Origin: [Empedobacter] haloabium
Lineage (GTDB): Bacteria; Pseudomonadota; Gammaproteobacteria; Burkholderiales; Burkholderiaceae_D
Direction: 5' to 3'
DNA: 64,000 nucleotides
Assembly (NCBI GenBank): GCA_008011715.2
Contig: CP136508.1
Coordinates: forward strand, 62,001-126,000
This document shows positions 1 to 64,000 of the stretch, in pieces. Every line of letters begins with the position of its first letter. The first letter of the stretch is position 1. The translations under genes were made by a program, and so were the position numbers. A model generated the notes under the pieces. It did no database searches. It had not been told where the DNA came from and saw only the letters and a program-made list of their open reading frames with translations.

Positions 1-1
1 C

Positions 2-100
2 ATGCTGGCTTGCGGCCTGCTGTTGATGATGCCGCGCACCTGGCTGGCCGATTGGTCGCGCCTGGGCGACCCCAAAACCCGGGACAGGCCCTGGTTTTGA
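2..100 (+). CDS. 3' end of an unidentified protein (partial, cut by window start)
   Basis: Frame 2 is open from the window edge to a TGA at 98-100. It reads as a hydrophobic stretch (residues LLLMM and TWLADW visible) followed by a charged tail ending in RPWF. This looks like the end of a membrane protein whose start lies outside the window. The last codons and the stop fall inside a CAAAACC...GGTTTTG inverted repeat (74-99) that resembles the dispersed palindromic repeats elsewhere in the window, so the natural C-terminus may have been altered by the repeat. The family is not recognised. Confidence 0.4.
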   Translation: MLACGLLLMMPRTWLADWSRLGDPKTRDRPWF

Positions 101-120
101 GGAAATGTCGGCGCAAACAA

Positions 121-147
121 AAAGGCCGGGCTTGCAGCCCGGCCTTT
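121..147. terminator. Bidirectional hairpin terminator
   Basis: A perfect 11-bp inverted repeat (AAAGGCCGGGC, loop TTGCA, then its complement ending CCTTT) lies between the partial gene on the plus strand and the 3' end of the symporter on the minus strand. A-rich and T-rich flanks make it usable by both convergent genes. Confidence 0.75.
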
Positions 148-163
148 CGCAGGAAACACCGAC

Positions 164-1471
164 TCAGCGCAGCGGCGCGGTGGCCGGGTCCTGCTTGATG
201 GGCGTCGTCAGCTCGCCTTCCCACTTGGCCACGACGGCGGTCGCGACGCTATTGCCGATCACGTTCGTCGCGGAACGCGCCATGTCGAGGAAGTGGTCGA
301 TGCTGAGCAGCAGTACCAGGCCCGCCTCGGGGATGTTGAACTGCGCCAGCGTGGCGGCGATGACGACCAGCGACGCGCGTGGCACGCCCGCCATGCCCTT
401 CGACGTCAGCATCAGCACGGCCATCATCGAGATCTGCGTGCCCATCGACAGTTCGATGCCATAAGCCTGCGCGATGAACACGGCGGCGAAGGTGCAGTAC
501 ATCATCGAGCCGTCCAGGTTGAACGAATAGCCGATCGGCAGCACGAAGGCGGCGATGCGGTTGCGCACGCCGAAGCGCTCCAGGCCTTCCAGCGTTTTCG
601 GGAATGCCGCTTCGGAGGAGGCGGTCGAGAAGGCCAGCAGGGTCGGGCCGCGCACTTCGGTCAGCAGCGCGAAGATGCGCTTGCCGAGGAAGATGAAGCC
701 GGCGGCGATCAGCAGGATCCACAGGATGGCGATGCCGATGTAGAACTCGGCCATGAAGAAACCGTAGGTCTTCAGCACGCCGAGGCCTTCCTTGGCGATG
801 ATGCCGGAAACGGCGGCAAACACGGCGATCGGCGCGAACTGCATCACGTAGCCCGTCACCTTCAGCATGATGTGCGCCACGCCGTCGATCGCGTCGATCG
901 TCGGCTCGGCTTTCTTGCCGACGGCGGCGGCCGCGAGGCCGAAGAACAGCGAGAACACGACGATCTGCAGGATTTCGTTCTTCGCCATGCCGTCGACGAT
1001 GGAGGAGGGCACCAGGTGGGTGATGAAGTCCTTCAGGGTCAGGCTGCTGGTCGCCAGCTCGGCGTGGCCGGTGGTGGCCAGCGTACCGGCGAGCATGTCG
1101 CCCGGACGGAAGATGTTCACGAGGATCAGGCCCAGCGCCAGCGACATCACGGAAGCGATCAGGAACCAGCCCAGCGTCTTCAGGCCGATACGGCCTACCT
1201 CGCCGGCGTCGCCCATACGCGCGATGCCGACAACCAGCGTGGAGAACACCAGGGGCGCAATGATCATCTTGATCATGCGCAGGAACAGCGTCGTGATCAG
1301 GGACATCGCGTCCGAATACTTGGCCGGGGTTTCCAGCGACGTATTCAACAGGTAGCCTGCCAGGATGCCGAGCGCCAGCGCGACCAGGATATAGGTCGTC
1401 AGGCGGCTTTTCTTCTCCACGGGGCGGTGCTCCCCATCGTATTTGTCGTGCATATGGTGCGTATGGTCCAT
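164..1471 (-). CDS. Dicarboxylate/amino acid:cation symporter (DAACS family)
   Basis: Inner-membrane secondary transporter of 435 residues, in the DctA/GltP family that moves C4-dicarboxylates or glutamate/aspartate with H+ or Na+. Family signatures are visible: a serine-containing re-entrant loop (TASSEAAFP), the NLDGS motif, and the late MARSATNV segment that lines the substrate site. The ATG at 1469-1471 is chosen because GGAG precedes it by a normal distance. A longer upstream frame has no such site and adds an unlikely basic leader. The N-terminus is His-rich (MDHTHHMHDK), which is unusual. The exact substrate cannot be read from sequence. Confidence 0.88.
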   Translation of the reverse strand: MDHTHHMHDKYDGEHRPVEKKSRLTTYILVALALGILAGYLLNTSLETPAKYSDAMSLITTLFLRMIKMIIAPLVFSTLVVGIARMGDAGEVGRIGLKTLGWFLIASVMSLALGLILVNIFRPGDMLAGTLATTGHAELATSSLTLKDFITHLVPSSIVDGMAKNEILQIVVFSLFFGLAAAAVGKKAEPTIDAIDGVAHIMLKVTGYVMQFAPIAVFAAVSGIIAKEGLGVLKTYGFFMAEFYIGIAILWILLIAAGFIFLGKRIFALLTEVRGPTLLAFSTASSEAAFPKTLEGLERFGVRNRIAAFVLPIGYSFNLDGSMMYCTFAAVFIAQAYGIELSMGTQISMMAVLMLTSKGMAGVPRASLVVIAATLAQFNIPEAGLVLLLSIDHFLDMARSATNVIGNSVATAVVAKWEGELTTPIKQDPATAPLR

Positions 1472-1537
1472 ATTTATCTCCGTGGTGGGGCCAGCGCCGC
1501 CGGGTGGGTGGCGTGGCCGGGTTGCCGCTACAATGCT

Positions 1538-1629
1538 AAAAAACCTCGCCAACCCTCGCTGGCAAGCCGACCTGCGTGCACCGGTGCAACAGATCGGAAG
1601 GCGCCGGCGGCGGTTTTCCGAGGTTTTTT
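1538..1629. other. Structured intergenic region between divergent genes (1472-1780)
   Basis: The 309-bp gap between the symporter and the ABC ATPase contains no convincing gene. It is bounded inside by an 11-bp perfect inverted repeat (AAAAAACCTCG at 1538-1548 and CGAGGTTTTTT at 1619-1629). The 70 bases between hold a 12-bp palindrome TGCACCGGTGCA (1577-1588) and GC-rich complementary runs. Either strand would fold into a long stem followed by a T-run. It could be a small RNA, a leader element or a terminator; no known family is recognised. Confidence 0.4.
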
Positions 1630-1780
1630 GCTGCTATCTCCGCGCGTCCGATTGTGGATCGTTGCTAAAAGATAAGGCAATTTGATTAATAAGTCCCGCA
1701 GTATCCTTGTGGCTCAGGACACTGTCAAGCGACTGTGGGCGCCCGTCCACAACGCGCCGGGGCACCCGATACGGACAACG

Positions 1781-2506
1781 ATGATCGAACTCACGGACGT
1801 CAGCAAGTGGTACGGCAGCTTCCAGGTACTGGACGGCTGCAGCACTCGCGTCAACAAGGGCGACGTGATGGTGATCTGCGGCCCGTCCGGCTCCGGCAAG
1901 TCCACTCTGATCAAGACCGTCAACGGCCTGGAGCCGTTCCAGCGCGGCCAGATCGTGGTCGACGGTACCTCCGTCGGCGCGCCCGGGACGGACCTGGCAC
2001 AGCTGCGCGCCCGCATCGGCATGGTGTTCCAGAACTTCGAGCTGTTCCCGCACCTGTCCGTGCGTGCCAACCTGGCGCTGGCGCAGGTCAAGGTCTTGCG
2101 GCGCTCGCGCGACGAGGCCAACGAGCGCGGACTGCGCTACCTGGACCGCGTCGGCCTGCTGGCGCAGCAGGACAAGTACCCGCACCAGCTCTCCGGCGGC
2201 CAGCAGCAGCGCGTGGCGATCGCGCGCGCGCTGGCGATGGACCCGGTGGCCATGCTGTTCGACGAGCCCACCTCCGCGCTCGACCCGGAAATGATCGGCG
2301 AGGTGCTGGACGTGATGGTAGGCCTGGCGCAGGACGGCATGACGATGATGGTCGTCACCCACGAGATGGGCTTCGCGCGCCGCGTGGCCAGCCGCGTGCT
2401 GTTCATGGACGGCGGGCGCATCCTGGACGACTGCGCCAAGGACGAATTCTTCGGCAGCCCCCGTTCCGGCCGGGCTGGCGAGTTCCTGGCACGCATCCTG
2501 CGTTGA
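1781..2506 (+). CDS. Amino acid ABC transporter ATP-binding protein (GlnQ/GltL-like)
   Basis: A 241-residue cytoplasmic ATPase that would energise a polar amino acid importer. Walker A (GPSGSGKST, near residues 32-40), the ABC signature ([15 protein letters not shown]) and Walker B ([13 protein letters not shown]) are all intact, followed by the switch His in VVTHEMGF. The start [12 protein letters not shown] matches the usual family N-terminus. An upstream in-frame ATG at 1682 would add 33 residues with no counterpart in the family. No permease or binding protein lies alongside, so it must serve a transporter encoded elsewhere or be an orphan. pyrC follows after 41 bp. Confidence 0.87.
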
Positions 2507-2547
2507 CGGGGAGAGTAGAATGTCGCATCCGTTTTCCGAGAACCGCC

Positions 2548-3603
2548 ATGTCCCAACAACCCTACACCGCTCCTGATTCGATCACCATCATCCGCCCGGA
2601 CGACTGGCACCTGCACCTGCGTGACGGCGCCACGATGGCGGCCGTGCTGCCGCACAGCGCGCGCCAGTTCGGCCGCGCGATCGTCATGCCGAACCTGAAG
2701 CCGCCCGTCACGACGGTGGCGCAGGCCGCCGCCTACCGCGACCGCATCCTGGCCGCGCTGCCGTCCGATCTGGCGTTCGAGCCGCTGATGACGCTGTACC
2801 TGACCAACAATACCAGCGCCGACGAGATCCGCCGCGCCGCCGAGAGCGATTTCATCCACGCCGTAAAACTGTATCCGGCGGGCGCCACCACCAACTCCGA
2901 CGCCGGTGTGACGGACCTGGTCAACTGCTACCCGGTGCTGGAAGTGATGCAGGAAGTCGGGCTGCCGTTCCTGGTGCACGGCGAAGTGACCGATCCGGAC
3001 GTCGACCTGTTCGACCGCGAAGCCGTCTTCATCGAGCGCATCATGCGCCCGCTGCGCCGCAATTTCCCGGCGCTGAACATCGTCTTCGAACACATCACGA
3101 CGAAAGACGCGGCGCAGTACGTGGCCGAGGCGGAAGGCCCGATCGCCGCGACGATCACGGCGCACCACCTGCTGTACAACCGCAACGAGATCTTCAAGGG
3201 CGGCATCCGCCCGCACTATTACTGCCTGCCGGTGCTCAAGCGCGAGGAACACCGCCTGGCGCTGGTCACGGCCGCGACCAGCGGCGACGAGCGTTTCTTC
3301 CTCGGCACCGACTCGGCGCCGCACGCCCAGGGCGCCAAGGAAGCGGCCTGCGGCTGCGCCGGCTGCTACACGGCGCTGCATGCGATGGAGCTGTACACGG
3401 AAGCCTTCGAGCGCGCCGGCGCGCTGGACAAGCTGGAAGCCTTCGCCAGCCTGAACGGCCCGCAGTTCTACGGCCTGGCGCCGAACGCCGATACCATCAC
3501 GTTGAAGCGCGAGCAGTGGACCCTGCCACAAACCTTGCCGTTCGGCGAGCAGGAGCTGGTCCCGCTGAACGCGGGCGAAACCATCAACTGGAAAATGGTG
3601 TAA
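2548..3603 (+). CDS. pyrC: Dihydroorotase
   Basis: Cyclises N-carbamoyl-L-aspartate to L-dihydroorotate, the third step of de novo pyrimidine synthesis. The 351 residues match the class II (E. coli-type) enzyme. The metal-binding HxH ([10 protein letters not shown], His21 and His23), the lysine that is carboxylated to bridge the zinc ions (AVKLYPAG, Lys107) and the later catalytic segment FLGTDSAPH are all visible. The start follows CCGCC rather than a strong ribosome site but gives the normal N-terminus. The DUF3025 gene begins at the very next base, so the two are probably co-translated. Confidence 0.95.
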
Positions 3604-4413
3604 GTGTTCGCCACGATCGACTGGGCGCAGCCGTGGTACGCGTCCGTGCGCGGCGCGGCCGCCCTGGCCGCGCAAGAGCATGCGGACGTGATCCCCGCTT
3701 TCAATGCGCGCGCGGCGGCGCTGGGCCTGGTCAACCATGCCGACCTGCCGCTGCGCTTCGTGCCGCAGGCCAGCCTGCCGGAGGGCACGGCGTATGAGGA
3801 GTTCATCGGCGCCACCGGCAACGTGCCCACGCGCGACAACCTGCACGATTTCTTCAATGGCCTGGTATGGCTGACGTTCCCGCTGGTGAAGCGGCAGCTG
3901 AACGCGCTGCAGGCCGCGCAGATCGCGCGCGACGGCGTGGGCAAGTCGCGCGGCCCCGCCCGCGACGCGGCCACGATTTTCGACGAGAACGCTGCGCTGC
4001 TGGTCGTGCAGGACGATGCCGACGGCGCCGCCCTGGTCGAGGCGCTGCGCAACCACCGCTGGCGCGAAGCCTTTGTGACGCGTGCCGCGCAGTTCGGTGC
4101 GAGCGCCGAGGTCTGGCTGTTCGGCCACGCCCTGATGGAAAAGCTGGTCGCGCCCTATAAAGCCATCACGGCGCACACGCGCGTGGTGATGGCCCCGGCC
4201 TTGTACTTCACGTGGCCTGCGCAGCAACGCCAGGCCTGGCTGGACGAGCAGGTGGCAAACCAGCTGCAGCAGGAAGGGTTGAACAATGCAGGATTCACGC
4301 CGCTGCCGGTGCTGGGCATTCCCGGCTGGTGGCCGGCGCAGGATGACGCTTTTTATGACGACACCGCCGTGTTCCGTCCCAAACGGCACACGCCCAAACA
4401 GGAGAACGCATGA
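3604..4413 (+). CDS. DUF3025 domain-containing protein
   Basis: A 269-residue protein of unknown function, recognised by the DUF3025 pattern: an N-terminal DWAQPWY motif and a central NLHDFFNGLVWL motif with conserved aromatic residues. It starts with GTG directly after the pyrC stop codon and overlaps the next gene by four bases (ATGA), so it sits in the middle of a translationally coupled trio. No signal peptide or membrane segment is seen. Family members are common in beta- and gammaproteobacteria, but I know of no assigned reaction. Confidence 0.8.
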   Translation: MFATIDWAQPWYASVRGAAALAAQEHADVIPAFNARAAALGLVNHADLPLRFVPQASLPEGTAYEEFIGATGNVPTRDNLHDFFNGLVWLTFPLVKRQLNALQAAQIARDGVGKSRGPARDAATIFDENAALLVVQDDADGAALVEALRNHRWREAFVTRAAQFGASAEVWLFGHALMEKLVAPYKAITAHTRVVMAPALYFTWPAQQRQAWLDEQVANQLQQEGLNNAGFTPLPVLGIPGWWPAQDDAFYDDTAVFRPKRHTPKQENA

Positions 4414-5417
4414 CGCAGACCAAAACCATCCGCTGGGGCATCCTCGGCACGGGCAAGATCGCCAAGGCCTTCGCCACCGCGCTGAAGGATACGCCGGACG
4501 CCGTCCTGGCGGCCGTTGCCTCGCGCAGTGTTGATAGCGCTACCGCCTTCGCGACGGCGTATGGCTCGCACGAGCTGACCAAAAGCCACGGCAGCTACCA
4601 GGCGCTGGCGGACGACCCGGACGTGGACGCGATCTACATCGCCACACCGCACCCGATGCACCACGAGAACGCGCTGATGTGCCTGAACGCCGGCAAGGCC
4701 ATCCTGGTCGAGAAGGCATTTACGGTGAACCGCCGCGAAGCGGAGGAGATCGTCGCGCTGGCGCGCGCCAAAAAGCTGTTCGTGATGGAAGCGATGTGGA
4801 CGCGCTTCCATCCCTCGCTGCTGGAAGCGAAACGGATCGTCGCCAGTGGCGAGATCGGCACGGTGGCCACCATCCAGGCCGACCTGGGTTTTTATGCGGA
4901 CGTCGGTCCGGAGCACCGGCTGTTCAACCCGGCGCTGGGCGGCGGCTCGCTGCTGGACCTGGGCATTTATCCGCTGTCGATCGCGACCTACTTCCTGGGC
5001 CCGGTGCAGTCGGTGAAAGCCAGCGGCCAGCTCGGCCCGACGGGCGTGGACGTGCAGGCGGTATTCGCGCTGACGCACGAAAACGGTGGCCTGTCCGCCT
5101 GCAGCAGCAGCCTGTTGGCGCGTACGCCGGTGGAATGCACGATCTGCGGCAGCAAGGGTTTTATCCGCCTGCACAGCCGCTTCCACAATACGGAGGACCT
5201 GACGGTGGAACTGAACGACGGCAGCCGCCGCGCCGTGCATGTGCCGCGCATCGGCAACGGTTATGCGCACGAGATCATCGAGGTCAATCGCTGCTTGCGC
5301 GAGGGGCTGCTGGAGAGTCCTGTCATGCCGCTGGACGAGACCCTGGCGCTGATGGGAGTACTCGATGAGATGCGGCGGCAGATCGGGGTGACGTACGAGG
5401 CCGATCGGGCTGTCTAA
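4410..5417 (+). CDS. Gfo/Idh/MocA family NAD(P)-dependent oxidoreductase
   Basis: A 335-residue cytoplasmic dehydrogenase. The N-terminal Rossmann fold shows GILGTGKIAKAFA, and the catalytic EKAF segment (family EKP-like lysine) lies near residue 97. The C-terminal half is the mixed-sheet substrate domain, with GGGSLLDLGIYPL typical of the trans-dihydrodiol or glucose-fructose oxidoreductase-like branch. Substrate is unknown; sugars, inositols or dihydrodiols are all possible. The start overlaps the DUF3025 stop (ATGA). A strong hairpin terminator follows immediately. Confidence 0.85.
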   Translation: MTQTKTIRWGILGTGKIAKAFATALKDTPDAVLAAVASRSVDSATAFATAYGSHELTKSHGSYQALADDPDVDAIYIATPHPMHHENALMCLNAGKAILVEKAFTVNRREAEEIVALARAKKLFVMEAMWTRFHPSLLEAKRIVASGEIGTVATIQADLGFYADVGPEHRLFNPALGGGSLLDLGIYPLSIATYFLGPVQSVKASGQLGPTGVDVQAVFALTHENGGLSACSSSLLARTPVECTICGSKGFIRLHSRFHNTEDLTVELNDGSRRAVHVPRIGNGYAHEIIEVNRCLREGLLESPVMPLDETLALMGVLDEMRRQIGVTYEADRAV

Positions 5418-5420
5418 GTA

Positions 5421-5448
5421 AAAAGGGACAGCGCTTGCTGTCCCTTTT
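5421..5448 (+). terminator. Rho-independent terminator after the oxidoreductase
   Basis: A 12-bp perfect stem (AAAAGGGACAGC, loop GCTT, complement ending CCCTTTT) followed by GTTTTG. It also serves the convergent PEP-CTERM gene on the minus strand. Confidence 0.85.
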
Positions 5449-5465
5449 GTTTTGCGTGCCGCTGC

Positions 5466-5906
5466 TTACGCGGCGGTCTTGCGGCGGCGAGCTACCACGC
5501 CCAGGATGCCGACGCCGGCCAGGAGCATGGCCCAAGTCGTGGGTTCGGGGACCAGCATCACGTCCCTGCCAGCCAAGGGGACAGTTCTAAAGCCGGAATC
5601 ATTGCCATACTGATTCTCCACGACGTCGTATGCCCCGTCGATAACGTTGGCGCGCCCGCCATCTTCGTTGAACTCATGACCGCTGCCGGCAGTCGCCCAC
5701 GATTGCGACCCGTTGGGTCCGGAAGCAGCCGAGCTAAATAGCCAGTCTGGCGAACCATTGGGCCCGGAAACAGCAGAGGAAAGCAGCCATTCTTGTGACC
5801 CATTGGGTCCCGCAACAGCAAAGTCGAACTGCGGAAAATGATCCGCGTGCGCCATGGGAGTCATGGCCGCCATGGCTAATGCCAAGCCAAGAATTTTCGT
5901 CTTCAT
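5466..5906 (-). CDS. PEP-CTERM sorting-signal protein with three 15-residue repeats
   Basis: A 146-residue secreted protein. Residues 1-21 form a signal peptide ending AHA before Asp. Residues 31-75 hold three tandem 15-residue repeats built on GPNGSxxW (variants GPNGSQEW, GPNGSPDW, GPNGSQSW). The C-terminus is a full PEP-CTERM signal: VPEPTTWAMLLAG (PEP at 120-122), a hydrophobic helix and a basic RRRK tail. Such proteins are processed by exosortase in exopolysaccharide-producing bacteria; exosortase itself is not in the window. The start is chosen for the signal peptide and an AGGCGA ribosome site. The gene has visibly lower GC than its neighbours. The function of the repeat region is unknown. 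Confidence 0.85.
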   Translation of the reverse strand: MKTKILGLALAMAAMTPMAHADHFPQFDFAVAGPNGSQEWLLSSAVSGPNGSPDWLFSSAASGPNGSQSWATAGSGHEFNEDGGRANVIDGAYDVVENQYGNDSGFRTVPLAGRDVMLVPEPTTWAMLLAGVGILGVVARRRKTAA

Positions 5907-6040
5907 CGATTCGCCTGAGTAGTCAGAGTATGCTGCTGAAAATTTGTAGCATATGGTTTTATTGCAATTTTCACAAGCGGTGTCAGCAGGCATATTTTGC
6001 TTCGGGTACACTGAACCGCCAGTCATCGCCAGGAAACGTC

Positions 6041-7258
6041 ATGTTCACCGCTCCCCGTGCCCCCAACCTAAAAACCGTCCTGATCGCCACCGGCGTCATC
6101 CTGACCCTGGCCATGGGCGTGCGCCACGGCTTTGGCCTGTGGATGCAGCCGATCTCCCAGGCCAACGGCTGGAGCCGCGAGACCTATTCGCTGGCGATGG
6201 CGCTGCAGAACCTGATGTGGGGCGCGTTCGGGCCGTTTGCCGGCATGGTGGCGGACCGCTTCGGCACCATGCGCGTCGTGCTGGCCGGCGCGTTCGCGTA
6301 CATGGGCGGCCTGCTGTGGATGGCGCTCGTCACGCAGCCGGCGCTGTTCGTCATCGGCTCCGGCATCCTGATCGGCCTTGGCCTGGCCTGCACGGCGTTT
6401 GGCGCCGTCAGTGGCATCATCGGCCGCGCGGCGCCGCCCGAGCGGCGTTCCTGGGCCTTCGGCATTTCCGGCGCGGCCAGCTCGTTTGGCCAGTTCATGC
6501 TGATGCCCGTCGAGCAGACGCTGATCTCGTCGGTCGGCTGGCAGACCGCGTTGTATCTGCTGGCGGCCCTGGTCGTATTCCTGATGGTGCCGATGTCGTT
6601 CCGGCTGCGCGAGCCGGCCCACGTGAAGGCGGCGGGGCATCATCAGAGCATCGGCGCCGCGCTGGGCGAGGCGCTGCGCAATCGCTCGTTCCTGCTGCTG
6701 GTCACCGGCTACTTCGTCTGCGGCTTCCAGCTGATCTTCATCGGCGTACACCTGCCGGCCTACCTGAAGGACAAGGGTGTGCTCGATCCGCAGGTCGCCG
6801 TCACCGCGCTGGCGCTGATCGGCCTGTTCAACATCTTCGGCTCGTACATGGCCGGCCAGCTGGGCGGCAAGGTGCCCAAGCGTTACCTGCTGTCGTTCAT
6901 CTATTTTGCCCGCGCCGCCATCATCGCGCTGTTCCTGCTGGCGCCCCTGTCGCCGCTGACGGTCTACATCTTCGCGGCGGCGATGGGCGTGCTGTGGCTG
7001 TCCACGGTGCCGCTGACGAACGGCATCATCGCCGGCGTGTTCGGCTTGTCGCACATGTCGATGCTGGCCGGCCTCGTGTTCTTCTCGCACCAGATCGGCA
7101 GCTTCATCGGTGTGTGGTTGGGCGGCTACCTGTTCGACCTGCAGGGCAGCTACGATGTCGTGTGGGGCATCGCCATCGGCCTCGGTGTCATCGCCGGCCT
7201 GGCCAACCTGCCGGTGGACGAGCGCCCGCTGGTGCGCGCGCAGCTGAAGGCGGCGTGA
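6041..7258 (+). CDS. MFS transporter
   Basis: A 405-residue inner-membrane protein with about twelve hydrophobic segments in two halves. The loop 2-3 motif GMVADRFGTMRV identifies the major facilitator superfamily. The N-terminal half resembles the monocarboxylate/oxalate-type group (GVRHGFGLWMQPISQANGW). Substrate is unknown. ATG 6041 is preceded by AGGAAA at a proper distance; the frame is open further upstream but without membrane character. A 42-codon reading frame follows after one base. Confidence 0.85.
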   Translation: MFTAPRAPNLKTVLIATGVILTLAMGVRHGFGLWMQPISQANGWSRETYSLAMALQNLMWGAFGPFAGMVADRFGTMRVVLAGAFAYMGGLLWMALVTQPALFVIGSGILIGLGLACTAFGAVSGIIGRAAPPERRSWAFGISGAASSFGQFMLMPVEQTLISSVGWQTALYLLAALVVFLMVPMSFRLREPAHVKAAGHHQSIGAALGEALRNRSFLLLVTGYFVCGFQLIFIGVHLPAYLKDKGVLDPQVAVTALALIGLFNIFGSYMAGQLGGKVPKRYLLSFIYFARAAIIALFLLAPLSPLTVYIFAAAMGVLWLSTVPLTNGIIAGVFGLSHMSMLAGLVFFSHQIGSFIGVWLGGYLFDLQGSYDVVWGIAIGLGVIAGLANLPVDERPLVRAQLKAA

Positions 7259-7259
7259 C

Positions 7260-7388
7260 GTGAACGAACGTCTCAAGCGCCTCGCGTGGTGGCTGTTGAT
7301 CGCCGTCGTGCTGGCGTTGTGCTTTGCGGCCTACCTGCGTCCCGCCTTTATGCTGGACCTGGCAAACCGGATCTACCTGTGCTTCTGA
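7260..7388 (+). CDS. Small single-span membrane protein (42 residues)
   Basis: A GTG start one base after the MFS stop opens 42 codons ending at TGA 7386-7388. The product has a basic N-terminus (NERLKRLAWW), one hydrophobic helix (LLIAVVLALCFAAYL) and a short tail ending YLCF. The immediate coupling to the MFS gene and the clean positive-inside membrane topology argue that it is real. The last 41 bp overlap the 3' end of the convergent acyltransferase gene. It may be a transporter-associated peptide; the function is unknown. Confidence 0.6.
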   Translation: MNERLKRLAWWLLIAVVLALCFAAYLRPAFMLDLANRIYLCF

Positions 7389-8469
7389 TCCGGCGCGCCA
7401 GCAGCCGCCGCACACCCCACGCCAGCAGCGCGCTGGCGGCCAGGAACAGCGCGAACAGCGGCAGGCGCGCCGCGTAGCCGATCTCCTCCTTGCTGAACAG
7501 GTTGCGCAGCAGCGCCAGCACGACGACATGGAACAGGTACAGCTCATAGCTGTGCCGGCCCAGCCAGCGCAGCGGCGCCAGCATGCGTGCCGTTGCCATG
7601 CTGGCGCCGCTGGCACGGCGCCTCGTCACCAGCAGCACGGCGGCGGCCAGCGCGATCCACGTGAACCCGAACACTTCGTGACCATGGATGCCGCGCAAGT
7701 ATAGCGAGATGAGCGCCGCGCCCGCGAGCCAGCGCAGCAGCCGCGCATGGGGCAACGGCCGGTGCAGGCGATGGGCCAGCAGCGCGGCCAGGCAGCCCAG
7801 CGCGATCGCGTCGAAGCAGGCCAGGTAGCCGTACAGGTAATACAGCTCGTTGTCGGCGTGCGCCGCGCGGTACAGCGGACCGGCCACGATCAAGGCCACG
7901 CCCAGCAGCACCAGCAGCCAGGTGCGGCGCAGCAGCAGCGCGACCAGTGGCAGCGCCAGATAAAACAGTTCTTCCACCGACAGCGACCAGTACACGTTCA
8001 AACAGTAATTGAAGTAGCCGGCCGACTGCATCAACACGTTGTGCCAGAACGTCAGCACCGAGCCCACGGCGGGCACGAAAAACGACGCCGGCAGGGCCGG
8101 ATCGGCATCCGAATTGTCGAAGTAGGGCACGCCGGCGCAGCCGAGCGTGACGATGATCGCCAATGCCAGCAGCAGGGGCGGCAGGATGCGCCGGGCGCGC
8201 GCCGCGTAAAACGCGCGGGCGTCGATGCGAGACAAGCTGCCCCAGCGCGCCAGCGAATTGGTCGTGATCAGGAAGCCGGAAATGACGAAAAATACAGTGA
8301 CGCCATAGTTGCCGTTCCGGGCCACGGCCGTGACGAACGCGGGACCGAACAAGCTTCCCAGCGGGCTGTCCTTTAGGCCATAGGCCAGTGCGAAGTGGAG
8401 CACCAGCACGCTGGCAATGGCCGCGCCGCGCAGCAGGTCGATATGGGGATTACGGTGGCTACCGATCAT
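7348..8469 (-). CDS. Acyltransferase family 3 (OafA/YrhL-like)
   Basis: A 373-residue polytopic inner-membrane acyltransferase of the kind that O-acylates surface polysaccharides or lipids. The N-terminal family signature is clear (HIDLLRGAAIASVLVLHF), as is the second motif VFFVISGFLI. Roughly ten hydrophobic segments follow. The gene begins 9 bp after the TonB receptor stop and is the last gene of the BlaI-controlled unit. Its 3' end overlaps the small membrane protein on the opposite strand. The acyl group and acceptor cannot be deduced. Confidence 0.87.
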   Translation of the reverse strand: MIGSHRNPHIDLLRGAAIASVLVLHFALAYGLKDSPLGSLFGPAFVTAVARNGNYGVTVFFVISGFLITTNSLARWGSLSRIDARAFYAARARRILPPLLLALAIIVTLGCAGVPYFDNSDADPALPASFFVPAVGSVLTFWHNVLMQSAGYFNYCLNVYWSLSVEELFYLALPLVALLLRRTWLLVLLGVALIVAGPLYRAAHADNELYYLYGYLACFDAIALGCLAALLAHRLHRPLPHARLLRWLAGAALISLYLRGIHGHEVFGFTWIALAAAVLLVTRRRASGASMATARMLAPLRWLGRHSYELYLFHVVVLALLRNLFSKEEIGYAARLPLFALFLAASALLAWGVRRLLARRIRSTGRSGLPGPA

Positions 8470-8478
8470 CGGGATTCC

Positions 8479-10557
8479 TTATTGGCGTAGTTCGAAGCCG
8501 ACACGCAGCGTGCGGTAGCTGCGCGTGCGGGTGACGGCGTCCTGCCACAGGCCGTGGTCGTCCGGGCCGTACCGGCGCTGGGTCACCCGATCCGGGCGCA
8601 GCAGGTTGAGGGCGTCGATGCGCAGGCGGCGCCGGGTGTCCAGCTGCCACGTCGCCCAAGCATCGAGCTTGCGCTGCCGTCCAGCATCATCCACCAGCGC
8701 GGACGAGGTCCGGGCCACCACCCCCTGCTGGAACACATAGTTGGTGCCCAGTGCAACGGCGCCGATGCGATAGTCCAGCCCAAGGGTGCCGCTGGCCGGG
8801 GCCTGCCGGTCCAGCCGGTTGTCCGGACCCGGCAGCGCGGCCACACGCGACCAGTTGCGCGCCACGTTGCCGCGCAGCGTCAGCGCCGCCGACAGCGCGA
8901 TCCTTGCCTCCAGCGCCACGCCGTGCACAGTGGCGCGGCCGGCGTTGACGGGGCGGGACAACCAGCGTCCATCGACGCCGGAGAGCTGCTGCACCGTCAC
9001 GTCATCGATGCGGCGGCTGTATGCGCTGGCGCTGAGCAGACCGCCGCCGGCCAGGTAGCGGTCGATGCCGGCGTCGACACCCCATGCGACTTCCGGGCGC
9101 AGCGCCGGATTGCCTTCCGTGTCCGGGTTGGTGACGCTGTTGTTGTTGTCGGTCGTGTAGCGGCGCGGCACCAGCTCGACCATCGTCGGCGCCTTGTACG
9201 TGCGGCTGACACCCGCGCGCAGCGTCGTCGCCGGCGTCAGCTTGAATGCCGCCTGCAGCACGGGACTCCACAGCCGGCTGCGCGCGCTCGTGCCGGCCAC
9301 GCTGGTCGCCAGCGCCTCATGGCGCAGGCCAGCCGACAGCGACCAGGCACCACGCTGCCAGTCGTCCTGCGCGTACACGGCCGCGTGGCGCATGCGGCCG
9401 TCGTAGCGCTGGTCCAGCACGAAGTTCAACGCGCCGTCGGGCGCCCGTTCGCGCTCGACACGGGTCTGGTGCCGCCTGGCCTGACTGATGTCCCAGCCGA
9501 CGACGATCGAATGAGCGCCCAGCGGCGCGAAGCCGTAGCGGCCTTTCGACAGCAGCACATCGTCGCCGATATCGGCCCGCACGGCGCGCAGCGTCGGCCG
9601 TGCGGCGGCGGTCTCGCGGCCGGCGAAGTCGAAATCCGAGTTGCGCGGGCTGTGGCTGGCCAGTGCTGTCAACGCCAGCGTCGCGCCATCGGTAAACTGG
9701 TGCTGCCACGTCAGCTCGCCGCGCAGCAGTGGTGCGCGCGAACGGAACAGGTTGTCCTGTGCCGCGAATTGGCCCGGCGCCGTGGCGCCTGGCAGCTCGC
9801 GTCCCGCTGCCGTGATGCGGCGCCAGGTCAGGCTGGCGAAGCCTTGCCACGTCAGCGTGTCCGCGTCGCCGGCGCGCCAGGTCAGCCGCGGTGCCAGGCT
9901 GGCGCTGTCCGCGACGTTCAGGTTCCCGATGGCCATCGCGCGCCTACCGGCGGGCAGCCGCTCGTGCAGCAGCTGGGGTTCCGGCAGCACGCTGCGCGTC
10001 GCATTGAACCCGACAAGCCATGCCAGCGTGTCGCCCTTGCCCGACCACTGCGCGCTGGCGCGCGGCGCCCGGCGACCGTCCGGCCATTCCACGCCGGCGC
10101 CGTATTCGGCCAGCGTCCGTGGCGGCATCTTGCGCAGCACGATATTGACGGTGCCGGCAATGGCCTGCGTGCCCAGCTCCGCCGAGGCGCTGCGCAGGAT
10201 CTCGACCCGCTCCACCAGCTCGGGCGCGAGCGTGTCGATGCTGAAGCCGGCGGGGGCGGGCAGGCCGTCCAGCAGCACCTGCGTGTAGCCGCTGCCCAGG
10301 CCGCGCATGCGCACCGTGGCACCGCGGCCCGTCGTCTCGACCGTGATGCCGGGCAGGCGCTGCAACGCCTCCGCCAGGGTGCGGTCTCCGTCGGCCGCCA
10401 GTTGGGCGCGCCCGAGCACGACGGTGCTGGCGGTGTCGTCGCGGCGCTGGTCATGACGCACGCCCTTGACCTCCACGGTCGTCAGGGTATCGGCGGCGGC
10501 GGTGCCGCAGCCCAGGGCGAGCGCGAGCCAGCCGCGCGCCAGGCGGTCGATATGCAT
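8479..10557 (-). CDS. TonB-dependent outer-membrane receptor
   Basis: A 692-residue outer-membrane receptor. A signal peptide ends near GTAAA at residues 18-22. A TonB-box-like segment (TLTTVEVKGV) follows, then the plug domain (about 40-150) with RLPGITVETTGRG and LRKMP. The 22-strand barrel fills the rest, with the typical YKAPT and NPALRPE motifs of the second half. The ligand is unknown (iron chelate, cobalamin, sugar or peptide). ATG 10557 is supported by AAAGGAC. The gene lies 74 bp after the M56/M23 gene on the same strand, so it is probably under the same BlaI-type control, which is unusual for a receptor. Confidence 0.9.
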   Translation of the reverse strand: MHIDRLARGWLALALGCGTAAADTLTTVEVKGVRHDQRRDDTASTVVLGRAQLAADGDRTLAEALQRLPGITVETTGRGATVRMRGLGSGYTQVLLDGLPAPAGFSIDTLAPELVERVEILRSASAELGTQAIAGTVNIVLRKMPPRTLAEYGAGVEWPDGRRAPRASAQWSGKGDTLAWLVGFNATRSVLPEPQLLHERLPAGRRAMAIGNLNVADSASLAPRLTWRAGDADTLTWQGFASLTWRRITAAGRELPGATAPGQFAAQDNLFRSRAPLLRGELTWQHQFTDGATLALTALASHSPRNSDFDFAGRETAAARPTLRAVRADIGDDVLLSKGRYGFAPLGAHSIVVGWDISQARRHQTRVERERAPDGALNFVLDQRYDGRMRHAAVYAQDDWQRGAWSLSAGLRHEALATSVAGTSARSRLWSPVLQAAFKLTPATTLRAGVSRTYKAPTMVELVPRRYTTDNNNSVTNPDTEGNPALRPEVAWGVDAGIDRYLAGGGLLSASAYSRRIDDVTVQQLSGVDGRWLSRPVNAGRATVHGVALEARIALSAALTLRGNVARNWSRVAALPGPDNRLDRQAPASGTLGLDYRIGAVALGTNYVFQQGVVARTSSALVDDAGRQRKLDAWATWQLDTRRRLRIDALNLLRPDRVTQRRYGPDDHGLWQDAVTRTRSYRTLRVGFELRQ

Positions 10558-10631
10558 GATGTCCTTTCGATGGGTGTGACGGGCCCCGCCGCCCGAGGGG
10601 CAGCGCGGCAACGCAACAGGAAGCGGGCGGT

Positions 10632-12101
10632 TTAACGAAGCGGCAGGGCGGTATCGAGCAGGGTGCGCGGATCGACCTGGCCGCCGTCGCGCAGCACCTC
10701 GAAGTGCAGGTGCGGACCGGTCACCTTACCGGTCGCGCCGGACAGCGCGATGCGCTGGCCCGCCGCGACACGGTCGCCGGCCTGCACGGCCAGCGCGTCG
10801 AGGTGCGCGTACAGCGTCTGCAGGCCGTCGCCATGATCGACGACGATCACCTTGCCGTACCGGGTGCCGCCGCCATAGCGGTCGGTGGCGACAGTCACGA
10901 CGCCGGCGGCAGGCGCCAGCACCGCGCTGCCGCGCCGCGCGGCAAAGTCCATGCCGCGATGGGGTTTGCCGCTGGGGCGGTTGGTCGAGCCAAATTCACT
11001 GGTTACGCGCAGCGTTGCCAGCGGCGCCTGCCAAGGCGAAGCCGTGACCACCGCAGCCGGCGCGCTGGCGGGTATGGCTGGCATGCCGTGGTCGGCCGCG
11101 AGCCGCGGCTGCAGCAGCACGCTGGCGGCGCACAACGCCGGCAGCGCCAGGACGATGACGCCGAGCACGGAAGCCGGCGCCGCCGGCGCGGCTGTGCGAA
11201 TCCGGCGCACCCGCTCCGCCAGCGTCGGTCCGGCGGCACCGAACTGCAGGGCCACCGGCGCCGGGCCGGCAGCCTGGCGCTGCAGCACGCTCAATTGCGC
11301 CAGCAGGGCCGCCGCATAACTGCGGCGCGCGCTGGCCGGCCGCGCCGCCAATACGGCACTGTCGCAGCCCAGCTCGAGCGCCCAGTGCAGCTGGCGGCGC
11401 AGGGCGTGCGCCGCCGGCACGAACCACAGCATGGCCTGCAGCAGGACGCCGGCGTGCTGCCACCAGTGATCGCGGCGGCGCAGGTGCGTCAGTTCATGGG
11501 CGACGATCAGGCGTTGCTGCTCGACGTCGAAGCCGCGCAGGTGGCGCGGCAGCAGCAGCACGGGACGACGCAGGCCGGCCAGCATCGGCGTGACCGGTGC
11601 GTCCACCTCCAGCACGGGCAGCGGGCAGGCTTGGTCCGCCAGCGCCGGATGTGCCGCCAGCGCATCGTCGTCGAGGCGCTCGGCTGCCTGCAGCAGCGCG
11701 CGCACCAGACGGCGCGCGCGCTGCCAGCGCCAGGCGTGCCAGCTGGCGCCGGCGGCATAGCAGCCCAGCCAGAGCCAGGCGCACAGCGGCAGCATATCGG
11801 TGTCGTCCAGGTCGTCGCCGCCGTATAGTGCGGCGCCGTCGGCGGCAACCGCCATCGTGGGCTTCGTCAGAGGCAGTGAGACCACCACGGGCACGAGGCT
11901 GTAGCGCGCCGGTACCGGCAGCAGCATCAGCGGCATGGCCAGCACGCCGGTCAGCAGCGCCAGCAGCCATGGCATGCGGCGCATCGCCAGGGCCGGCCAG
12001 CGCCGCCGGGCCAGCGCCAGCAGGCCCCAGGCTGCGCTGGCGCTCAGCAGGGCGCCCACGCTCGCCTGCAGGAAGTCGATCGCGAAGGCCGCCATGTTCA
12101 T
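10632..12101 (-). CDS. Fusion of an M56 (BlaR1-like) membrane protease and an M23 (LytM-like) peptidase domain
   Basis: A 489-residue protein. The N-terminal half has several hydrophobic helices and the M56 zinc site VAHELTHLRRRDHWW (His202, Glu203, His206), as in BlaR1/MecR1, which cleave their cognate repressor. After another membrane span, residues about 365-485 form an M23 domain with HRGMD (His381, Asp385) and HLHFEV (His464, His466), the zinc site of peptidoglycan endopeptidases. BlaR1 normally carries a penicillin-binding sensor there; an M23 domain instead suggests sensing or cutting of peptidoglycan itself. The ATG overlaps the BlaI stop (ATGA); a second ATG at 12095 has better ribosome-site spacing. 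Confidence 0.88.
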   Translation of the reverse strand: MNMAAFAIDFLQASVGALLSASAAWGLLALARRRWPALAMRRMPWLLALLTGVLAMPLMLLPVPARYSLVPVVVSLPLTKPTMAVAADGAALYGGDDLDDTDMLPLCAWLWLGCYAAGASWHAWRWQRARRLVRALLQAAERLDDDALAAHPALADQACPLPVLEVDAPVTPMLAGLRRPVLLLPRHLRGFDVEQQRLIVAHELTHLRRRDHWWQHAGVLLQAMLWFVPAAHALRRQLHWALELGCDSAVLAARPASARRSYAAALLAQLSVLQRQAAGPAPVALQFGAAGPTLAERVRRIRTAAPAAPASVLGVIVLALPALCAASVLLQPRLAADHGMPAIPASAPAAVVTASPWQAPLATLRVTSEFGSTNRPSGKPHRGMDFAARRGSAVLAPAAGVVTVATDRYGGGTRYGKVIVVDHGDGLQTLYAHLDALAVQAGDRVAAGQRIALSGATGKVTGPHLHFEVLRDGGQVDPRTLLDTALPLR

Positions 12102-12472
12102 TCCTTGTCCGCCGGCCAGTCGTGCAGCAGCTGTTCCAGCTCCGCCAGTTCGCTGTCGTTGACCAGTTTCGAGCCTGTGAACATATTGACGGGCAGCGGC
12201 TCGTCCAGCTCCATCACGCGGCGGCCGAAGTCATGCGCGAACGCGGCCAGCGTCTCCACCTTGTCCAGCACCGCGCGGTAGACGTTGACGCCATGGACCA
12301 CGTCGATGGCGACCATGCCCTTGTCCAGCATGCGGTCGAGCGTCTTGCGGGTGGACGAGTACGACCACTGCAGTTCGCCCTCCGCCTGCTCGTGCAGCTC
12401 GCGGGCGGACAGTGGTTGCTGCTTCCACAAACACTTCAGCAGCGTGAGTTCGGTAACGGATGGGATGGACAT
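12098..12472 (-). CDS. BlaI/MecI/CopY family transcriptional repressor
   Basis: A 124-residue winged-helix repressor that dimerises on GACA-N2-TGTC type palindromes. The N-terminal helix-turn-helix is clear (VTELTLLKCLWKQQPLSARE, then YSSTRKTLDRMLDKG). The C-terminal part would carry dimerisation and the protease cleavage site. ATG 12472 has AGGAG six bases upstream; a longer frame adds 18 residues that would overlap the promoter. It is the first gene of a unit with the M56/M23 protease, the TonB receptor and the acyltransferase. Two matching palindromes in front of it indicate autoregulation. Confidence 0.9.
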   Translation of the reverse strand: MSIPSVTELTLLKCLWKQQPLSARELHEQAEGELQWSYSSTRKTLDRMLDKGMVAIDVVHGVNVYRAVLDKVETLAAFAHDFGRRVMELDEPLPVNMFTGSKLVNDSELAELEQLLHDWPADKE

Positions 12473-12497
12473 GACGGCTCCTGTGACGTTTGACGCA

Positions 12498-12550
12498 ATC
12501 ATACGACACGTGTCGCAAGGCGACAACGACTTTGTGCGACATTTGTCGCA
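12498..12550 (-). promoter_or_regulatory. blaI-type promoter with two 16-bp operators
   Basis: Read on the minus strand: -35 TTGTCG (12521-12526), a 17-bp spacer, then -10 TATGAT (12498-12503). Operator 1 (12502-12517, TACGACACGTGTCGCA) fills the spacer and touches the -10. Operator 2 (12535-12550, TGCGACATTTGTCGCA) lies just upstream of the -35. Both share CGACA-N2-TGTCGCA; their centres are 33 bp apart, about three helical turns. This is a classic layout for a self-regulated BlaI-type repressor. recG ends 50 bp further upstream and points the same way. Confidence 0.82.
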
Positions 12551-12599
12551 CGAACGGAAGAGTGAGACGCCAGCGTGATGTTGCCGCCGAAGTGGACGG

Positions 12600-14672
12600 C
12601 TAAACCTTCAGGAACTCCTCGCGCCCGCCCAGCCAGCGCTCCAGGTGTGCCGCCACGATGGCGGCGCTGCCCGGCAGCTCGTCGTGCAGCAGCGCATGCG
12701 CCACGTCGCGCGCCTTGTCCACCAGCCAGCCATCCGTCTCCAGGTCGGCAAAGCGCAGCATGGCCTGGCCGGACTGGCGCGCGCCGAGGAATTCGCCCGG
12801 GCCACGAATCTCCAGGTCGCGCCGGGCGATCTCGAAGCCGTCGGTGGTCTCGCGCATCGTCATCAGGCGCTGCTTGGCGATCGGCCCGAGCGGGCTTTGA
12901 TACAAGAGCAGGCACACGCTGGCCGCCGAGCCGCGGCCCACGCGGCCACGCAGCTGGTGCAGCTGCGACAGGCCGAAGCGCTCTGCATGCTCGATCACCA
13001 TCAGCGAGGCGTTCGGCACATCCACGCCGACCTCGATGACGGTGGTTGCCACCAGCACGTGCACGTCGCCAGCGGAAAACGCGTCCATGACGACCTGCTT
13101 CTCGGCTGGTTTCAGGCGGCCGTGTACCAGGCCCACCTGCAGGTCGGGCAGGGCGGCGGCCAGGGTTTCGTAGGTTTCCGTCGCCGTCTGCAACTGCAGC
13201 GCTTCCGATTCCTCGATCAGCGGGCAGACCCAGTACACCTGGCGGCCCTCCAGGGCCGCCGCATGGACCCGCTCGATGACCTCGTCGCGCCGGTTCTGGT
13301 CGATCACGCGCGTGACGATGGGCGTGCGCCCCGGCGGCAGCTCGTCGATGACGGACACCTCCAGATCGGCGTAGTACGTCATCGCCAGCGTGCGCGGGAT
13401 CGGCGTGGCGGACATCATCAGCTGGTGCGGCACCAGGCCCTCGGCGCCCTTGTTGCGCAAGGTGAGGCGCTGGCCCACGCCGAAGCGGTGCTGCTCGTCG
13501 ACGATAACGAGGCCCAGGCGGTCGAACTGCACCGTGTCCTGGATCAGCGCATGCGTGCCGATCACCAGGCGCGCGGCGCCCGACTCGACCCGTTCGACGG
13601 CCGCCTGTTTCTCCTTCTTTTTCAGGCTGCCCGTCAGCCATGCCACCTCGACGCCGAGCGGCTCCATCCACGCCGCGATCTTGCGGAAGTGCTGCTCGGC
13701 CAGGATCTCCGTGGGCGCCATCAGCGCGGCCTGGAAGCCGCTGTCGATGGCCTGCGCGGCCGCGAGGGCTGCGACCACGGTCTTGCCGCTGCCGACGTCG
13801 CCCTGCAGCAGCCGCTGCATCGGATACGGCTGGCGCAGGTCGGCGCGGATCTCGTCCAGCACCCGCGCTTGCGCCGCCGTCAGCCGGAACGGCAGTTGCG
13901 CCTGGAACGCGGCCGACAGCGAACCCACCGCCGTCAACGGCGCCGCACCCTTCTGGCGGCGCGCCTGCTGCGCCCGTTTCAATGACAGCTGCTGGGCCAG
14001 CAGCTCGTCGAACTTCATGCGCGTCCAGGCCGGATGGCTGCGCTCTTCCAGGGCGTGCTCGTCGATGTCCTGGGGCGGGTAGTGCAGCAGGCGGATCGAT
14101 GGGGCGAACGGCTGCAGGTGCAGGCGTTCGCGCAGGTCGTCGGGCAAGGTGTCGGTCCAGTCGACCCGCCGCATCGCCTCGGCGATGGCCTTGCGCAGCA
14201 CCGTCTGCGACAGGCCTTCGCCGGAGTGGTAGACGGGCGTCAGCGACGTCGGCAAGGGCGCGCCTTCGTTGACGACCTTGTAGGTCGGGTGCACCATCTC
14301 GGCGCCGAAGAAGCCGTGTTTCAGTTCGCCGCGCGCACGCACGCGCGTGCCTTCGGCCAGCTGCTTGACCTGGCTGCCGTAGAAGTTCATGAAGCGCAGT
14401 TGCAGCTCGCCGGTCTCGTCGGCGATATGGACGATGAACTGGCGCCGCGGTTTATAGGCGATCTCGTTCGACGTGACGACGCCTTCCACTTGCGACGTGT
14501 GGCCGCCGCGCAGGCAGGCCTCGCGGATGGGGATGACCTGGGTCTCGTCCTCGTAGCGCATCGGCAGGTGCAGCACCAGGTCCATGTCGGTGCGCAGTCC
14601 CAGCCTGGCCAGCTTGCTTTCGGCGGTCGCCGCCTTCTTCACTGCGGGCTTGCTTTGCTTCGTTTCAGCCAT
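12600..14672 (-). CDS. recG: ATP-dependent DNA helicase RecG
   Basis: A 690-residue helicase that reverses stalled replication forks and branch-migrates Holliday junctions. The N-terminal wedge/OB domain (about 30-180) precedes the helicase core: Walker A GDVGSGKTVVAALAA, the DEQH box (VIVDEQHRFGVGQR), SATPIPRTL and the motif VI region QLRGRVGRG. The start MAETKQSKPAVKK is chosen because the longer frame adds 25 residues with no family counterpart. It is divergent from queA with only 78 bp between. Confidence 0.95.
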   Translation of the reverse strand: MAETKQSKPAVKKAATAESKLARLGLRTDMDLVLHLPMRYEDETQVIPIREACLRGGHTSQVEGVVTSNEIAYKPRRQFIVHIADETGELQLRFMNFYGSQVKQLAEGTRVRARGELKHGFFGAEMVHPTYKVVNEGAPLPTSLTPVYHSGEGLSQTVLRKAIAEAMRRVDWTDTLPDDLRERLHLQPFAPSIRLLHYPPQDIDEHALEERSHPAWTRMKFDELLAQQLSLKRAQQARRQKGAAPLTAVGSLSAAFQAQLPFRLTAAQARVLDEIRADLRQPYPMQRLLQGDVGSGKTVVAALAAAQAIDSGFQAALMAPTEILAEQHFRKIAAWMEPLGVEVAWLTGSLKKKEKQAAVERVESGAARLVIGTHALIQDTVQFDRLGLVIVDEQHRFGVGQRLTLRNKGAEGLVPHQLMMSATPIPRTLAMTYYADLEVSVIDELPPGRTPIVTRVIDQNRRDEVIERVHAAALEGRQVYWVCPLIEESEALQLQTATETYETLAAALPDLQVGLVHGRLKPAEKQVVMDAFSAGDVHVLVATTVIEVGVDVPNASLMVIEHAERFGLSQLHQLRGRVGRGSAASVCLLLYQSPLGPIAKQRLMTMRETTDGFEIARRDLEIRGPGEFLGARQSGQAMLRFADLETDGWLVDKARDVAHALLHDELPGSAAIVAAHLERWLGGREEFLKV

Positions 14673-14750
14673 TTTTGCGCGATTTTTGGGCAGTAGCGTA
14701 AAATAGAGGGTTGCCCTTTGGTTTTCAAATGCTCCGCCTGCTATCACGAC

Positions 14751-16933
<2,183 letters not shown>

Positions 16934-17005
16934 AAACCCGGGTCAGACCCGGGTTGTCAGGAAACTTGCTTCGAAACAGGGGTCTGTCCCCGGTTTTTCA
17001 GGGCG
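16934..17005. repeat. Dispersed palindromic element after tgt
   Basis: Begins at the base after the tgt stop. The left half AACCCGGGT-CAG-ACCCGGGTT is a 9-bp hairpin. The right half contains GGGGTCTGTCCCCGGTTTTT. The two halves are roughly inverted copies around a linker containing GGAAACTTGCTTC. The same layout and a similar linker recur at 34859-34925. It may act as a transcription stop as well as being a REP-like repeat. Confidence 0.7.
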
Positions 17006-17069
17006 TCGTGGCGAATTGCACACTACTTGCAATTTCCGCCATGGGCCCAATCTGATGGCCTTTGGCCGG

Positions 17070-17078
17070 TGCTAGAAT
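17070..17078 (+). promoter_or_regulatory. Possible extended -10 promoter for yajC-secDF
   Basis: TGCTAGAAT forms an extended -10 (TG-n-TAGAAT) 37 bp upstream of the yajC start. There is no convincing -35. It would start the yajC-secD-secF transcript downstream of the repeat that follows tgt. Confidence 0.4.
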
Positions 17079-17114
17079 ACAGCGCTGCATTTTTTAACTA
17101 TATTGGAGTCACCC

Positions 17115-17447
17115 GTGTTCATTTCCAACGCATATGCTCAAACCGCCGGCGCTGCCGACGCCTCGCTGATGGGCAATCTGTCGACCTTCGTGCCGCTGAT
17201 CCTGATGTTCGTGGTCATGTATTTCCTGATGATCCGTCCCCAGCAGAAGCGCGCCAAGGAACAGAAGGCCATGATGGACGCGCTGACCAAGGGCGACGAA
17301 GTCGTCACGGCGGGCGGCATTCTCGGCAAGGTCTCCAAAGTGACCGACATCTACGTGACGCTCGAAGTCGCGGCCGGCACGGAAATCGTCGTGCAGAAGC
17401 CATCGATCACGACGCTGCTGCCGAAGGGCACGCTGAAGGGTCTGTAA
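17115..17447 (+). CDS. yajC: Preprotein translocase accessory subunit YajC
   Basis: A small inner-membrane partner of SecDF. The 110 residues show one transmembrane helix (LSTFVPLILMFVVMYFLMI), followed by the conserved IRPQQKRAKEQ and GDEVVTAGGILGKV segments. The start is GTG 17115, six bases after GGAG. A TTG at 17103 in the same frame overlaps that ribosome site and is not chosen. secD and secF follow. Confidence 0.93.
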   Translation: MFISNAYAQTAGAADASLMGNLSTFVPLILMFVVMYFLMIRPQQKRAKEQKAMMDALTKGDEVVTAGGILGKVSKVTDIYVTLEVAAGTEIVVQKPSITTLLPKGTLKGL

Positions 17448-17454
17448 GACACGT

Positions 17455-17475
17455 GCGGGCGGCCTGGCCGCCCGC
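17455..17475 (+). other. Intercistronic GC-rich hairpin between yajC and secD
   Basis: A perfect 9-bp stem (GCGGGCGGC, loop CTG, GCCGCCCGC) begins 8 bases after the yajC stop. No T-run follows, so it is more likely an mRNA processing or stability element than a full terminator. Confidence 0.55.
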
Positions 17476-17513
17476 TTGCGTATCGACGTCGCTCTACTAG
17501 AACGCTGAAGAAT

Positions 17514-19373
17514 ATGAACCGCTATCCTGTCTGGAAATACATCGTCATCGCCGTGGTCGTGCTGCTGGGGGCACTGTACACGGCGCCCAACTACTTCGGC
17601 GAATCGCCTGCCCTGCAGATCACCAGCGGCAAATCCACCGTCAAGGTCGACGCCGGCGTCGCCGCCCGTGTCGCCGAGGTGCTGAAGGCGCAGAACCTGC
17701 CCGCCAGCGAAGTGACGCTGGACGAAGGCGCCAGCCATTCCGTGCGCGCCCGCTTTACCGATACCGACACCCAGTTCAAGGCCAAGCTGGCCCTGGAACG
17801 CGGCCTGAACGCGGACCCGAACGACCCGACCTATATCGTCACCAACAACCTGCTGGCCAATACGCCGAAGTGGATGCAGAAGGTGGGCGCCCTGCCGATG
17901 TACCTGGGTCTCGACCTGCGCGGCGGTGTGCACTTCCTGATGCAGGTGGACACCAAGGCGGCGCTGGTCAAGCGCATCCAGGGCTTCCAGGCCGCGATCC
18001 GCACCCAGCTGCGCGACAAGAACGTCCGCCACGCCGGCATCGAGCGTGTGGGCGATGCCATCGTCGTCAAGTTCCGCGACGACGCCACCCGCCAGGCCGC
18101 GCACAAGGCGCTGGAAGACATGGCCGAACTGGCGCTGGTCGACAGCACCAGCGGCCCCGACCTGATCATGACGGCCAGCATGAAGCCGGCCGCGCTGAAG
18201 GCCGCGCTGGACAACGGCGTCAAGCAGAACATCGCCACCCTGGCCAAGCGCGTCAACGAACTGGGCGTGACCGAACCGATCATCCAGCAGCAGGGCGCCG
18301 ACCGCATCGTCGTGCAGCTGCCGGGCGTACAGGACGTCGCCCGCGCCAAGGCCATCATCGGCCGCACCGCCACCCTGGAAGTGCGCCTGGTCGACCAGAG
18401 CGTCACGCGCGGCACCGAAATGACGGCGTCGATCCCGTACAACTCCGAGCTGTTCACGGTGGGTAAAAACGTGCCGGTCGTGCTGTACAAGGACGTGATC
18501 CTGACGGGCGACTACATCTCGTCGGCCGATGCACGCCTGGACCAGAACCAGCAGCCGGCCGTGTCGATCGACCTGAACGGCGACGGCGGCCGCAAGATGC
18601 GTGAAGCCACCCGCGACAACGTGGGCAAGCTGATGGCCATCGTCCTGTACGAGAACAAGAAGCCGGAAGTGCTGTCGGTCGCGACGATCCAGCAGGAGCT
18701 GGGCAGCCAGTTCCAGATCACCGGCATGGGCAGCATGGAGAACTCGACCGAGCTGGCCCTGCTGCTGCGCTCCGGCGCGCTGTATGCGCCGATGACGGTC
18801 ATCGAGGAACGCCTGGTCGGCCCGCAGCTGGGTGCAGAGAACATCTCGAAGGGCTTCCACTCGACGATGTACGGCTTTGCCGCCATCGCCGCGTTCATGA
18901 TCATCTACTACATGATGTTCGGCTTCTTCAGCGTGCTGGCGCTGGGCGTCAACCTGCTGCTGCTGGTGGCGATCCTGTCCGTCATGCAGGCCACGCTGAC
19001 CTTGCCGGGTATCGCCGCTATTGCGCTGGCGCTGGGCATGGCGATCGACGCCAACGTGCTGATCAACGAGAGGATACGGGAAGAGCTGCGCGCCGGCGCC
19101 TCGCCGCAGGCCGCCATCGCGGCCGGCTTCGACCGCGCCTGGGCCACCATCTTCGACTCCAACGTCACCACCCTGATTGTCGCGCTGGCGCTGCTGGTGT
19201 TCGGCTCGGGTGCCGTGCGCGGCTTCGCGATCGTCCACGCGCTGGGCATCCTGACCTCGATGTTCTCCGCCGTCTTCGTGTCGCGCGGCGTGGTCAACCT
19301 GTGGTACGGCCGCAAGAAGAAACTGCAATCGCTGTCGATCGGTACCGTCTGGGTACCCGGTCAGGCCAAGTAA
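17514..19373 (+). CDS. secD: Protein translocase subunit SecD
   Basis: A 619-residue inner-membrane subunit that uses the proton gradient to help pull proteins through SecYEG. It has an N-terminal membrane helix, a large periplasmic domain with the D1 motif LGLDLRGGVHFLMQVD near residue 130, and five C-terminal helices ending with ALGMAIDANVLINERIREEL and the FGSGAVRGFA region. The length is normal for beta-proteobacteria. secF follows after 20 bp. Confidence 0.95.
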   Translation: MNRYPVWKYIVIAVVVLLGALYTAPNYFGESPALQITSGKSTVKVDAGVAARVAEVLKAQNLPASEVTLDEGASHSVRARFTDTDTQFKAKLALERGLNADPNDPTYIVTNNLLANTPKWMQKVGALPMYLGLDLRGGVHFLMQVDTKAALVKRIQGFQAAIRTQLRDKNVRHAGIERVGDAIVVKFRDDATRQAAHKALEDMAELALVDSTSGPDLIMTASMKPAALKAALDNGVKQNIATLAKRVNELGVTEPIIQQQGADRIVVQLPGVQDVARAKAIIGRTATLEVRLVDQSVTRGTEMTASIPYNSELFTVGKNVPVVLYKDVILTGDYISSADARLDQNQQPAVSIDLNGDGGRKMREATRDNVGKLMAIVLYENKKPEVLSVATIQQELGSQFQITGMGSMENSTELALLLRSGALYAPMTVIEERLVGPQLGAENISKGFHSTMYGFAAIAAFMIIYYMMFGFFSVLALGVNLLLLVAILSVMQATLTLPGIAAIALALGMAIDANVLINERIREELRAGASPQAAIAAGFDRAWATIFDSNVTTLIVALALLVFGSGAVRGFAIVHALGILTSMFSAVFVSRGVVNLWYGRKKKLQSLSIGTVWVPGQAK

Positions 19374-19393
19374 CGCATTAGCCAGAGGATCTC

Positions 19394-20416
19394 ATGGAAT
19401 TTTTCCGCATTCATAAAGACATCCCGTTCATGCGCCACGCGTTGATCTTCAACGTGGTGTCGGCGCTGACGTTCGTGGCTGCCGTGTTCTTCCTGTTCCA
19501 GAACGGCCTGCACCTGTCGATCGAATTCAAGGGCGGCACCGTGCTGGAAGTGAAGTACCCGCACGCGGCCAACCTGGAAGGCATGCGCGCATCGCTGTCC
19601 GCCGCCGGCTACGAGCACCCCGAGGTGTCGAGCTTCGGCACCGCCAGCGATGTGATGATCCGCCTGCCGATCACGCCGGGCACCAGCTCGGACAAGACGT
19701 CGGCCAATGCGTTCGAAGCGCTGTGCCGTGCCGAGAAGGGCACCACGCGCCACTTCGACACGACCACGCCGCAGGGCGAGCACGTCAGCCGCACCGCCTG
19801 CCTGGACGCGGCCGGCAAGGAACTGGTCTCGCTGCAGCGCGTGGAATTCGTCGGCCCGCAGGTCGGCGAGGAACTGGCGCAGAACGGCCTGAACGCGCTG
19901 GTGATGGTCGTCATCGGCGTGATGATTTACCTGGCGATTCGCTTCGAGTGGAAGTTCGCCGTGGCGGCCATCATCGCCAACCTGCACGACGTCGTCATCA
20001 TCCTGGGCTTCTTCGCCTTCTTCCAGTGGGAATTCTCGCTGACGGTGCTGGCGGCCGTGCTGGCGGTGCTGGGTTACTCGGTCAACGAATCGGTCGTCAT
20101 CTTCGACCGGATCCGCGAGAACTTCCGCAAGCAGCGCAAGATGAGCGTGCACGAGGTGATCGACAACGCGATCACCAGCACGATCAGCCGCACGATCATC
20201 ACGCACGGCTGCACGCAGATGATGGTGCTGTCGATGCTGTTCCTGGGCGGCCCCACCCTGCACTACTTCGCCATCGCGCTGACGATCGGTATCCTGTTCG
20301 GTATCTACTCGTCGGTATTCGTCGCCGCCGCCGTCGCCATGTGGCTGGGCGTCAAGCGCGAAGACCTGATCAAGCCGGTCAAGGAAAAGGACGAGACGGA
20401 CGGCGCGGTCGTCTGA
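19394..20416 (+). CDS. secF: Protein translocase subunit SecF
   Basis: A 340-residue partner of SecD with six membrane helices. Characteristic motifs are IEFKGGTVLEVKY near the N-terminus, VLGYSVNESVVIFDRIREN, and the LFGIYSSVFVAA segment near the end. ATG 19394 has GAGGA upstream. Residues about 110-145 include a Cys-containing periplasmic insert (TTRHFDTTTPQGEHVSRTAC) common in beta-proteobacterial SecF. A strong terminator follows. Confidence 0.95.
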   Translation: MEFFRIHKDIPFMRHALIFNVVSALTFVAAVFFLFQNGLHLSIEFKGGTVLEVKYPHAANLEGMRASLSAAGYEHPEVSSFGTASDVMIRLPITPGTSSDKTSANAFEALCRAEKGTTRHFDTTTPQGEHVSRTACLDAAGKELVSLQRVEFVGPQVGEELAQNGLNALVMVVIGVMIYLAIRFEWKFAVAAIIANLHDVVIILGFFAFFQWEFSLTVLAAVLAVLGYSVNESVVIFDRIRENFRKQRKMSVHEVIDNAITSTISRTIITHGCTQMMVLSMLFLGGPTLHYFAIALTIGILFGIYSSVFVAAAVAMWLGVKREDLIKPVKEKDETDGAVV

Positions 20417-20434
20417 TCGCTCCCGCCCCACGCG

Positions 20435-20461
20435 AATGCCGCCTTCGGGCGGCATTTTTTT
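20435..20461 (+). terminator. Rho-independent terminator after secF
   Basis: A 9-bp stem (AATGCCGCC, loop TTCG, GGCGGCATT) followed by a run of seven T. It ends the yajC-secD-secF operon. Confidence 0.92.
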
Positions 20462-20500
20462 GTTTCCCAAAATCGGGGACTGTCCCCGTTTTTGGGAAAC
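20462..20500. repeat. Short palindromic repeat after the secF terminator
   Basis: An 18-bp inverted repeat with one mismatch and a 3-base loop (CTG). The arms begin GTTTCCCAAAA and meet at CGGGGA-CTG-TCCCCG. It belongs to the GGGG-AC-tGTCCCC family seen elsewhere in the window and abuts the terminator T-run. Confidence 0.75.
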
Positions 20501-20520
20501 TTTTATCGGTCACATTTTTG

Positions 20521-20569
20521 TTGACTTCATTGATAGCCGTTATTACACTTGATTTTGTTAGCGCTAACA
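20521..20569 (+). promoter_or_regulatory. Promoter and LacI-type operator for the cellobionate transporter operon
   Basis: -35 TTGACT (20521-20526), a 17-bp spacer and -10 TACACT (20544-20549) predict transcription start near 20556. A perfect 14-bp palindrome TGTTAGCGCTAACA (20556-20569) lies over the start site, where a LacI-family repressor would block initiation. Nearly the same palindrome (TGATAGCGCTAACA) occupies the equivalent place in front of the gluconokinase gene at 25014-25027, next to the lacI-type gene. Confidence 0.85.
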
Positions 20570-20593
20570 TTGCGCTGTAAGGTCCGATGGGCG

Positions 20594-20668
20594 GACCGGG
20601 GTGTTCACTTGCCCGGTCTGTTTTTTACTGTGCGGACGAGCCTGGGCTCGTCCGTGCAGGTTTTTTTT
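20594..20668 (+). promoter_or_regulatory. Leader with two consecutive terminator-like hairpins
   Basis: Hairpin 1: GACCGGG (20594-20600), an 11-base loop, CCCGGTC (20612-20618), then six T at 20621-20626. Hairpin 2: CGGACGAGCC (20633-20642), a 2-base gap, GGCTCGTCCG (20645-20654), then eight T at 20661-20668. Both lie between the predicted transcription start and the transporter ATG at 20688. This suggests attenuation or an RNA switch, or a short RNA made from this promoter. Confidence 0.55.
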
Positions 20669-20687
20669 CAGGGGCGTGGTCGACCCG

Positions 20688-22049
20688 ATGGCAGAGCAGC
20701 AGGCACTCTCCTGGCGCGAGCGGATCAGCTACGGCGTCGCCGACATGGGCTTCAATTTTTACTGGGCCAACATCGCCACGTTCCTGCTGTTTTTCTATAC
20801 CGACGTGTTCGGCATCAGCGCTGCCGCCGCCGCGTCCATGATGTTCGCCATCAAGCTGGTCAACGCCTTTACCGATCCGATGATCGGCGCGCTGGCCGAC
20901 CGCACCAGCACCCGCTACGGCAAGTTCCGTCCCTACCTGGTGTGGGGCGCGCTGCCGCTGGGCGCTGCCGCCGTGCTGACCTACACGACGCCCGACCTGG
21001 GCCAGGACGGCAAGCTGGCCTGGGCCTATGGCAGCTACCTGCTGATGATGGTGTGCTACACGGCGATCAACATCCCGTACAACGCGCTGTCCGGCGTGAT
21101 GTCGGCCGACCCGCAGGAGCGCTCTACCATCAACGGCCTGCGCTTCATCTGCGCGTTCGGCGGCAGCACGCTGGTGACGGCCGCCACCCCGGCGCTGGTG
21201 CAGTGGCTGGGTGGCGGTAACGACAAGCTGGGCTGGCAGCTGACGATGGCCGCGTGGGCCGTCGCCGCCTCGCTGCTGTTCCTGCTCTCCTTCGCCAACA
21301 CGCGCGAGCGCATCGCGCCGCCGCCGGGCCAGCGTTCGAACGTGCTGCAGGACGTGCGCGACCTGACCCGCAACGGCCCGTGGCTGGTGCTGTTCTTCCT
21401 GGCGCTGATCATCATGGTGACGATTACCCTGCGCACCACGACCGCCGCCTACTACTTCAAGTACTACGTGGGCCGCCCGGACCTGATGGCCAGCTTCGTG
21501 CCGACCTATATGATGGCTGCTGCCGCCGGTGCCGCCGCCACACCCTTGATGACACGCTTCGTCGACAAGAAGACCCTGATGATCGTGCTGATGTCGCTGA
21601 CGGCGCTGCTGTCGGCCGCCTTCTTTGCGGTGCCGCCGGACCAGGTCTGGTTGATGTTCGTGCTGCAAGCGGCGCTGGGCCTGGTGCTGGGGCCGAAGTC
21701 GCCGCTGGCCTTCTCGATGTACGCCGACACGGCCGACTACACGGAATGGCGCACGGGCCGGCGCGCGACGGCGATGACGTTCGCCGCCGCCACGTTCTCG
21801 CAGAAGCTGGGCACCGCGCTGGCGGTGGCGGTGATCGGCGCGCTGTTCACGGCGCTGGGCTACGTGCCGAACGCCGCGCAGTCGACCGGCTCGCAGGCCG
21901 GCATCGTCTGGCTGATGTCGCTGATCCCCGCCGCGTTCGCACTGCTGGCGGTGGCCGTGATGTGCTGCTACCGGCTCGACGGCAAGCGCCTGCAGGCCAT
22001 CCAGGCCGACCTGCTCGCCCGTAAGCATTCATTGTCCCCGCAAGCCTGA
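20688..22049 (+). CDS. GPH-family glycoside:cation symporter (probable cellobionate importer)
   Basis: A 453-residue, twelve-helix sugar symporter of the MelB/GPH family. Visible signatures are the N-terminal [14 protein letters not shown], the loop motif [19 protein letters not shown] and [15 protein letters not shown] 20688 begins [16 protein letters not shown]; the open frame upstream reads through the leader hairpins and is rejected. The GH94 phosphorylase gene starts 11 bp later, so the transported sugar is probably the phosphorylase substrate, inferred here as cellobionate. Confidence 0.88.
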
Positions 22050-22060
22050 CCGGAGAACCC

Positions 22061-24424
22061 ATGTCGTCGCAACTGTTACGCCCCGCCGCTGGCGGCCACC
22101 GCTACGAGCTGCTGTCGCCCACCGCGCTGCCCCGCGCCGCCGGCTTTCTGTGGAATCGCCGCATGATGATGCAGATGACGTGCCGCGGCTATGCCGTCGC
22201 CCAGTTCATGCAGCCGGAGCCGGCCAAGTATGCGCATGCGCCCAACCTGGAGGCGAAGACGTTCATGCAGCCGGAGCAGGGCTATTACGCCCATCACCCG
22301 GGCCGCTTCTTTTATGTGCGCGACGACGACACCGGCGAGCTGTTCTCCGCGCCGCACGAGCCGGTGCGGGCCACGCCCGAGCGCTTCGTGTTCTCGGCCG
22401 GGAAGAGCGACCTGGCCTGGACGGTGGATCACCACGGCATCCGCGTCGAACTGGTCGTCAGCCTGCCGGTCGACGACGTCGTGGAACTGTGGTCGCTGCG
22501 GGTGACGAACCTGTCCGGGCGCGCACGCCGGCTCAGCGTCTACCCGTATTTCCCGATCGGTTACATGTCGTGGATGAACCAATCGGCCGAGTACCGCGCC
22601 GACCTGCAGGGCATCGTCGCCAGCTGCGTCACGCCATATCAGAAGGTGGCGGACTACTTCAAGCAGAAGGATTTCAAGGACAAGACGTACTTCCTGTGCG
22701 AATGCGCGCCGGATGCCTGGGAAGCGGCACAGGAAGCGTTCGAAGGCGAGGGCGGCCTGCAGGCGCCGTCCGCGCTGCAGGCGGACATGCTGGCCGGCGG
22801 CGACGCCCGCTACGAGACGCCCGCGGCCGTTGTGCAATACCGCGTGACGTTGGCCGCCGGCGCCGCCGAGGACTACCGTTTCCTGTTCGGCCCCGCGTTC
22901 GACGATGCCGAGATCGCGGCCATGCGCACGCGCTACCTCAGCGAAGCAGCGTTCGCCCAGGCGCGCGCGGATTATGCGGCGTACGTGGCCGAGGGCGCCG
23001 GCTGCGTCGCCATCGAAACCCCGGACGCGGCGCTGGACAACTTCGTCAATCACTGGCTGCCGCGCCAGGTGTACTACCATGGCGACGTCAACCGCCTGAC
23101 CACGGACCCGCAGACGCGCAACTACCTGCAGGACAACATGGGCATGACCTTCGTGCGGCCCGCCACCGCGCGCGCCGCGTTCCTGCACGCGCTGTCGCAG
23201 CAGGAAGCGACGGGCGCGATGCCGGACGGGATCCTGCTGGTCGAGGGCGCGGAGCTGAAGTACATCAACCAGGTGCCGCACACGGACCACTGCGTCTGGC
23301 TGCCGGTCTGTCTGAAGGCCTACCTGGACGAGACGGCCGACTGGGCCCTGCTGGACGAGCCGGTCGTGGCGGCCGACGGTGCCAGCCTGACGATGGCCCA
23401 GCGCATCAGTCGCGCGATGGACTGGCTGCTGAAGGAACGCGACCTGCGCGGCTTGTCGTTCATCGCCCAGGGCGACTGGTGCGACCCGATGAACATGGTG
23501 GGCTACAAGGGCAAGGGAGTGTCGGGCTGGCTGACGGTGGCGGCCGCGTATGCGCTGAACCTGTGGGCCGACATGTGCGCGCACCGTGGCGACGGCGATG
23601 ACGAGGCGCGCTACCGCGCCGGTGCGCGCGAACTGAACGACGCCGCCAATCACTACCTGTGGGACGGCCGCTGGTTCGCGCGCGGCATCACGGACGATGG
23701 CGTCGTGTTCGGCGTCAAGGACGATGCGGAAGGACGCCTGTGGCTCAACCCGCAGGCCTGGGCCATCCTGTCCGGCGCGGCCAGCGCCACGCAACGCTTG
23801 CCGATGCTGGCCGAGATCGAACAACAGCTCTACACGCCGTACGGCGTGCAGATGTTCGCGCCGCCGTACTCGAAGATGCGCGACGACGTCGGCCGCGTCA
23901 CGCAGAAGCATCCCGGCTCGGCGGAGAACGGCGCCGTCTACAACCACGCCGCCGCGTTCTACATCCACAGCCTGTACACGATCGAGGAGGGCGGGCGCGC
24001 CTACGACCTGCTGCGCCGGATGATACCGGGACCGGACGAAGCGGACTACCTGCGGCGCGGCCAGCTGCCGATCTTCATCCCGAACTACTATCGCGGCGCG
24101 TGGAAGGAATATCCGCGCACGGCCGGCCGTTCCAGCCAGTTGTTCAACACGGGCACGGTGTCGTGGATCTACCGCTGCGTGGTCGAGGGCCTGTGTGGCC
24201 TGGTGGGTGATGAAGCGGGGCTGCGCATCGCGCCGCAGCTGCCGCCCGCCTGGCCGGGGATGCGCGTGGTGCGCCAGTTCCGCGGTGCGACGTTCGACGT
24301 GACGATCCGGCGCGGCGGCGGCGACAAGGTCGAGGTGCGCTGCGATGGCGAGGTGTTGGCGGCGCCGCGCGTGACGGCGATCGAGGCCGGGCGCCGCTAT
24401 CTGCTGGAGGTAAGCGTTCCTTGA
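22061..24424 (+). CDS. GH94 phosphorylase, probably cellobionic acid phosphorylase
   Basis: A 787-residue cytoplasmic enzyme of the glycoside hydrolase family 94 (formerly glycosyltransferase 36). It has an N-terminal beta-sandwich, then an (alpha/alpha)6 barrel with the catalytic-region motif GDWCDPMN (471-478, Asp472 and Asp475) and the NYYRGAW phosphate-side segment. Cellobiose phosphorylases have GDWND here. The Cys variant, the length near 788 and the gluconokinase neighbour fit cellobionic acid phosphorylase, which yields glucose 1-phosphate and gluconate. Family and phosphorolysis are well supported; the substrate is inferred from context and could be another beta-glucoside. Confidence 0.78.
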
Positions 24425-24431
24425 AACCCAC

Positions 24432-24485
24432 GGTGACAGGCACCTATCCTGGGGTCTCCCGACCCCAGGATAGGTGCCTGTCACC
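24432..24485. repeat. Perfect 25-bp inverted repeat between convergent genes
   Basis: Two perfect 25-bp arms separated by TCCC. The left arm starts GGTGACAGGCACC and ends CTGGGGTC. It lies 7 bp after the GH94 stop and 6 bp before the gluconokinase stop, so it probably terminates both transcripts. The GTGACAGGCACC and GGGGTC cores relate it to the window's other palindromic repeats. Confidence 0.8.
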
Positions 24486-24491
24486 AGGGGT

Positions 24492-25004
24492 CTACTCCCG
24501 GGCCAGGATCGCCCGCACCAGCGCCGGCACCTCAGTCCCGATATCGAGCCGCAAGCCTGCTTCGTCGTCCTGCAACGGCTCCAGGGTGGCCAGCTGGCTG
24601 TCCAGCAGCGACAGCGGCATGTAGTGGCCCTGGCGCGCCGCCATGCGCGCGGCGATCAGTTCACGGCTGCCGTCCAGGTGGGCAAAGCGCAGCGCCGGGT
24701 CGCCCGCGCGCAGCAGGTCGCGGTAGCGCCGCTTCAGGGCCGAGCACGACACGACGAGGCCGGTACCGGCCGCCGCCGCCGCGCGGATCTCGGCTTGCAG
24801 GCTGTGCAGCCATTCTTTGCGATCGTCATCGGTCAACGGAATGCCGGCCGCCATTTTGGCGACATTGGCGGCCGGATGGTACTGGTCGCCCTCGACGAAC
24901 CGCACGCCCAGCGCCTGAGCCAGCGCGATGCCGACGGAGCTCTTGCCGCAGCCGCTGACACCCATCACGACCCAGCGTGGTGCGTTCCCGATCCTTTCGT
25001 TCAT
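24492..25004 (-). CDS. gntK: Gluconokinase
   Basis: Phosphorylates D-gluconate to 6-phosphogluconate. The 170 residues match the GntK/IdnK family: P-loop MGVSGCGKSS near the N-terminus, EGDQYHPAANVAKMAAGIPL, SCSALKRRYRDLLR and GHYMPLSLLDSQLATLE. ATG 25004 is preceded by GAGGGCAAG, and the longer upstream frame would run through the operator. In this cluster it would use the gluconate released by the GH94 phosphorylase. Confidence 0.93.
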   Translation of the reverse strand: MNERIGNAPRWVVMGVSGCGKSSVGIALAQALGVRFVEGDQYHPAANVAKMAAGIPLTDDDRKEWLHSLQAEIRAAAAAGTGLVVSCSALKRRYRDLLRAGDPALRFAHLDGSRELIAARMAARQGHYMPLSLLDSQLATLEPLQDDEAGLRLDIGTEVPALVRAILARE

Positions 25005-25013
25005 CTTGCCCTC

Positions 25014-25064
25014 TGATAGCGCTAACATTGGCCTCAGTCTAGCGCAAGCAGTCGCGTTCTTCAA
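25014..25064 (-). promoter_or_regulatory. Gluconokinase promoter and LacI-type operator
   Basis: Minus strand: -35 TTGAAG (25059-25064), a 17-bp spacer, -10 TAGACT (25036-25041), start near 25029. The operator TGATAGCGCTAACA (25014-25027) covers about +2 to +15, then the ATG follows after 9 bp. It differs by one base from the palindrome at 20556-20569. Confidence 0.83.
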
Positions 25065-25071
25065 GCAGTTT

Positions 25072-25178
25072 GGGGTCTGTCCCTTCAGGGACTGACCCCG
25101 AAGTTCGGCGGGCCACGTACGGACGGGCCAACAAAACGCTTGCAAACTTCGGGGTCAGTCCCGCAGGGACAGACCCCC
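25072..25178. repeat. Composite palindromic repeat between gntK and the lacI-type gene
   Basis: Two outer units of about 34 bp (25072-25105 and 25145-25178) are inverted copies of each other. Each is itself a palindrome of the form GGGGTCTGTCCC...GGGAC-GACCCC followed by GAAGTT. A 39-bp spacer separates them. A degenerate copy of the same unit occurs at 53129-53165. Confidence 0.78.
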
Positions 25179-25184
25179 GCCCCG

Positions 25185-26213
25185 TCAAGCGCTCTCGCGC
25201 GCCATCAACGTGAAACCCAGGTCCAGGTGCGTCTGCGCCGGCACCTCGCCGCGAATGGCGGCGCGCAGCATCGTCGCCGCCTCGTAGCCGATGCGGTAGC
25301 GCGGCGTGCCCACCGTCGTCAGCGACGGTTTCATCCAGGCCGAGGCGGGCAGGTCGTTGAAGCCGCAGATCGCGAGGCGCTCCGGCACCGCGATGCCGCG
25401 CCGCTGGCACTGGTAGACCGCGCCGTGGGCCAGGTCGTCGTTGCAGCAGAAGATGGCGTCGCAGTCCGGCACCCTGGCCAGCATGCGGCCCAGCAGTTCG
25501 GCACCCAGCGCGATCGTGGAAGGATCGGGCACCATCAGCTCCAGCTGCGGATCGGCCAGGCCGGCGTCCATCATCGCCTTGCGGTAGCCTTCGCGGCGCT
25601 TCAAGGTCCGCTCGTCCAGTTGGGCACCCATGAAGCCGATGCGGCGGCGGCCCTTGTCGATCAGGTAGCGCGTCATCGTCTCGCCGGCGTCCAGCTGGGA
25701 GAAGCCGACGCACAGCTGGGCCGGATCGTCGGACAGGTCCATCATCGACACCACCGGCACTTTCGAGGTGGCCAGCATCTGCTGCACGCGCGGGCTGTGC
25801 GTCAGGCCGCACAGCAGGATGCCGTCCGGGTTCGACTGCATGTAGATGTTGAGGAGCTTTTCCTCCTCGGCGTCGGAATAGCGGGTATTGCCGATCAGGA
25901 CCTGGTAGTTGTCGGCATCGAGCACGTCCTGGATGCCCTGCAGCACGGCCGTGAACACGGTGTTCGACAGCGACGGCACCAGCACGACGATGACGTTGGA
26001 CTGGGCCGACGCCAGCGCGCGCGCGGCGCGGTTCGGCACGTAGCCCAGTTCCTGCACGGCCTGTTCGACGCGCTGGCGCAGCAGGGACGACACGAGCTCC
26101 GGCTGGTTGATCGCCCGCGACGCGGTCATCGGCGCGACGCCGGCCAGGCGCGCGACGTCGCTCAGCGTGACGCGGCCGCTGGCGCGGCTTTTGGTGGAAG
26201 TGCTTCGGCTCAT
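25185..26213 (-). CDS. LacI-family transcriptional regulator (gluconate/cellobionate module)
   Basis: A 342-residue repressor with an N-terminal helix-turn-helix (VTLSDVARLAGVAPMTASRA) and hinge (GYVPNRAARALAS), then a periplasmic-binding-protein-like effector domain. It resembles GntR-type members of the LacI family. It lies upstream of gntK on the same strand. The palindrome TGWTAGCGCTAACA appears in front of both gntK and the transporter-phosphorylase operon, so those are its likely targets. The effector is inferred to be gluconate, 6-phosphogluconate or cellobionate. Confidence 0.9.
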   Translation of the reverse strand: MSRSTSTKSRASGRVTLSDVARLAGVAPMTASRAINQPELVSSLLRQRVEQAVQELGYVPNRAARALASAQSNVIVVLVPSLSNTVFTAVLQGIQDVLDADNYQVLIGNTRYSDAEEEKLLNIYMQSNPDGILLCGLTHSPRVQQMLATSKVPVVSMMDLSDDPAQLCVGFSQLDAGETMTRYLIDKGRRRIGFMGAQLDERTLKRREGYRKAMMDAGLADPQLELMVPDPSTIALGAELLGRMLARVPDCDAIFCCNDDLAHGAVYQCQRRGIAVPERLAICGFNDLPASAWMKPSLTTVGTPRYRIGYEAATMLRAAIRGEVPAQTHLDLGFTLMARESA

Positions 26214-26384
26214 GGTTGGCTAAGGTTGTCGTTATAGTTATCAGGGCTGGATTTCGCCACGAATCGGTGGGGCTGTCAATTGCTGACTGACGCAATGCCC
26301 GCGGCGCGCACGCGAATACGACGGATTTGACGCTCATGCATGGGCTGTGGGAGCATCCTGGCCGGAATCAACACGGGGCCGCGC

Positions 26385-27173
26385 ATGGAAATCGTCCATA
26401 TCGACAGCTGGGAGCAATTCGTGACCGCCACGTCCGCCTGCGACGGCTGGGCCTTCCGGGGCCTGCCGGACGCCGACTGGCAGCTGTTCAGTTCATTGTC
26501 GCGTTACCTGCACAGCTTCGTGCCGGACCGGGCCAGCTGGCGCCAGCGCGAGGAACGGGCCCTGCGCATCTTCCGGCGCAAGGCGCATATCTACCTGGCC
26601 GATCCGAACGTGCTGGTCGACGACATCCGCTGCCTGGCGCTGATGCAGCACCACGGCGCGCCCACGCGCATGCTGGATTTCACCAAGTCGCCCTTCGTCG
26701 CCGCGTTTTTCGCCCTGAACAATACCAACCGCAGCGCCGCCGTCTTCGCCCTCGACACGCCCACATTGTGGCGCGCGGCGCCGCGCCACGCGCCCGGGCT
26801 GCGTCGCGAAGCGATCGACCCGCGCGTGGCCGGCAATTTCGAGCGCTATTTCGCGCCCAACGACCAGGACATCCTGTGGGTGGGCGAGCCGGAAGCGATG
26901 GACCGGCGCCTGGTGGCGCAATCGGGCACGTTCGTCGTGCCCGGGGTGCTCGACAAGCCGCTCGATGCCATCATCGGCAAGTACGGCGCGGGGCCCGCGC
27001 TGATGCGCAAGTTCGTGCTGCCGCCATCGTTGCGCGCCGACGCGATGCTGGCGCTGTACCGCATGAACATCACCCACGCGACACTGTTCCCCGACCTGGA
27101 CGGGCTGGCCCGCTCGATCGGCTACGAGCTGGAAATCACCTGGCCGGGGCACCGTGCGGGCGGGCCGGGCTGA
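26385..27173 (+). CDS. FRG domain-containing protein
   Basis: A 262-residue soluble protein. The FRG signature is seen near the N-terminus (WAFRGLPDADW), with the second conserved block QHHGAPTRMLDFTKSPFVAAFF about 90 residues in, and the CLALMQ segment before it. The biochemical role of FRG domains is not established; some occur in defence islands. ATG 26385 (MEIVHIDSW) is chosen; an in-frame ATG at 26340 adds 15 residues without a clear ribosome site. It is divergent from the lacI-type gene and is followed after 62 bp by a WYL regulator. No partner toxin or nuclease is visible. Confidence 0.75.
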   Translation: MEIVHIDSWEQFVTATSACDGWAFRGLPDADWQLFSSLSRYLHSFVPDRASWRQREERALRIFRRKAHIYLADPNVLVDDIRCLALMQHHGAPTRMLDFTKSPFVAAFFALNNTNRSAAVFALDTPTLWRAAPRHAPGLRREAIDPRVAGNFERYFAPNDQDILWVGEPEAMDRRLVAQSGTFVVPGVLDKPLDAIIGKYGAGPALMRKFVLPPSLRADAMLALYRMNITHATLFPDLDGLARSIGYELEITWPGHRAGGPG

Positions 27174-27235
27174 CCGCTGTCGCCGCCGCGTCACCGCATG
27201 CTAAGCTGTCGTTCTGACCAGGGAGGACGATACCA

Positions 27236-27928
27236 ATGAGCCGAGCCGGCCGGCTGTTCCAGTTGATGGACGCGCTGCGCGCCAACCGCCGTCCCGTTAC
27301 GGCCGCGGCGCTGGCCGAGCAGCTGGGCGTCTCCGAACGAACGATCTACCGCGACATCCAGTCGCTGGCCGAACTGGGCGCGCCCATCGAGGGCTCGGCC
27401 GGCGTCGGCTACCTGATGAAGACGGGCTTCTTCCTGCCGCCGCTGATGTTCGGCGCCGACGAGCTCGAAGCGCTGGTGCTGGGGGCGCGCTGGGTGCGCC
27501 GGCAGGGCGACCCGGCATTGGCGCGCGCGGCCAGCGCCGCGTTGGCGAAGATCGCCACGGCCTCGCCCAAGGACCTGCGCGACCGCATGGCCGAAACCAG
27601 CCTGTGGGTGCCGATCGGCGTGCCGCAGGCGCCCAGCGACGAATTCGTCCAGCCCGCGCGCGAAGCCATCCGCAACCAGTACAAGCTGCGCATCGAGTAC
27701 AGCGACGAGGCCGGCCAGGCCACCGAGCGCATCGTCTGGCCGTTCGCGCTGGCGTTCTTCGAAGGCCGCCGCCTGCTGGCCGCGTGGTGCGAACTGCGTG
27801 ATGCGCAACGCCACTTCCGCATCGACCGCATCCGCGCCGCCGCCACGCTGGCCGAGCGCTATCCGATCCCGCGCCAACAGCTGATCAGCCGCTGGCGCAG
27901 CGAACACGGCATCCAGGAAGACTCCTGA
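27236..27928 (+). CDS. YafY-type transcriptional regulator (HTH + WYL domains)
   Basis: A 230-residue regulator. The N-terminal HTH_11 domain (RLFQLMDALRANRRPVTAAA, then LGVSERTIYRDIQSLAELGA) is followed by a WYL domain from about residue 135, which binds small ligands. The ribosome site GGGAGGA is clear. The glutathione S-transferase gene begins 66 bp downstream on the same strand and may be its target. WYL regulators may be activators or repressors; which applies cannot be told here. Confidence 0.88.
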   Translation: MSRAGRLFQLMDALRANRRPVTAAALAEQLGVSERTIYRDIQSLAELGAPIEGSAGVGYLMKTGFFLPPLMFGADELEALVLGARWVRRQGDPALARAASAALAKIATASPKDLRDRMAETSLWVPIGVPQAPSDEFVQPAREAIRNQYKLRIEYSDEAGQATERIVWPFALAFFEGRRLLAAWCELRDAQRHFRIDRIRAAATLAERYPIPRQQLISRWRSEHGIQEDS

Positions 27929-27940
27929 CAAAAACTGACA

Positions 27941-27990
27941 GTCGCTCCCGCTACGATAACGCTTCGACAACAAGCAAAACAGGGAGCGAC
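27941..27990 (+). promoter_or_regulatory. 9-bp inverted repeat overlapping the GST ribosome site
   Basis: GTCGCTCCC (27941-27949) and GGGAGCGAC (27982-27990) are perfect complements 32 bases apart. The right arm contains the GGGAG Shine-Dalgarno sequence of the next gene. If the left arm is transcribed, a stem would hide the ribosome site. If not, the arms could be paired binding sites for the upstream WYL regulator. Confidence 0.5.
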
Positions 27991-27994
27991 GACC

Positions 27995-28612
27995 ATGCGC
28001 CTGTACCACCACCCCAAATCCTCCAGTGCCCGCCGCGTGCTGATGACGGCACAGCATCTTGCTGCCGACCTGGAACTGGTCGAGATCGACCTGATGAGTT
28101 CGGACGACCGGCGCCGCCTCGAGGAGCTGAATCCGAACAGCAAGATCCCGGTGCTGGAGGACGGCGGCTTCGTGCTGTGGGAATCGGCTGCGATCATGCA
28201 GTACCTGGCCGACCGTACGCCGGGGCAGACGCTGTATCCACAGAACGTGCGCGACCGCGCGGACGTCAACCGCTGGCTGTTCTGGACCTGCCAGCATTTC
28301 GGGCCGGCGCTCAGCGTGTTTACCTGGGAAAACGTGTGGAAGAAAATGGTGACCGGCGTCGATGCCGACCCGGCCGAGCTGGCGCGCGCGGAGCAGGGGC
28401 TGGCGCCGCTGGCGACGCTGCTGGACGAGCACCTGGCCCGCCGCACCTGGCTGGTGGGGCACGATGTGACCCTGGCGGACTACGCCATCGCGGCATCGTT
28501 GATGTATGTCGAAAGGGCACGCGTGCCGCTGGCGCGATGCGCGCACATCGTGGCCTGGATCGGCCGCGTCCAACAGCTGGACGCCTGGAAAAAGACAGAG
28601 CCGACCTGGTAA
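27995..28612 (+). CDS. Glutathione S-transferase family protein
   Basis: A 205-residue cytoplasmic protein with an N-terminal thioredoxin-like domain (YHHPKSSSARRVLMTAQHL), including the NSKIPVLEDGGFVLWESAAIMQYL block that binds glutathione. An all-helical C-terminal domain follows, with GHDVTLADYAIAASL as the usual N-capping motif. Ser13 or Ser14 could activate glutathione. The natural substrate is unknown. Confidence 0.88.
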   Translation: MRLYHHPKSSSARRVLMTAQHLAADLELVEIDLMSSDDRRRLEELNPNSKIPVLEDGGFVLWESAAIMQYLADRTPGQTLYPQNVRDRADVNRWLFWTCQHFGPALSVFTWENVWKKMVTGVDADPAELARAEQGLAPLATLLDEHLARRTWLVGHDVTLADYAIAASLMYVERARVPLARCAHIVAWIGRVQQLDAWKKTEPTW

Positions 28613-28726
28613 AGCTGGCAGGTCGAACCCGTTTATGACTTTTATGTGAAATGGCGCACAGAGCGCGGCAGGCCCAGGCCTTACTATGGACTCGTCTCTT
28701 TCAGGACATCCCTAGTTTTGGACTTG

Positions 28727-28754
28727 GCCCGCTTTCGAGCGGGCATTTTTTTTG
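28727..28754 (+). terminator. Rho-independent terminator after the GST gene
   Basis: Stem GCCCGCT, loop TTCG, AGCGGGC, then A and eight T. It lies 115 bp after the GST stop; the 115 bp between hold no evident gene. Confidence 0.88.
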
Positions 28755-28785
28755 CCCATGCTATGCACGATGCCTGGAGAAGCAG

Positions 28786-28968
28786 ATGGACGAATCGACA
28801 ACCTATATGCCGGCGCCGGAGCGGGCAGCGAATGACGCCGCGGGCCCCGAGCCCCAGCCACCGGCGCGGCGTCCGGACGACGGCCCGGACGGCCTGTTCA
28901 ATCATTACCGGCTGCGCCGCCTGCGCGCGCTGGGCGTGCCGCCGGCGCCGGCGGAAAACGCAGCGTGA
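28786..28968 (+). CDS. Hypothetical 60-residue protein
   Basis: ATG 28786 is preceded by GGAGA at six bases. The product is Pro- and Ala-rich with a basic centre (FNHYRLRRLRALGVPPAP) and no membrane segment. It follows directly after a terminator, so it would need its own promoter. Its last 71 bp overlap the 3' end of the histidine kinase gene on the other strand. Coding status is uncertain. Confidence 0.4.
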   Translation: MDESTTYMPAPERAANDAAGPEPQPPARRPDDGPDGLFNHYRLRRLRALGVPPAPAENAA

Positions 28969-30340
28969 AGACGGTGCTGCCGTCCGCACTGGTGGCGCTG
29001 GCGCTGCCGCCGTGCAGCTGTATGATGGCGCGCACGATGGCCAGGCCCAACCCGGCGCCGCCACCCGCCTCGCCGCGTGACGGGTCGGCCCGGTAGTAGC
29101 GATCGAACAATAATCCCAGATGCTCCGGCGCGATCGCGCTGCCCGTGTTGCGCACTTCGATATGGCAGCCCGTGTCGTCCGCGCGCGAGCACAGCGTCAC
29201 CCTGCCGCCGCGCGGCGTATGGCGCACGGCGTTGGCCACCAGGTTGTTGACGGCGCGTCGCAGCAGGATCGGGTCGGCATGCACGCTGCCCGCCGCGTCG
29301 ATGTGCAACGCGATGCCGGCATCGTCCGCCAGCACGTCGAAGTAGTCGGCGATGTGAGCCAGTTCGGCCGCCGCGTCCAGCGCCACCGGCCGCAGCGCCA
29401 GCTGGGCGTGATCGGCGCGGGCCAGGAACAGCGTGTTCTCGATCATGCGTCCCAGGCGCTCGTATTCCTCCAGGTTCGAGGCCAGCAGCGCCTCGTACTC
29501 GCCGCTGTCGCGCGGGCGTGACAGCGCGACCTGGGTCTGCATCATCAGCGTGTTCAGTGGCGTGCGCAGGTCGTGCGCCAGGTCGGCGGCAAAGCCGGAC
29601 AGCCGCTGCACGCCTTCCTCCAGCCGGTCCAGCATGGCGTTGAAGGCCACACCCAGCTCGCGCAGTTCGGCCGGCACGTCCTGCACCGACAGGCGGCCGG
29701 CCAGGCGCTGCGTGCTGATTTCGTTGGCCTTGCCGATCACGTCGTGCAGCGGGCGCATGCCGCGCCGGACCACGGCAAAGGCCAGCGCCGTCGCCACCAG
29801 CGTGCCCACGGCCAGGCCGGCCAGCAGGTCGGCCGTGTAGCGTTTCAGGATGGCCAGCCGCTGCGAGCGCTGGCGCACGATCGCGATGCGCACCGGCGTA
29901 CGCTCGCTGCCCGCACTGGCCAGGGCGACGATGGCCCGGCCCGGGCCCGACGCGAGCTGCCAGTCGTGGATATCGGTGCGGGCCGGCGTGCGGTCGAGGG
30001 GAACGCCTGGCCAGCCTGGCGCCGGCGCGCCCGTGCCGCCCGGTGCCGCCGTCAGCACCACCGTGCGGCCAGCCGCATCGACGAGGCGCAGCTGCATGCC
30101 GTCCTGGCCGAACACGTTGTCGAGCACCATGCGCAGTTCGTCCGGCATCGCCAGCGGCATCGGCTGGCTGGCCAGCAGATGGCGGATCAGCACCACCTTG
30201 TCCAGCAGGGCGACGTCGTCGCGTTCGGACATCTGCTGCGACAGCGCCTGGTACAGGTAGGCGCCCACGGCCAGGAACACGGCCGCCGCGATGGCGGAAA
30301 ACAGCAGCGCCAGGCGCAGGGCGATGGAGAGACGGCGCAT
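28898..30340 (-). CDS. Sensor histidine kinase, heavy-metal type (CusS/CopS-like)
   Basis: A 480-residue inner-membrane kinase. An N-terminal membrane helix, a periplasmic sensor of about 140 residues and a second helix are followed by a HAMP domain. The H-box is DLAHDLRTPLNTLMMQ. The ATP-binding domain has the N-box NNLVANAVRHTPRGG and the G-box GGAGLGLAIVRAI. Its start overlaps the response-regulator stop by one base (TGATG). No metal efflux gene lies in the window, so the stimulus is a guess from family resemblance. Confidence 0.88.
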   Translation of the reverse strand: MRRLSIALRLALLFSAIAAAVFLAVGAYLYQALSQQMSERDDVALLDKVVLIRHLLASQPMPLAMPDELRMVLDNVFGQDGMQLRLVDAAGRTVVLTAAPGGTGAPAPGWPGVPLDRTPARTDIHDWQLASGPGRAIVALASAGSERTPVRIAIVRQRSQRLAILKRYTADLLAGLAVGTLVATALAFAVVRRGMRPLHDVIGKANEISTQRLAGRLSVQDVPAELRELGVAFNAMLDRLEEGVQRLSGFAADLAHDLRTPLNTLMMQTQVALSRPRDSGEYEALLASNLEEYERLGRMIENTLFLARADHAQLALRPVALDAAAELAHIADYFDVLADDAGIALHIDAAGSVHADPILLRRAVNNLVANAVRHTPRGGRVTLCSRADDTGCHIEVRNTGSAIAPEHLGLLFDRYYRADPSRGEAGGGAGLGLAIVRAIIQLHGGSASATSADGSTVFTLRFPPAPAARPARAGGAAGND

Positions 30341-31011
30341 CAGGCTTTGTCGTCCACCGTGTAGCCGATGCCGCGCACCGTGTGCACCAGTTTCACGGGC
30401 CAGGGGTCGTCCAGCTTCGCGCGCAGGCGGCGGATGGCGACGTCGACCACGTTCGTATCGGAATCGAAGTTCATGTCCCACACCTGGGCGGCGATCTGGC
30501 GCCGCGACAGCACTTCGCCGCGCCGGCGTGCCAGCAGGTGCAGCAGCGCGAATTCCTTCGGCGTCAGGTCGATGCGCTGGCCGGCGCGCGTGACCCTGTG
30601 GCGCAGCACGTCGATCTCGGCGTCCGCGATGCGGATGACGGCTTCCTCGCGCACCGGACCGCGCCGCAGCAGCGTGCGCAGGCGCGCCAGCAGCTCGGCG
30701 AAGGCGAATGGCTTGACCAGGTAGTCGTCCGCGCCCAGCTCGAGGCCGCGCACGCGGTCGGGGATGTCGTCGCGCGCGGTCAGGAACAGCACCGGCGTGT
30801 CCTTGTGCTCGCGCAGGGAGCGCAGCACGGTCCAGCCGTCCATGGCCGGCAGCATCACGTCCAGCACGACCAGATCGTAATCCTCGGCCAGCGCCAGGCG
30901 CAGGCCTTCCGGCCCGGTGCGGGCCAGCGCGGCGTCGAAGCCCGCTTCCCGCAGCCCCTGCAGCAGGTGATTGCCGGTTTTCGGCTCGTCTTCCACGACC
31001 AGTATGCGCAT
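30340..31011 (-). CDS. Heavy-metal-type response regulator (CusR/CopR-like)
   Basis: A 223-residue OmpR-family regulator. The receiver domain has the acidic pocket (VVEDE), phosphoacceptor Asp51 ([12 protein letters not shown]) and Lys in LVKPFAF. The C-terminal winged helix has [21 protein letters not shown] and the [15 protein letters not shown] recognition region, with the terminal [10 protein letters not shown] typical of CusR/CopR. ATG 31011 has GGGAGGA upstream. Co-transcribed with the downstream kinase. Confidence 0.92.
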
Positions 31012-31073
31012 GCTGTCCTCCCGGCCGTATCGTGACCGCATTTTACGAAAGCGTGGATGACGATTTCGTCATG

Positions 31074-32003
31074 TCAGCGCACGCTGCCGGGCAGGGCCCA
31101 GCGCAGGCCGCGCGTGATGACGATCGGCGCGATGGTCAGATGGTCCTCGTCCGGCACGACGACACTCGTCACGTTCAGGTTCGGGTAATTGCGCGACTTC
31201 AGCGCGGCCGTGAAGTTGCGCAGGTCGCGCACCATGTCCTCGTCCTTGTTGAAGCGGGCGCCGTGGCGCACCGCCTCGTAGCTGCCGACGGCAAAGAACA
31301 CGTTGGCGCGCAGGTCCTTGTGGCTGGCCGCGTACGCCTTTTCGCGCTCGAACATCACGCGCTTGTTGAACCACAGCGAGGGGCTGCCCAGCACGTAGTT
31401 GTCGAACAGCTCCGGCTCGCTGAGCAGCATGTCCAGGCCCAGCAGGGAGCCGTACGAGTGGCCGATGAAGGTCTTGCGGCCCATGTCGGCGCGGTAGTGC
31501 TTGGCCACGAAGGGAAAGACTTCGTCGGCGATGAAGCGGCGGTAGCCGGCGGCCTCGCCGAACCTGGGCTCGCGGCCGGGCATGTCGGACACCAGCGTGC
31601 TGTCGGCCGTGGCCGTGGGCGTGTAGTCGCGCCGGCGGCTGTATTCCGCGCTGTCGCCCCGTGCGTACGACAGGCCGACCAGGATGAATTCGTCGATGCT
31701 CTTGCCGCCGCGGCCGGCGCGCAGGCCGATGGCGCGCGTAACTGGAAAGGCGTACGGCGCATCGGTGACGAAGACGACCGGATAGCTGCGACCGGACTTC
31801 GCATACGACGGCGGCAGGCTGACATAGATCTGGTAATCGCGCTGCAGGTTTTGCGCGCGGATGCTGCGCACCTCGGTGCCTTCGAGCACGTACGGCGCGC
31901 CTTCCAGCGCGATCGTACCGCCCTGGGCAAACGCCAGCGCGGCGCTGGTGGCCAGCAGCACGGCAGCCGCCACGCGGCGCAGGGGAAAGTCGGATCGGTT
32001 CAT
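31074..32003 (-). CDS. Secreted alpha/beta-hydrolase (Fes/IroE-like esterase family)
   Basis: A 309-residue protein with a signal peptide (MNRSDFPLRR, then a hydrophobic stretch ending ALAFAQ). The nucleophile motif FIGHSYGSLLG, the FVTDAPYAF oxyanion-side segment, and a late EDHLTI His complete a likely Ser-Asp-His triad. The family includes periplasmic enterochelin esterases and related hydrolases; the substrate here is unknown. It lies 62 bp upstream of the response regulator on the same strand and could be part of its transcript. Confidence 0.8.
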   Translation of the reverse strand: MNRSDFPLRRVAAAVLLATSAALAFAQGGTIALEGAPYVLEGTEVRSIRAQNLQRDYQIYVSLPPSYAKSGRSYPVVFVTDAPYAFPVTRAIGLRAGRGGKSIDEFILVGLSYARGDSAEYSRRRDYTPTATADSTLVSDMPGREPRFGEAAGYRRFIADEVFPFVAKHYRADMGRKTFIGHSYGSLLGLDMLLSEPELFDNYVLGSPSLWFNKRVMFEREKAYAASHKDLRANVFFAVGSYEAVRHGARFNKDEDMVRDLRNFTAALKSRNYPNLNVTSVVVPDEDHLTIAPIVITRGLRWALPGSVR

Positions 32004-32075
32004 CGGAGCATGGTGCAAAAAAGCCAATTATCGCCGATTCCCGCCCGCCTCAACGCCGAGCCCGTGTCCCACCGC

Positions 32076-32109
32076 GGGGTCAGGCACCGAAATGGGACAG
32101 GGGCTGACC
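32076..32109. repeat. Weak copy of the dispersed palindromic repeat
   Basis: The segment contains GGGGTCAGGCACC and GGGACAGGGG-CTGACC, recalling both the GGGGTC and CAGGCACC cores of the stronger repeats. It lies between the hydrolase start and the HDOD gene end and shows no clean stem. Confidence 0.35.
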
Positions 32110-32116
32110 GTGCTGA

Positions 32117-32953
32117 TTAAAGCATCAGCACGGCGTACAACGATTGCACCTCGTCGGCCGATTCGCGCAGGATCGCGTCGAAGGTGCCGTCGCCGATGGC
32201 GAAATCGATGGTGCGGGCCGCCTGCGCCGTGGTGGCGCCGGGGCGGGTGTGCATGGGGGAAGGGACGGGCGCCAGGTCGTCGGCCAGCAGCAGGGTGTCG
32301 CCCAGGTTCTCCGGCGGCAGCGCGCGCATGCCGCGCCACATGGACTCGACGGCGTCCATCACGGATTCGGGCACCATCAATTTCGCCAGCACGCCACGGC
32401 CGATCTCGACTTCGCCGTGGTCGATCCATTCGGCCGGTTCGCCGTCCATGATGCCGGGGAAGTCCTGCGCGCGCGACAGTAAATAGAAAGCGCCCACTTC
32501 GTGCACGATGCCGGCAAACAGCGCCGTATCCGGATCGACGTGGGTGACGCGGCGCGCGATCACCTGGGCCAGGGCGGCCGTGTGGGCGGTGTGTTCCCAC
32601 AGGCGGCTGACATAGTCCCGCAGCACGGGATCGGCCACGCGGCTGCCGATCTGGCGCACCAGCACGGCGGCGACCAGCGACTGCAAGGTGCGCACGCCCA
32701 GGCGCTGCACGGCCGAGCGCACGCTGGAGATCTCGGTGCCGGAGCGGTTGTAGGCGACGGAATTGGCGATGGCGACGGTGCGCGCGGCCAGCAGCGGGTC
32801 GGCCTGGATCAGGCGCGTGGCCACGTCCGCATGGCAATCGGGGTCCATCAGCGCCCGCTGGAGCTTGATGGAAGCATCCACGTTGGCGGGAAATGCAAGC
32901 TCGCCGCGGCTCGCCTGAGCTGCGATGGTGTTGAAGGCGTCCAGTCTGTCCAT
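32117..32953 (-). CDS. HDOD domain-containing protein
   Basis: A 278-residue cytoplasmic protein. The HDOD fold is recognised from FPANVDASIKLQRALMDPDC, the ADPLLAARTVAIANSVAY core and the SVRSAVQRLGVRTLQSLV helix pair, with the IVHEVGAFYLL residue block. HDOD proteins act as scaffolds in signalling and lack the full HD metal site. The start is next to a low-GC stretch (32954-33030) that could hold its promoter. No other signalling gene adjoins it. Confidence 0.85.
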   Translation of the reverse strand: MDRLDAFNTIAAQASRGELAFPANVDASIKLQRALMDPDCHADVATRLIQADPLLAARTVAIANSVAYNRSGTEISSVRSAVQRLGVRTLQSLVAAVLVRQIGSRVADPVLRDYVSRLWEHTAHTAALAQVIARRVTHVDPDTALFAGIVHEVGAFYLLSRAQDFPGIMDGEPAEWIDHGEVEIGRGVLAKLMVPESVMDAVESMWRGMRALPPENLGDTLLLADDLAPVPSPMHTRPGATTAQAARTIDFAIGDGTFDAILRESADEVQSLYAVLML

Positions 32954-33030
32954 CGAAAAATTATACCCACAATATTGCCGTGTGGAATTATTTTTAACGG
33001 GGAGCGTTGCGTGGAAGCCCCGCGGGGCGA

Positions 33031-33315
33031 TTATTCCTGGCGGAAGATGGCGTCGCAGCCTTCCTGCGTGCCTTCCACGTCGCTCAGTTCGTCGACCAGT
33101 TCCAGGTCTTCCAGTTCCTCGACGGCGTTGGTGAAGCTGTTGTGCTTGGTGGCACCGATCAGGCGGTAGATCTCTCCCTCTTCGTTGCGCACGCCGATCA
33201 GCAGCTTTTCCTTGCGTACTTCGTCGCTGGTGGTGGTTTCCAGCAGCAGGTTGCCGGTGATCTGTTTGTCGAACTTGGCCGGCGTGACGCCGTCGATCAG
33301 GGTGGTTTTCAGCAT
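33031..33315 (-). CDS. Hypothetical 94-residue acidic protein
   Basis: The predicted product begins MLKTTLIDGVTPAKFD and has a strongly acidic C-terminal third (EELEDLELVDELSDVEG) ending FRQE. No signal peptide, membrane helix or known domain is seen. It begins 11 bp after the MarR-type gene stop on the same strand, so the two form an operon. Family not recognised. Confidence 0.65.
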   Translation of the reverse strand: MLKTTLIDGVTPAKFDKQITGNLLLETTTSDEVRKEKLLIGVRNEEGEIYRLIGATKHNSFTNAVEELEDLELVDELSDVEGTQEGCDAIFRQE

Positions 33316-33326
33316 TTTATTTTCCG

Positions 33327-33779
33327 TTATCGGTGGTTGTTGTCAGGTTGGGGAGCGGCGTCGATGACGGCTTTCAGGCCTGCCAGCGTGCTTTCCAGGC
33401 GATCGAAATCGGCGTCGTCGTACTGGGCGAACACGGCGGCGCCGCCGGCCACCACGCGCGGGAAGACCTCGTCGAACAGCCGTTCGCCCGCTTCGGTCAG
33501 GCGCAGGAACCAGGAGCGCTTGTCGTCGCAGCTGCGGGTGCGTTCCACCAGGCCTTTCTGTTCCAGGCGCTCGATCACGCCCGTCATCGTGCCTTTCGTG
33601 ATCAGCGTGCGCTCGCCCAGCTCCTTGTACGACATGCCGGGCGTGTTGCCCAGGGTGGCGATGATGTCGAACTGGGCATGCGTCAGGCCGCAGGCGCGCG
33701 CATGCTGGCCCGACAGCCGCTCGAAGCCTTGCATGCACTCGGCCAGCAGCCGGATACTTTTCAGATAGCGTTCCCCCAT
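33327..33779 (-). CDS. MarR-family transcriptional regulator
   Basis: A 150-residue winged-helix dimer. The DNA-binding core shows LTHAQFDIIATLGNTPGMSY, KELGERTLITKGTMTGVIER and the wing DKRSWFLRLTEAGERL. It heads a two-gene unit with the 94-residue acidic protein and is divergent from the argR-like gene, with 139 bp between. Targets and ligand are unknown. Confidence 0.9.
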   Translation of the reverse strand: MGERYLKSIRLLAECMQGFERLSGQHARACGLTHAQFDIIATLGNTPGMSYKELGERTLITKGTMTGVIERLEQKGLVERTRSCDDKRSWFLRLTEAGERLFDEVFPRVVAGGAAVFAQYDDADFDRLESTLAGLKAVIDAAPQPDNNHR

Positions 33780-33918
33780 GCCGCGATTATAGCGCCGGGC
33801 CTGGCCGAATCCTTGGGCGGGAAACCCGGTATCATAGGGTGTTGCAACGCTGAACGCTTACCGATGTCCGCCGATTGCCCGATGTTTGCCTTGATGCCTG
33901 TTCCGCTTTGTTCCGGCG

Positions 33919-34860
33919 ATGTCGTTCGCTGACCTGAACCGCTTGGCGCGGCAGGCCCCGCTGCGCATGCTGCTGGTGCAGGCCGGCGAGGGCGACAGCC
34001 TGTCCTGGGCCGGCCTGGTACAGCCGCTCCGCGTGGCCCAGCGCCTGTTGGGCCAGGAATTCCGGCTGGACGTGCGCACGCCCGAACAGGTCGCGCAGGA
34101 CGTCGACGAAGGCTGGCATGTCGCGCTGCTGGTGGCCGACGAGCCCCAGCCACGTCCGGCCGATGCGCTGCTGCGCACCGTCATCGAGCGCTGCCGTGGC
34201 GCCGCCTATTGGGGCGGGGTGGGCGCGGCCGTGCTCTGGCTGGCCGATGCCGGCGTCATGGGCGGCGTGCGCATCGCCTTGCCGTGGGCGCTGTACGCGG
34301 AGACGGAAGACATCACCGAGCGCGCCATCCTGACGCCGCACCTGTTCGAGATCGACGGCCGCCACCTGAGCTGCTGCGGCGGCGCCGCCAGCGTCGACTT
34401 CGCGCTGACCCTGATCGATGCCCTGTTCGGTTCGAGCGTGCAGGCGGCCGTCAAGGAAACCCTGTGCATCGACCGCGTGCGCAGCGCCGACGAGCGCCAG
34501 CGCGTGGCCCTGCAAGCCCGCTTCGGCGCGCTGCAGCCAAAGCTGTCGGAAGCCGTCACCCTGATGGAGGCGAACATCGAGGAGCCGCTGTCGACGGACG
34601 ACATCGCCAACCTGGTCGGCCTGTCGCGCCGCCAGCTGGAGCGCCTGTTCAAGCAATACCTGGGCAGCCTGCCGTCGCGCTACTACCTGGAACTGCGCCT
34701 GCAGCGTGCCCGTCAATTACTGCTCGAAACCAATCATTCCATCGTGCAAGTTGGCCTGATGTGCGGCTTTTCCAGTGGCTCGCATTTCTCCACCGCCTTC
34801 GGCACGCTGTTCGGCAACACGCCGCGCGAGGAACGCCAGCGCAAACTGGCCGCCGCGTAA
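33919..34860 (+). CDS. argR: GlxA/AraC-family regulator of arginine catabolism (ArgR-like)
   Basis: A 313-residue regulator with an N-terminal DJ-1/PfpI-like domain (about 15-180) and a C-terminal AraC-type double helix-turn-helix (STDDIANLVGLSRRQLERLF, then QVGLMCGFSSGSHFSTAF). This is the layout of Pseudomonas ArgR, the arginine-responsive regulator of the aru/ast operon. It sits directly before the AST genes here. ATG 33919 is accepted, though its ribosome site is weak. The gene symbol is by analogy; it is unrelated to E. coli ArgR. Confidence 0.82.
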   Translation: MSFADLNRLARQAPLRMLLVQAGEGDSLSWAGLVQPLRVAQRLLGQEFRLDVRTPEQVAQDVDEGWHVALLVADEPQPRPADALLRTVIERCRGAAYWGGVGAAVLWLADAGVMGGVRIALPWALYAETEDITERAILTPHLFEIDGRHLSCCGGAASVDFALTLIDALFGSSVQAAVKETLCIDRVRSADERQRVALQARFGALQPKLSEAVTLMEANIEEPLSTDDIANLVGLSRRQLERLFKQYLGSLPSRYYLELRLQRARQLLLETNHSIVQVGLMCGFSSGSHFSTAFGTLFGNTPREERQRKLAAA

Positions 34861-34925
34861 AAATGGGGACAGACCCCAATTTCCGAGAAATTGTTGCTCC
34901 AAAAATGGGGTCTGTCCCCATTTTT
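34859..34925. repeat. Dispersed palindromic element after argR
   Basis: Outer arms of 20 bp (AAAAATGGGGACAGACCCCA and its perfect inverted copy at 34906-34925) enclose a small hairpin CAATTTC-CGA-GAAATTG. The left arm includes two bases of the argR stop codon. The linker (GAAATTGTTGCTCC) resembles that of the element after tgt. It can fold as one long stem and may stop transcription. Confidence 0.8.
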
Positions 34926-35054
34926 GAAGCAACTGATGGAATTTGAAAAACCTTGTCGCAGATTCAAAAGAGTTTTAGCATCCCCGCTTTTACAATGCAG
35001 TACACCCGCAGCGGCTCTGCTGCGGCCGTACCTCTTAACTCGATGGGGATTGCC

Positions 35055-36299
35055 ATGAACGCCAAGCTTGACACGACTGTTACCACCCGCCCTGTCACCC
35101 GACAGACTTTTGACGAAGTGCTCGTGCCGACCTATGCACCCGCAGCGATGGTACCAGTGCGTGCATCGGGCCTGGACCTGTGGGACCAGAACGGCAAGCA
35201 ATACCTGGACTTCACCTCCGGCATCGCCGTCGCGGCCCTGGGCCACTGCAATCCGCTGGTCGTCGAGGCGCTGACCCGCCAGGCCAACACGCTGTGGCAC
35301 CTGGGTAATGGCTACACCAACGAGCCGGTCCTGCGCCTGGCGCTGGCGCTGACGGAAGCCACGTTCGCCGACCGCGCGTTCTTCTGCAACTCCGGCGCGG
35401 AAGCCAACGAGGCCGCCTTCAAGCTGGCCCGCAAGTACGCCCACACCAAGTTCGGCCCGCACAAGTCGCGCATCATCTCGTGCTACAACTCGTTCCACGG
35501 CCGCACGCTGTTCACCGTCTCGGTCGGTGGCCAGTCGAAGTACACGGAAGGCTTCGAGCCGCTGCCGCCAGCGATCGACCATATCCCCTACAACGACATC
35601 GAAGCAGCCCGCGCCGCCATCGGTGACGACGTCTGCGCCGTGGTGGTCGAGCCGGTGCAGGGCGAAGGCGGCGTCATGCCGGGCAATCCGGAGTTCCTGG
35701 AAGAGCTGCGCGCGCTGTGCGACAAGACCGGCGCCCTGCTGATCTTCGACGAAGTCCAGTGCGGCATGGGCCGTACCGGCTCGCTGTTCGCCTACATGGG
35801 CTACGGCGTCACGCCGGACATCCTGACCTCGGCCAAGGCGCTGGGCAACGGCTACCCGATCGGCGCGATGCTGACGACCGAAGCGCTGGCGCAGACGCTG
35901 TCCGTCGGCACCCACGGCACCACGTACGGCGGCAACCCGCTGGCCGCGACGGTGGCGCTGACGGTGCTGGAGACGATCAACCAGCCGGCCTTCCTGGCGC
36001 GCGTCAAGGAAGCGAGCCTGTACCTGATCGACAAGCTGGAAGAAGTCATCCGCGACTACCCGCAGGTATTCACCGCCGTGCGCGGCGCCGGCCTGCTGCT
36101 GGGCATGGTCGTGGCCGAACAGTTCAAGGGCCGTTCGAAGGACATCCAGCGCGCCGCCGAGGCCGAAGGCCTGATGGTGCTGATCGCCGGTACGGACGTA
36201 CTGCGCCTGGCCCCGGCCCTGATCGTGACCGACGCGCAGATCGACACCGCCGTGGCGCTGCTGCGCAAAGGCCTGGACAACCTGCTGGCCGCCAAATAA
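35055..36299 (+). CDS. astC: Succinylornithine/acetylornithine transaminase
   Basis: PLP-dependent transaminase of 414 residues, third enzyme of the AST route: succinylornithine plus 2-oxoglutarate gives succinylglutamate semialdehyde plus glutamate. The PLP lysine is Lys261 in TSAKALGNGYPIGA. CNSGAEANEAAFKLARK and FDEVQCGMGRTG are the standard cofactor motifs. ATG 35055 follows GGGGA; upstream in-frame starts add a leader without homology. The gene could also act as ArgD; placement in the AST cluster favours AstC/AruC. Confidence 0.92.
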   Translation: MNAKLDTTVTTRPVTRQTFDEVLVPTYAPAAMVPVRASGLDLWDQNGKQYLDFTSGIAVAALGHCNPLVVEALTRQANTLWHLGNGYTNEPVLRLALALTEATFADRAFFCNSGAEANEAAFKLARKYAHTKFGPHKSRIISCYNSFHGRTLFTVSVGGQSKYTEGFEPLPPAIDHIPYNDIEAARAAIGDDVCAVVVEPVQGEGGVMPGNPEFLEELRALCDKTGALLIFDEVQCGMGRTGSLFAYMGYGVTPDILTSAKALGNGYPIGAMLTTEALAQTLSVGTHGTTYGGNPLAATVALTVLETINQPAFLARVKEASLYLIDKLEEVIRDYPQVFTAVRGAGLLLGMVVAEQFKGRSKDIQRAAEAEGLMVLIAGTDVLRLAPALIVTDAQIDTAVALLRKGLDNLLAAK

Positions 36300-36412
36300 G
36301 CGCCGGGCGCGCAAGCGCCTCGCGTCGCCGCGCCTCGGCGCGGACCCGTACAGCGGCGCTGCCCTTGGGCGGCGCCGCGACGGTTTTCGCCTTCTTCCAT
36401 TGAGGAGTCAAT

Positions 36413-37444
36413 ATGTACGTCGTCCGTCCGGTAGAAGCCGGGGATATTGCAGCCCTCGAAGCGCTGGCCGCGGTGACCATGCCAGGGGTGCATACGCTGC
36501 CCAAGACGCGCGACAAGATCGAGCAGGCCGTGGAACGGTCGATCGCCTCGTTCGCCGCGCAAGTGGACATCCCAAGCGAGGAGTCCTACCTGTTCGTGCT
36601 GGAATCGCTGGCCGAGCGCCGAATCGTCGGCACCGCCGCCATCTTCGCCTCCGCCGGTTCCAATGGCACCTATTTTTCGTTCCGTAACGACGTGATCCAG
36701 CAGGTCTCGCGCGACCTGAACATCAGCCACAGCGTGCACGCGCTGACCTTGTGCTCGGAACTGACCGCGTATTCGCAGCTGTCGTCGTTCTACATCGACG
36801 AGGCGCTGCAGACGCGCCCCGAGGCGGCCCTGCTGTCGCGTTCCCGCCTGCTGTTCGCCGTGCAGCAGCCGCAGCGCTTCGGCGACCGCTTCTTCGTGCC
36901 GCTGGCCGGCGTGACCGACGAAAACGGCGGCTCGCCATTCTGGGACGCCCTGGGCCGCAAGTTCTTCAAGATGGACTTCCTGGACGCCGAGCGCGTCATC
37001 GGCGGTGCCCGCAACCGCACCCTGATCGTCGAGCTGATGCCGCATTACCCGGTCTACGTGCCGCTGCTGCCGGGCGACGCCCAGGCCGCGATGGGCCAGA
37101 TCCACCCGTCCGGCGAGCTGGCGTTCAACCTGCTCACCGAAGAAGGCTTCGAGGCCGACGAGTACATCGACATCTTCGACGGCGGCCCGATCCTGCAGGC
37201 GCACAAGCACGCGCTGCGCACCTTCACCAGTTCGCTGACCCTGCGCGTGCGCACCAGCGACGGCCAGGTACCGGAAGGCCCGCTGGTCAACTACGCGATC
37301 GCCAACACCGCCGGCCCCGCGTTCCGCGCGGTGACAATCGCCAGCCCGGAACTGGAAGGCTGCGAAGCGGTGGCCCTGAGCCCGGAACTGCAGGACATCC
37401 TGCGCGTCGCCGAAGGCGACAGCGTGACCTGCGTGCGCGTTTAA
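36413..37444 (+). CDS. aruF: Arginine N-succinyltransferase, alpha subunit (AruF-type)
   Basis: First AST step: succinyl-CoA plus arginine gives N2-succinylarginine. A 343-residue AstA-family protein with the N-terminal VVRPVEAGDIAALEALA and central NGGSPFWDALGRKFFKMDF motifs. Tandem presence with a paralogue directly downstream identifies the heterodimeric AruF/AruG form known from Pseudomonas, rather than single AstA. GAGGAG precedes the start. The 113 bp before it contain GC-rich inverted repeats but no T-run. Confidence 0.92.
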   Translation: MYVVRPVEAGDIAALEALAAVTMPGVHTLPKTRDKIEQAVERSIASFAAQVDIPSEESYLFVLESLAERRIVGTAAIFASAGSNGTYFSFRNDVIQQVSRDLNISHSVHALTLCSELTAYSQLSSFYIDEALQTRPEAALLSRSRLLFAVQQPQRFGDRFFVPLAGVTDENGGSPFWDALGRKFFKMDFLDAERVIGGARNRTLIVELMPHYPVYVPLLPGDAQAAMGQIHPSGELAFNLLTEEGFEADEYIDIFDGGPILQAHKHALRTFTSSLTLRVRTSDGQVPEGPLVNYAIANTAGPAFRAVTIASPELEGCEAVALSPELQDILRVAEGDSVTCVRV

Positions 37445-37466
37445 CATCCCTGAAGCGAGAACACCT

Positions 37467-38508
37467 ATGCTAGTTGTACGCGCCATCAACGAGAACGACC
37501 TGGACGCCCTGTACAGCATGGCCACGCAGGTCGGCACCGGCATGACCACGCTCAAGCCGGACATGAAGATGCTGGGTGACCGCCTGGCCACCGCGTGCGC
37601 CTCGTTCGCCGAGACGATCCCGCCGGAGCAGCGCGACTACATGTTCGTCATGGAGGACACCAGCAACGGCCGCATCGCCGGCGTCTGCGCCATCAAGGGC
37701 GCGGTCGGCCTGACGGAGCCGTTCTATAACTACCGCATCGGCACGCTGGTGCACTCCAGCCGCGAACTGAACGTGTTCACCAAGATGGACACGCTGTACC
37801 TGTCGAACGACCTGACCGGCTCCTCCGAACTGTGCTCGCTGTTCCTGCATCCGGACTACCGGCAGGGGCACAACGGCAAGCTGCTGTCGAAGAGCCGCTT
37901 CCTGTTCATCGCCCAGTTCCCGCACCTGTTCACGCAGAAGATCATCGCCGAGATGCGCGGCTACCAGGCCGAGGATGGCAGCTCGCCGTTCTACGAGGGC
38001 CTGGGCCGGCACTTCTTCAAGATGGATTTCCACCATGTAGACGACCTGACGGCGCTGGGCAAGAAGTCCTTCATCGCCGAGCTGATGCCGCGCCAGCCGC
38101 TGTACATCGACTACCTGCCGAAGGAAGCCCAGGAAGTGGTGGGCCAGGTGCACAAGTCGACCGCGCCAGCGCGCCGCCTGCTGGAGCAGGAAGGCCTGCA
38201 CTACGAGGGCTACGTCGACATCTTCGACGCCGGCCCCGTGCTGCAGGCGCGCGTGTCGGAACTGCGCGCGATGCGCGACAGCGAACTGGCGGTCGTGGCG
38301 CCGGATACCGACATGACGCACGCCTGCGCGCCGGCCCATCCGGAACCGACCCTGGTGTCGAACACGGTGCTCAAGGATTTCCGCATGATCATCACGCAGG
38401 CGACGCCGGTGAACGGCGAGATCGACCTGTCCACGCAGGACCTACAACTGCTGCGCTGCCATATGGGCGATACCGTGCGCACGCTGCCACTCAACGTGAG
38501 GAAGAACA

Positions 38509-38516
<8 letters not shown>
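37467..38516 (+). CDS. aruG: Arginine N-succinyltransferase, beta subunit (AruG-type)
   Basis: The 349-residue partner of the alpha subunit. The same fold is seen with DGSSPFYEGLGRHFFKMDF matching the motif in the first subunit, and YVDIFDAGPVLQAR near residue 250. It begins 22 bp after the alpha gene. Its stop overlaps the astD start by eight bases, implying coupled translation. Confidence 0.92.
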
Positions 38517-39985
<1,469 letters not shown>

Positions 39986-39994
39986 GTATTTGCC

Positions 39995-41332
39995 ATGAGC
40001 GCACGTGAATTCAACTTCGACGGCCTGGTCGGGCCGTCGCACAACTACGCTGGCCTGTCGTTCGGGAACGTCGCCTCGTTCAACAACGTCAAGAGTGCCT
40101 CCAATCCGAAGCAGGCCGCATTGCAAGGCCTGGCCAAGATGCGCGCGCTGGCCGCGCGCGGCTTCGCCCAGGCCGTGCTGCCGCCGCAGGACCGGCCCAA
40201 CTTCCGCCTGCTGCGCAGCCTCGGTTTCAGCGGCAGCGATGCCGACGTGCTGGCACGCGCCTACAAGGAGTCGCCCGTCATCCTGGCGTGCGCGTACTCC
40301 GCTTCGCCGATGTGGACGGCCAATGCCGCCACCGTCAGCCCGTCGCGCGACACGGCGGACGGCCGCGTGCACTTCACGCCGGCGAACCTGAACAACAAGC
40401 TGCACCGCGCGCTGGAATACGTGCAGACGACGCGCACGCTGAAGGCCATCTTCGCCGACGAGCGCCGTTTCGCCGTGCATGACGCGCTGCCATCGACGCC
40501 GGCCTTCGGCGACGAAGGCGCCGCCAACCACACCCGCCTGGGTGCCGGCCACGGCGCCGATGCGGTCGAGATGTTCGTCTATGGCCGCGTGGAGTTCGAT
40601 CCGAACGCGCCGGCGCCGAAGCGCTACCCGGCCCGCCAGACGCTGGAAGCGTCGCAGGCCGTGGCCCGCAAGCACGGCCTGGCCGAGGCGCGCACCGTCT
40701 ACGTCCAGCAGAATCCGGACGTGATCGACCAGGGCGTGTTCCATAACGACGTGATCGCCGTCGGCAACGCCAACGTGCTGTTCTACCACGAGCAGGCGTT
40801 CGCGGACGAGCAGGGCGCGCTGTTCCAGCTGCGCCAGGCCATGGCCGGCGTGGATGCGGAACTGACGCCGATCCGCGTCGACACCGGCATGGTGTCGGTG
40901 CAGGACGCGGTGCACAGCTACCTGTTCAACAGCCAGCTGCTGTCCAAGGACGGCGGCAAGATGGCGCTGGTGATCCCGCAGGAATGCCAGGAAAACGCCG
41001 CGGTGGCGCGCTACCTGGAAAGCCTGGTCGCCAGCGGCGGCCCGGTCGACGAGCTGATTCACTTCGACCTGCGCCAGAGCATGCGCAACGGCGGCGGTCC
41101 TGCTTGCCTGCGCCTGCGCGTGGCGCTGACGGACGAGGAAGCGGGCGCCATGCACCAGGGCGTGATCATGACGGAAGCGCTGTACCACACGCTGGTGGCG
41201 TGGGTCGAAAAGCACTACCGCGACAAGCTGGAGCCGAGCGACCTGGCCGACCCGAAACTGGCCATCGAGGTGCACGCCGCACTGGAGGAACTGGCGCGCA
41301 TCCTCGGCATGCCGGGGCTGTATGATCTGTAG
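39995..41332 (+). CDS. astB: N-succinylarginine dihydrolase
   Basis: Second AST step: succinylarginine to succinylornithine, CO2 and two ammonia. The 445 residues fit the family, with the N-terminal [20 protein letters not shown], the [10 protein letters not shown] segment carrying the catalytic His, and [14 protein letters not shown] with the nucleophile Cys near residue 370. It starts 9 bp after astD. Its intact frame argues that the pathway is under selection despite the astD frameshift. Confidence 0.95.
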
Positions 41333-41365
41333 TTTTAGAGTTTGCAATCCTTTCAAGTGACCCAA

Positions 41366-41394
41366 GATGGGGCTGAGCGATCCTCGGCCCCATC
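41366..41394 (+). other. Stem-loop between astB and the glutamate dehydrogenase gene
   Basis: A 12-bp stem with one G-U pair (GATGGGGCTGAG, loop CGATC, CTCGGCCCCATC) in the 138-bp gap. No T-run follows, so it may be an mRNA processing or leader element rather than a terminator. Confidence 0.5.
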
Positions 41395-41470
41395 GGCCAT
41401 GACGGCATGATCGCAGGCGGCCCGCCACAAGCCCCGGCCGCGCGACACAACAACTATCTGGAGAAGCACG

Positions 41471-44400
41471 ATGACCAAAATGCCACAAGACCTGCGTAAA
41501 GAGACGCTGGATCTCGTCAATGCCGGCAAGCCGGCCGAAGGTAGCCAGGGAGACGATCAAGCGCGCGCGCTGATCGCCGCCTGGCTCAAGTCCCTGGACG
41601 ATGAAGACCTGGCGGATACCTCGCCCGACAGTCTCGCGCCGGTGCTGGTGGCAGGGTTCTCGCAAGCGGCACGCCGCACGGCGCCGGGCGCGCAGGTCGC
41701 CACGCTGCGCTACGCCGACGGTCGCGGCGGCATGGCCACCGCGCTCTTGATCCTGAACGACGACATGCCGTACCTGGTCGATTCGATCGTCATGGCGCTG
41801 CGCAAGCAGAAGGTCCTGGCCAACGGCGTGCTGAACGCCGTGCTGCCGGTCGCGCGCGATGCCAATGGCGCCGTCACGGCGGTCGGCGAAAGCGGCGCCA
41901 AGCTGGAATCCTACGTCCTGTGCCTGCTGGCCGAAGAGCTGGACGCCGCCGAGCTGCAGCAGCTGGTCGCCAGCATCGAGATGGTGGCGCGCGACGCCGC
42001 CGTCGTGAAGCGCGACCTGGCCGCGATGAAGGACCGCTTCACCGCCGTTGCCACCGCTGCCGCCGGGCAGGGCGAGGAGGGCGCCGAAGCGGCTGCCTTC
42101 CTGCAGTGGGCCCGCGACGAAGGCTTCGAGGTGCATGGCTACGCCTACTACCAGAACAAGCCGGGCGCCAAGGAACTGGAACGCGACATCCCGAGCCGCA
42201 TCGGCGTGCTGCGCGATACCGCGCACCCTGTGTACGGCACTTGCCTGGCCAATATCCCGGGCGATCCGGAAACGCTGTCGAAGCGCGCGCACACGCTGTC
42301 CATCGTCAAGGCCGACGTGGGCGGCACGCTGCACCGCGACCAGCAGCTGGACTTCATCGGCGTGCGCGCCACCGACGCCAACGGCAACCTGCTGGGCGAG
42401 CACTGCTTCATCGGCCTGTTCACCCGTGCCGCCATGCTGACACCGCTGGCGCGCCTGCCGTTCGCGCGCGGCCGCATCGCGCAAGTGCTGAAGATCGCCA
42501 ACCTGCGCCAGGAAGGCTTCCGCGCCGAGAAATTCATCGAGATCCTGGAGTCCCTGCCGCGCACGGAAGCGCTGGAAGCGGACCCGCAATGGCTGGCCGA
42601 CGTGTGCGGCTCGGTCGTTTCGCTGTACAAGCAGCCGCGCACGAAAGTGTTCGCGCGGCGTGACGTGTATGCGCGCCACCTGAACGTACTGGTCTACCTG
42701 CCGCGCGAGCGCTACAGCGCGAGCGTGGCCAATGCGCTGTCGCGCGCGCTGCAAGAGTCCTCCGGCGCCAGCCATGTCAGCTCGCAGACGCTGGTGGCCG
42801 ATGGCCCGCTGGCCCGCCTGTACCTGATCGCGCACGCCGCCCGTAATCCGCTCGACCTGGAAAGCGATATCCAGCGTCCGCTGCTGTCGATCCTGGACGG
42901 TTGGCACAACAGCTTCTCCGAACTGGCCGATGCCGTGCCGGACGAGCCGCTGCGCAACAACATGCGCCGCCTGTGCTCGACGCTACCGGTCGACTACGTG
43001 GCGTCCACGTCGCCGGCCGTCGCCTTCCACGACATCGACACGATCCTGCGCAATGGTCACGACAACCGTGTCAGTGTGCGCCTGGAGCTGGCCTCCGAAG
43101 CCGATCCCCTGACGACGATCCGTATCTACTCGGTGGACAAGGTGCCGACGCTGTCGTCGATCATGCCGGCCCTGCACAATGCGGGCGTGCTGATCGACCG
43201 CGAGCGTTCGCACTCGATCCGCACCGCCGACGGCAAGCGCCACTACGTGACGAGCCTGACGGTCGACGCGGCCAGCGCCGAGAAGCTGGCCAAGGATGGC
43301 GTGGCCCACGTGGCCGAGGACCTGTTCACGGCCCTGTTCAACGACGAGGTGGAAGACGGCCGCCTGAACGGCCTGGTGGTCGAGGGTGGCCTGAACAAGC
43401 GCCAGATCCAGCTGGTGCGCGCCTACATGAGCTACTGGCGCCAGACCGGCACGCAGTTCTCGGTGCGCTACATCGCCGAAAGCCTGCGCCGCCAACCATC
43501 GATGGTCAAGCAGATCGTCGACGCGTTCGAGCAGCGCTTCAATCCTGCCCTGGACGACGGCCAGCACGAATCGGCGCGCGACGCGCTGACGGGCCTGAAG
43601 GGCCGCCTGGCATCGGTCAACCACGCCGACACGGAAGTGATCCTGGCCGCGCTGATCGACCTGATGCAGGCGACCGTGCGCACCAACTACTTCCAGCAGA
43701 CCGATAACGGCGACAAGATCATCTTCAAGTTCGACACCAGCAACCTGGCGCTGGTGCCGGAACCGCGCCCGTACCGCGAGATCTACGTGTTCTCGCGCCG
43801 CTTCGAGGGCGTGCACCTGCGCGGCGGCCCGGTCGCCCGCGGCGGCCTGCGCTGGTCCGACCGCATGGAAGACTACCGCACCGAGGTGCTGGGCCTGGTC
43901 AAGGCGCAGATGGTGAAAAACGCCGTCATCGTGCCGGCCGGCGCCAAGGGTGGCTTTGTGTGCAAGCAGATGCCGGCCGGCGCGCCGCGTGAAGTGGTCG
44001 CGGCCGAAGGCGAAGCCGTCTACCGCCTGTTCATCGCCAGCCTGCTGGAAGTGACGGACAATCGCGTGCTGGGCAAGATCGTGCCGCCGGCCGACACGGT
44101 CCGCTACGACAACGACGACCCCTACCTGGTGGTCGCCGCCGACAAGGGCACCGCGACGTTCTCCGACATCGCCAACAGCATCGCGGTAAAACGCGGCTTC
44201 TGGCTGGGCGACGCGTTCGCGTCCGGCGGTTCGAACGGCTACGACCACAAGAAGCTGGGCATCACCGCCAAGGGCGCGTTCGAAGCGGTCAAGCGCCACT
44301 TCTACGAGATGGGCCATGACATGAACACGACGCCGTTCACCGTCGTCGGCGTCGGCGACATGTCGGGCGACGTGTTCGGCAACGGCGTGCTGCTGTCCAG

Positions 44401-46195
44401 GCAGATCAAACTGCTGGCCGCGTTCGACCATCGCCACATCTTCCTGGACCCGAATCCGGACACTGCGACGTCGTTCGCCGAACGCCAGCGCATGTTCGCG
44501 CTGCCGCGCTCCTCATGGGACGACTACAACAAGGCACTGATCTCGCAGGGCGGCGGCGTGTTCCCGCGCACCGCGCGCACGATCGAGCTGTCGCCGGAAG
44601 TGCGCGCGGCGCTGGACATCGCCGAGACGTCGCTGAGCCCCGAGGAGCTGATGCACCGCATCCTGCTGGCGCCGGTGGACCTGTTCTACAACGGCGGCAT
44701 CGGCACCTACATCAAGTCGTCCAGCGAAACGCACGCGCAGGTCAAGGACCGCGCCAACGACCATATCCGCGTCAACGGCAATGAGCTGCGCTGCAAGGTC
44801 GTCGCCGAGGGCGGCAACCTGGGCGCGACGCAGGCGGGCCGGATCGAATTCGCGCTGGCGGGCGGCCGCATCTTCACCGATGCGATCGACAACTCGGCCG
44901 GCGTGGACTGCTCCGACCATGAAGTGAACGCGAAGATCTGGCTGGACGTGGAAGTGAACGCCGGCCAGCTGAGCGAAGAAGAGCGCAACCGCGTGCTGAA
45001 CGACATGACGAACGATATCGAGCGCCTGGTCCTGCGCGACAATACGCAGCAGACGCGCCTGCTGGTGCGCGAGCAGCAGGCCCAGTCCGAAGGCTGGGTG
45101 CAGGACGGCTACGCCGCGCTGATCGCCAGCCTGGAGGAAGAGGGCGCCCTGTCGCGCGAGCTGGAGCAGTTGCCGACGGTGGCCGAGCTGGCGCGCCGCA
45201 AGGTCGACAACCGCGGCCTGACAACGCCGGAGCTGGCGGTCGTCATCGCCAACGTCAAGAACCGCTACAAGCGCACCCTGTCGGTGCTGCCGCTGACGGA
45301 AGAAAGCTGGGCCGAGTCGGTGCTGAAACCGTACTTCCCGGACCTGCTGGTGGCCACGCGCTCCGCGCTGGCGCACCCGCTGGCCAACGCGATCCTGGCG
45401 ACCGTGTTGGCCAACGAAGTGGTCAACCGCTGCGGTCCGCTGATGCTGCGCCGCCTGGCGGCCGATCACGGCGTGCCGGAAACGGACGTGATCCTGGCGT
45501 GGGGCCAGGCCTGGTCCGCGCTGAACCTGGCGCCGGTGTTCGACACGCTGGACGCGGACGCGCTGAACGTGCCGCGCGACGTCTCGATGAAGGTCGATGC
45601 GCGCACCCGCGGCATGCTGCGCGCCGCGATGGAAGGCGTGCTGTCGGTGCCGAAGGAACAGCTGCGCAATGCCGACGGCATGGCGGAACTGAAGCGCGTG
45701 TTCGCCGAGCCGGCGATGCTGGCCAAGCTGATGCCGGCCGATGCGAAATTCGAAGCGGAAGGCCAGCCGGCCCTGCGCGCCGAATTCGTGCAGGCCTGGA
45801 AGACGGTCGACGCGATCGAGAACGTGGCGGCCTTCCTGTTCGCGGCGCTGTCGGTCAAGCGTCCGGCCGGGATGGACCTGCCGGGCTTTATCCACGTCGG
45901 CATGGCGCTGCGCAGCCGCGCCGGCATCGACACGCTGGAACGCGGCCTGAAGCTGCCAGCCTCCAGCCGTTCGCAGGAACAGCTGCGCAGCTACGCCCAG
46001 CAGGCGCTGGGCCGCACCCAGCAACGCCTGCTGGCCCAGGTGCTGGCGCAGGGCGGCAGCGAGCAGGCCGTCGAGGCGGTGGTCGGTTCGTTGCAGGTGC
46101 CGGCATTTACGGCGCCGTCCGACCTGGAGCAGGCGATGCTGGACGTGTGGACGTTGTCCGAAGCGGTCAGCGGCCCGCAGGCAAAGGCGGCTTGA
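41471..46195 (+). CDS. gdhB: NAD-specific glutamate dehydrogenase, 180-kDa class
   Basis: A 1574-residue enzyme oxidising glutamate to 2-oxoglutarate and ammonia with NAD+. A long regulatory N-terminal half is followed by the catalytic core, with the substrate lysine motif GAKGGFVCK (about residue 824) and the dinucleotide segment VGDMSGDVFGNG (about residue 960), then LAPVDLFYNGGIGTYIKSS. GGAG precedes the start. It stands inside the AST cluster between astB and astE, and astE starts two bases after its stop, so it is co-expressed with the pathway that makes glutamate. Confidence 0.94.
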   Translation: MTKMPQDLRKETLDLVNAGKPAEGSQGDDQARALIAAWLKSLDDEDLADTSPDSLAPVLVAGFSQAARRTAPGAQVATLRYADGRGGMATALLILNDDMPYLVDSIVMALRKQKVLANGVLNAVLPVARDANGAVTAVGESGAKLESYVLCLLAEELDAAELQQLVASIEMVARDAAVVKRDLAAMKDRFTAVATAAAGQGEEGAEAAAFLQWARDEGFEVHGYAYYQNKPGAKELERDIPSRIGVLRDTAHPVYGTCLANIPGDPETLSKRAHTLSIVKADVGGTLHRDQQLDFIGVRATDANGNLLGEHCFIGLFTRAAMLTPLARLPFARGRIAQVLKIANLRQEGFRAEKFIEILESLPRTEALEADPQWLADVCGSVVSLYKQPRTKVFARRDVYARHLNVLVYLPRERYSASVANALSRALQESSGASHVSSQTLVADGPLARLYLIAHAARNPLDLESDIQRPLLSILDGWHNSFSELADAVPDEPLRNNMRRLCSTLPVDYVASTSPAVAFHDIDTILRNGHDNRVSVRLELASEADPLTTIRIYSVDKVPTLSSIMPALHNAGVLIDRERSHSIRTADGKRHYVTSLTVDAASAEKLAKDGVAHVAEDLFTALFNDEVEDGRLNGLVVEGGLNKRQIQLVRAYMSYWRQTGTQFSVRYIAESLRRQPSMVKQIVDAFEQRFNPALDDGQHESARDALTGLKGRLASVNHADTEVILAALIDLMQATVRTNYFQQTDNGDKIIFKFDTSNLALVPEPRPYREIYVFSRRFEGVHLRGGPVARGGLRWSDRMEDYRTEVLGLVKAQMVKNAVIVPAGAKGGFVCKQMPAGAPREVVAAEGEAVYRLFIASLLEVTDNRVLGKIVPPADTVRYDNDDPYLVVAADKGTATFSDIANSIAVKRGFWLGDAFASGGSNGYDHKKLGITAKGAFEAVKRHFYEMGHDMNTTPFTVVGVGDMSGDVFGNGVLLSRQIKLLAAFDHRHIFLDPNPDTATSFAERQRMFALPRSSWDDYNKALISQGGGVFPRTARTIELSPEVRAALDIAETSLSPEELMHRILLAPVDLFYNGGIGTYIKSSSETHAQVKDRANDHIRVNGNELRCKVVAEGGNLGATQAGRIEFALAGGRIFTDAIDNSAGVDCSDHEVNAKIWLDVEVNAGQLSEEERNRVLNDMTNDIERLVLRDNTQQTRLLVREQQAQSEGWVQDGYAALIASLEEEGALSRELEQLPTVAELARRKVDNRGLTTPELAVVIANVKNRYKRTLSVLPLTEESWAESVLKPYFPDLLVATRSALAHPLANAILATVLANEVVNRCGPLMLRRLAADHGVPETDVILAWGQAWSALNLAPVFDTLDADALNVPRDVSMKVDARTRGMLRAAMEGVLSVPKEQLRNADGMAELKRVFAEPAMLAKLMPADAKFEAEGQPALRAEFVQAWKTVDAIENVAAFLFAALSVKRPAGMDLPGFIHVGMALRSRAGIDTLERGLKLPASSRSQEQLRSYAQQALGRTQQRLLAQVLAQGGSEQAVEAVVGSLQVPAFTAPSDLEQAMLDVWTLSEAVSGPQAKAA

Positions 46196-46196
46196 C

Positions 46197-47192
46197 ATGG
46201 CGGGTGACGGACACGCTGCGCTGCCGCCAGCAGTGAAGGCACTGGCGGAGGCGGATTTTTCCGCCGTCGCCGGCAGTTTCACGCAAGCCGGCTTCACGGT
46301 CGCGCAACCGGCCGACGGCATCCTGACGCTCCGCCGGCCGGGCGAGCTGCGCCCGGCCGTGCTGGTGTCGGTGGGCGTGCACGGCGACGAGACGGGCCCG
46401 ATCGAACTGACGGCCTACCTGCTCGACGCGCTGGCGCGCGAGCCGCAAGCGCTGGCGGTGGACCTGATGGTCTGCGTCGGCAATATCGGCGCGATCCGGG
46501 CCGGCAAGCGCTTCATCGACGCGGACCTGAACCGCATGTTCCGCGTCGAACGGGGTTCGCTGGCCGGCACCGCCGAAGCGGCGCGGGCGGACGAGATGAT
46601 CGCCGCCACGGTGGCGTTCTTCGCCCACGCCGGGCCGCGGCGCTGGCACCTGGACCTGCACACGGCGATCCGGCCGTCCGTCTACCCGACCTTCGCGATC
46701 GTGCCCGACCTGATCGAGGCGGGCGCCAAGCGCGAGCTGGTGTCCTGGCTGGGCGAGGCGGGCATCGGCGCCATCATCATGAACCCGGAATCGGTCGGCA
46801 CCTACAGCTACTACAGCGCCGAGCACCATGGCGCCGCCGGCACGACGGTGGAGCTGGGCCGCATCGGCACGCTGGGGCAGAACGACCTGTCGCAGTTCGA
46901 TGCCGCGTCGCGCGCGCTGGACCGCCTGCTGCGCGGTGGCCCGGCCCCGGCATCGCCGGAGCTGCCACACGTGTACAAGGTCGCGCGCAACATCATCAAG
47001 CTGTCGGACGCCTTCACGATGGCGTTCGGCAAGGACACGCAGAACTTCACGGCACTGAAGCGGGGCGACGAGATCGCCCGCGACGGCGACACCGTCTACA
47101 CGGTGCAGCACGACGAAGAACTGGTCGTATTCCCGAACCCGGACGTGCGCGTGGGCCTGCGCGCCGGCCTGATGATTACCCGCGCCGAGTAA
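46197..47192 (+). CDS. astE: Succinylglutamate desuccinylase
   Basis: Last AST step: hydrolysis of N-succinylglutamate to glutamate and succinate. A zinc hydrolase of 331 residues in the AstE/aspartoacylase family, with the metal site SVGVHGDETGPIEL (His, Glu), the DLNRMFR substrate segment, DLHTAIRPS (zinc His) and TVELGRIG. The ATG lies one base after the glutamate dehydrogenase stop. Confidence 0.94.
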   Translation: MAGDGHAALPPAVKALAEADFSAVAGSFTQAGFTVAQPADGILTLRRPGELRPAVLVSVGVHGDETGPIELTAYLLDALAREPQALAVDLMVCVGNIGAIRAGKRFIDADLNRMFRVERGSLAGTAEAARADEMIAATVAFFAHAGPRRWHLDLHTAIRPSVYPTFAIVPDLIEAGAKRELVSWLGEAGIGAIIMNPESVGTYSYYSAEHHGAAGTTVELGRIGTLGQNDLSQFDAASRALDRLLRGGPAPASPELPHVYKVARNIIKLSDAFTMAFGKDTQNFTALKRGDEIARDGDTVYTVQHDEELVVFPNPDVRVGLRAGLMITRAE

Positions 47193-47231
47193 GCCAAACA
47201 GCCGAGTTCGTGCCTCGGCCGCAGAATGCAA

Positions 47232-47260
47232 AAAGCCGCCCTCGGGCGGCTTTGTTTTGG
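47232..47260 (+). terminator. Terminator after astE
   Basis: Stem AAAGCCGCCC, gap TC, GGGCGGCTTT, then GTTTTGG. It ends the AST transcript and also faces the convergent small membrane gene. Confidence 0.85.
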
Positions 47261-47272
47261 CTGGGGCTGCTG

Positions 47273-47569
47273 TCAGGCCGGTTGCAGGCGCGGGCGGCGC
47301 GGCGCCGCCTCGGCACTGGCGGGCCTGGTCGTGGCAGACGACGCCCGCGCGGCCGTGGCCGGGACAGGCGACGAAACTGTGGCGTACCCAGTGTCCGTCA
47401 CGTCGGCATTCTCGCCAGGAATGATCGGCGCGGCAGTGCGCGCCGCCGGCAGCCAGCCCACGATCGCCGCGGTCGCGACCGCGCTGAGCAGGATGACGGC
47501 GATGGCGGCACCAGCCATCAGCGGATGAATGCGCGTGGAGGTGGTCGGTATCTTCTGATAGAGCGTCAT
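47273..47569 (-). CDS. Small single-span membrane protein, function unknown (98 residues)
   Basis: The start has a strong AAGGAGG ribosome site. A short cytoplasmic head (TLYQKIPTTSTRIHPL) precedes one membrane helix (MAGAAIAVILLSAVATAAIVGW), then a Pro/Ala/Thr-rich low-complexity tail. The head and helix recall the N-terminus of glycine-zipper 2TM proteins, but no glycine zipper follows, so it could be a shortened relative; this is a tentative resemblance. Confidence 0.65.
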   Translation of the reverse strand: MTLYQKIPTTSTRIHPLMAGAAIAVILLSAVATAAIVGWLPAARTAAPIIPGENADVTDTGYATVSSPVPATAARASSATTRPASAEAAPRRPRLQPA

Positions 47570-47752
47570 GCGGCCTCCTTGTGACGTTGGCGTTGGGGTT
47601 GATGAAAGAGTACCGAATTGACTATTTGCAAGCTACCGTTTGGCTGTATCAAAAGTAAGCACTTGTAACGACGGACGCAATGTCGGGAGGAACGGGACAG
47701 GTAAGGCCGTATAAATCTCGCTACACTCGTTACTGGCAAACCAGGAGGAACC

Positions 47753-48865
47753 ATGAGTCAGCTTTTTTCGCCCTTCGCGCTGGGCCCGCTGCAACTGAAG
47801 AACCGCATCGCCATCGCGCCGATGTGCCAGTATTCGGCCGTCGAAGGCCTCGCCACCGACTGGCACATGATCCACCTGGGCAGTCTGGCGCTGTCCGGCG
47901 CGGCCTTGCTGATCATCGAGGCGACCGCCGTGTCGCCCGAGGCGCGCATCACGCCGGCCGACCTGGGCCTGTGGTCGGACGGCCACCAGGCCGCGCTCGC
48001 GCCGGTGATCGCGGCGATCCGCAAGCACTCGCCGATCCGCCTGGCGGTGCAACTGGCGCACGCGGGCCGCAAGGCCTCTTCGCAGGTGCCATGGGAAGGC
48101 GGCGCCAATATCGCGCCGGGCGACATCGGCTGGCAGACCGTCGCCCCCTCCGCCGTGCCGCATGCCGAGGGTGAGGCGGTGCCGCTGGCGCTGGACGCCG
48201 CTGGCCTGCAAAAAGTGAAAGACGATTTCGTCGCCGCCGCGCGACGCGTGCATGCGCTGGGCATCGAAGGCATCGAGCTGCACGCCGCACACGGCTATCT
48301 GCTGCACCAATTCCTGTCGCCGCTGTCGAACCGGCGCGATGACCAATACGGCGGCGCGCTGGAAAACCGCATGCGCTTCCCGCTCGAGGTGTTCGACGCG
48401 GTACGCGCCGCCGTGCCGCGCGAGGTGGCGGTCGGCGTACGCATCTCCGCCAGCGACTGGGTCGAGGGCGGCTGGGACCTGGAGCAGAGCATCGTCTTCG
48501 CCAACGCGCTGAAGCAGCGCGGCACGGACTTCATCCACGTCTCCAGCGGCGGCATCTCGCCATTGCAGAAAATTCCGGTCGGCCCCGGTTACCAGATCCA
48601 GTTCGCCGAACGCATCAAGGCCGCGACCGGCCTGCCGACCATCGGCGTGGGCCTGATCACCGAGCCGGAACATGCGGAATCGATCGTGCTGCAGGGCCAG
48701 GCCGACGTGGTCGCGCTGGCGCGCGGCATCCTGTACGACCCGCGCTGGCCGTGGCATGCGGCGGCCAGGCTGGGCGCGCACGTGGATGCGCCGCCACAGT
48801 ACTGGCGCTCGCAGCCGCACCACCTGACAACGCTGTTCGGCGCCACGCGCCTGGGCCAGCGCTGA
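47753..48865 (+). CDS. NADH:flavin oxidoreductase, old yellow enzyme family (YqjM-like)
   Basis: An FMN-dependent ene-reductase of 370 residues. The N-terminus FSPFALGPLQLKNRIAIAPMCQYSA has the Cys typical of YqjM-type enzymes. The active-site HxxH region (IELHAAHGYLLHQFLSPLSN) and the phosphate-binding VALARGILYDPRWPWHAA block near the end are intact. GGAGGA precedes the start. A HAD hydrolase follows after 4 bp. The physiological substrate is unknown. Confidence 0.9.
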   Translation: MSQLFSPFALGPLQLKNRIAIAPMCQYSAVEGLATDWHMIHLGSLALSGAALLIIEATAVSPEARITPADLGLWSDGHQAALAPVIAAIRKHSPIRLAVQLAHAGRKASSQVPWEGGANIAPGDIGWQTVAPSAVPHAEGEAVPLALDAAGLQKVKDDFVAAARRVHALGIEGIELHAAHGYLLHQFLSPLSNRRDDQYGGALENRMRFPLEVFDAVRAAVPREVAVGVRISASDWVEGGWDLEQSIVFANALKQRGTDFIHVSSGGISPLQKIPVGPGYQIQFAERIKAATGLPTIGVGLITEPEHAESIVLQGQADVVALARGILYDPRWPWHAAARLGAHVDAPPQYWRSQPHHLTTLFGATRLGQR

Positions 48866-48869
48866 CATC

Positions 48870-49541
48870 ATGAACGACGTGCGCCCGCCGCCGCTGGTAT
48901 CGCCACACATCGTGCGCGGCTACGAGCTGTGGATCTTCGACTTCGACGGCACGCTGGCCAACAGCTTCCCGTTCTTCCTCGAGGTGTTCGACACGCTGGC
49001 GCGCACGCACGACTTTCGCTGCCTGGAGCACGACAAGATCGACATGCTGCGCGGCTGCGACCTGCCCCAGCTGATGCACCACCTCGGCCTGCCGCGCTGG
49101 AAGCTGCTGCCGGTGGCGCTGCAGTTCCGCGCGCTGATGGCGCAGAACATCGCCCGCATCGCGCTGTTCGATGGCATGCGCGACGTGCTGCACGCGCTGG
49201 CCGGGCGCGGCGTGCGGCTGGCGATCGTCTCGTCCAATTCGGAGGCGAACGTGCGCGCGGTGCTGGGCGCGGACGCGCGGCTGTTCGCCCACTTCGAATG
49301 CGGCGCCGCGTTGTTCGGCAAGCGGCGGCGCCTGCGCCGCGTCGTACAGCACAGCGGCGTGGCCGACCGCGCCGTACTGTGCCTGGGCGACGAGGTGCGC
49401 GACATCGCAGCGGCGCACGCCGAAGGGCTCGACTTCGGCGCGGTCGGCTGGGGCTACGCCAAGGCGCAAGTGCTGCAGGCGCAACGCCCGCGGCTGATGT
49501 TCGGCAGCGTCGCCGAGCTGGCCGCCGCCCTGGCGGACTGA
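48870..49541 (+). CDS. HAD-family hydrolase
   Basis: A 223-residue phosphatase-like protein. HAD motif I is FDFDGTLANS (nucleophile Asp). Motif II is AIVSSNSEANV. Motif III/IV is VLCLGDEVRDIAAAH. The small cap resembles phosphoglycolate-phosphatase relatives. It is coupled to the oxidoreductase upstream (4 bp gap); the substrate is unknown. Confidence 0.85.
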   Translation: MNDVRPPPLVSPHIVRGYELWIFDFDGTLANSFPFFLEVFDTLARTHDFRCLEHDKIDMLRGCDLPQLMHHLGLPRWKLLPVALQFRALMAQNIARIALFDGMRDVLHALAGRGVRLAIVSSNSEANVRAVLGADARLFAHFECGAALFGKRRRLRRVVQHSGVADRAVLCLGDEVRDIAAAHAEGLDFGAVGWGYAKAQVLQAQRPRLMFGSVAELAAALAD

Positions 49542-49630
49542 CCGCGCGGCGCTACCGCCGGTTGTCAGATTTTCCTCACCACTTGTCTTTTCCATACAAA
49601 CAACCGTAGGGAAGGAGCGCCAACAGGCCC

Positions 49631-49636
49631 TATAAT
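49631..49636 (+). promoter_or_regulatory. Consensus -10 box upstream of the permease
   Basis: A perfect TATAAT lies 84 bp upstream of the permease start, in the 178-bp gap after the HAD gene. No good -35 is seen at 17 bp. A short frame at 49679-49723 (14 codons) ends by overlapping the permease start in GTGA. Confidence 0.4.
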
Positions 49637-49719
49637 CGTCAGGTTTTTTTATCGAAATTGCGATAGGGGCGCGACGCCATGAGCGCCGCAGCAGCCGAAC
49701 CACCCGAGAAGGAATGCCT

Positions 49720-51195
49720 GTGAGCCAAACGCTGGTCCAGAAACTGACGCGTACCAAGCCTGTCGATCCCGCCGCCGAAGAAGATCATCCATCGCAGCCC
49801 GGCGGCCTGCACCGTTCGATTGGCCTGTTCGCCCTGACCATGATCGGCGTCGGCGCCACCATCGGCACCGGCATCTTCTTCACGATGGTCGAAGCGGTAC
49901 CGAAGGCCGGACCGGCCGTGATCCTGTCGTTCCTGATGGCCGCATTGACGGCCGGCCTGACGGCGCTGTGCTACGCCGAGCTGTCGTTCCGCATTCCCGC
50001 TTCCGGTTCCTCGTATTCGTTCGCGTATGCGACCGTCGGCGAATTCCTGGCCTTTATCATGGCGGCCTGCCTGCTGCTCGAATACGGCCTGGCGGCCAGC
50101 GCCACCGCCATCGGCTGGTCCGATTACCTGAACAACTTCCTGACCAATGCATTCGGCTGGCAGATCCCGCAGTTCCTGCGCACGCCGATGATCGTCTCGA
50201 CGCAGGAAGGCGTCGTCTTCAACGTCGGCCACATGAACCTGCCGCCGATCCTGCTGGTCTGCCTGTGCTGCTTCCTGCTGGTGCGCGGCACCAAGGAGTC
50301 CGCGACGATGAATGCCGTGATGGTGCTGATCAAGCTGGCCATCCTGATCTTCTTCGTCGCGATCGCGCTGCAGGGCTTCGACATCAATAACTTCAAGCCC
50401 TTCTTCAAGCCGGAAAATGCGGCGGGGCTGGCCGGCATGACGGGCGTGACCGCCGCCGCCGGCACCGTGTTCTTCTCGTTCATCGGCCTCGATACCGTCG
50501 CCACCGCTGGCGAGGAAGTACGCAACCCGAAACGCAACGTCCCGCTGGGCATTCTGGCGGCGCTGGTCATCGTGACCGTGTTTTATCTGCTGGTCGCGGT
50601 AGCTGCCGTCGGCGCGCAGCCAGCGCACATGTTCGAGCACCAGGAAGCCGGCCTGTCCGTCATCCTGCAAAACGTCACGGGCAAGGCCTGGCCGGCGCTG
50701 GTGCTGTCCGCCGGCGCCGTCATCTCCGTGTTTTCCGTCACGCTGGTGACGATCTACGGCCAGACCCGCATCCTGTATGCCATCTCGCGCGACGGCCTGA
50801 TCTCGAAGGTGTTCCACAAGGTGAACACGCGCACCGCATCCCCGGTCAGCAATACCGTCATCGTCTGCCTGGTCGTCGGCCTGGTGGCCGGCTTCGTCGA
50901 CGCCACCTTCCTGTGGGACATGGTCAGCATGGGCACGTTGACGGCCTTTATCGTCGTCTCGATCGCCGTGCCGGTCATGCGCCGCAAGGAGCGCCGCCTG
51001 GGCACGTACAAGAAGGGCGGCTTCCGCGTGCCGCTCGGTCCTTACCTGATTCCGGGCCTGTCGGTGCTGGCCTGCCTGTACATCATGAAGGACCTGTCGC
51101 ATACCACGCGGGTGATCTTCACGATCTGGATGGCGGCCTCGGTCCTGACGTACTTCGCCTACGGCATGCGCAACTCGCGCTTGAACAAGGTCTGA
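49720..51195 (+). CDS. APC-family amino acid permease (cationic amino acid type)
   Basis: An inner-membrane transporter of 491 residues with about twelve helices. The signature IGVGATIGTGIFF in helix 1, CYAELSFRIPASGSSYSFAY and the FFSFIGLDTVATAGEEVRNP motif in helix 6 place it with the CAT-type permeases (YhdG-like). GTG 49720 lies six bases after AAGGA; an ATG six bases earlier is in frame but leaves no spacing. Nearness to the AST cluster makes arginine or related amino acids plausible cargo. The S9 peptidase starts two bases after the stop. Confidence 0.87.
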   Translation: MSQTLVQKLTRTKPVDPAAEEDHPSQPGGLHRSIGLFALTMIGVGATIGTGIFFTMVEAVPKAGPAVILSFLMAALTAGLTALCYAELSFRIPASGSSYSFAYATVGEFLAFIMAACLLLEYGLAASATAIGWSDYLNNFLTNAFGWQIPQFLRTPMIVSTQEGVVFNVGHMNLPPILLVCLCCFLLVRGTKESATMNAVMVLIKLAILIFFVAIALQGFDINNFKPFFKPENAAGLAGMTGVTAAAGTVFFSFIGLDTVATAGEEVRNPKRNVPLGILAALVIVTVFYLLVAVAAVGAQPAHMFEHQEAGLSVILQNVTGKAWPALVLSAGAVISVFSVTLVTIYGQTRILYAISRDGLISKVFHKVNTRTASPVSNTVIVCLVVGLVAGFVDATFLWDMVSMGTLTAFIVVSIAVPVMRRKERRLGTYKKGGFRVPLGPYLIPGLSVLACLYIMKDLSHTTRVIFTIWMAASVLTYFAYGMRNSRLNKV

Positions 51196-51196
51196 T

Positions 51197-53125
51197 ATGC
51201 GAGTGAGCATACTGGCCCGGGCGGCCTTCGCCGCCACCGCCATCCTGGCCGGGAGCCAGGCGCAGGCCGGGCGCGAATACCGGGCCGTCGCGCTGGCCGC
51301 GGACGGCGAACGCCTCGTCGCCATCGAAAGCGCCGATACCGGCGCGGCGGGCCGCAAGGCGCATGCCGTCGTCGTCGTGCGCGATGCCCGCAGCGGCAAG
51401 ATCCTGAACGAGTACGACCCGTGCCGCCACTGCGCCTACGACCGCCCCAGCTGGTCGCCGGACGGGCGCAGCGTCGCGTTCATCGCCAGCGAGCAGGGTA
51501 GCGCGGCCGTCTACGTGGCGGCCAATGGCAAGACGCGTGCGCTCGCCACCGTGAAGGGCGTCGCCAACTCGGCGCGCTGGTCGCCGGACGGCAAGCAGGT
51601 AGCGTTGCTGGCCACCGTGGGCGCCAGCAAGGAGACCGGCGCGACGGCCGCCGGCGCGCGTCTGGTCGGCGAGATCGGCAGCCGCGAGGATGCCCAGCGC
51701 ATCGCCACGGTGCCCCTCACGGGCGGCGCCTTGAAGCTGCTCTCGCCGGACGACACCTTCATCTACGAATACGACTGGGCGCCGGACGGCAAGGGCTTCG
51801 TTGCCACCGGTGCCAAGGGCAATGGCGACAACAACTGGTGGGTGGCGAAGCTGGCCTATATCGACGCGACCTCCGGCGCGCTGCGCGTGATCGCCACGCC
51901 GACCACGCAGCTGAACATGCCGCGCGTCTCGCCGGACGGCCGTACCGTCGCCTATATCGGTGGCCTGATGAGCGACTTCGGCGCCATCGGCGGCGATGTG
52001 TATACCGTGCCGCTGGCCGGCGGCGAGCCGAAGAACATCACGCCAGCCTTCAAGGGCTCGTTCAATGGCCTGGCCTGGAAGCAGGGCGGCATTGTCGCCA
52101 CCGCGCTGATGGGCGACCAGATGACGGCATTGGCCGTCGATGCCGCCAGCGGTGCGACGACAAGGCTGTGGTCCGCGCCCGTGACGGCCAGCGCGGCGGA
52201 CGGCCGCCTGTCCTTCAGCGCGGACGGCGCCAGCGCCGCCGCGATCGTCGAGGACTTCACGCATGCGCCGCGCCTCGTCGCGGGGCGCCTGCCGCAACTG
52301 CAACCGATCACGCACGACAACGATGCGGCGCCGGCCCAGGTGAGCGTGCAGAACGTCAGCTGGACCAACGAAGGCTTCAATGTGCAGGGCTGGCTGGTCG
52401 GGCCTTTGCTACCGACGGCGGGAAAAAAATACCCGATGATCGTGCAGGTGCACGGCGGGCCGGCATCGGCCGTGACGCCGCGCTATATCGGCCCGGCCGA
52501 TACCGGCAACCCGCTGGTGCGGGAACTGGTCGGCGCTGGCTATTTCGTCTTCATGCCGAACCCGCGCGGCAGCTTCGGCCAGGGCCAGGAATTTACCCGC
52601 GCGAACCGGCGCGACTTCGGCGGCGGCGACCTGCGCGACATCCTCACCGGCGTGGATGCGGCAGCGCAGGTGGCGCCTGTCGATACGACGCGCCTGGGCC
52701 TGATGGGCCATTCCTACGGCGGCTTCATGACGATGTGGGGCGTAACGCACAGCCAGCGCTTCAAGGCGGCCGTCGCCGGCGCCGGCATCGCCAACTGGAT
52801 CAGCTACTACGGCCAGAACGGCATCGACCAGTGGATGGTGCCGTTCTTCGGCGCGACGATGTACGACGATCCCGCGATCTACCGCCAGCTCTCGCCGATC
52901 GATTCCATCAAGGTGGCGAAGACGCCGACGCTGGTCTACGTCGGTGAGCGCGATGTCGAAACGCCGGCGGCGCAGTCGATGGAGTTCTGGCACGCGCTGA
53001 AGGCGCTGAACGTGCCGACGTCGCTGGTGATCTACGAGGACGAAGGCCACGGCATCCGCAAGCCGGCGCACCAGCAGGATTTAAGGCGGCGCACCCTGGA
53101 GTGGTTCAACCGCTATCTTCAGTAG
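51197..53125 (+). CDS. S9-family serine peptidase (prolyl oligopeptidase-like), secreted
   Basis: A 642-residue peptidase with a signal peptide (MRVSILARAAFAATAIL... ending AQAG). The N-terminal half is a WD40-like beta-propeller (repeats such as PSWSPDGRSVAFI and ARWSPDGKQVALL). The C-terminal hydrolase domain has the nucleophile GHSYGGF (Ser506), the Asp region VGERDVETP and His in EDEGHGI. It likely cuts short peptides in the periplasm or outside. Coupling to the amino acid permease upstream suggests peptide scavenging. Confidence 0.9.
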   Translation: MRVSILARAAFAATAILAGSQAQAGREYRAVALAADGERLVAIESADTGAAGRKAHAVVVVRDARSGKILNEYDPCRHCAYDRPSWSPDGRSVAFIASEQGSAAVYVAANGKTRALATVKGVANSARWSPDGKQVALLATVGASKETGATAAGARLVGEIGSREDAQRIATVPLTGGALKLLSPDDTFIYEYDWAPDGKGFVATGAKGNGDNNWWVAKLAYIDATSGALRVIATPTTQLNMPRVSPDGRTVAYIGGLMSDFGAIGGDVYTVPLAGGEPKNITPAFKGSFNGLAWKQGGIVATALMGDQMTALAVDAASGATTRLWSAPVTASAADGRLSFSADGASAAAIVEDFTHAPRLVAGRLPQLQPITHDNDAAPAQVSVQNVSWTNEGFNVQGWLVGPLLPTAGKKYPMIVQVHGGPASAVTPRYIGPADTGNPLVRELVGAGYFVFMPNPRGSFGQGQEFTRANRRDFGGGDLRDILTGVDAAAQVAPVDTTRLGLMGHSYGGFMTMWGVTHSQRFKAAVAGAGIANWISYYGQNGIDQWMVPFFGATMYDDPAIYRQLSPIDSIKVAKTPTLVYVGERDVETPAAQSMEFWHALKALNVPTSLVIYEDEGHGIRKPAHQQDLRRRTLEWFNRYLQ

Positions 53126-53128
53126 CGC

Positions 53129-53325
53129 GGAGGGTCTGTCCCTGCAAGGCACTGACCCTGAAGTTTGGTTGCGCGTCGGAAATCAACAACAACTTCAGGG
53201 AAATCACAGCAACTGCAGGGTCATGATGCCAGCTGGCAGGCCGGCACCGCTGCGCAGGCGAGGAGCAATGCTCCTCGAAACCCCTGCTACACTCCCCATG
53301 CGGGGACAGACCCTAACCCCGCGAC
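53129..53325. repeat. Degenerate palindromic repeats and a 9-bp hairpin (53126-53337)
   Basis: The 212-bp gap holds GGGTCTGTCCCTGCAAGGCA near its left end and GGGGACAGACCCTAACCC near its right end, decayed versions of the composite repeat at 25072-25178. Between them, CGAGGAGCA-A-TGCTCCTCG (53259-53277) is a perfect 9-bp hairpin. The S9 peptidase and the sugar porter converge here. No gene is seen. Confidence 0.6.
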
Positions 53326-53337
53326 TTCACCAGGGGC

Positions 53338-55134
53338 TCAGCGGAAATGCCCCTCGATCTCCTCCAAGGTCTTCCCTTTCGTCTCCGGCAGCAGGAACGC
53401 CGCCGTCAGGAAGTACAGGACCGTACACCCCGCCCAGAAGAAGAACATGACCGCATAGCCATGCTGCCCCACCGTCGGCAGGAACACGGCGGCGATCACG
53501 GTCGAGACGAACTGGTTGACCAGCAGCGCCACGCTCATGCCGTTGGACCGGATGCGCGTCGGCATCAGCTCGGATAGCGCCAGCCACACGCACACGCCCG
53601 GCCCCACCGCGAAGCTGGCCACGAACAGGCAGATCGCCGCCGTCATGCGCCAGCCGTGCGAAGGCGGCGGCACCGCGCCCAGCTGGGCGCGTTCGATCCG
53701 CAGCGGCGCCGTGCGCGCGTCCGCCGGGTCGGCGAACGGATTCAGGTGCAGCTGGCGGAAGAAGGCGCCGATCACGCTGTCTTCCTGCACCGCGTCGGCG
53801 CGGCGGATGTGCAGCACCGGCAGGCCGGCGTCGTCGCTGCGGCGCGTCGCCACATTGGTGAACGGGCCGTAGCGATAAGCGACCGTCAGCAACTGCGGCG
53901 CTTCGCCGGCCTCGGCGCCGAGCGCCCGCAGCGTCGCATCGTCCAGGCGCAGCGTGACGCTGTCGTCCCGCACCTGGGCCGCGATGGCGGCACGCACGTC
54001 GCGTTGCCCGCTTTCGGCGTGGTGGAACAGCAGTCCTGCCGCCAGCAGCGCCAGCACGATGCCGCCGCTGCCCAGCATCAGCAGGAATTTGCGGCCCTTG
54101 CGGTCCACCAGCACGACGGCGACGACCGTCATCACGGCATTCAGTACCTTCAGCCCGACGTCGGCCGCATTGGCCGTGGCGCCTGGCAGGCCGGCCTGGT
54201 TCAGGATATTGACGACGTAGGCCAGCACCGAGTTGATGCCGGTGGCCTGGGTCAGCGCGAGGATCAGGCAGGCCAGCAGGAACGGCAGCACGTAGCGGCG
54301 GCTCAGCAGGCGATCGCTCGCGGCTGCCCCGCCGGTTGGGCCGGAACGCGCGGCAGCCTGCATGTCACGCAGCTCGGCGTCCGCCTCGGCCGGCGCGCGC
54401 GTGCGCAGCAGCGCACGGTGCGCAGCATCGGTGCGGCCGCGCCGCATCAGCCAGCGCGGCGACTCGGCCAGCAGCGCGCTGCCGAAGGTGAACACGAGAC
54501 CGGGCGTGAGGCACATCCAGAAGATGCTGCGCCAGGCATGGTCGCGCGCCGCGAACAGCGCTTCCACCCGCGCCGCTTCCGACAGCGCCTGCGCCGCTGC
54601 GGCCGCCGCGTCCACCGTACGCGCCTGCAGCAGGCCGATCACGGCCGCCGCCACCAGGCCGATCGTCAGCAGCAGCTGGAACAGCGCAGCGCCGCGGCCG
54701 CGCTGGTCGGCGCGCAGGCACTCGGCCAGGTAGAGCGGCACGATGACGCCGATCAGCCCCCCACTGACGCCTTGCAGCAGACGCCCGAGCAGCAGCGGCA
54801 GGTAGCCGTCGGCCAGCGCGATCAAGGGAATGCTGGCGGTGAACAGCGCGCCGGACAGCACCATGGCCCAGCGTCGCCCGATGGCATCGGCGATGGCGCC
54901 GGCGAACAGCGAAGACAGCACGGAGCCGAGCAGCACGGCCGCGACGATAAAGCTCAGCTGCTGCGCGCTCAGGCGCCAGGCTTCCTTGGCGGTCGCTTCC
55001 AGGTAGGGCAGGGCGCCGGCGATGATGCCGACGTCGATCCCGTACAGCAGGCCGCCCATGCCGGCAATGAACAGCAGGTAGCGGATCGGCCAGGCGGGCG
55101 CGCTGACGGCGCCGGGCAGGGTAGCAGCATGCAT
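53338..55134 (-). CDS. agaP: Sugar porter family MFS permease (probable GalNAc importer)
   Basis: A 598-residue inner-membrane transporter. Sugar-porter signatures are clear: GGLLYGIDVGIIAGALPYLE in helix 1, AIADAIGRRWAM, ESPRWLMRRGR after helix 6 and PETKGKTLEEIEGHF at the end. Residues about 372-492 form an unusual hydrophilic insert between late helices, well beyond the roughly 470-residue norm. ATG 55134 has AAGGAG. It is the last gene of the aga operon, so GalNAc or galactosamine is the likely cargo; the symbol is by role only. Confidence 0.8.
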   Translation of the reverse strand: MHAATLPGAVSAPAWPIRYLLFIAGMGGLLYGIDVGIIAGALPYLEATAKEAWRLSAQQLSFIVAAVLLGSVLSSLFAGAIADAIGRRWAMVLSGALFTASIPLIALADGYLPLLLGRLLQGVSGGLIGVIVPLYLAECLRADQRGRGAALFQLLLTIGLVAAAVIGLLQARTVDAAAAAAQALSEAARVEALFAARDHAWRSIFWMCLTPGLVFTFGSALLAESPRWLMRRGRTDAAHRALLRTRAPAEADAELRDMQAAARSGPTGGAAASDRLLSRRYVLPFLLACLILALTQATGINSVLAYVVNILNQAGLPGATANAADVGLKVLNAVMTVVAVVLVDRKGRKFLLMLGSGGIVLALLAAGLLFHHAESGQRDVRAAIAAQVRDDSVTLRLDDATLRALGAEAGEAPQLLTVAYRYGPFTNVATRRSDDAGLPVLHIRRADAVQEDSVIGAFFRQLHLNPFADPADARTAPLRIERAQLGAVPPPSHGWRMTAAICLFVASFAVGPGVCVWLALSELMPTRIRSNGMSVALLVNQFVSTVIAAVFLPTVGQHGYAVMFFFWAGCTVLYFLTAAFLLPETKGKTLEEIEGHFR

Positions 55135-55144
55135 CGACACTCCT

Positions 55145-56224
55145 TCACAGAATGGCTTCGCCTTCCACATGGACGGCGACCGGTTGCAGGTCCTGGTCGA
55201 GGACCACGATATCGGCCCAGGCGCCGGGCACCAGGCGACCGCGCTCGGTCTCGCCCAGGTAGTCGGCGGGGTACAGCGACAAGCGGTGCGACGCGTCGGC
55301 CAGGTCCAGGCCCATGCCGACCAGGTTGCGCAGCGCCTGGTCCATCGTCAGCACGCTGCCGGCCAGCGAGCCGGTCGCCAACCGCACGCAGCCCAGGCAT
55401 TTGTAGACGCGCTGCGAGCCCAGTGCATATTCGCCGTCCGGCATGCCGGTGGCCGCGGTGGCGTCGGTGATGCCATAGGCGCGCGGGATCGCGCGCAGCG
55501 CGGCCAGGATGGCGCCCGGGTGCACATGCTGCAGGTCGGGAATGATCTCGGCATATTCGGCGTGGGCCAGCGCCGCGTCGACGATGCCGGGCTGGTAATG
55601 GTCCATGCCCGTCATGCCGTTGAACAGGTGGGTGAAGCCGGCCGCGCCGGCCCGCAGCGCCGCCACGCCGTCGTCGTAGCTGCCGTTCGAGTGGCCGACC
55701 TGCACGCGCATGCCCAGCGCCGCCAGCTGCGGGATCAGGGCCAGGTGGCCGGGCACCTCCGGCGCCATCGTCAGCACGCGGATCGGCGCGATGGCATCCA
55801 GGCTTTGCACCAGCTCCAGCGTGGCCGGCATCACGTGCGGCGGTTGCGCGCCCAGCCGGTGCGCGCTGATGAACGGGCCTTCCAGGTGCACGCCCAGCAT
55901 GCGCGCGCCGCGCTCGGGGCGCTGCGCGATCACGCCGGCCAGCCCCGCCAGCGCATGCCGGATCGCCGGCTCGTGCGCCGTCATGGTGGTGCCCAGCAGG
56001 GAGGTGGTGCCATGGCGCGCATGTTCGCGCGCCACGACGGCGCCGGCATCGCCGCCGCGCATGATGTCCACGCCGGCGGCGCCGTGCACGTGCAGGTCGA
56101 TGAAGCCAGGCAGGATGGTCAGTCCGGTATCGGCCGGCGCCGCCGCGATGCGGTCGATACGCTGGCCGAATTCGATGGTGCCGGTGACCCAGCCTTCCGG
56201 TGTAAGAATCCTGCCTGCCAGCAT
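55145..56224 (-). CDS. agaA: N-acetylgalactosamine-6-phosphate / N-acetylglucosamine-6-phosphate deacetylase
   Basis: A metal-dependent amidohydrolase of 359 residues (NagA/AgaA family). The metal site IDLHVHGAAGVDIMRG, the Glu region GVHLEGPFIS, the two His at VGHSNGSYDDG and THLFNGMTGMDH, and the catalytic Asp in GITDATAATG are all present. By sequence it cannot be separated from NagA; the aga operon context favours GalNAc-6-P. It starts 9 bp after agaR and precedes the permease by 10 bp. Confidence 0.86.
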   Translation of the reverse strand: MLAGRILTPEGWVTGTIEFGQRIDRIAAAPADTGLTILPGFIDLHVHGAAGVDIMRGGDAGAVVAREHARHGTTSLLGTTMTAHEPAIRHALAGLAGVIAQRPERGARMLGVHLEGPFISAHRLGAQPPHVMPATLELVQSLDAIAPIRVLTMAPEVPGHLALIPQLAALGMRVQVGHSNGSYDDGVAALRAGAAGFTHLFNGMTGMDHYQPGIVDAALAHAEYAEIIPDLQHVHPGAILAALRAIPRAYGITDATAATGMPDGEYALGSQRVYKCLGCVRLATGSLAGSVLTMDQALRNLVGMGLDLADASHRLSLYPADYLGETERGRLVPGAWADIVVLDQDLQPVAVHVEGEAIL

Positions 56225-56233
56225 GGTGCCTCG

Positions 56234-57001
56234 CTAGTCGGTGATGATCAACTCGATACCAAGCTTCTGCAGGCCCTCGCGGTATTCCTGGCTGATGCCG
56301 GCATCGGTGATGATGGTGTGGACGCGTTCCAGCTGCACGATGCGGTGCAGGCTGACGCGGCCGAATTTGGACGCGTCGGTGACGACGATGATCTTCTTGG
56401 CCCGCTCCGCCATCTTGTGGTTCAGGCTGGCCTCGGCCTCATGGTGCGTGGTCACGCCGAACTGCAGGTCGAGGCCATCGACGCCGAGGAACAGCTTGTC
56501 GAAGTTGTAGGCCTGCAGGCAGGCTTCGGCCTGGGTGCCCTGGATCGACAGCGACTGCTTGCGCAGCAGGCCGCCCGTCAGGATCAGGTCCACGCCCGGC
56601 GCGTCGGCCAGCTCCCAGGCGATGTTCAGGCCATTGGTCATGACGGTGACGCCTTCGGCTTCGCGCAGGTGGCGCGCCAGCGAGATCGTCGTGGTGCCCG
56701 AATCGATGATGATGTTGTCGCCTGGCTGCACCAGCTGCGCCGCACGTGCGCCGATGCGTTCCTTCTGTTCCTGGTTGATGGCGTCCTTCTGGCGGATCGT
56801 CTGCTCGGTCGGCGGCGTGCGCGTCAGCGTGGCGCCGCCATGGCTGCGCGTGGCCAGGCCCTGCGCTTCCAGGGCACTGAGGTCGCTGCGGATCGTCACC
56901 GCCGACACGCCGAATGCCTCGACCAGGTCGGTAACCTGGACGGCGCCGTCGCGGACGAGCAGTTGCAGGATGGATTCGCGGCGTTGGCTGGTATTGCGCA
57001 T
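56234..57001 (-). CDS. agaR: DeoR-family repressor AgaR
   Basis: A 255-residue repressor. The N-terminal DeoR helix-turn-helix (RRESILQLLVRDGAVQVTDL, then VSAVTIRSDLSALEAQGLATRSHGGA) precedes the sugar-phosphate sensor domain (IIIDSGTTTISLARHL, DKLFLGVDGLD, VVTDASKFGR). AgaR proteins bind multiple CTTTC pentamers, and six occur in the divergent region at 60439-60737. The gene is inside the operon it would control. The ATG at 57001 is chosen over a longer frame that overlaps agaZ. Confidence 0.87.
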   Translation of the reverse strand: MRNTSQRRESILQLLVRDGAVQVTDLVEAFGVSAVTIRSDLSALEAQGLATRSHGGATLTRTPPTEQTIRQKDAINQEQKERIGARAAQLVQPGDNIIIDSGTTTISLARHLREAEGVTVMTNGLNIAWELADAPGVDLILTGGLLRKQSLSIQGTQAEACLQAYNFDKLFLGVDGLDLQFGVTTHHEAEASLNHKMAERAKKIIVVTDASKFGRVSLHRIVQLERVHTIITDAGISQEYREGLQKLGIELIITD

Positions 57002-57035
57002 GGTGGTTTCGCTGACGGTCAAAATCCACAGCTTA

Positions 57036-58352
57036 TCAGAGCGCCGGCACCGGCAGCTCGGCCCGGTTGCGGCTGCAGGCCCGGGCATACTGGGCCAGCA
57101 CGCGGCCGATCTTGTGCTGCACCAGCGCCTGTGCGCGCGTGCTCAACTGGCCCTGCAGCACGTCCAGGTACTGGTCCGGCAGGTGCTGGGACAGCAGTGG
57201 CAGCGGGATCTCGCGCGCATCGAGATTGAGGAACAGGCGCTGCACGGCGGCGGCCACCTCCGGCTCACCCCAGTAGTAGCGGCACCGGTCGGAGAGGCCA
57301 TAGCGGCGCAGCACGCGCTGCTCGTCGCTGCTGCCGGCGTAGTGCGCGCGCCAGTGCTGCGGTTTGGCGAGCATGACATCCTCGAGCACCTGCATCAGGC
57401 GCGAGCGCTGCGCCGGCACCACCAGTTCGTCCTCGATCTGGCACAGCGCCAGCAGGGCCTCGCGCAGCGCGAACGTGGCCGCGGGCCCCACCTTCAGGAT
57501 GGCAAAGTGGTCGCGCACCATCGCATGCAGGCTGGCCTCGCGCTGGTAGTCGGTGGAATGCGCTTCGAATACCAGGCCGGGATGGCCCGCCAGCCATTCC
57601 GACAGCGCCGCCGCCTGGCGTGGATCGTAATGCTGGATATGGCTGGCGTCGAAGTCCACGCCCGGCTGCACCACCAGCGCGACCACGCGGCGCCACGCGT
57701 CGCGCAGACCCGCTGCCGCGAAGGCCTGGCGGTGCACTTCCAGTGTGCGCGCGGCGGCACTCGGTGCCGTCGGCGCGCCGGCATCGGCCAGGGCCGCCTC
57801 GCCGCCGGGCACTGGCACTTCGGTGCCGATCACGTACACGGGCGGTGGCAGGCCGGCAGCGGCGGCCGCGGCTTCGGCGGCCTCGCACAGGCGGGCGGAG
57901 CGCAGGGCTACCGTCTCGTCGCTCAGGCGCTCCGGGTCGTCGGCGCAGCGCATGCTGCAGTCCAGGTGAATCTTGTGGAAGCCCGCGCCGGCATAGGCCG
58001 CGACCAGGGTTTCCGCATGGGCCATTGCCGTTGCCGCGTCCTGGCGCTGCCACGCGTTCGGACCGAGATGGTCGCCGCCCAGGATAAGGCGCTCGGCCGG
58101 GAAGGCCTGTTCGCGCGCCAGTTGCAGCAAGTGTTCGCGGAACTGTGCCGGCGTCATGCCCGTGTAGCCGCCGAACTGGTCGACCTGGTTCGACGTGGCC
58201 TCCACCAGCAGGGGCGTATCGTAGGCGAGCGCCACGCGCATCGCGGCGCGCAGCACCAAAGGGTGGCTGCAGCAGACGCTGTACAGGCCGACGGCCGCGC
58301 CGCGGCGATGCTGCTGCACGATGCGCTGGACGGGGGAGAAGGTCTGGTTCAT
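57036..58352 (-). CDS. agaZ: AgaZ/KbaZ-family tagatose-6-phosphate protein
   Basis: A 438-residue protein of the D-tagatose-bisphosphate aldolase non-catalytic subunit family (KbaZ/GatZ/AgaZ). Motifs include GLYSVCCSHPLVLRAAM, LVEATSNQVDQFGGYTGM, LILGGDHLGPNAW and KIHLDCSMRC. In the E. coli pathways it supports the class II aldolase; a kinase role for tagatose 6-phosphate has also been proposed for AgaZ. No catalytic AgaY/KbaY partner is in the window. Its start overlaps the ROK kinase stop (ATGA). Confidence 0.87.
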   Translation of the reverse strand: MNQTFSPVQRIVQQHRRGAAVGLYSVCCSHPLVLRAAMRVALAYDTPLLVEATSNQVDQFGGYTGMTPAQFREHLLQLAREQAFPAERLILGGDHLGPNAWQRQDAATAMAHAETLVAAYAGAGFHKIHLDCSMRCADDPERLSDETVALRSARLCEAAEAAAAAAGLPPPVYVIGTEVPVPGGEAALADAGAPTAPSAAARTLEVHRQAFAAAGLRDAWRRVVALVVQPGVDFDASHIQHYDPRQAAALSEWLAGHPGLVFEAHSTDYQREASLHAMVRDHFAILKVGPAATFALREALLALCQIEDELVVPAQRSRLMQVLEDVMLAKPQHWRAHYAGSSDEQRVLRRYGLSDRCRYYWGEPEVAAAVQRLFLNLDAREIPLPLLSQHLPDQYLDVLQGQLSTRAQALVQHKIGRVLAQYARACSRNRAELPVPAL

Positions 58353-59299
58353 GGCTGGGATCCGGCGGTTGAAGTGGCTTGACGGGCCAGCAGCGCGGCG
58401 CCGCGCGCACCGCCGGCGGCGCCGAAGCGCGGCGGCAGGATCGGCGGCACGCGCACGCCACGGAACAGGTGGCGCTGCACGGCGGCCGGCAGTTGCTGGT
58501 ACAGGTGGGAGAGATTCGACAGCCCGCCGCCCAGCACGATGGCATGCGGATCGCAAGCGAGCACGATGCCGGCCAGCGCATGGCCCAGCAGGTCGAGGTG
58601 GACGCCCAGGGCCCGGGTCGCGGCCGCGTCGCCGGTGGCGTCGCGCGCCACGATAGCCAGCGGCTCGGCGCCGCTGCCGCCGTAGTGGGCATGCAGGCTG
58701 CTCATGCCAGGCCCGGACACGTAGCGCTCCAGGCAGCCCTGCTTGCCGCACGGGCACTCCAGCAGCGGCAGCGCATGGCGCGCCAGCAGCGGTGCCGGTA
58801 TCGTCCAGTGGCCCCATTCGCCGGCAATGCCGTTGAAGCCGCGCTGCAGCCGCCCCTCGGCGCAATAGCCGCCGCCCGCGCCGGTGCCGACGATGGCGCC
58901 GAACATCGTCGGCAGGCCGTCAGCCGCGCCGCCTTGCGCTTCGGAGAGCGCGAAGCACTGGCAATCGTTGCCGATCGCGACCGGTCGCTCGAGCGCCTGC
59001 TGCAGCGTCGCCGCCACCTCGCGGCCGTTCAGCGCCGGCACGTTCGAGCTGACCTGGCGGCCGGTGGCCGTATCGATGATGCCCGGCAGGCCGATCCCGA
59101 CCGGGGCGCGGCCACGCAGTGCCGCATCGCCGCGTGTCACCAGGCCGACGATGGCGGCGACAAACGCGGCAAAGTCGACGCCGGGCGTGGCGATCCGTTC
59201 GCGGAAGACTTCGGCAAAGGCGCCGTCGTACGCCACCAGTTCGATCTTGGTGCCGCCGATGTCGATGCCGTGCCAGCCGTGGCGCTCAGCGCTGCTCAT
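58349..59299 (-). CDS. agaK: ROK-family amino sugar kinase (probable GalNAc kinase)
   Basis: A 316-residue sugar kinase. The ATP site is GIDIGGTKIELVAYDG. The catalytic region is RPVAIGNDCQCFALSE (Asp), with GTGAGGGYCAEG. The ROK zinc site is complete (ECPCGKQGCLERYVSG with upstream His). Sequence alone would suggest an N-acetylglucosamine kinase; position between agaS and agaZ points to GalNAc. It overlaps both neighbours by four bases. Confidence 0.85.
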   Translation of the reverse strand: MSSAERHGWHGIDIGGTKIELVAYDGAFAEVFRERIATPGVDFAAFVAAIVGLVTRGDAALRGRAPVGIGLPGIIDTATGRQVSSNVPALNGREVAATLQQALERPVAIGNDCQCFALSEAQGGAADGLPTMFGAIVGTGAGGGYCAEGRLQRGFNGIAGEWGHWTIPAPLLARHALPLLECPCGKQGCLERYVSGPGMSSLHAHYGGSGAEPLAIVARDATGDAAATRALGVHLDLLGHALAGIVLACDPHAIVLGGGLSNLSHLYQQLPAAVQRHLFRGVRVPPILPPRFGAAGGARGAALLARQATSTAGSQP

Positions 59300-60438
59300 G
59301 GTTGATCGTGACGGTGGATGGTCACGCCCTGGACGACGCGGTTGACGGTGCCGTCGGCGAAGGGATTGTCCGGCGTCAGCCCCAGCGCGGCCGACTGGTG
59401 CAGCGCATACTGCTGCGCCATCAGCAGCCACAGAGGCGCCAACCAGGCATCGGCCCAAGCCGGGACATCGGCGGCGAAATCGCCGTCGCGGCCGACCGTC
59501 ACGCAGCCGCCGGCCACGCCATCGCGGCGCAGCTCGTCGAGCAGGTCCTGCTCATAGCGCTGCGCCAGCGTGGCGCTGCCGCGGAGCAGCACTACCAGCG
59601 TTTGCGCGTTCAGGGCCGACTTGGGACCATGGCGGAAACCCAGCGGCGTTTCGGCCAGGGCCAGCACGCGGCCGCCCGTCAGTTCCAGGATCTTCAGCGC
59701 CGACTCCTTCGCCAGCGCTTCCAGCGGGCCGCTGCCCAGGTAGACCACCCGCTGCACCGGCCGCGCGGCCAGCGCCGCTACCGGCGCGGCCCAGTCCCGC
59801 AGCGCCTGTTCGGCCAGCGCGGCCAGTTGCGGCAGCCGCTCCGCATACCGTTCCTTGCCCAGCACGGCCAATGCCGCCAGCAGCATGCAGGTAAAGCTGC
59901 TGGTCATCGCGAAGCCGCGGTCGCAGCTGGCCGGCGGCATCAGGAGGTTCAATACACGACCGCCTGGATGGTCCGCATGCTGCCGTGCCAGCGCGCCCTC
60001 GGCGTTGCAGGTGATGTTCAGGAAGCGCGCGTCGCGGACCACGTCGCGCACCAGCTCCACGGCGGCCAGGCTTTCCGGGCTGTTGCCGCTGCGGGCGAAC
60101 GACACCAGCAATGTCGGCACGTCATGGCGCAGGTACAGGTCCGGGTGCGTCAGCAGGCTGGTGGTCGCCACCGCGCGCACCTGGGCAGGCCAGCAGCGAT
60201 CCAGTTCGTCGGCCACGATGGCGCCCACGTAAGCCGAACTGCCGGCGCCGGTCAGGATCACGCGCTGGGCCGGATTGTTCAGGCGCTCGCCCAGGAAGGC
60301 CGCGATCGCCGGCTGTGCCGCACACAAGTCGTCGCGCAGCGCGCGCCAGACTGCCGGCTGCTGGGCGATCTCTTCGGCGGTGGCGAGGCCGTCGATGTCG
60401 CGCCAGGCTTGAGGATCGCGGTTCAGGAGATGGGTCAT
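59296..60438 (-). CDS. agaS: Galactosamine-6-phosphate deaminase/isomerase AgaS
   Basis: A 380-residue protein with two SIS domains (ILTGAGSSAYVGAIVADEL with LLVSFARSGNSPESLAAVEL, and VVYLGSGPLEALAKESALKI). It ends GVTIHRH. AgaS converts galactosamine 6-phosphate to tagatose 6-phosphate and ammonia. It is the first gene of the operon and begins at the divergent regulatory region. It overlaps the kinase start by four bases. Confidence 0.88.
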   Translation of the reverse strand: MTHLLNRDPQAWRDIDGLATAEEIAQQPAVWRALRDDLCAAQPAIAAFLGERLNNPAQRVILTGAGSSAYVGAIVADELDRCWPAQVRAVATTSLLTHPDLYLRHDVPTLLVSFARSGNSPESLAAVELVRDVVRDARFLNITCNAEGALARQHADHPGGRVLNLLMPPASCDRGFAMTSSFTCMLLAALAVLGKERYAERLPQLAALAEQALRDWAAPVAALAARPVQRVVYLGSGPLEALAKESALKILELTGGRVLALAETPLGFRHGPKSALNAQTLVVLLRGSATLAQRYEQDLLDELRRDGVAGGCVTVGRDGDFAADVPAWADAWLAPLWLLMAQQYALHQSAALGLTPDNPFADGTVNRVVQGVTIHRHDQP

Positions 60439-60737
60439 CGAAAATAAAAGAAAGTAGAAGTTTCATGAAGCGTAGTCTCGTCATTTCGAAAAGTCAATTA
60501 AGAAAGTGAAACGAAAGAAAATCCGCCATCATGTTTCGCGCTGGCGGTCATTCCCCTGCGTTGCCCGCGCTGAAATGTGGTCAAATCGCCACGATAAAGA
60601 AAGTTTGCGGCGCAGCATTGGGCTAAACCGAAAGATAAATCGGCCTAAAGAACAAAATTACTTTTCTTTTTATTGACGCTTACGTTTTTCGTTTCTAAAG
60701 TAGGCCTGTCAAAACCGCAATGCTTTCGGATCGTTCG
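60439..60737. promoter_or_regulatory. Divergent aga/GH31 control region with AgaR-type CTTTC boxes
   Basis: The 299-bp AT-richer gap has six exact CTTTC/GAAAG pentamers: GAAAG at 60450, 60502, 60513, 60599, 60630 and CTTTC at 60723. CTTTC in multiple copies is the reported AgaR signature. Minus-strand promoter for agaS: TTGACT (60492-60497), 17 bp, TACGCT (60469-60474). Plus-strand promoter for the glycosidase: TTGACG (60673-60678), 17 bp, TAAAGT (60696-60701), with TTTTTCGTTTC filling the spacer. Both transcripts are therefore likely AgaR-repressed. Confidence 0.75.
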
Positions 60738-63700
60738 ATGAAAACACGTCTCGCAGCTGTCCTGTTCCTGGCCACAATGGCCGCCCACGCGGCGCCGGTT
60801 GGCAACCTGCGTACCCTGACGGCCGATGGCCCGCAGGGCTGGCGCATCGTTACCGACACGGGCGCCCGCCTGCGCGTCAGCCTGCCGCGCGTGGACGTGC
60901 TGCATGTGGAAGCCGCCGCGCCGGGGCTGGAGTTCACGGGGCCGGGCGACAAGGCGGCGGCCATCGTCGTCGGCCAGCCCGCGTCCGATGTGGCGCCGGT
61001 CCTGCGCGACGCGGGCGACCACGTGCTGATCGAGACCGCCGCCCTGGCGCTGCGCATCGATCGCAAGCCGCTGCGCTTGTCGCTGTACCGCGCCGGGAAT
61101 CGCGACGCGCTGTGGCGCGAGGTGGAGCCGCTGGAACTGACCAAGGGCCAGAGTGTGCAAGTGCTGTCCAGCGACAAGGACGAGCGCTTCTTCGGCGGCG
61201 GCCAGCAGAACGGCCGTTTCGAATTCAAGGGGCGCCAGCTGGAGGTATCGTATTCGGGCGGCTGGGAGGAGGGCGACCGTCCCAGCCCGGCGCCATTTCT
61301 CATGAGCTCGCGCGGCTGGGGCATGCTGCGCAATACCTGGGCGGACGGCAGCTATGACCTGCGCGACGCCAACCAGGCGACCTTGCAGCACGCCGAGAGC
61401 CGCTTCGACGCGTACTACTTCGTCGGCAGGGATGTGCGCGACGTGCTGGCGCGGTACACCGAGTGGACCGGGCGTCCGCCCCTGCTGCCGCGCTGGGCGC
61501 TGGAATACGGCGATGCGGACTGCTACAACGACGGCGACAACGTGAAAAAGCCCGGCACCGTGCCGCCGGGGTGGAGCGACGGCCCCACCGGCACCACGCC
61601 GGACGTGGTCGAGAGCGTGGCAAAGCGCTACCGCGAGCACGACATGCCGGGCGGCTGGATCCTGCCGAACGACGGCTATGGCTGTGGCTACAAGGCGCTG
61701 CCGGAAACCGTGCAGGGCCTGGCGAAATACGGTTTCCGCACCGGCCTGTGGACCGAGAACGGCGTCGACAAGATCGCCTGGGAAGTGGGCCAGGCCGGCA
61801 GCCGCGTGCAGAAGCTGGACGTGGCATGGACCGGAAAAGGTTATCAATTCTCGCTGGACGCCAACAAGTCGGCCTATGACGGCATCGTGCACAACTCCGA
61901 CAGCCGCCCCTTCATCTGGACCGTGATGGGCTGGGCCGGCACCCAGCGCTACGCCGTGGCGTGGACGGGCGACCAGAGCGCCAGCTGGGACTACATCCGC
62001 TGGCACGTGCCGACCTTGATCGGCTCCGGCCTGTCCGGCCAGGCCTATGCCACCGGCGACGTCGATGCCATCTTCGGCGGCAGCCCGGAAACCTACACGC
62101 GCGACCTGCAGTGGAAAGCCTTTACGCCGGTGTTGATGGGCATGTCCGGCTGGGCCGCCGCGGAGCGCAAGCATCCGTGGTGGTTCGATGAACCCTATCG
62201 CTCGATCAACCGGCGCTACCTGAAGCTCAAGATGCGCCTCACGCCCTACATGTACGGCCTGGCGCGCGAGGCCGAGACGACGGGGGCGCCGCTGGTGCGC
62301 GGCCTGATGTGGGACTACCCGGCCGATCCGGCCGCGTGGACCGAAGCCTACAAATACCAGTTCCTGCTGGGACGCGACCTGCTGGTGGCGCCGGTGTACC
62401 GCAGCCAGGCCGTGTCGCAGGGCTGGCGCAAGGGCATCCACCTGCCGCAGGGCCGCTGGATCGATTACTGGGACGGCCGCCAAGCCACGGCGGGTGCGGC
62501 GGGGCGCGACCTCGACGTGCAGGTCACGCTGGACAAGCTGCCGGTATTCGTGCGCGCCGGCGCGATCCTGCCGATGTATCCCGATATGCTATACGACGGC
62601 CACAAGCCGAAGGACGTGCTGACGCTCGACCTGTATCCGGAAGGCGACTCGAGCTACACCTTGTACGAGGACGACGGCAACACGCGCCAGTACCGGCAGG
62701 GCGCGTTCAGCACCCAACAACTTCGCATGCGCGCCGAGGGCGCGGACGTGCGCGTCGATATCGATCCGGTCGACGGCAGCTATGCCGGTCAGCTGGCGCA
62801 GCGCGGCTATGCCTTGCGCATGCTGGCGATGCGCCGTCCCGCGACCGTCGCGGCCAACGGTGTCGCGCTGACGGCGCATGCCAGCCGCGTCGACTTCGAC
62901 GCCGCCATCACCGGCTGGTGGTTCGACGCGGCCGAGCGCCAGGGCACACTGCACGTCAAGACCGCCAGCCAGGACATCCGCCAGCCGCTGGCGTTCGACA
63001 TCAAAGGCGCCCTCGGCCTGCGCGACGACGACCCGTTCCCGGCAGCGCCCGTGCCCGGCCGGGCGCTGCCGGCCGACGCGATGGTGGTGGTAAACCGTCC
63101 CGCCGAGGAAGCGGGGCACCCTCTGGAGAAGGCATTCGACGCCGATCCCGCCACCTGGTTCCGCACCGTGCGCAGCCAGGCCGTGCGCAGCGGCCCCCAC
63201 GAATGGGTGATCGGTTTCACGGAGCGGCGCCTGATCGACGGGATCGAGCTGGCACCGCGCACCGACCAGCACTGGCGCCATGGCCAGATTCGCGACTACG
63301 AAATCTATGTGGCCGACAACAACGGCGACTGGGGCGGCCCGGTCCAGCGTGGCCGGCTGGTGCTGCGCGAAGGCACGCAGGCAATCGCCTTCCCGCCCAC
63401 TGCGGGCCGTCTGCTGCGCTTCCGCGTGCTGAGCACGCAGAACCCGGAAGGCGACGGCGCGGCAGCAACCGATCCGATGGTCACGGCCGCGCAGGGCGAT
63501 GCAGCGCGTGCCCACAACGCCACATTGCCGCAGGAGGTAGGGCCGATCACCTTGTCCACGTTCCGCGTCCTGGAACATCGCGCGCCAGAGACGGCGGAGC
63601 GCCAACTGTACCTGTCCGATCTGGCGCTGCCGCGCGGCGTGGCGCGCGACAAGCCGGCCGGCAAGGCGGGTGCCGAGGCGATGCGCATGAACGGCCTGCG

Positions 63701-64000
63701 CTTTCGCAAGGGCCTCGGCGTAGGCGCGAACAGCCGCATCGACGTGGCCCTGGCCGGCAACTGGACTTTGCTGCGCGCCGACCTGGGCGTGGACGACAGC
63801 TGCCGCGCCGCCGGGGGCCTGCAGTTCCAGGTATGGAGCGGCACACGCCTGCTGTACGACAGCGGCTTGGTCACGGCGCCGGCCGTCGTCAAGCCGGAAA
63901 TCGACGTGCGCGGGCTCTCGAGCCTCAGCCTGCGCACGCTGGGCGCGCGTGGCGCCCGTCCGGCCCAGGTCTGCGCCAACTGGGCCAATGCCGTGTTGAC
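60738..64000 (+). CDS. Secreted GH31 glycosidase, probable alpha-N-acetylgalactosaminidase (partial, runs off window)
   Basis: At least 1087 residues, with no stop before the window end. Signal peptide MKTRLAAVLFLATMAAHA. A GH31 N-terminal beta domain leads to the barrel. The likely nucleophile is Asp361 (QKLDVAW, replacing the usual WxDMNE) and the acid/base is Asp412 (WTGDQSASWDY). The TYTRDLQWKAFTPVLMGMSGW block follows. A discoidin-like F5/8C domain (about 793-910) and an NPCBM domain (about 955 onward) come after, both carbohydrate-binding. The non-canonical nucleophile region and aga operon context suggest the GalNAc-specific GH31 branch. The substrate is inferred. Confidence 0.8.
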   Translation, partial: MKTRLAAVLFLATMAAHAAPVGNLRTLTADGPQGWRIVTDTGARLRVSLPRVDVLHVEAAAPGLEFTGPGDKAAAIVVGQPASDVAPVLRDAGDHVLIETAALALRIDRKPLRLSLYRAGNRDALWREVEPLELTKGQSVQVLSSDKDERFFGGGQQNGRFEFKGRQLEVSYSGGWEEGDRPSPAPFLMSSRGWGMLRNTWADGSYDLRDANQATLQHAESRFDAYYFVGRDVRDVLARYTEWTGRPPLLPRWALEYGDADCYNDGDNVKKPGTVPPGWSDGPTGTTPDVVESVAKRYREHDMPGGWILPNDGYGCGYKALPETVQGLAKYGFRTGLWTENGVDKIAWEVGQAGSRVQKLDVAWTGKGYQFSLDANKSAYDGIVHNSDSRPFIWTVMGWAGTQRYAVAWTGDQSASWDYIRWHVPTLIGSGLSGQAYATGDVDAIFGGSPETYTRDLQWKAFTPVLMGMSGWAAAERKHPWWFDEPYRSINRRYLKLKMRLTPYMYGLAREAETTGAPLVRGLMWDYPADPAAWTEAYKYQFLLGRDLLVAPVYRSQAVSQGWRKGIHLPQGRWIDYWDGRQATAGAAGRDLDVQVTLDKLPVFVRAGAILPMYPDMLYDGHKPKDVLTLDLYPEGDSSYTLYEDDGNTRQYRQGAFSTQQLRMRAEGADVRVDIDPVDGSYAGQLAQRGYALRMLAMRRPATVAANGVALTAHASRVDFDAAITGWWFDAAERQGTLHVKTASQDIRQPLAFDIKGALGLRDDDPFPAAPVPGRALPADAMVVVNRPAEEAGHPLEKAFDADPATWFRTVRSQAVRSGPHEWVIGFTERRLIDGIELAPRTDQHWRHGQIRDYEIYVADNNGDWGGPVQRGRLVLREGTQAIAFPPTAGRLLRFRVLSTQNPEGDGAAATDPMVTAAQGDAARAHNATLPQEVGPITLSTFRVLEHRAPETAERQLYLSDLALPRGVARDKPAGKAGAEAMRMNGLRFRKGLGVGANSRIDVALAGNWTLLRADLGVDDSCRAAGGLQFQVWSGTRLLYDSGLVTAPAVVKPEIDVRGLSSLSLRTLGARGARPAQVCANWANAVL

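Follow-up and report, generated by a model that had tools for sequence, protein, structure and literature searches.

The analyzed locus appears to encode a single, jointly controlled gene set for cutting GalNAc off glycans, for its import, and for its catabolism. These genes probably form a regulon that is repressed by AgaR and serves to harvest alpha-linked GalNAc, and within which AgaZ would act as the closing epimerase. What appears to be new is an agaZ gene without an aldolase partner, which looks like a shortcut that is missing from the usual pathway maps. The sequence-only reading had proposed a GalNAc regulon of the AgaR type in which the sugar is released by a glycosidase, and this proposal is largely supported by the best match of the GH31 enzyme, by its GH109 and TonB receptor neighbors, by an AgaR score above the family cut-off, and by the linkage and operators kept in relatives. 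The linkage and the operator footprint are conserved in several bacterial families.

The window, i.e., the whole analyzed stretch of 64,000 nt, corresponds to C1:62001-126000 of a genome of 6.48 Mb that consists of a single contig. Six packed aga genes diverging from a GH31 gene had been described, and all six (agaS, ROK kinase, agaZ, agaR, deacetylase, and porter) were indeed placed on the minus strand and the GH31 gene on the plus strand. The six genes are closely packed, with 4-bp overlaps for agaS/ROK and ROK/agaZ. The GH31 operon continues past the window with the genes for a TonB receptor and then a GH109 protein, which also overlap by 4 bp. The features are compiled in Table 1.

Table 1. 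Features of the predicted GalNAc locus (window positions; C1 denotes positions on the contig)
Feature	Position	Strand	Basis
agaS, predicted galactosamine-6-P deaminase/isomerase	59296..60438	-	TIGR02815
ROK kinase, predicted GalNAc kinase	58349..59299	-	PF00480
agaZ, GatZ/KbaZ family, predicted tagatose-6-P 4-epimerase, without aldolase partner	57036..58352	-	TIGR02810
agaR, DeoR-family repressor	56234..57001	-	NF040755
NagA-like deacetylase, predicted GalNAc-6-P deacetylase	55145..56224	-	TIGR00221
MFS sugar porter, predicted GalNAc importer	53338..55134 (ORF open from 55170)	-	TIGR00879
Porter insert, about 115 residues (376-490), TM9-TM10	53665..54009	-	AF2 model, orthologue coverage
Divergent promoter/operator region, six CTTTC/GAAAG pentamers	60439..60737	.	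pentamer counts, orthologous gaps
GAAAG pair 11 bp apart, beside agaS -35 box	60502..60517	.	kept spacing in relatives
GAAAG pair 31 bp apart, mid-gap	60599..60634	.	spacing counts
GH31 promoter TTGACG-17-TAAAGT with degraded pentamer CTTTT upstream of -35 box	60663..60701	+	consensus scan, gap alignment
Predicted GH31 alpha-N-acetylgalactosaminidase	60738..64000, on to C1:126034 beyond the window; alternative start 60720	+	Pfam, PDB sequence search
TonB receptor, 990 aa	C1:126096-129068, beyond the window	same operon as GH31	Pfam
GH109 protein, 467 aa	C1:129065-130468, beyond the window	same operon as GH31	PF21252, 2ixa match

The family matches of the six proteins of the aga operon differed in strength. 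Three proteins scored above the cut-offs, i.e., AgaR (NF040755, 342.6 bits, cut-off 260), AgaZ (TIGR02810, 603.4 bits, cut-off 568.8; 437 bits for 2fiq), and the porter (TIGR00879, 250.9 bits, cut-off 237.8). The deacetylase (TIGR00221, 211.7 bits, cut-off 225.65) and the ROK kinase (best NCBIfam match N-acetylglucosamine kinase, 267.7 bits, cut-off 380) scored below them. AgaS matched TIGR02815 over residues 17-376 of 380 with 400.1 bits, below the cut-off of 529.2; judged by this match, the family resemblance is clear, and equivalence is not reached at the cut-off. The AF2 model of the porter shows a sugar-porter fold, and the complete model retrieved sugar porters in a search. Its insert was covered in 35/35 and 67/67 orthologues checked, in two sets that overlap.

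The distribution of the locus was analyzed in 294 genomes of the family, with thresholds of E <= 1e-100 for GH31 and E <= 1e-60 for AgaS. GH31 was found in 50 genomes, all 50 loci were examined, and the aga genes face the GH31 gene in 36 of them. The other 14 GH31s (58-63% identity) lie without an aga cluster, and none of their genomes is among the 60/294 with an AgaS match; thus, GH31s of this clade also occur apart from the GalNAc pathway. A close AgaS without a GH31 at this threshold was found in three genomes of the family (G199, G219, and G254), and in another family a GH31 of 64% identity lies near AgaS, AgaZ, and ROK (L257). In a second set of named genomes, some of which are also in the family set, 80 loci were retained out of 210 confirmed ones, and the aga genes face GH31 in 79 of these 80. 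AgaS and ROK were each present in 79 loci, AgaZ and AgaR each in 78, the deacetylase in 75, the TonB receptor in 72, GH109 in 70, and the porter in 67. About 4.7 kb separate AgaS from GH31 in 4 of the 79 (L119, L123, L130, and L134), and in L119 a TonB receptor gene lies in this interval together with a DUF5077/DUF3472 gene. The 80 loci stem from Duganella, Rugamonas, Janthinobacterium, Massilia, Pseudoduganella, Stenotrophomonas, Lysobacter, Pseudoxanthomonas, Luteimonas, Roseateles, Pelomonas, Paucibacter, and other genera.

AgaZ is unlikely to be an aldolase subunit, and, as far as family membership and gene content can tell, the pathway probably ends at fructose-6-P. The GatZ/KbaZ proteins have been described as fructose-6-P/tagatose-6-P epimerases; tagatose formation from fructose-6-P in E. 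coli was restored by GatZ and KbaZ, but not by fbaA, kbaY, or gatY, and work in Sinorhizobium is cited for the reverse reaction (excerpt of PMC11907403). The active-site residues named in the same excerpt, C20, E44, D87, H88, E171, H257, and K279, correspond to AgaZ positions 198, 222, 265, 266, 349, 436, and 458 of the 57036-58865 frame, and all seven are identical in 154/154 AgaZ sequences (some genomes counted twice). The invariant residues are the same in AgaZ proteins with and without an adjoining aldolase and by themselves do not separate the roles.

The occurrence of aldolases was quantified in several sets of genomes. No catalytic KbaY/GatY subunit was found beside the locus, which thus falls outside the KbaYZ/GatYZ systems, and AgaZ as the subunit of a neighboring aldolase was rejected, as a query with the housekeeping aldolase matched in the flanks of 0/80 named loci. 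The host genome encodes a single class II aldolase, at a distance of about 255 kb from the operon, and exactly one was found in 38/39 family genomes with a close AgaS; the remaining one (G108, 82% complete) has two. In the phylum sample, 53/398 genomes match PF08013, and removal of 7 weak matches, the host genome, and 5 low-scoring matches left 40 loci. AgaS lies near AgaZ in 24 of these, and a class II aldolase is encoded within the stretch in 9 of the 24 and absent in 15. Genome-wide, 8 of these 15 genomes have no class II aldolase above the cut-off and 7 have one; 5 of the 8 belong to one family (f17), and one of the 8, G576, contains a class II aldolase fragment of 20 bits. A LacD-like protein was present in 1 of the 15, below the cut-off. 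A LacD-type aldolase was rejected, because only 1/34 genomes searched gave a match (G597, 402.6 bits, below the cut-off of 432.2, about 7 kb from AgaZ). A LacC-type kinase was likewise rejected, because 0/8 host PfkB proteins reach the cut-off of the LacC-containing 1-PFK family. Taken together, the aldolase-less loci, the epimerase activity in E. coli, and the kept residues lead us to regard AgaZ as the tagatose-6-P 4-epimerase that closes the pathway. Epimerization would make a tagatose-6-P kinase and a tagatose-bisphosphate aldolase unnecessary, and it would explain the earlier finding, stated in an excerpt of PMC4694137, that GalNAc use does not strictly require agaY.

The same regulon might instead have the canonical ending, in which AgaZ either stabilizes the housekeeping class II aldolase or is itself the tagatose-6-P kinase, while PFK or another kinase would form tagatose-1,6-bisphosphate for cleavage by the aldolase. 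AgaZ has in fact been named a kinase (excerpt of PMC4694137), a kinase role has been proposed for it (excerpt of PMC12118421), and it has been named an aldolase subunit (PMC3668189). Next to its one class II aldolase, the host has a PFK (302 bits) that could phosphorylate tagatose-6-P, and thus this ending could operate here, the aldolase counts given above referring to class II and LacD types. However, AgaZ belongs to a class II aldolase-like fold family and not to a kinase family, and the eight genomes without a class II aldolase, the near absence of LacD, and the PfkB scores also argue against this ending, which we regard as unlikely. We lean towards the view that the usual GalNAc map is wrong for many AgaS-AgaZ loci, and that AgaZ would have no role as a kinase or as part of an aldolase there, but would end the pathway as a tagatose-6-P 4-epimerase that yields fructose-6-P. 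KbaY/AgaY would then be an optional extra, encoded next to AgaZ in 9 of the 24 sampled loci. A search of the open-licence literature retrieved no paper that covers this locus or assigns AgaZ an epimerase role in GalNAc use.

The control region between the two operons was analyzed next to the coding regions. Six CTTTC/GAAAG pentamers had been counted in the gap of 299 bp and had been placed around both predicted promoters. The count was confirmed, with pentamers at 60450, 60502, 60513, 60599, 60630, and 60723. Six pentamers were reached in 6/5000 dinucleotide shuffles of the gap (mean 1.39), and at least three occur in 11/1275 sliding 299-bp windows across the 64,000 nt. CTTTC ranked first among all 5-mers in the 36 orthologous gaps of the family (225 occurrences, 45.8 expected) and again in 42 gaps outside the home family (292 versus 64 expected; L153-L198, from which L196, lacking AgaS, and three loci of the home family were left out). 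A chance origin was rejected on the basis of the shuffles and these two top ranks.

The placement around the promoters proved to be only partly right here. A consensus scan of the gap returned only the GH31 promoter (TTGACG-17-TAAAGT, 60673-60701), and in our reading the agaS promoter is marked by a conserved GTCAA (TTGAC on the minus strand) at 60493-60497. A GAAAG pair adjoins the agaS -35 box, but at the GH31 -35 box this genome has CTTTT rather than CTTTC. The pair beside the agaS -35 box is present with a spacing of 9-13 bp in 36/36 family gaps, including this one, and in 25/42 others, and with a spacing of exactly 11 bp in 32/36 and 25/42, respectively; the first GAAAG was found in 41/42 outside gaps. 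A CTTTC at most 14 bp upstream of the GH31 -35 box occurs in 29/36 family gaps and 23/42 others. In an alignment of ten sequences, the pentamers at 60502, 60513, 60599, and 60630 match pentamers in most relatives, whereas those at 60450 and 60723 do not. The 60502/60513 pair is thus the best conserved candidate for an AgaR site. The mid-gap pair with a spacing of 30-33 bp was found in 17/36 family gaps and 1/42 others, and the 31-bp pair was rejected as a general operator for this reason. The position of the predicted sites beside the -35 boxes would fit repression by blocking of the polymerase.

Candidate CTTTC operators are present at the aga promoters, and CTTTC is reportedly the AgaR signature published by Leyn et al. 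in 2012. That CGAAA and AAAGT are likewise enriched in the gaps and that genome-wide scans for pentamers of uniform orientation gave equal numbers for reversed controls (pairs 12 versus 12, triplets 7 versus 7) would be in agreement with the pentamers being A/T-rich promoter sequence or sites of another regulator. The scans do not allow the naming of any further member of the regulon. In view of the first rank of CTTTC in both gap sets and of only 0-3 pentamers in the 350 bp upstream of the 14 aga-unlinked GH31s, this explanation is improbable, and the pentamers are best read as candidate AgaR sites.

The GH31 protein carries a Sec-type signal peptide (judged by eye), the GH31 domain, and C-terminal F5/8C and NPCBM domains (Pfam). 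In a PDB sequence search, its closest solved relative was the Enterococcus faecalis GH31 alpha-N-acetylgalactosaminidase (6m76/7f7r/7f7q, 393-397 bits), and the next-best solved GH31 reached 192 bits, about half of that score. Two aspartates, residues 367 and 418 of the 60720 frame, are present, which we take to be the catalytic nucleophile and the acid/base; Asp 367 aligns with a position that is Asn in 7f7r. Both positions are unchanged in 136/136 GH31 sequences compared (some genomes counted twice). A distinct active site in the aga-unlinked GH31s was rejected, as the two compared segments are nearly identical. The closeness to characterized enzymes supports the prediction of a GH31_18-like alpha-N-acetylgalactosaminidase. 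For a GH31_18 enzyme of a different bacterium, cleavage was observed with pNP-alpha-GalNAc, but with none of the native substrates offered (PMC13096917). The GH109 protein, which has an RRGFLQ Tat-like motif, matched PF21252 with 284 bits and the solved alpha-N-acetylgalactosaminidase 2ixa with 499 bits, and by family it is predicted to have the same activity. The TonB receptor gene in the operon suggests that the glycan is taken into the periplasm before GalNAc is released. A different alpha-glycoside (a glucoside or galactoside) as the GH31 substrate, with an incidental position of the gene beside the aga genes, is very improbable, because the public records of its orthologues (alpha-glucosidase, alpha-xylosidase, or a domain name) and the 14 relatives apart from aga genes are outweighed by the wide margin of the alpha-GalNAcase match, the GH109 gene in the same operon, and the kept linkage.

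The results can be combined into the following model. Without inducer, AgaR would bind the CTTTC half-sites by the -35 boxes of the two divergent promoters and keep both operons off, as the footprint suggests. When GalNAc is present, the TonB receptor would carry GalNAc-bearing glycans or glycopeptides across the outer membrane, and the exported GH31 and GH109 enzymes, assigned to their families by sequence, would free GalNAc outside of the cytoplasm. The porter would take up GalNAc, the ROK kinase, the deacetylase, and AgaS would convert it to tagatose-6-P, and AgaZ, without an aldolase partner, would epimerize this to fructose-6-P. The model predicts a function for a protein family that is now filed as alpha-glucosidases or by domain name, and it implies that environmental bacteria use two unrelated alpha-GalNAcase families, GH31 and GH109, together. 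In addition, the conflict about AgaZ (kinase, aldolase subunit, or epimerase) becomes testable in organisms that lack a competing aldolase.

Several known systems resemble parts of the locus. For Shewanella, a Proteobacteria Aga regulon with AgaK/AgaAII/AgaS and CTTTC sites was reportedly described by Leyn et al. in 2012. By this description, non-PTS uptake, the kinase, the deacetylase, AgaS, the AgaR family, and the CTTTC sites are common to both, whereas here GH31, GH109, and the TonB receptor are under a shared divergent control region and agaZ occurs without agaY. The Shewanella genes include agaP, ompAga, agaAII, agaK, and agaS (PMC2996990). With the GH31_18 alpha-GalNAcases, represented by E. 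faecalis 6m76, the GH31 enzyme shares the best solved match and the aligned catalytic Asp, but it adds the C-terminal F5/8C and NPCBM domains and adjoins a GalNAc catabolic operon. B. theta has a GH31_18 alpha-N-acetylgalactosaminidase, BT3169, and its GH31 and GH109 alpha-GalNAcases are encoded apart and are both used on mucin glycans (excerpt of PMC11992087). In the PUL BT4240-50 of that species, a GH109 alpha-GalNAcase, a GalNAc kinase, and an MFS protein serve GalNAc use from mucin, similarly to the locus described here; in contrast to BT3169, which lies apart from that PUL, both enzymes are here combined with the whole catabolic operon (excerpt of PMC11992087). Lastly, AgaZ shares the family and the seven residues with the GatZ/KbaZ C4 epimerases (excerpt of PMC11907403), but here it is found in a GalNAc pathway, beside AgaS and without GatY/KbaY.

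In the predicted GalNAc porter, encoded by the last gene of the aga operon, TM9 and TM10 are separated by an insert of roughly 115 residues. From the usual MFS topology, this insert would lie on the periplasmic side, and modelling predicted that it forms a small alpha/beta domain. The insert was kept in all porter orthologues that were checked, i.e., 35 of 35 in one set and 67 of 67 in a second, overlapping set. A search with the insert region yielded 369 matches and, among the matches listed, 120 of 120 were MFS proteins. Beyond the porter gene lie genes for an amino-acid permease and an S9 peptidase, which is probably secreted. Of the 36 loci from the family, only that of the source genome gave a match to the S9 gene.

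GH31 proteins were also found apart from aga genes: 14 of them (loci L068-L081, 58–63% identity) come from genomes of the family that have neither an AgaS match nor an aga cluster. The GH31/TonB/GH109 operon also includes a second type of TonB receptor in some relatives, with a carboxypeptidase-regulatory-like N-terminal domain. In several relatives, a gene with DUF5077 and DUF3472 lies within or adjoins this operon; the operon of the source genome is without such a gene. One locus (L169), from a record named Bacillus subtilis SK7B5, resembles the Stenotrophomonas loci, which suggests that the assembly is mislabelled or contaminated.

Features in the window and in relatives' loci (L numbers, local coordinates)
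Feature	Location	Remark
Porter insert	window 53665-54009	~115 residues
Amino-acid permease and S9 peptidase genes	window 49714-53125	
Second-type TonB receptor	L039:15976-19017	
Second-type TonB receptor	L052:9803-12802	
Second-type TonB receptor	L119:5614-8664	
Second-type TonB receptor	L140:13364-16417	
DUF5077/DUF3472 gene	L060:14062-15315	
DUF5077/DUF3472 gene	L064:15596-16870	
DUF5077/DUF3472 gene	L119:8679-9986	
DUF5077/DUF3472 gene	L120:19367-20719	
DUF5077/DUF3472 gene	L144:16549-17853	
DUF5077/DUF3472 gene	L184:16489-17946	
DUF3472 and ricin-type lectin domain gene	L168:16229-17629	Lysobacter
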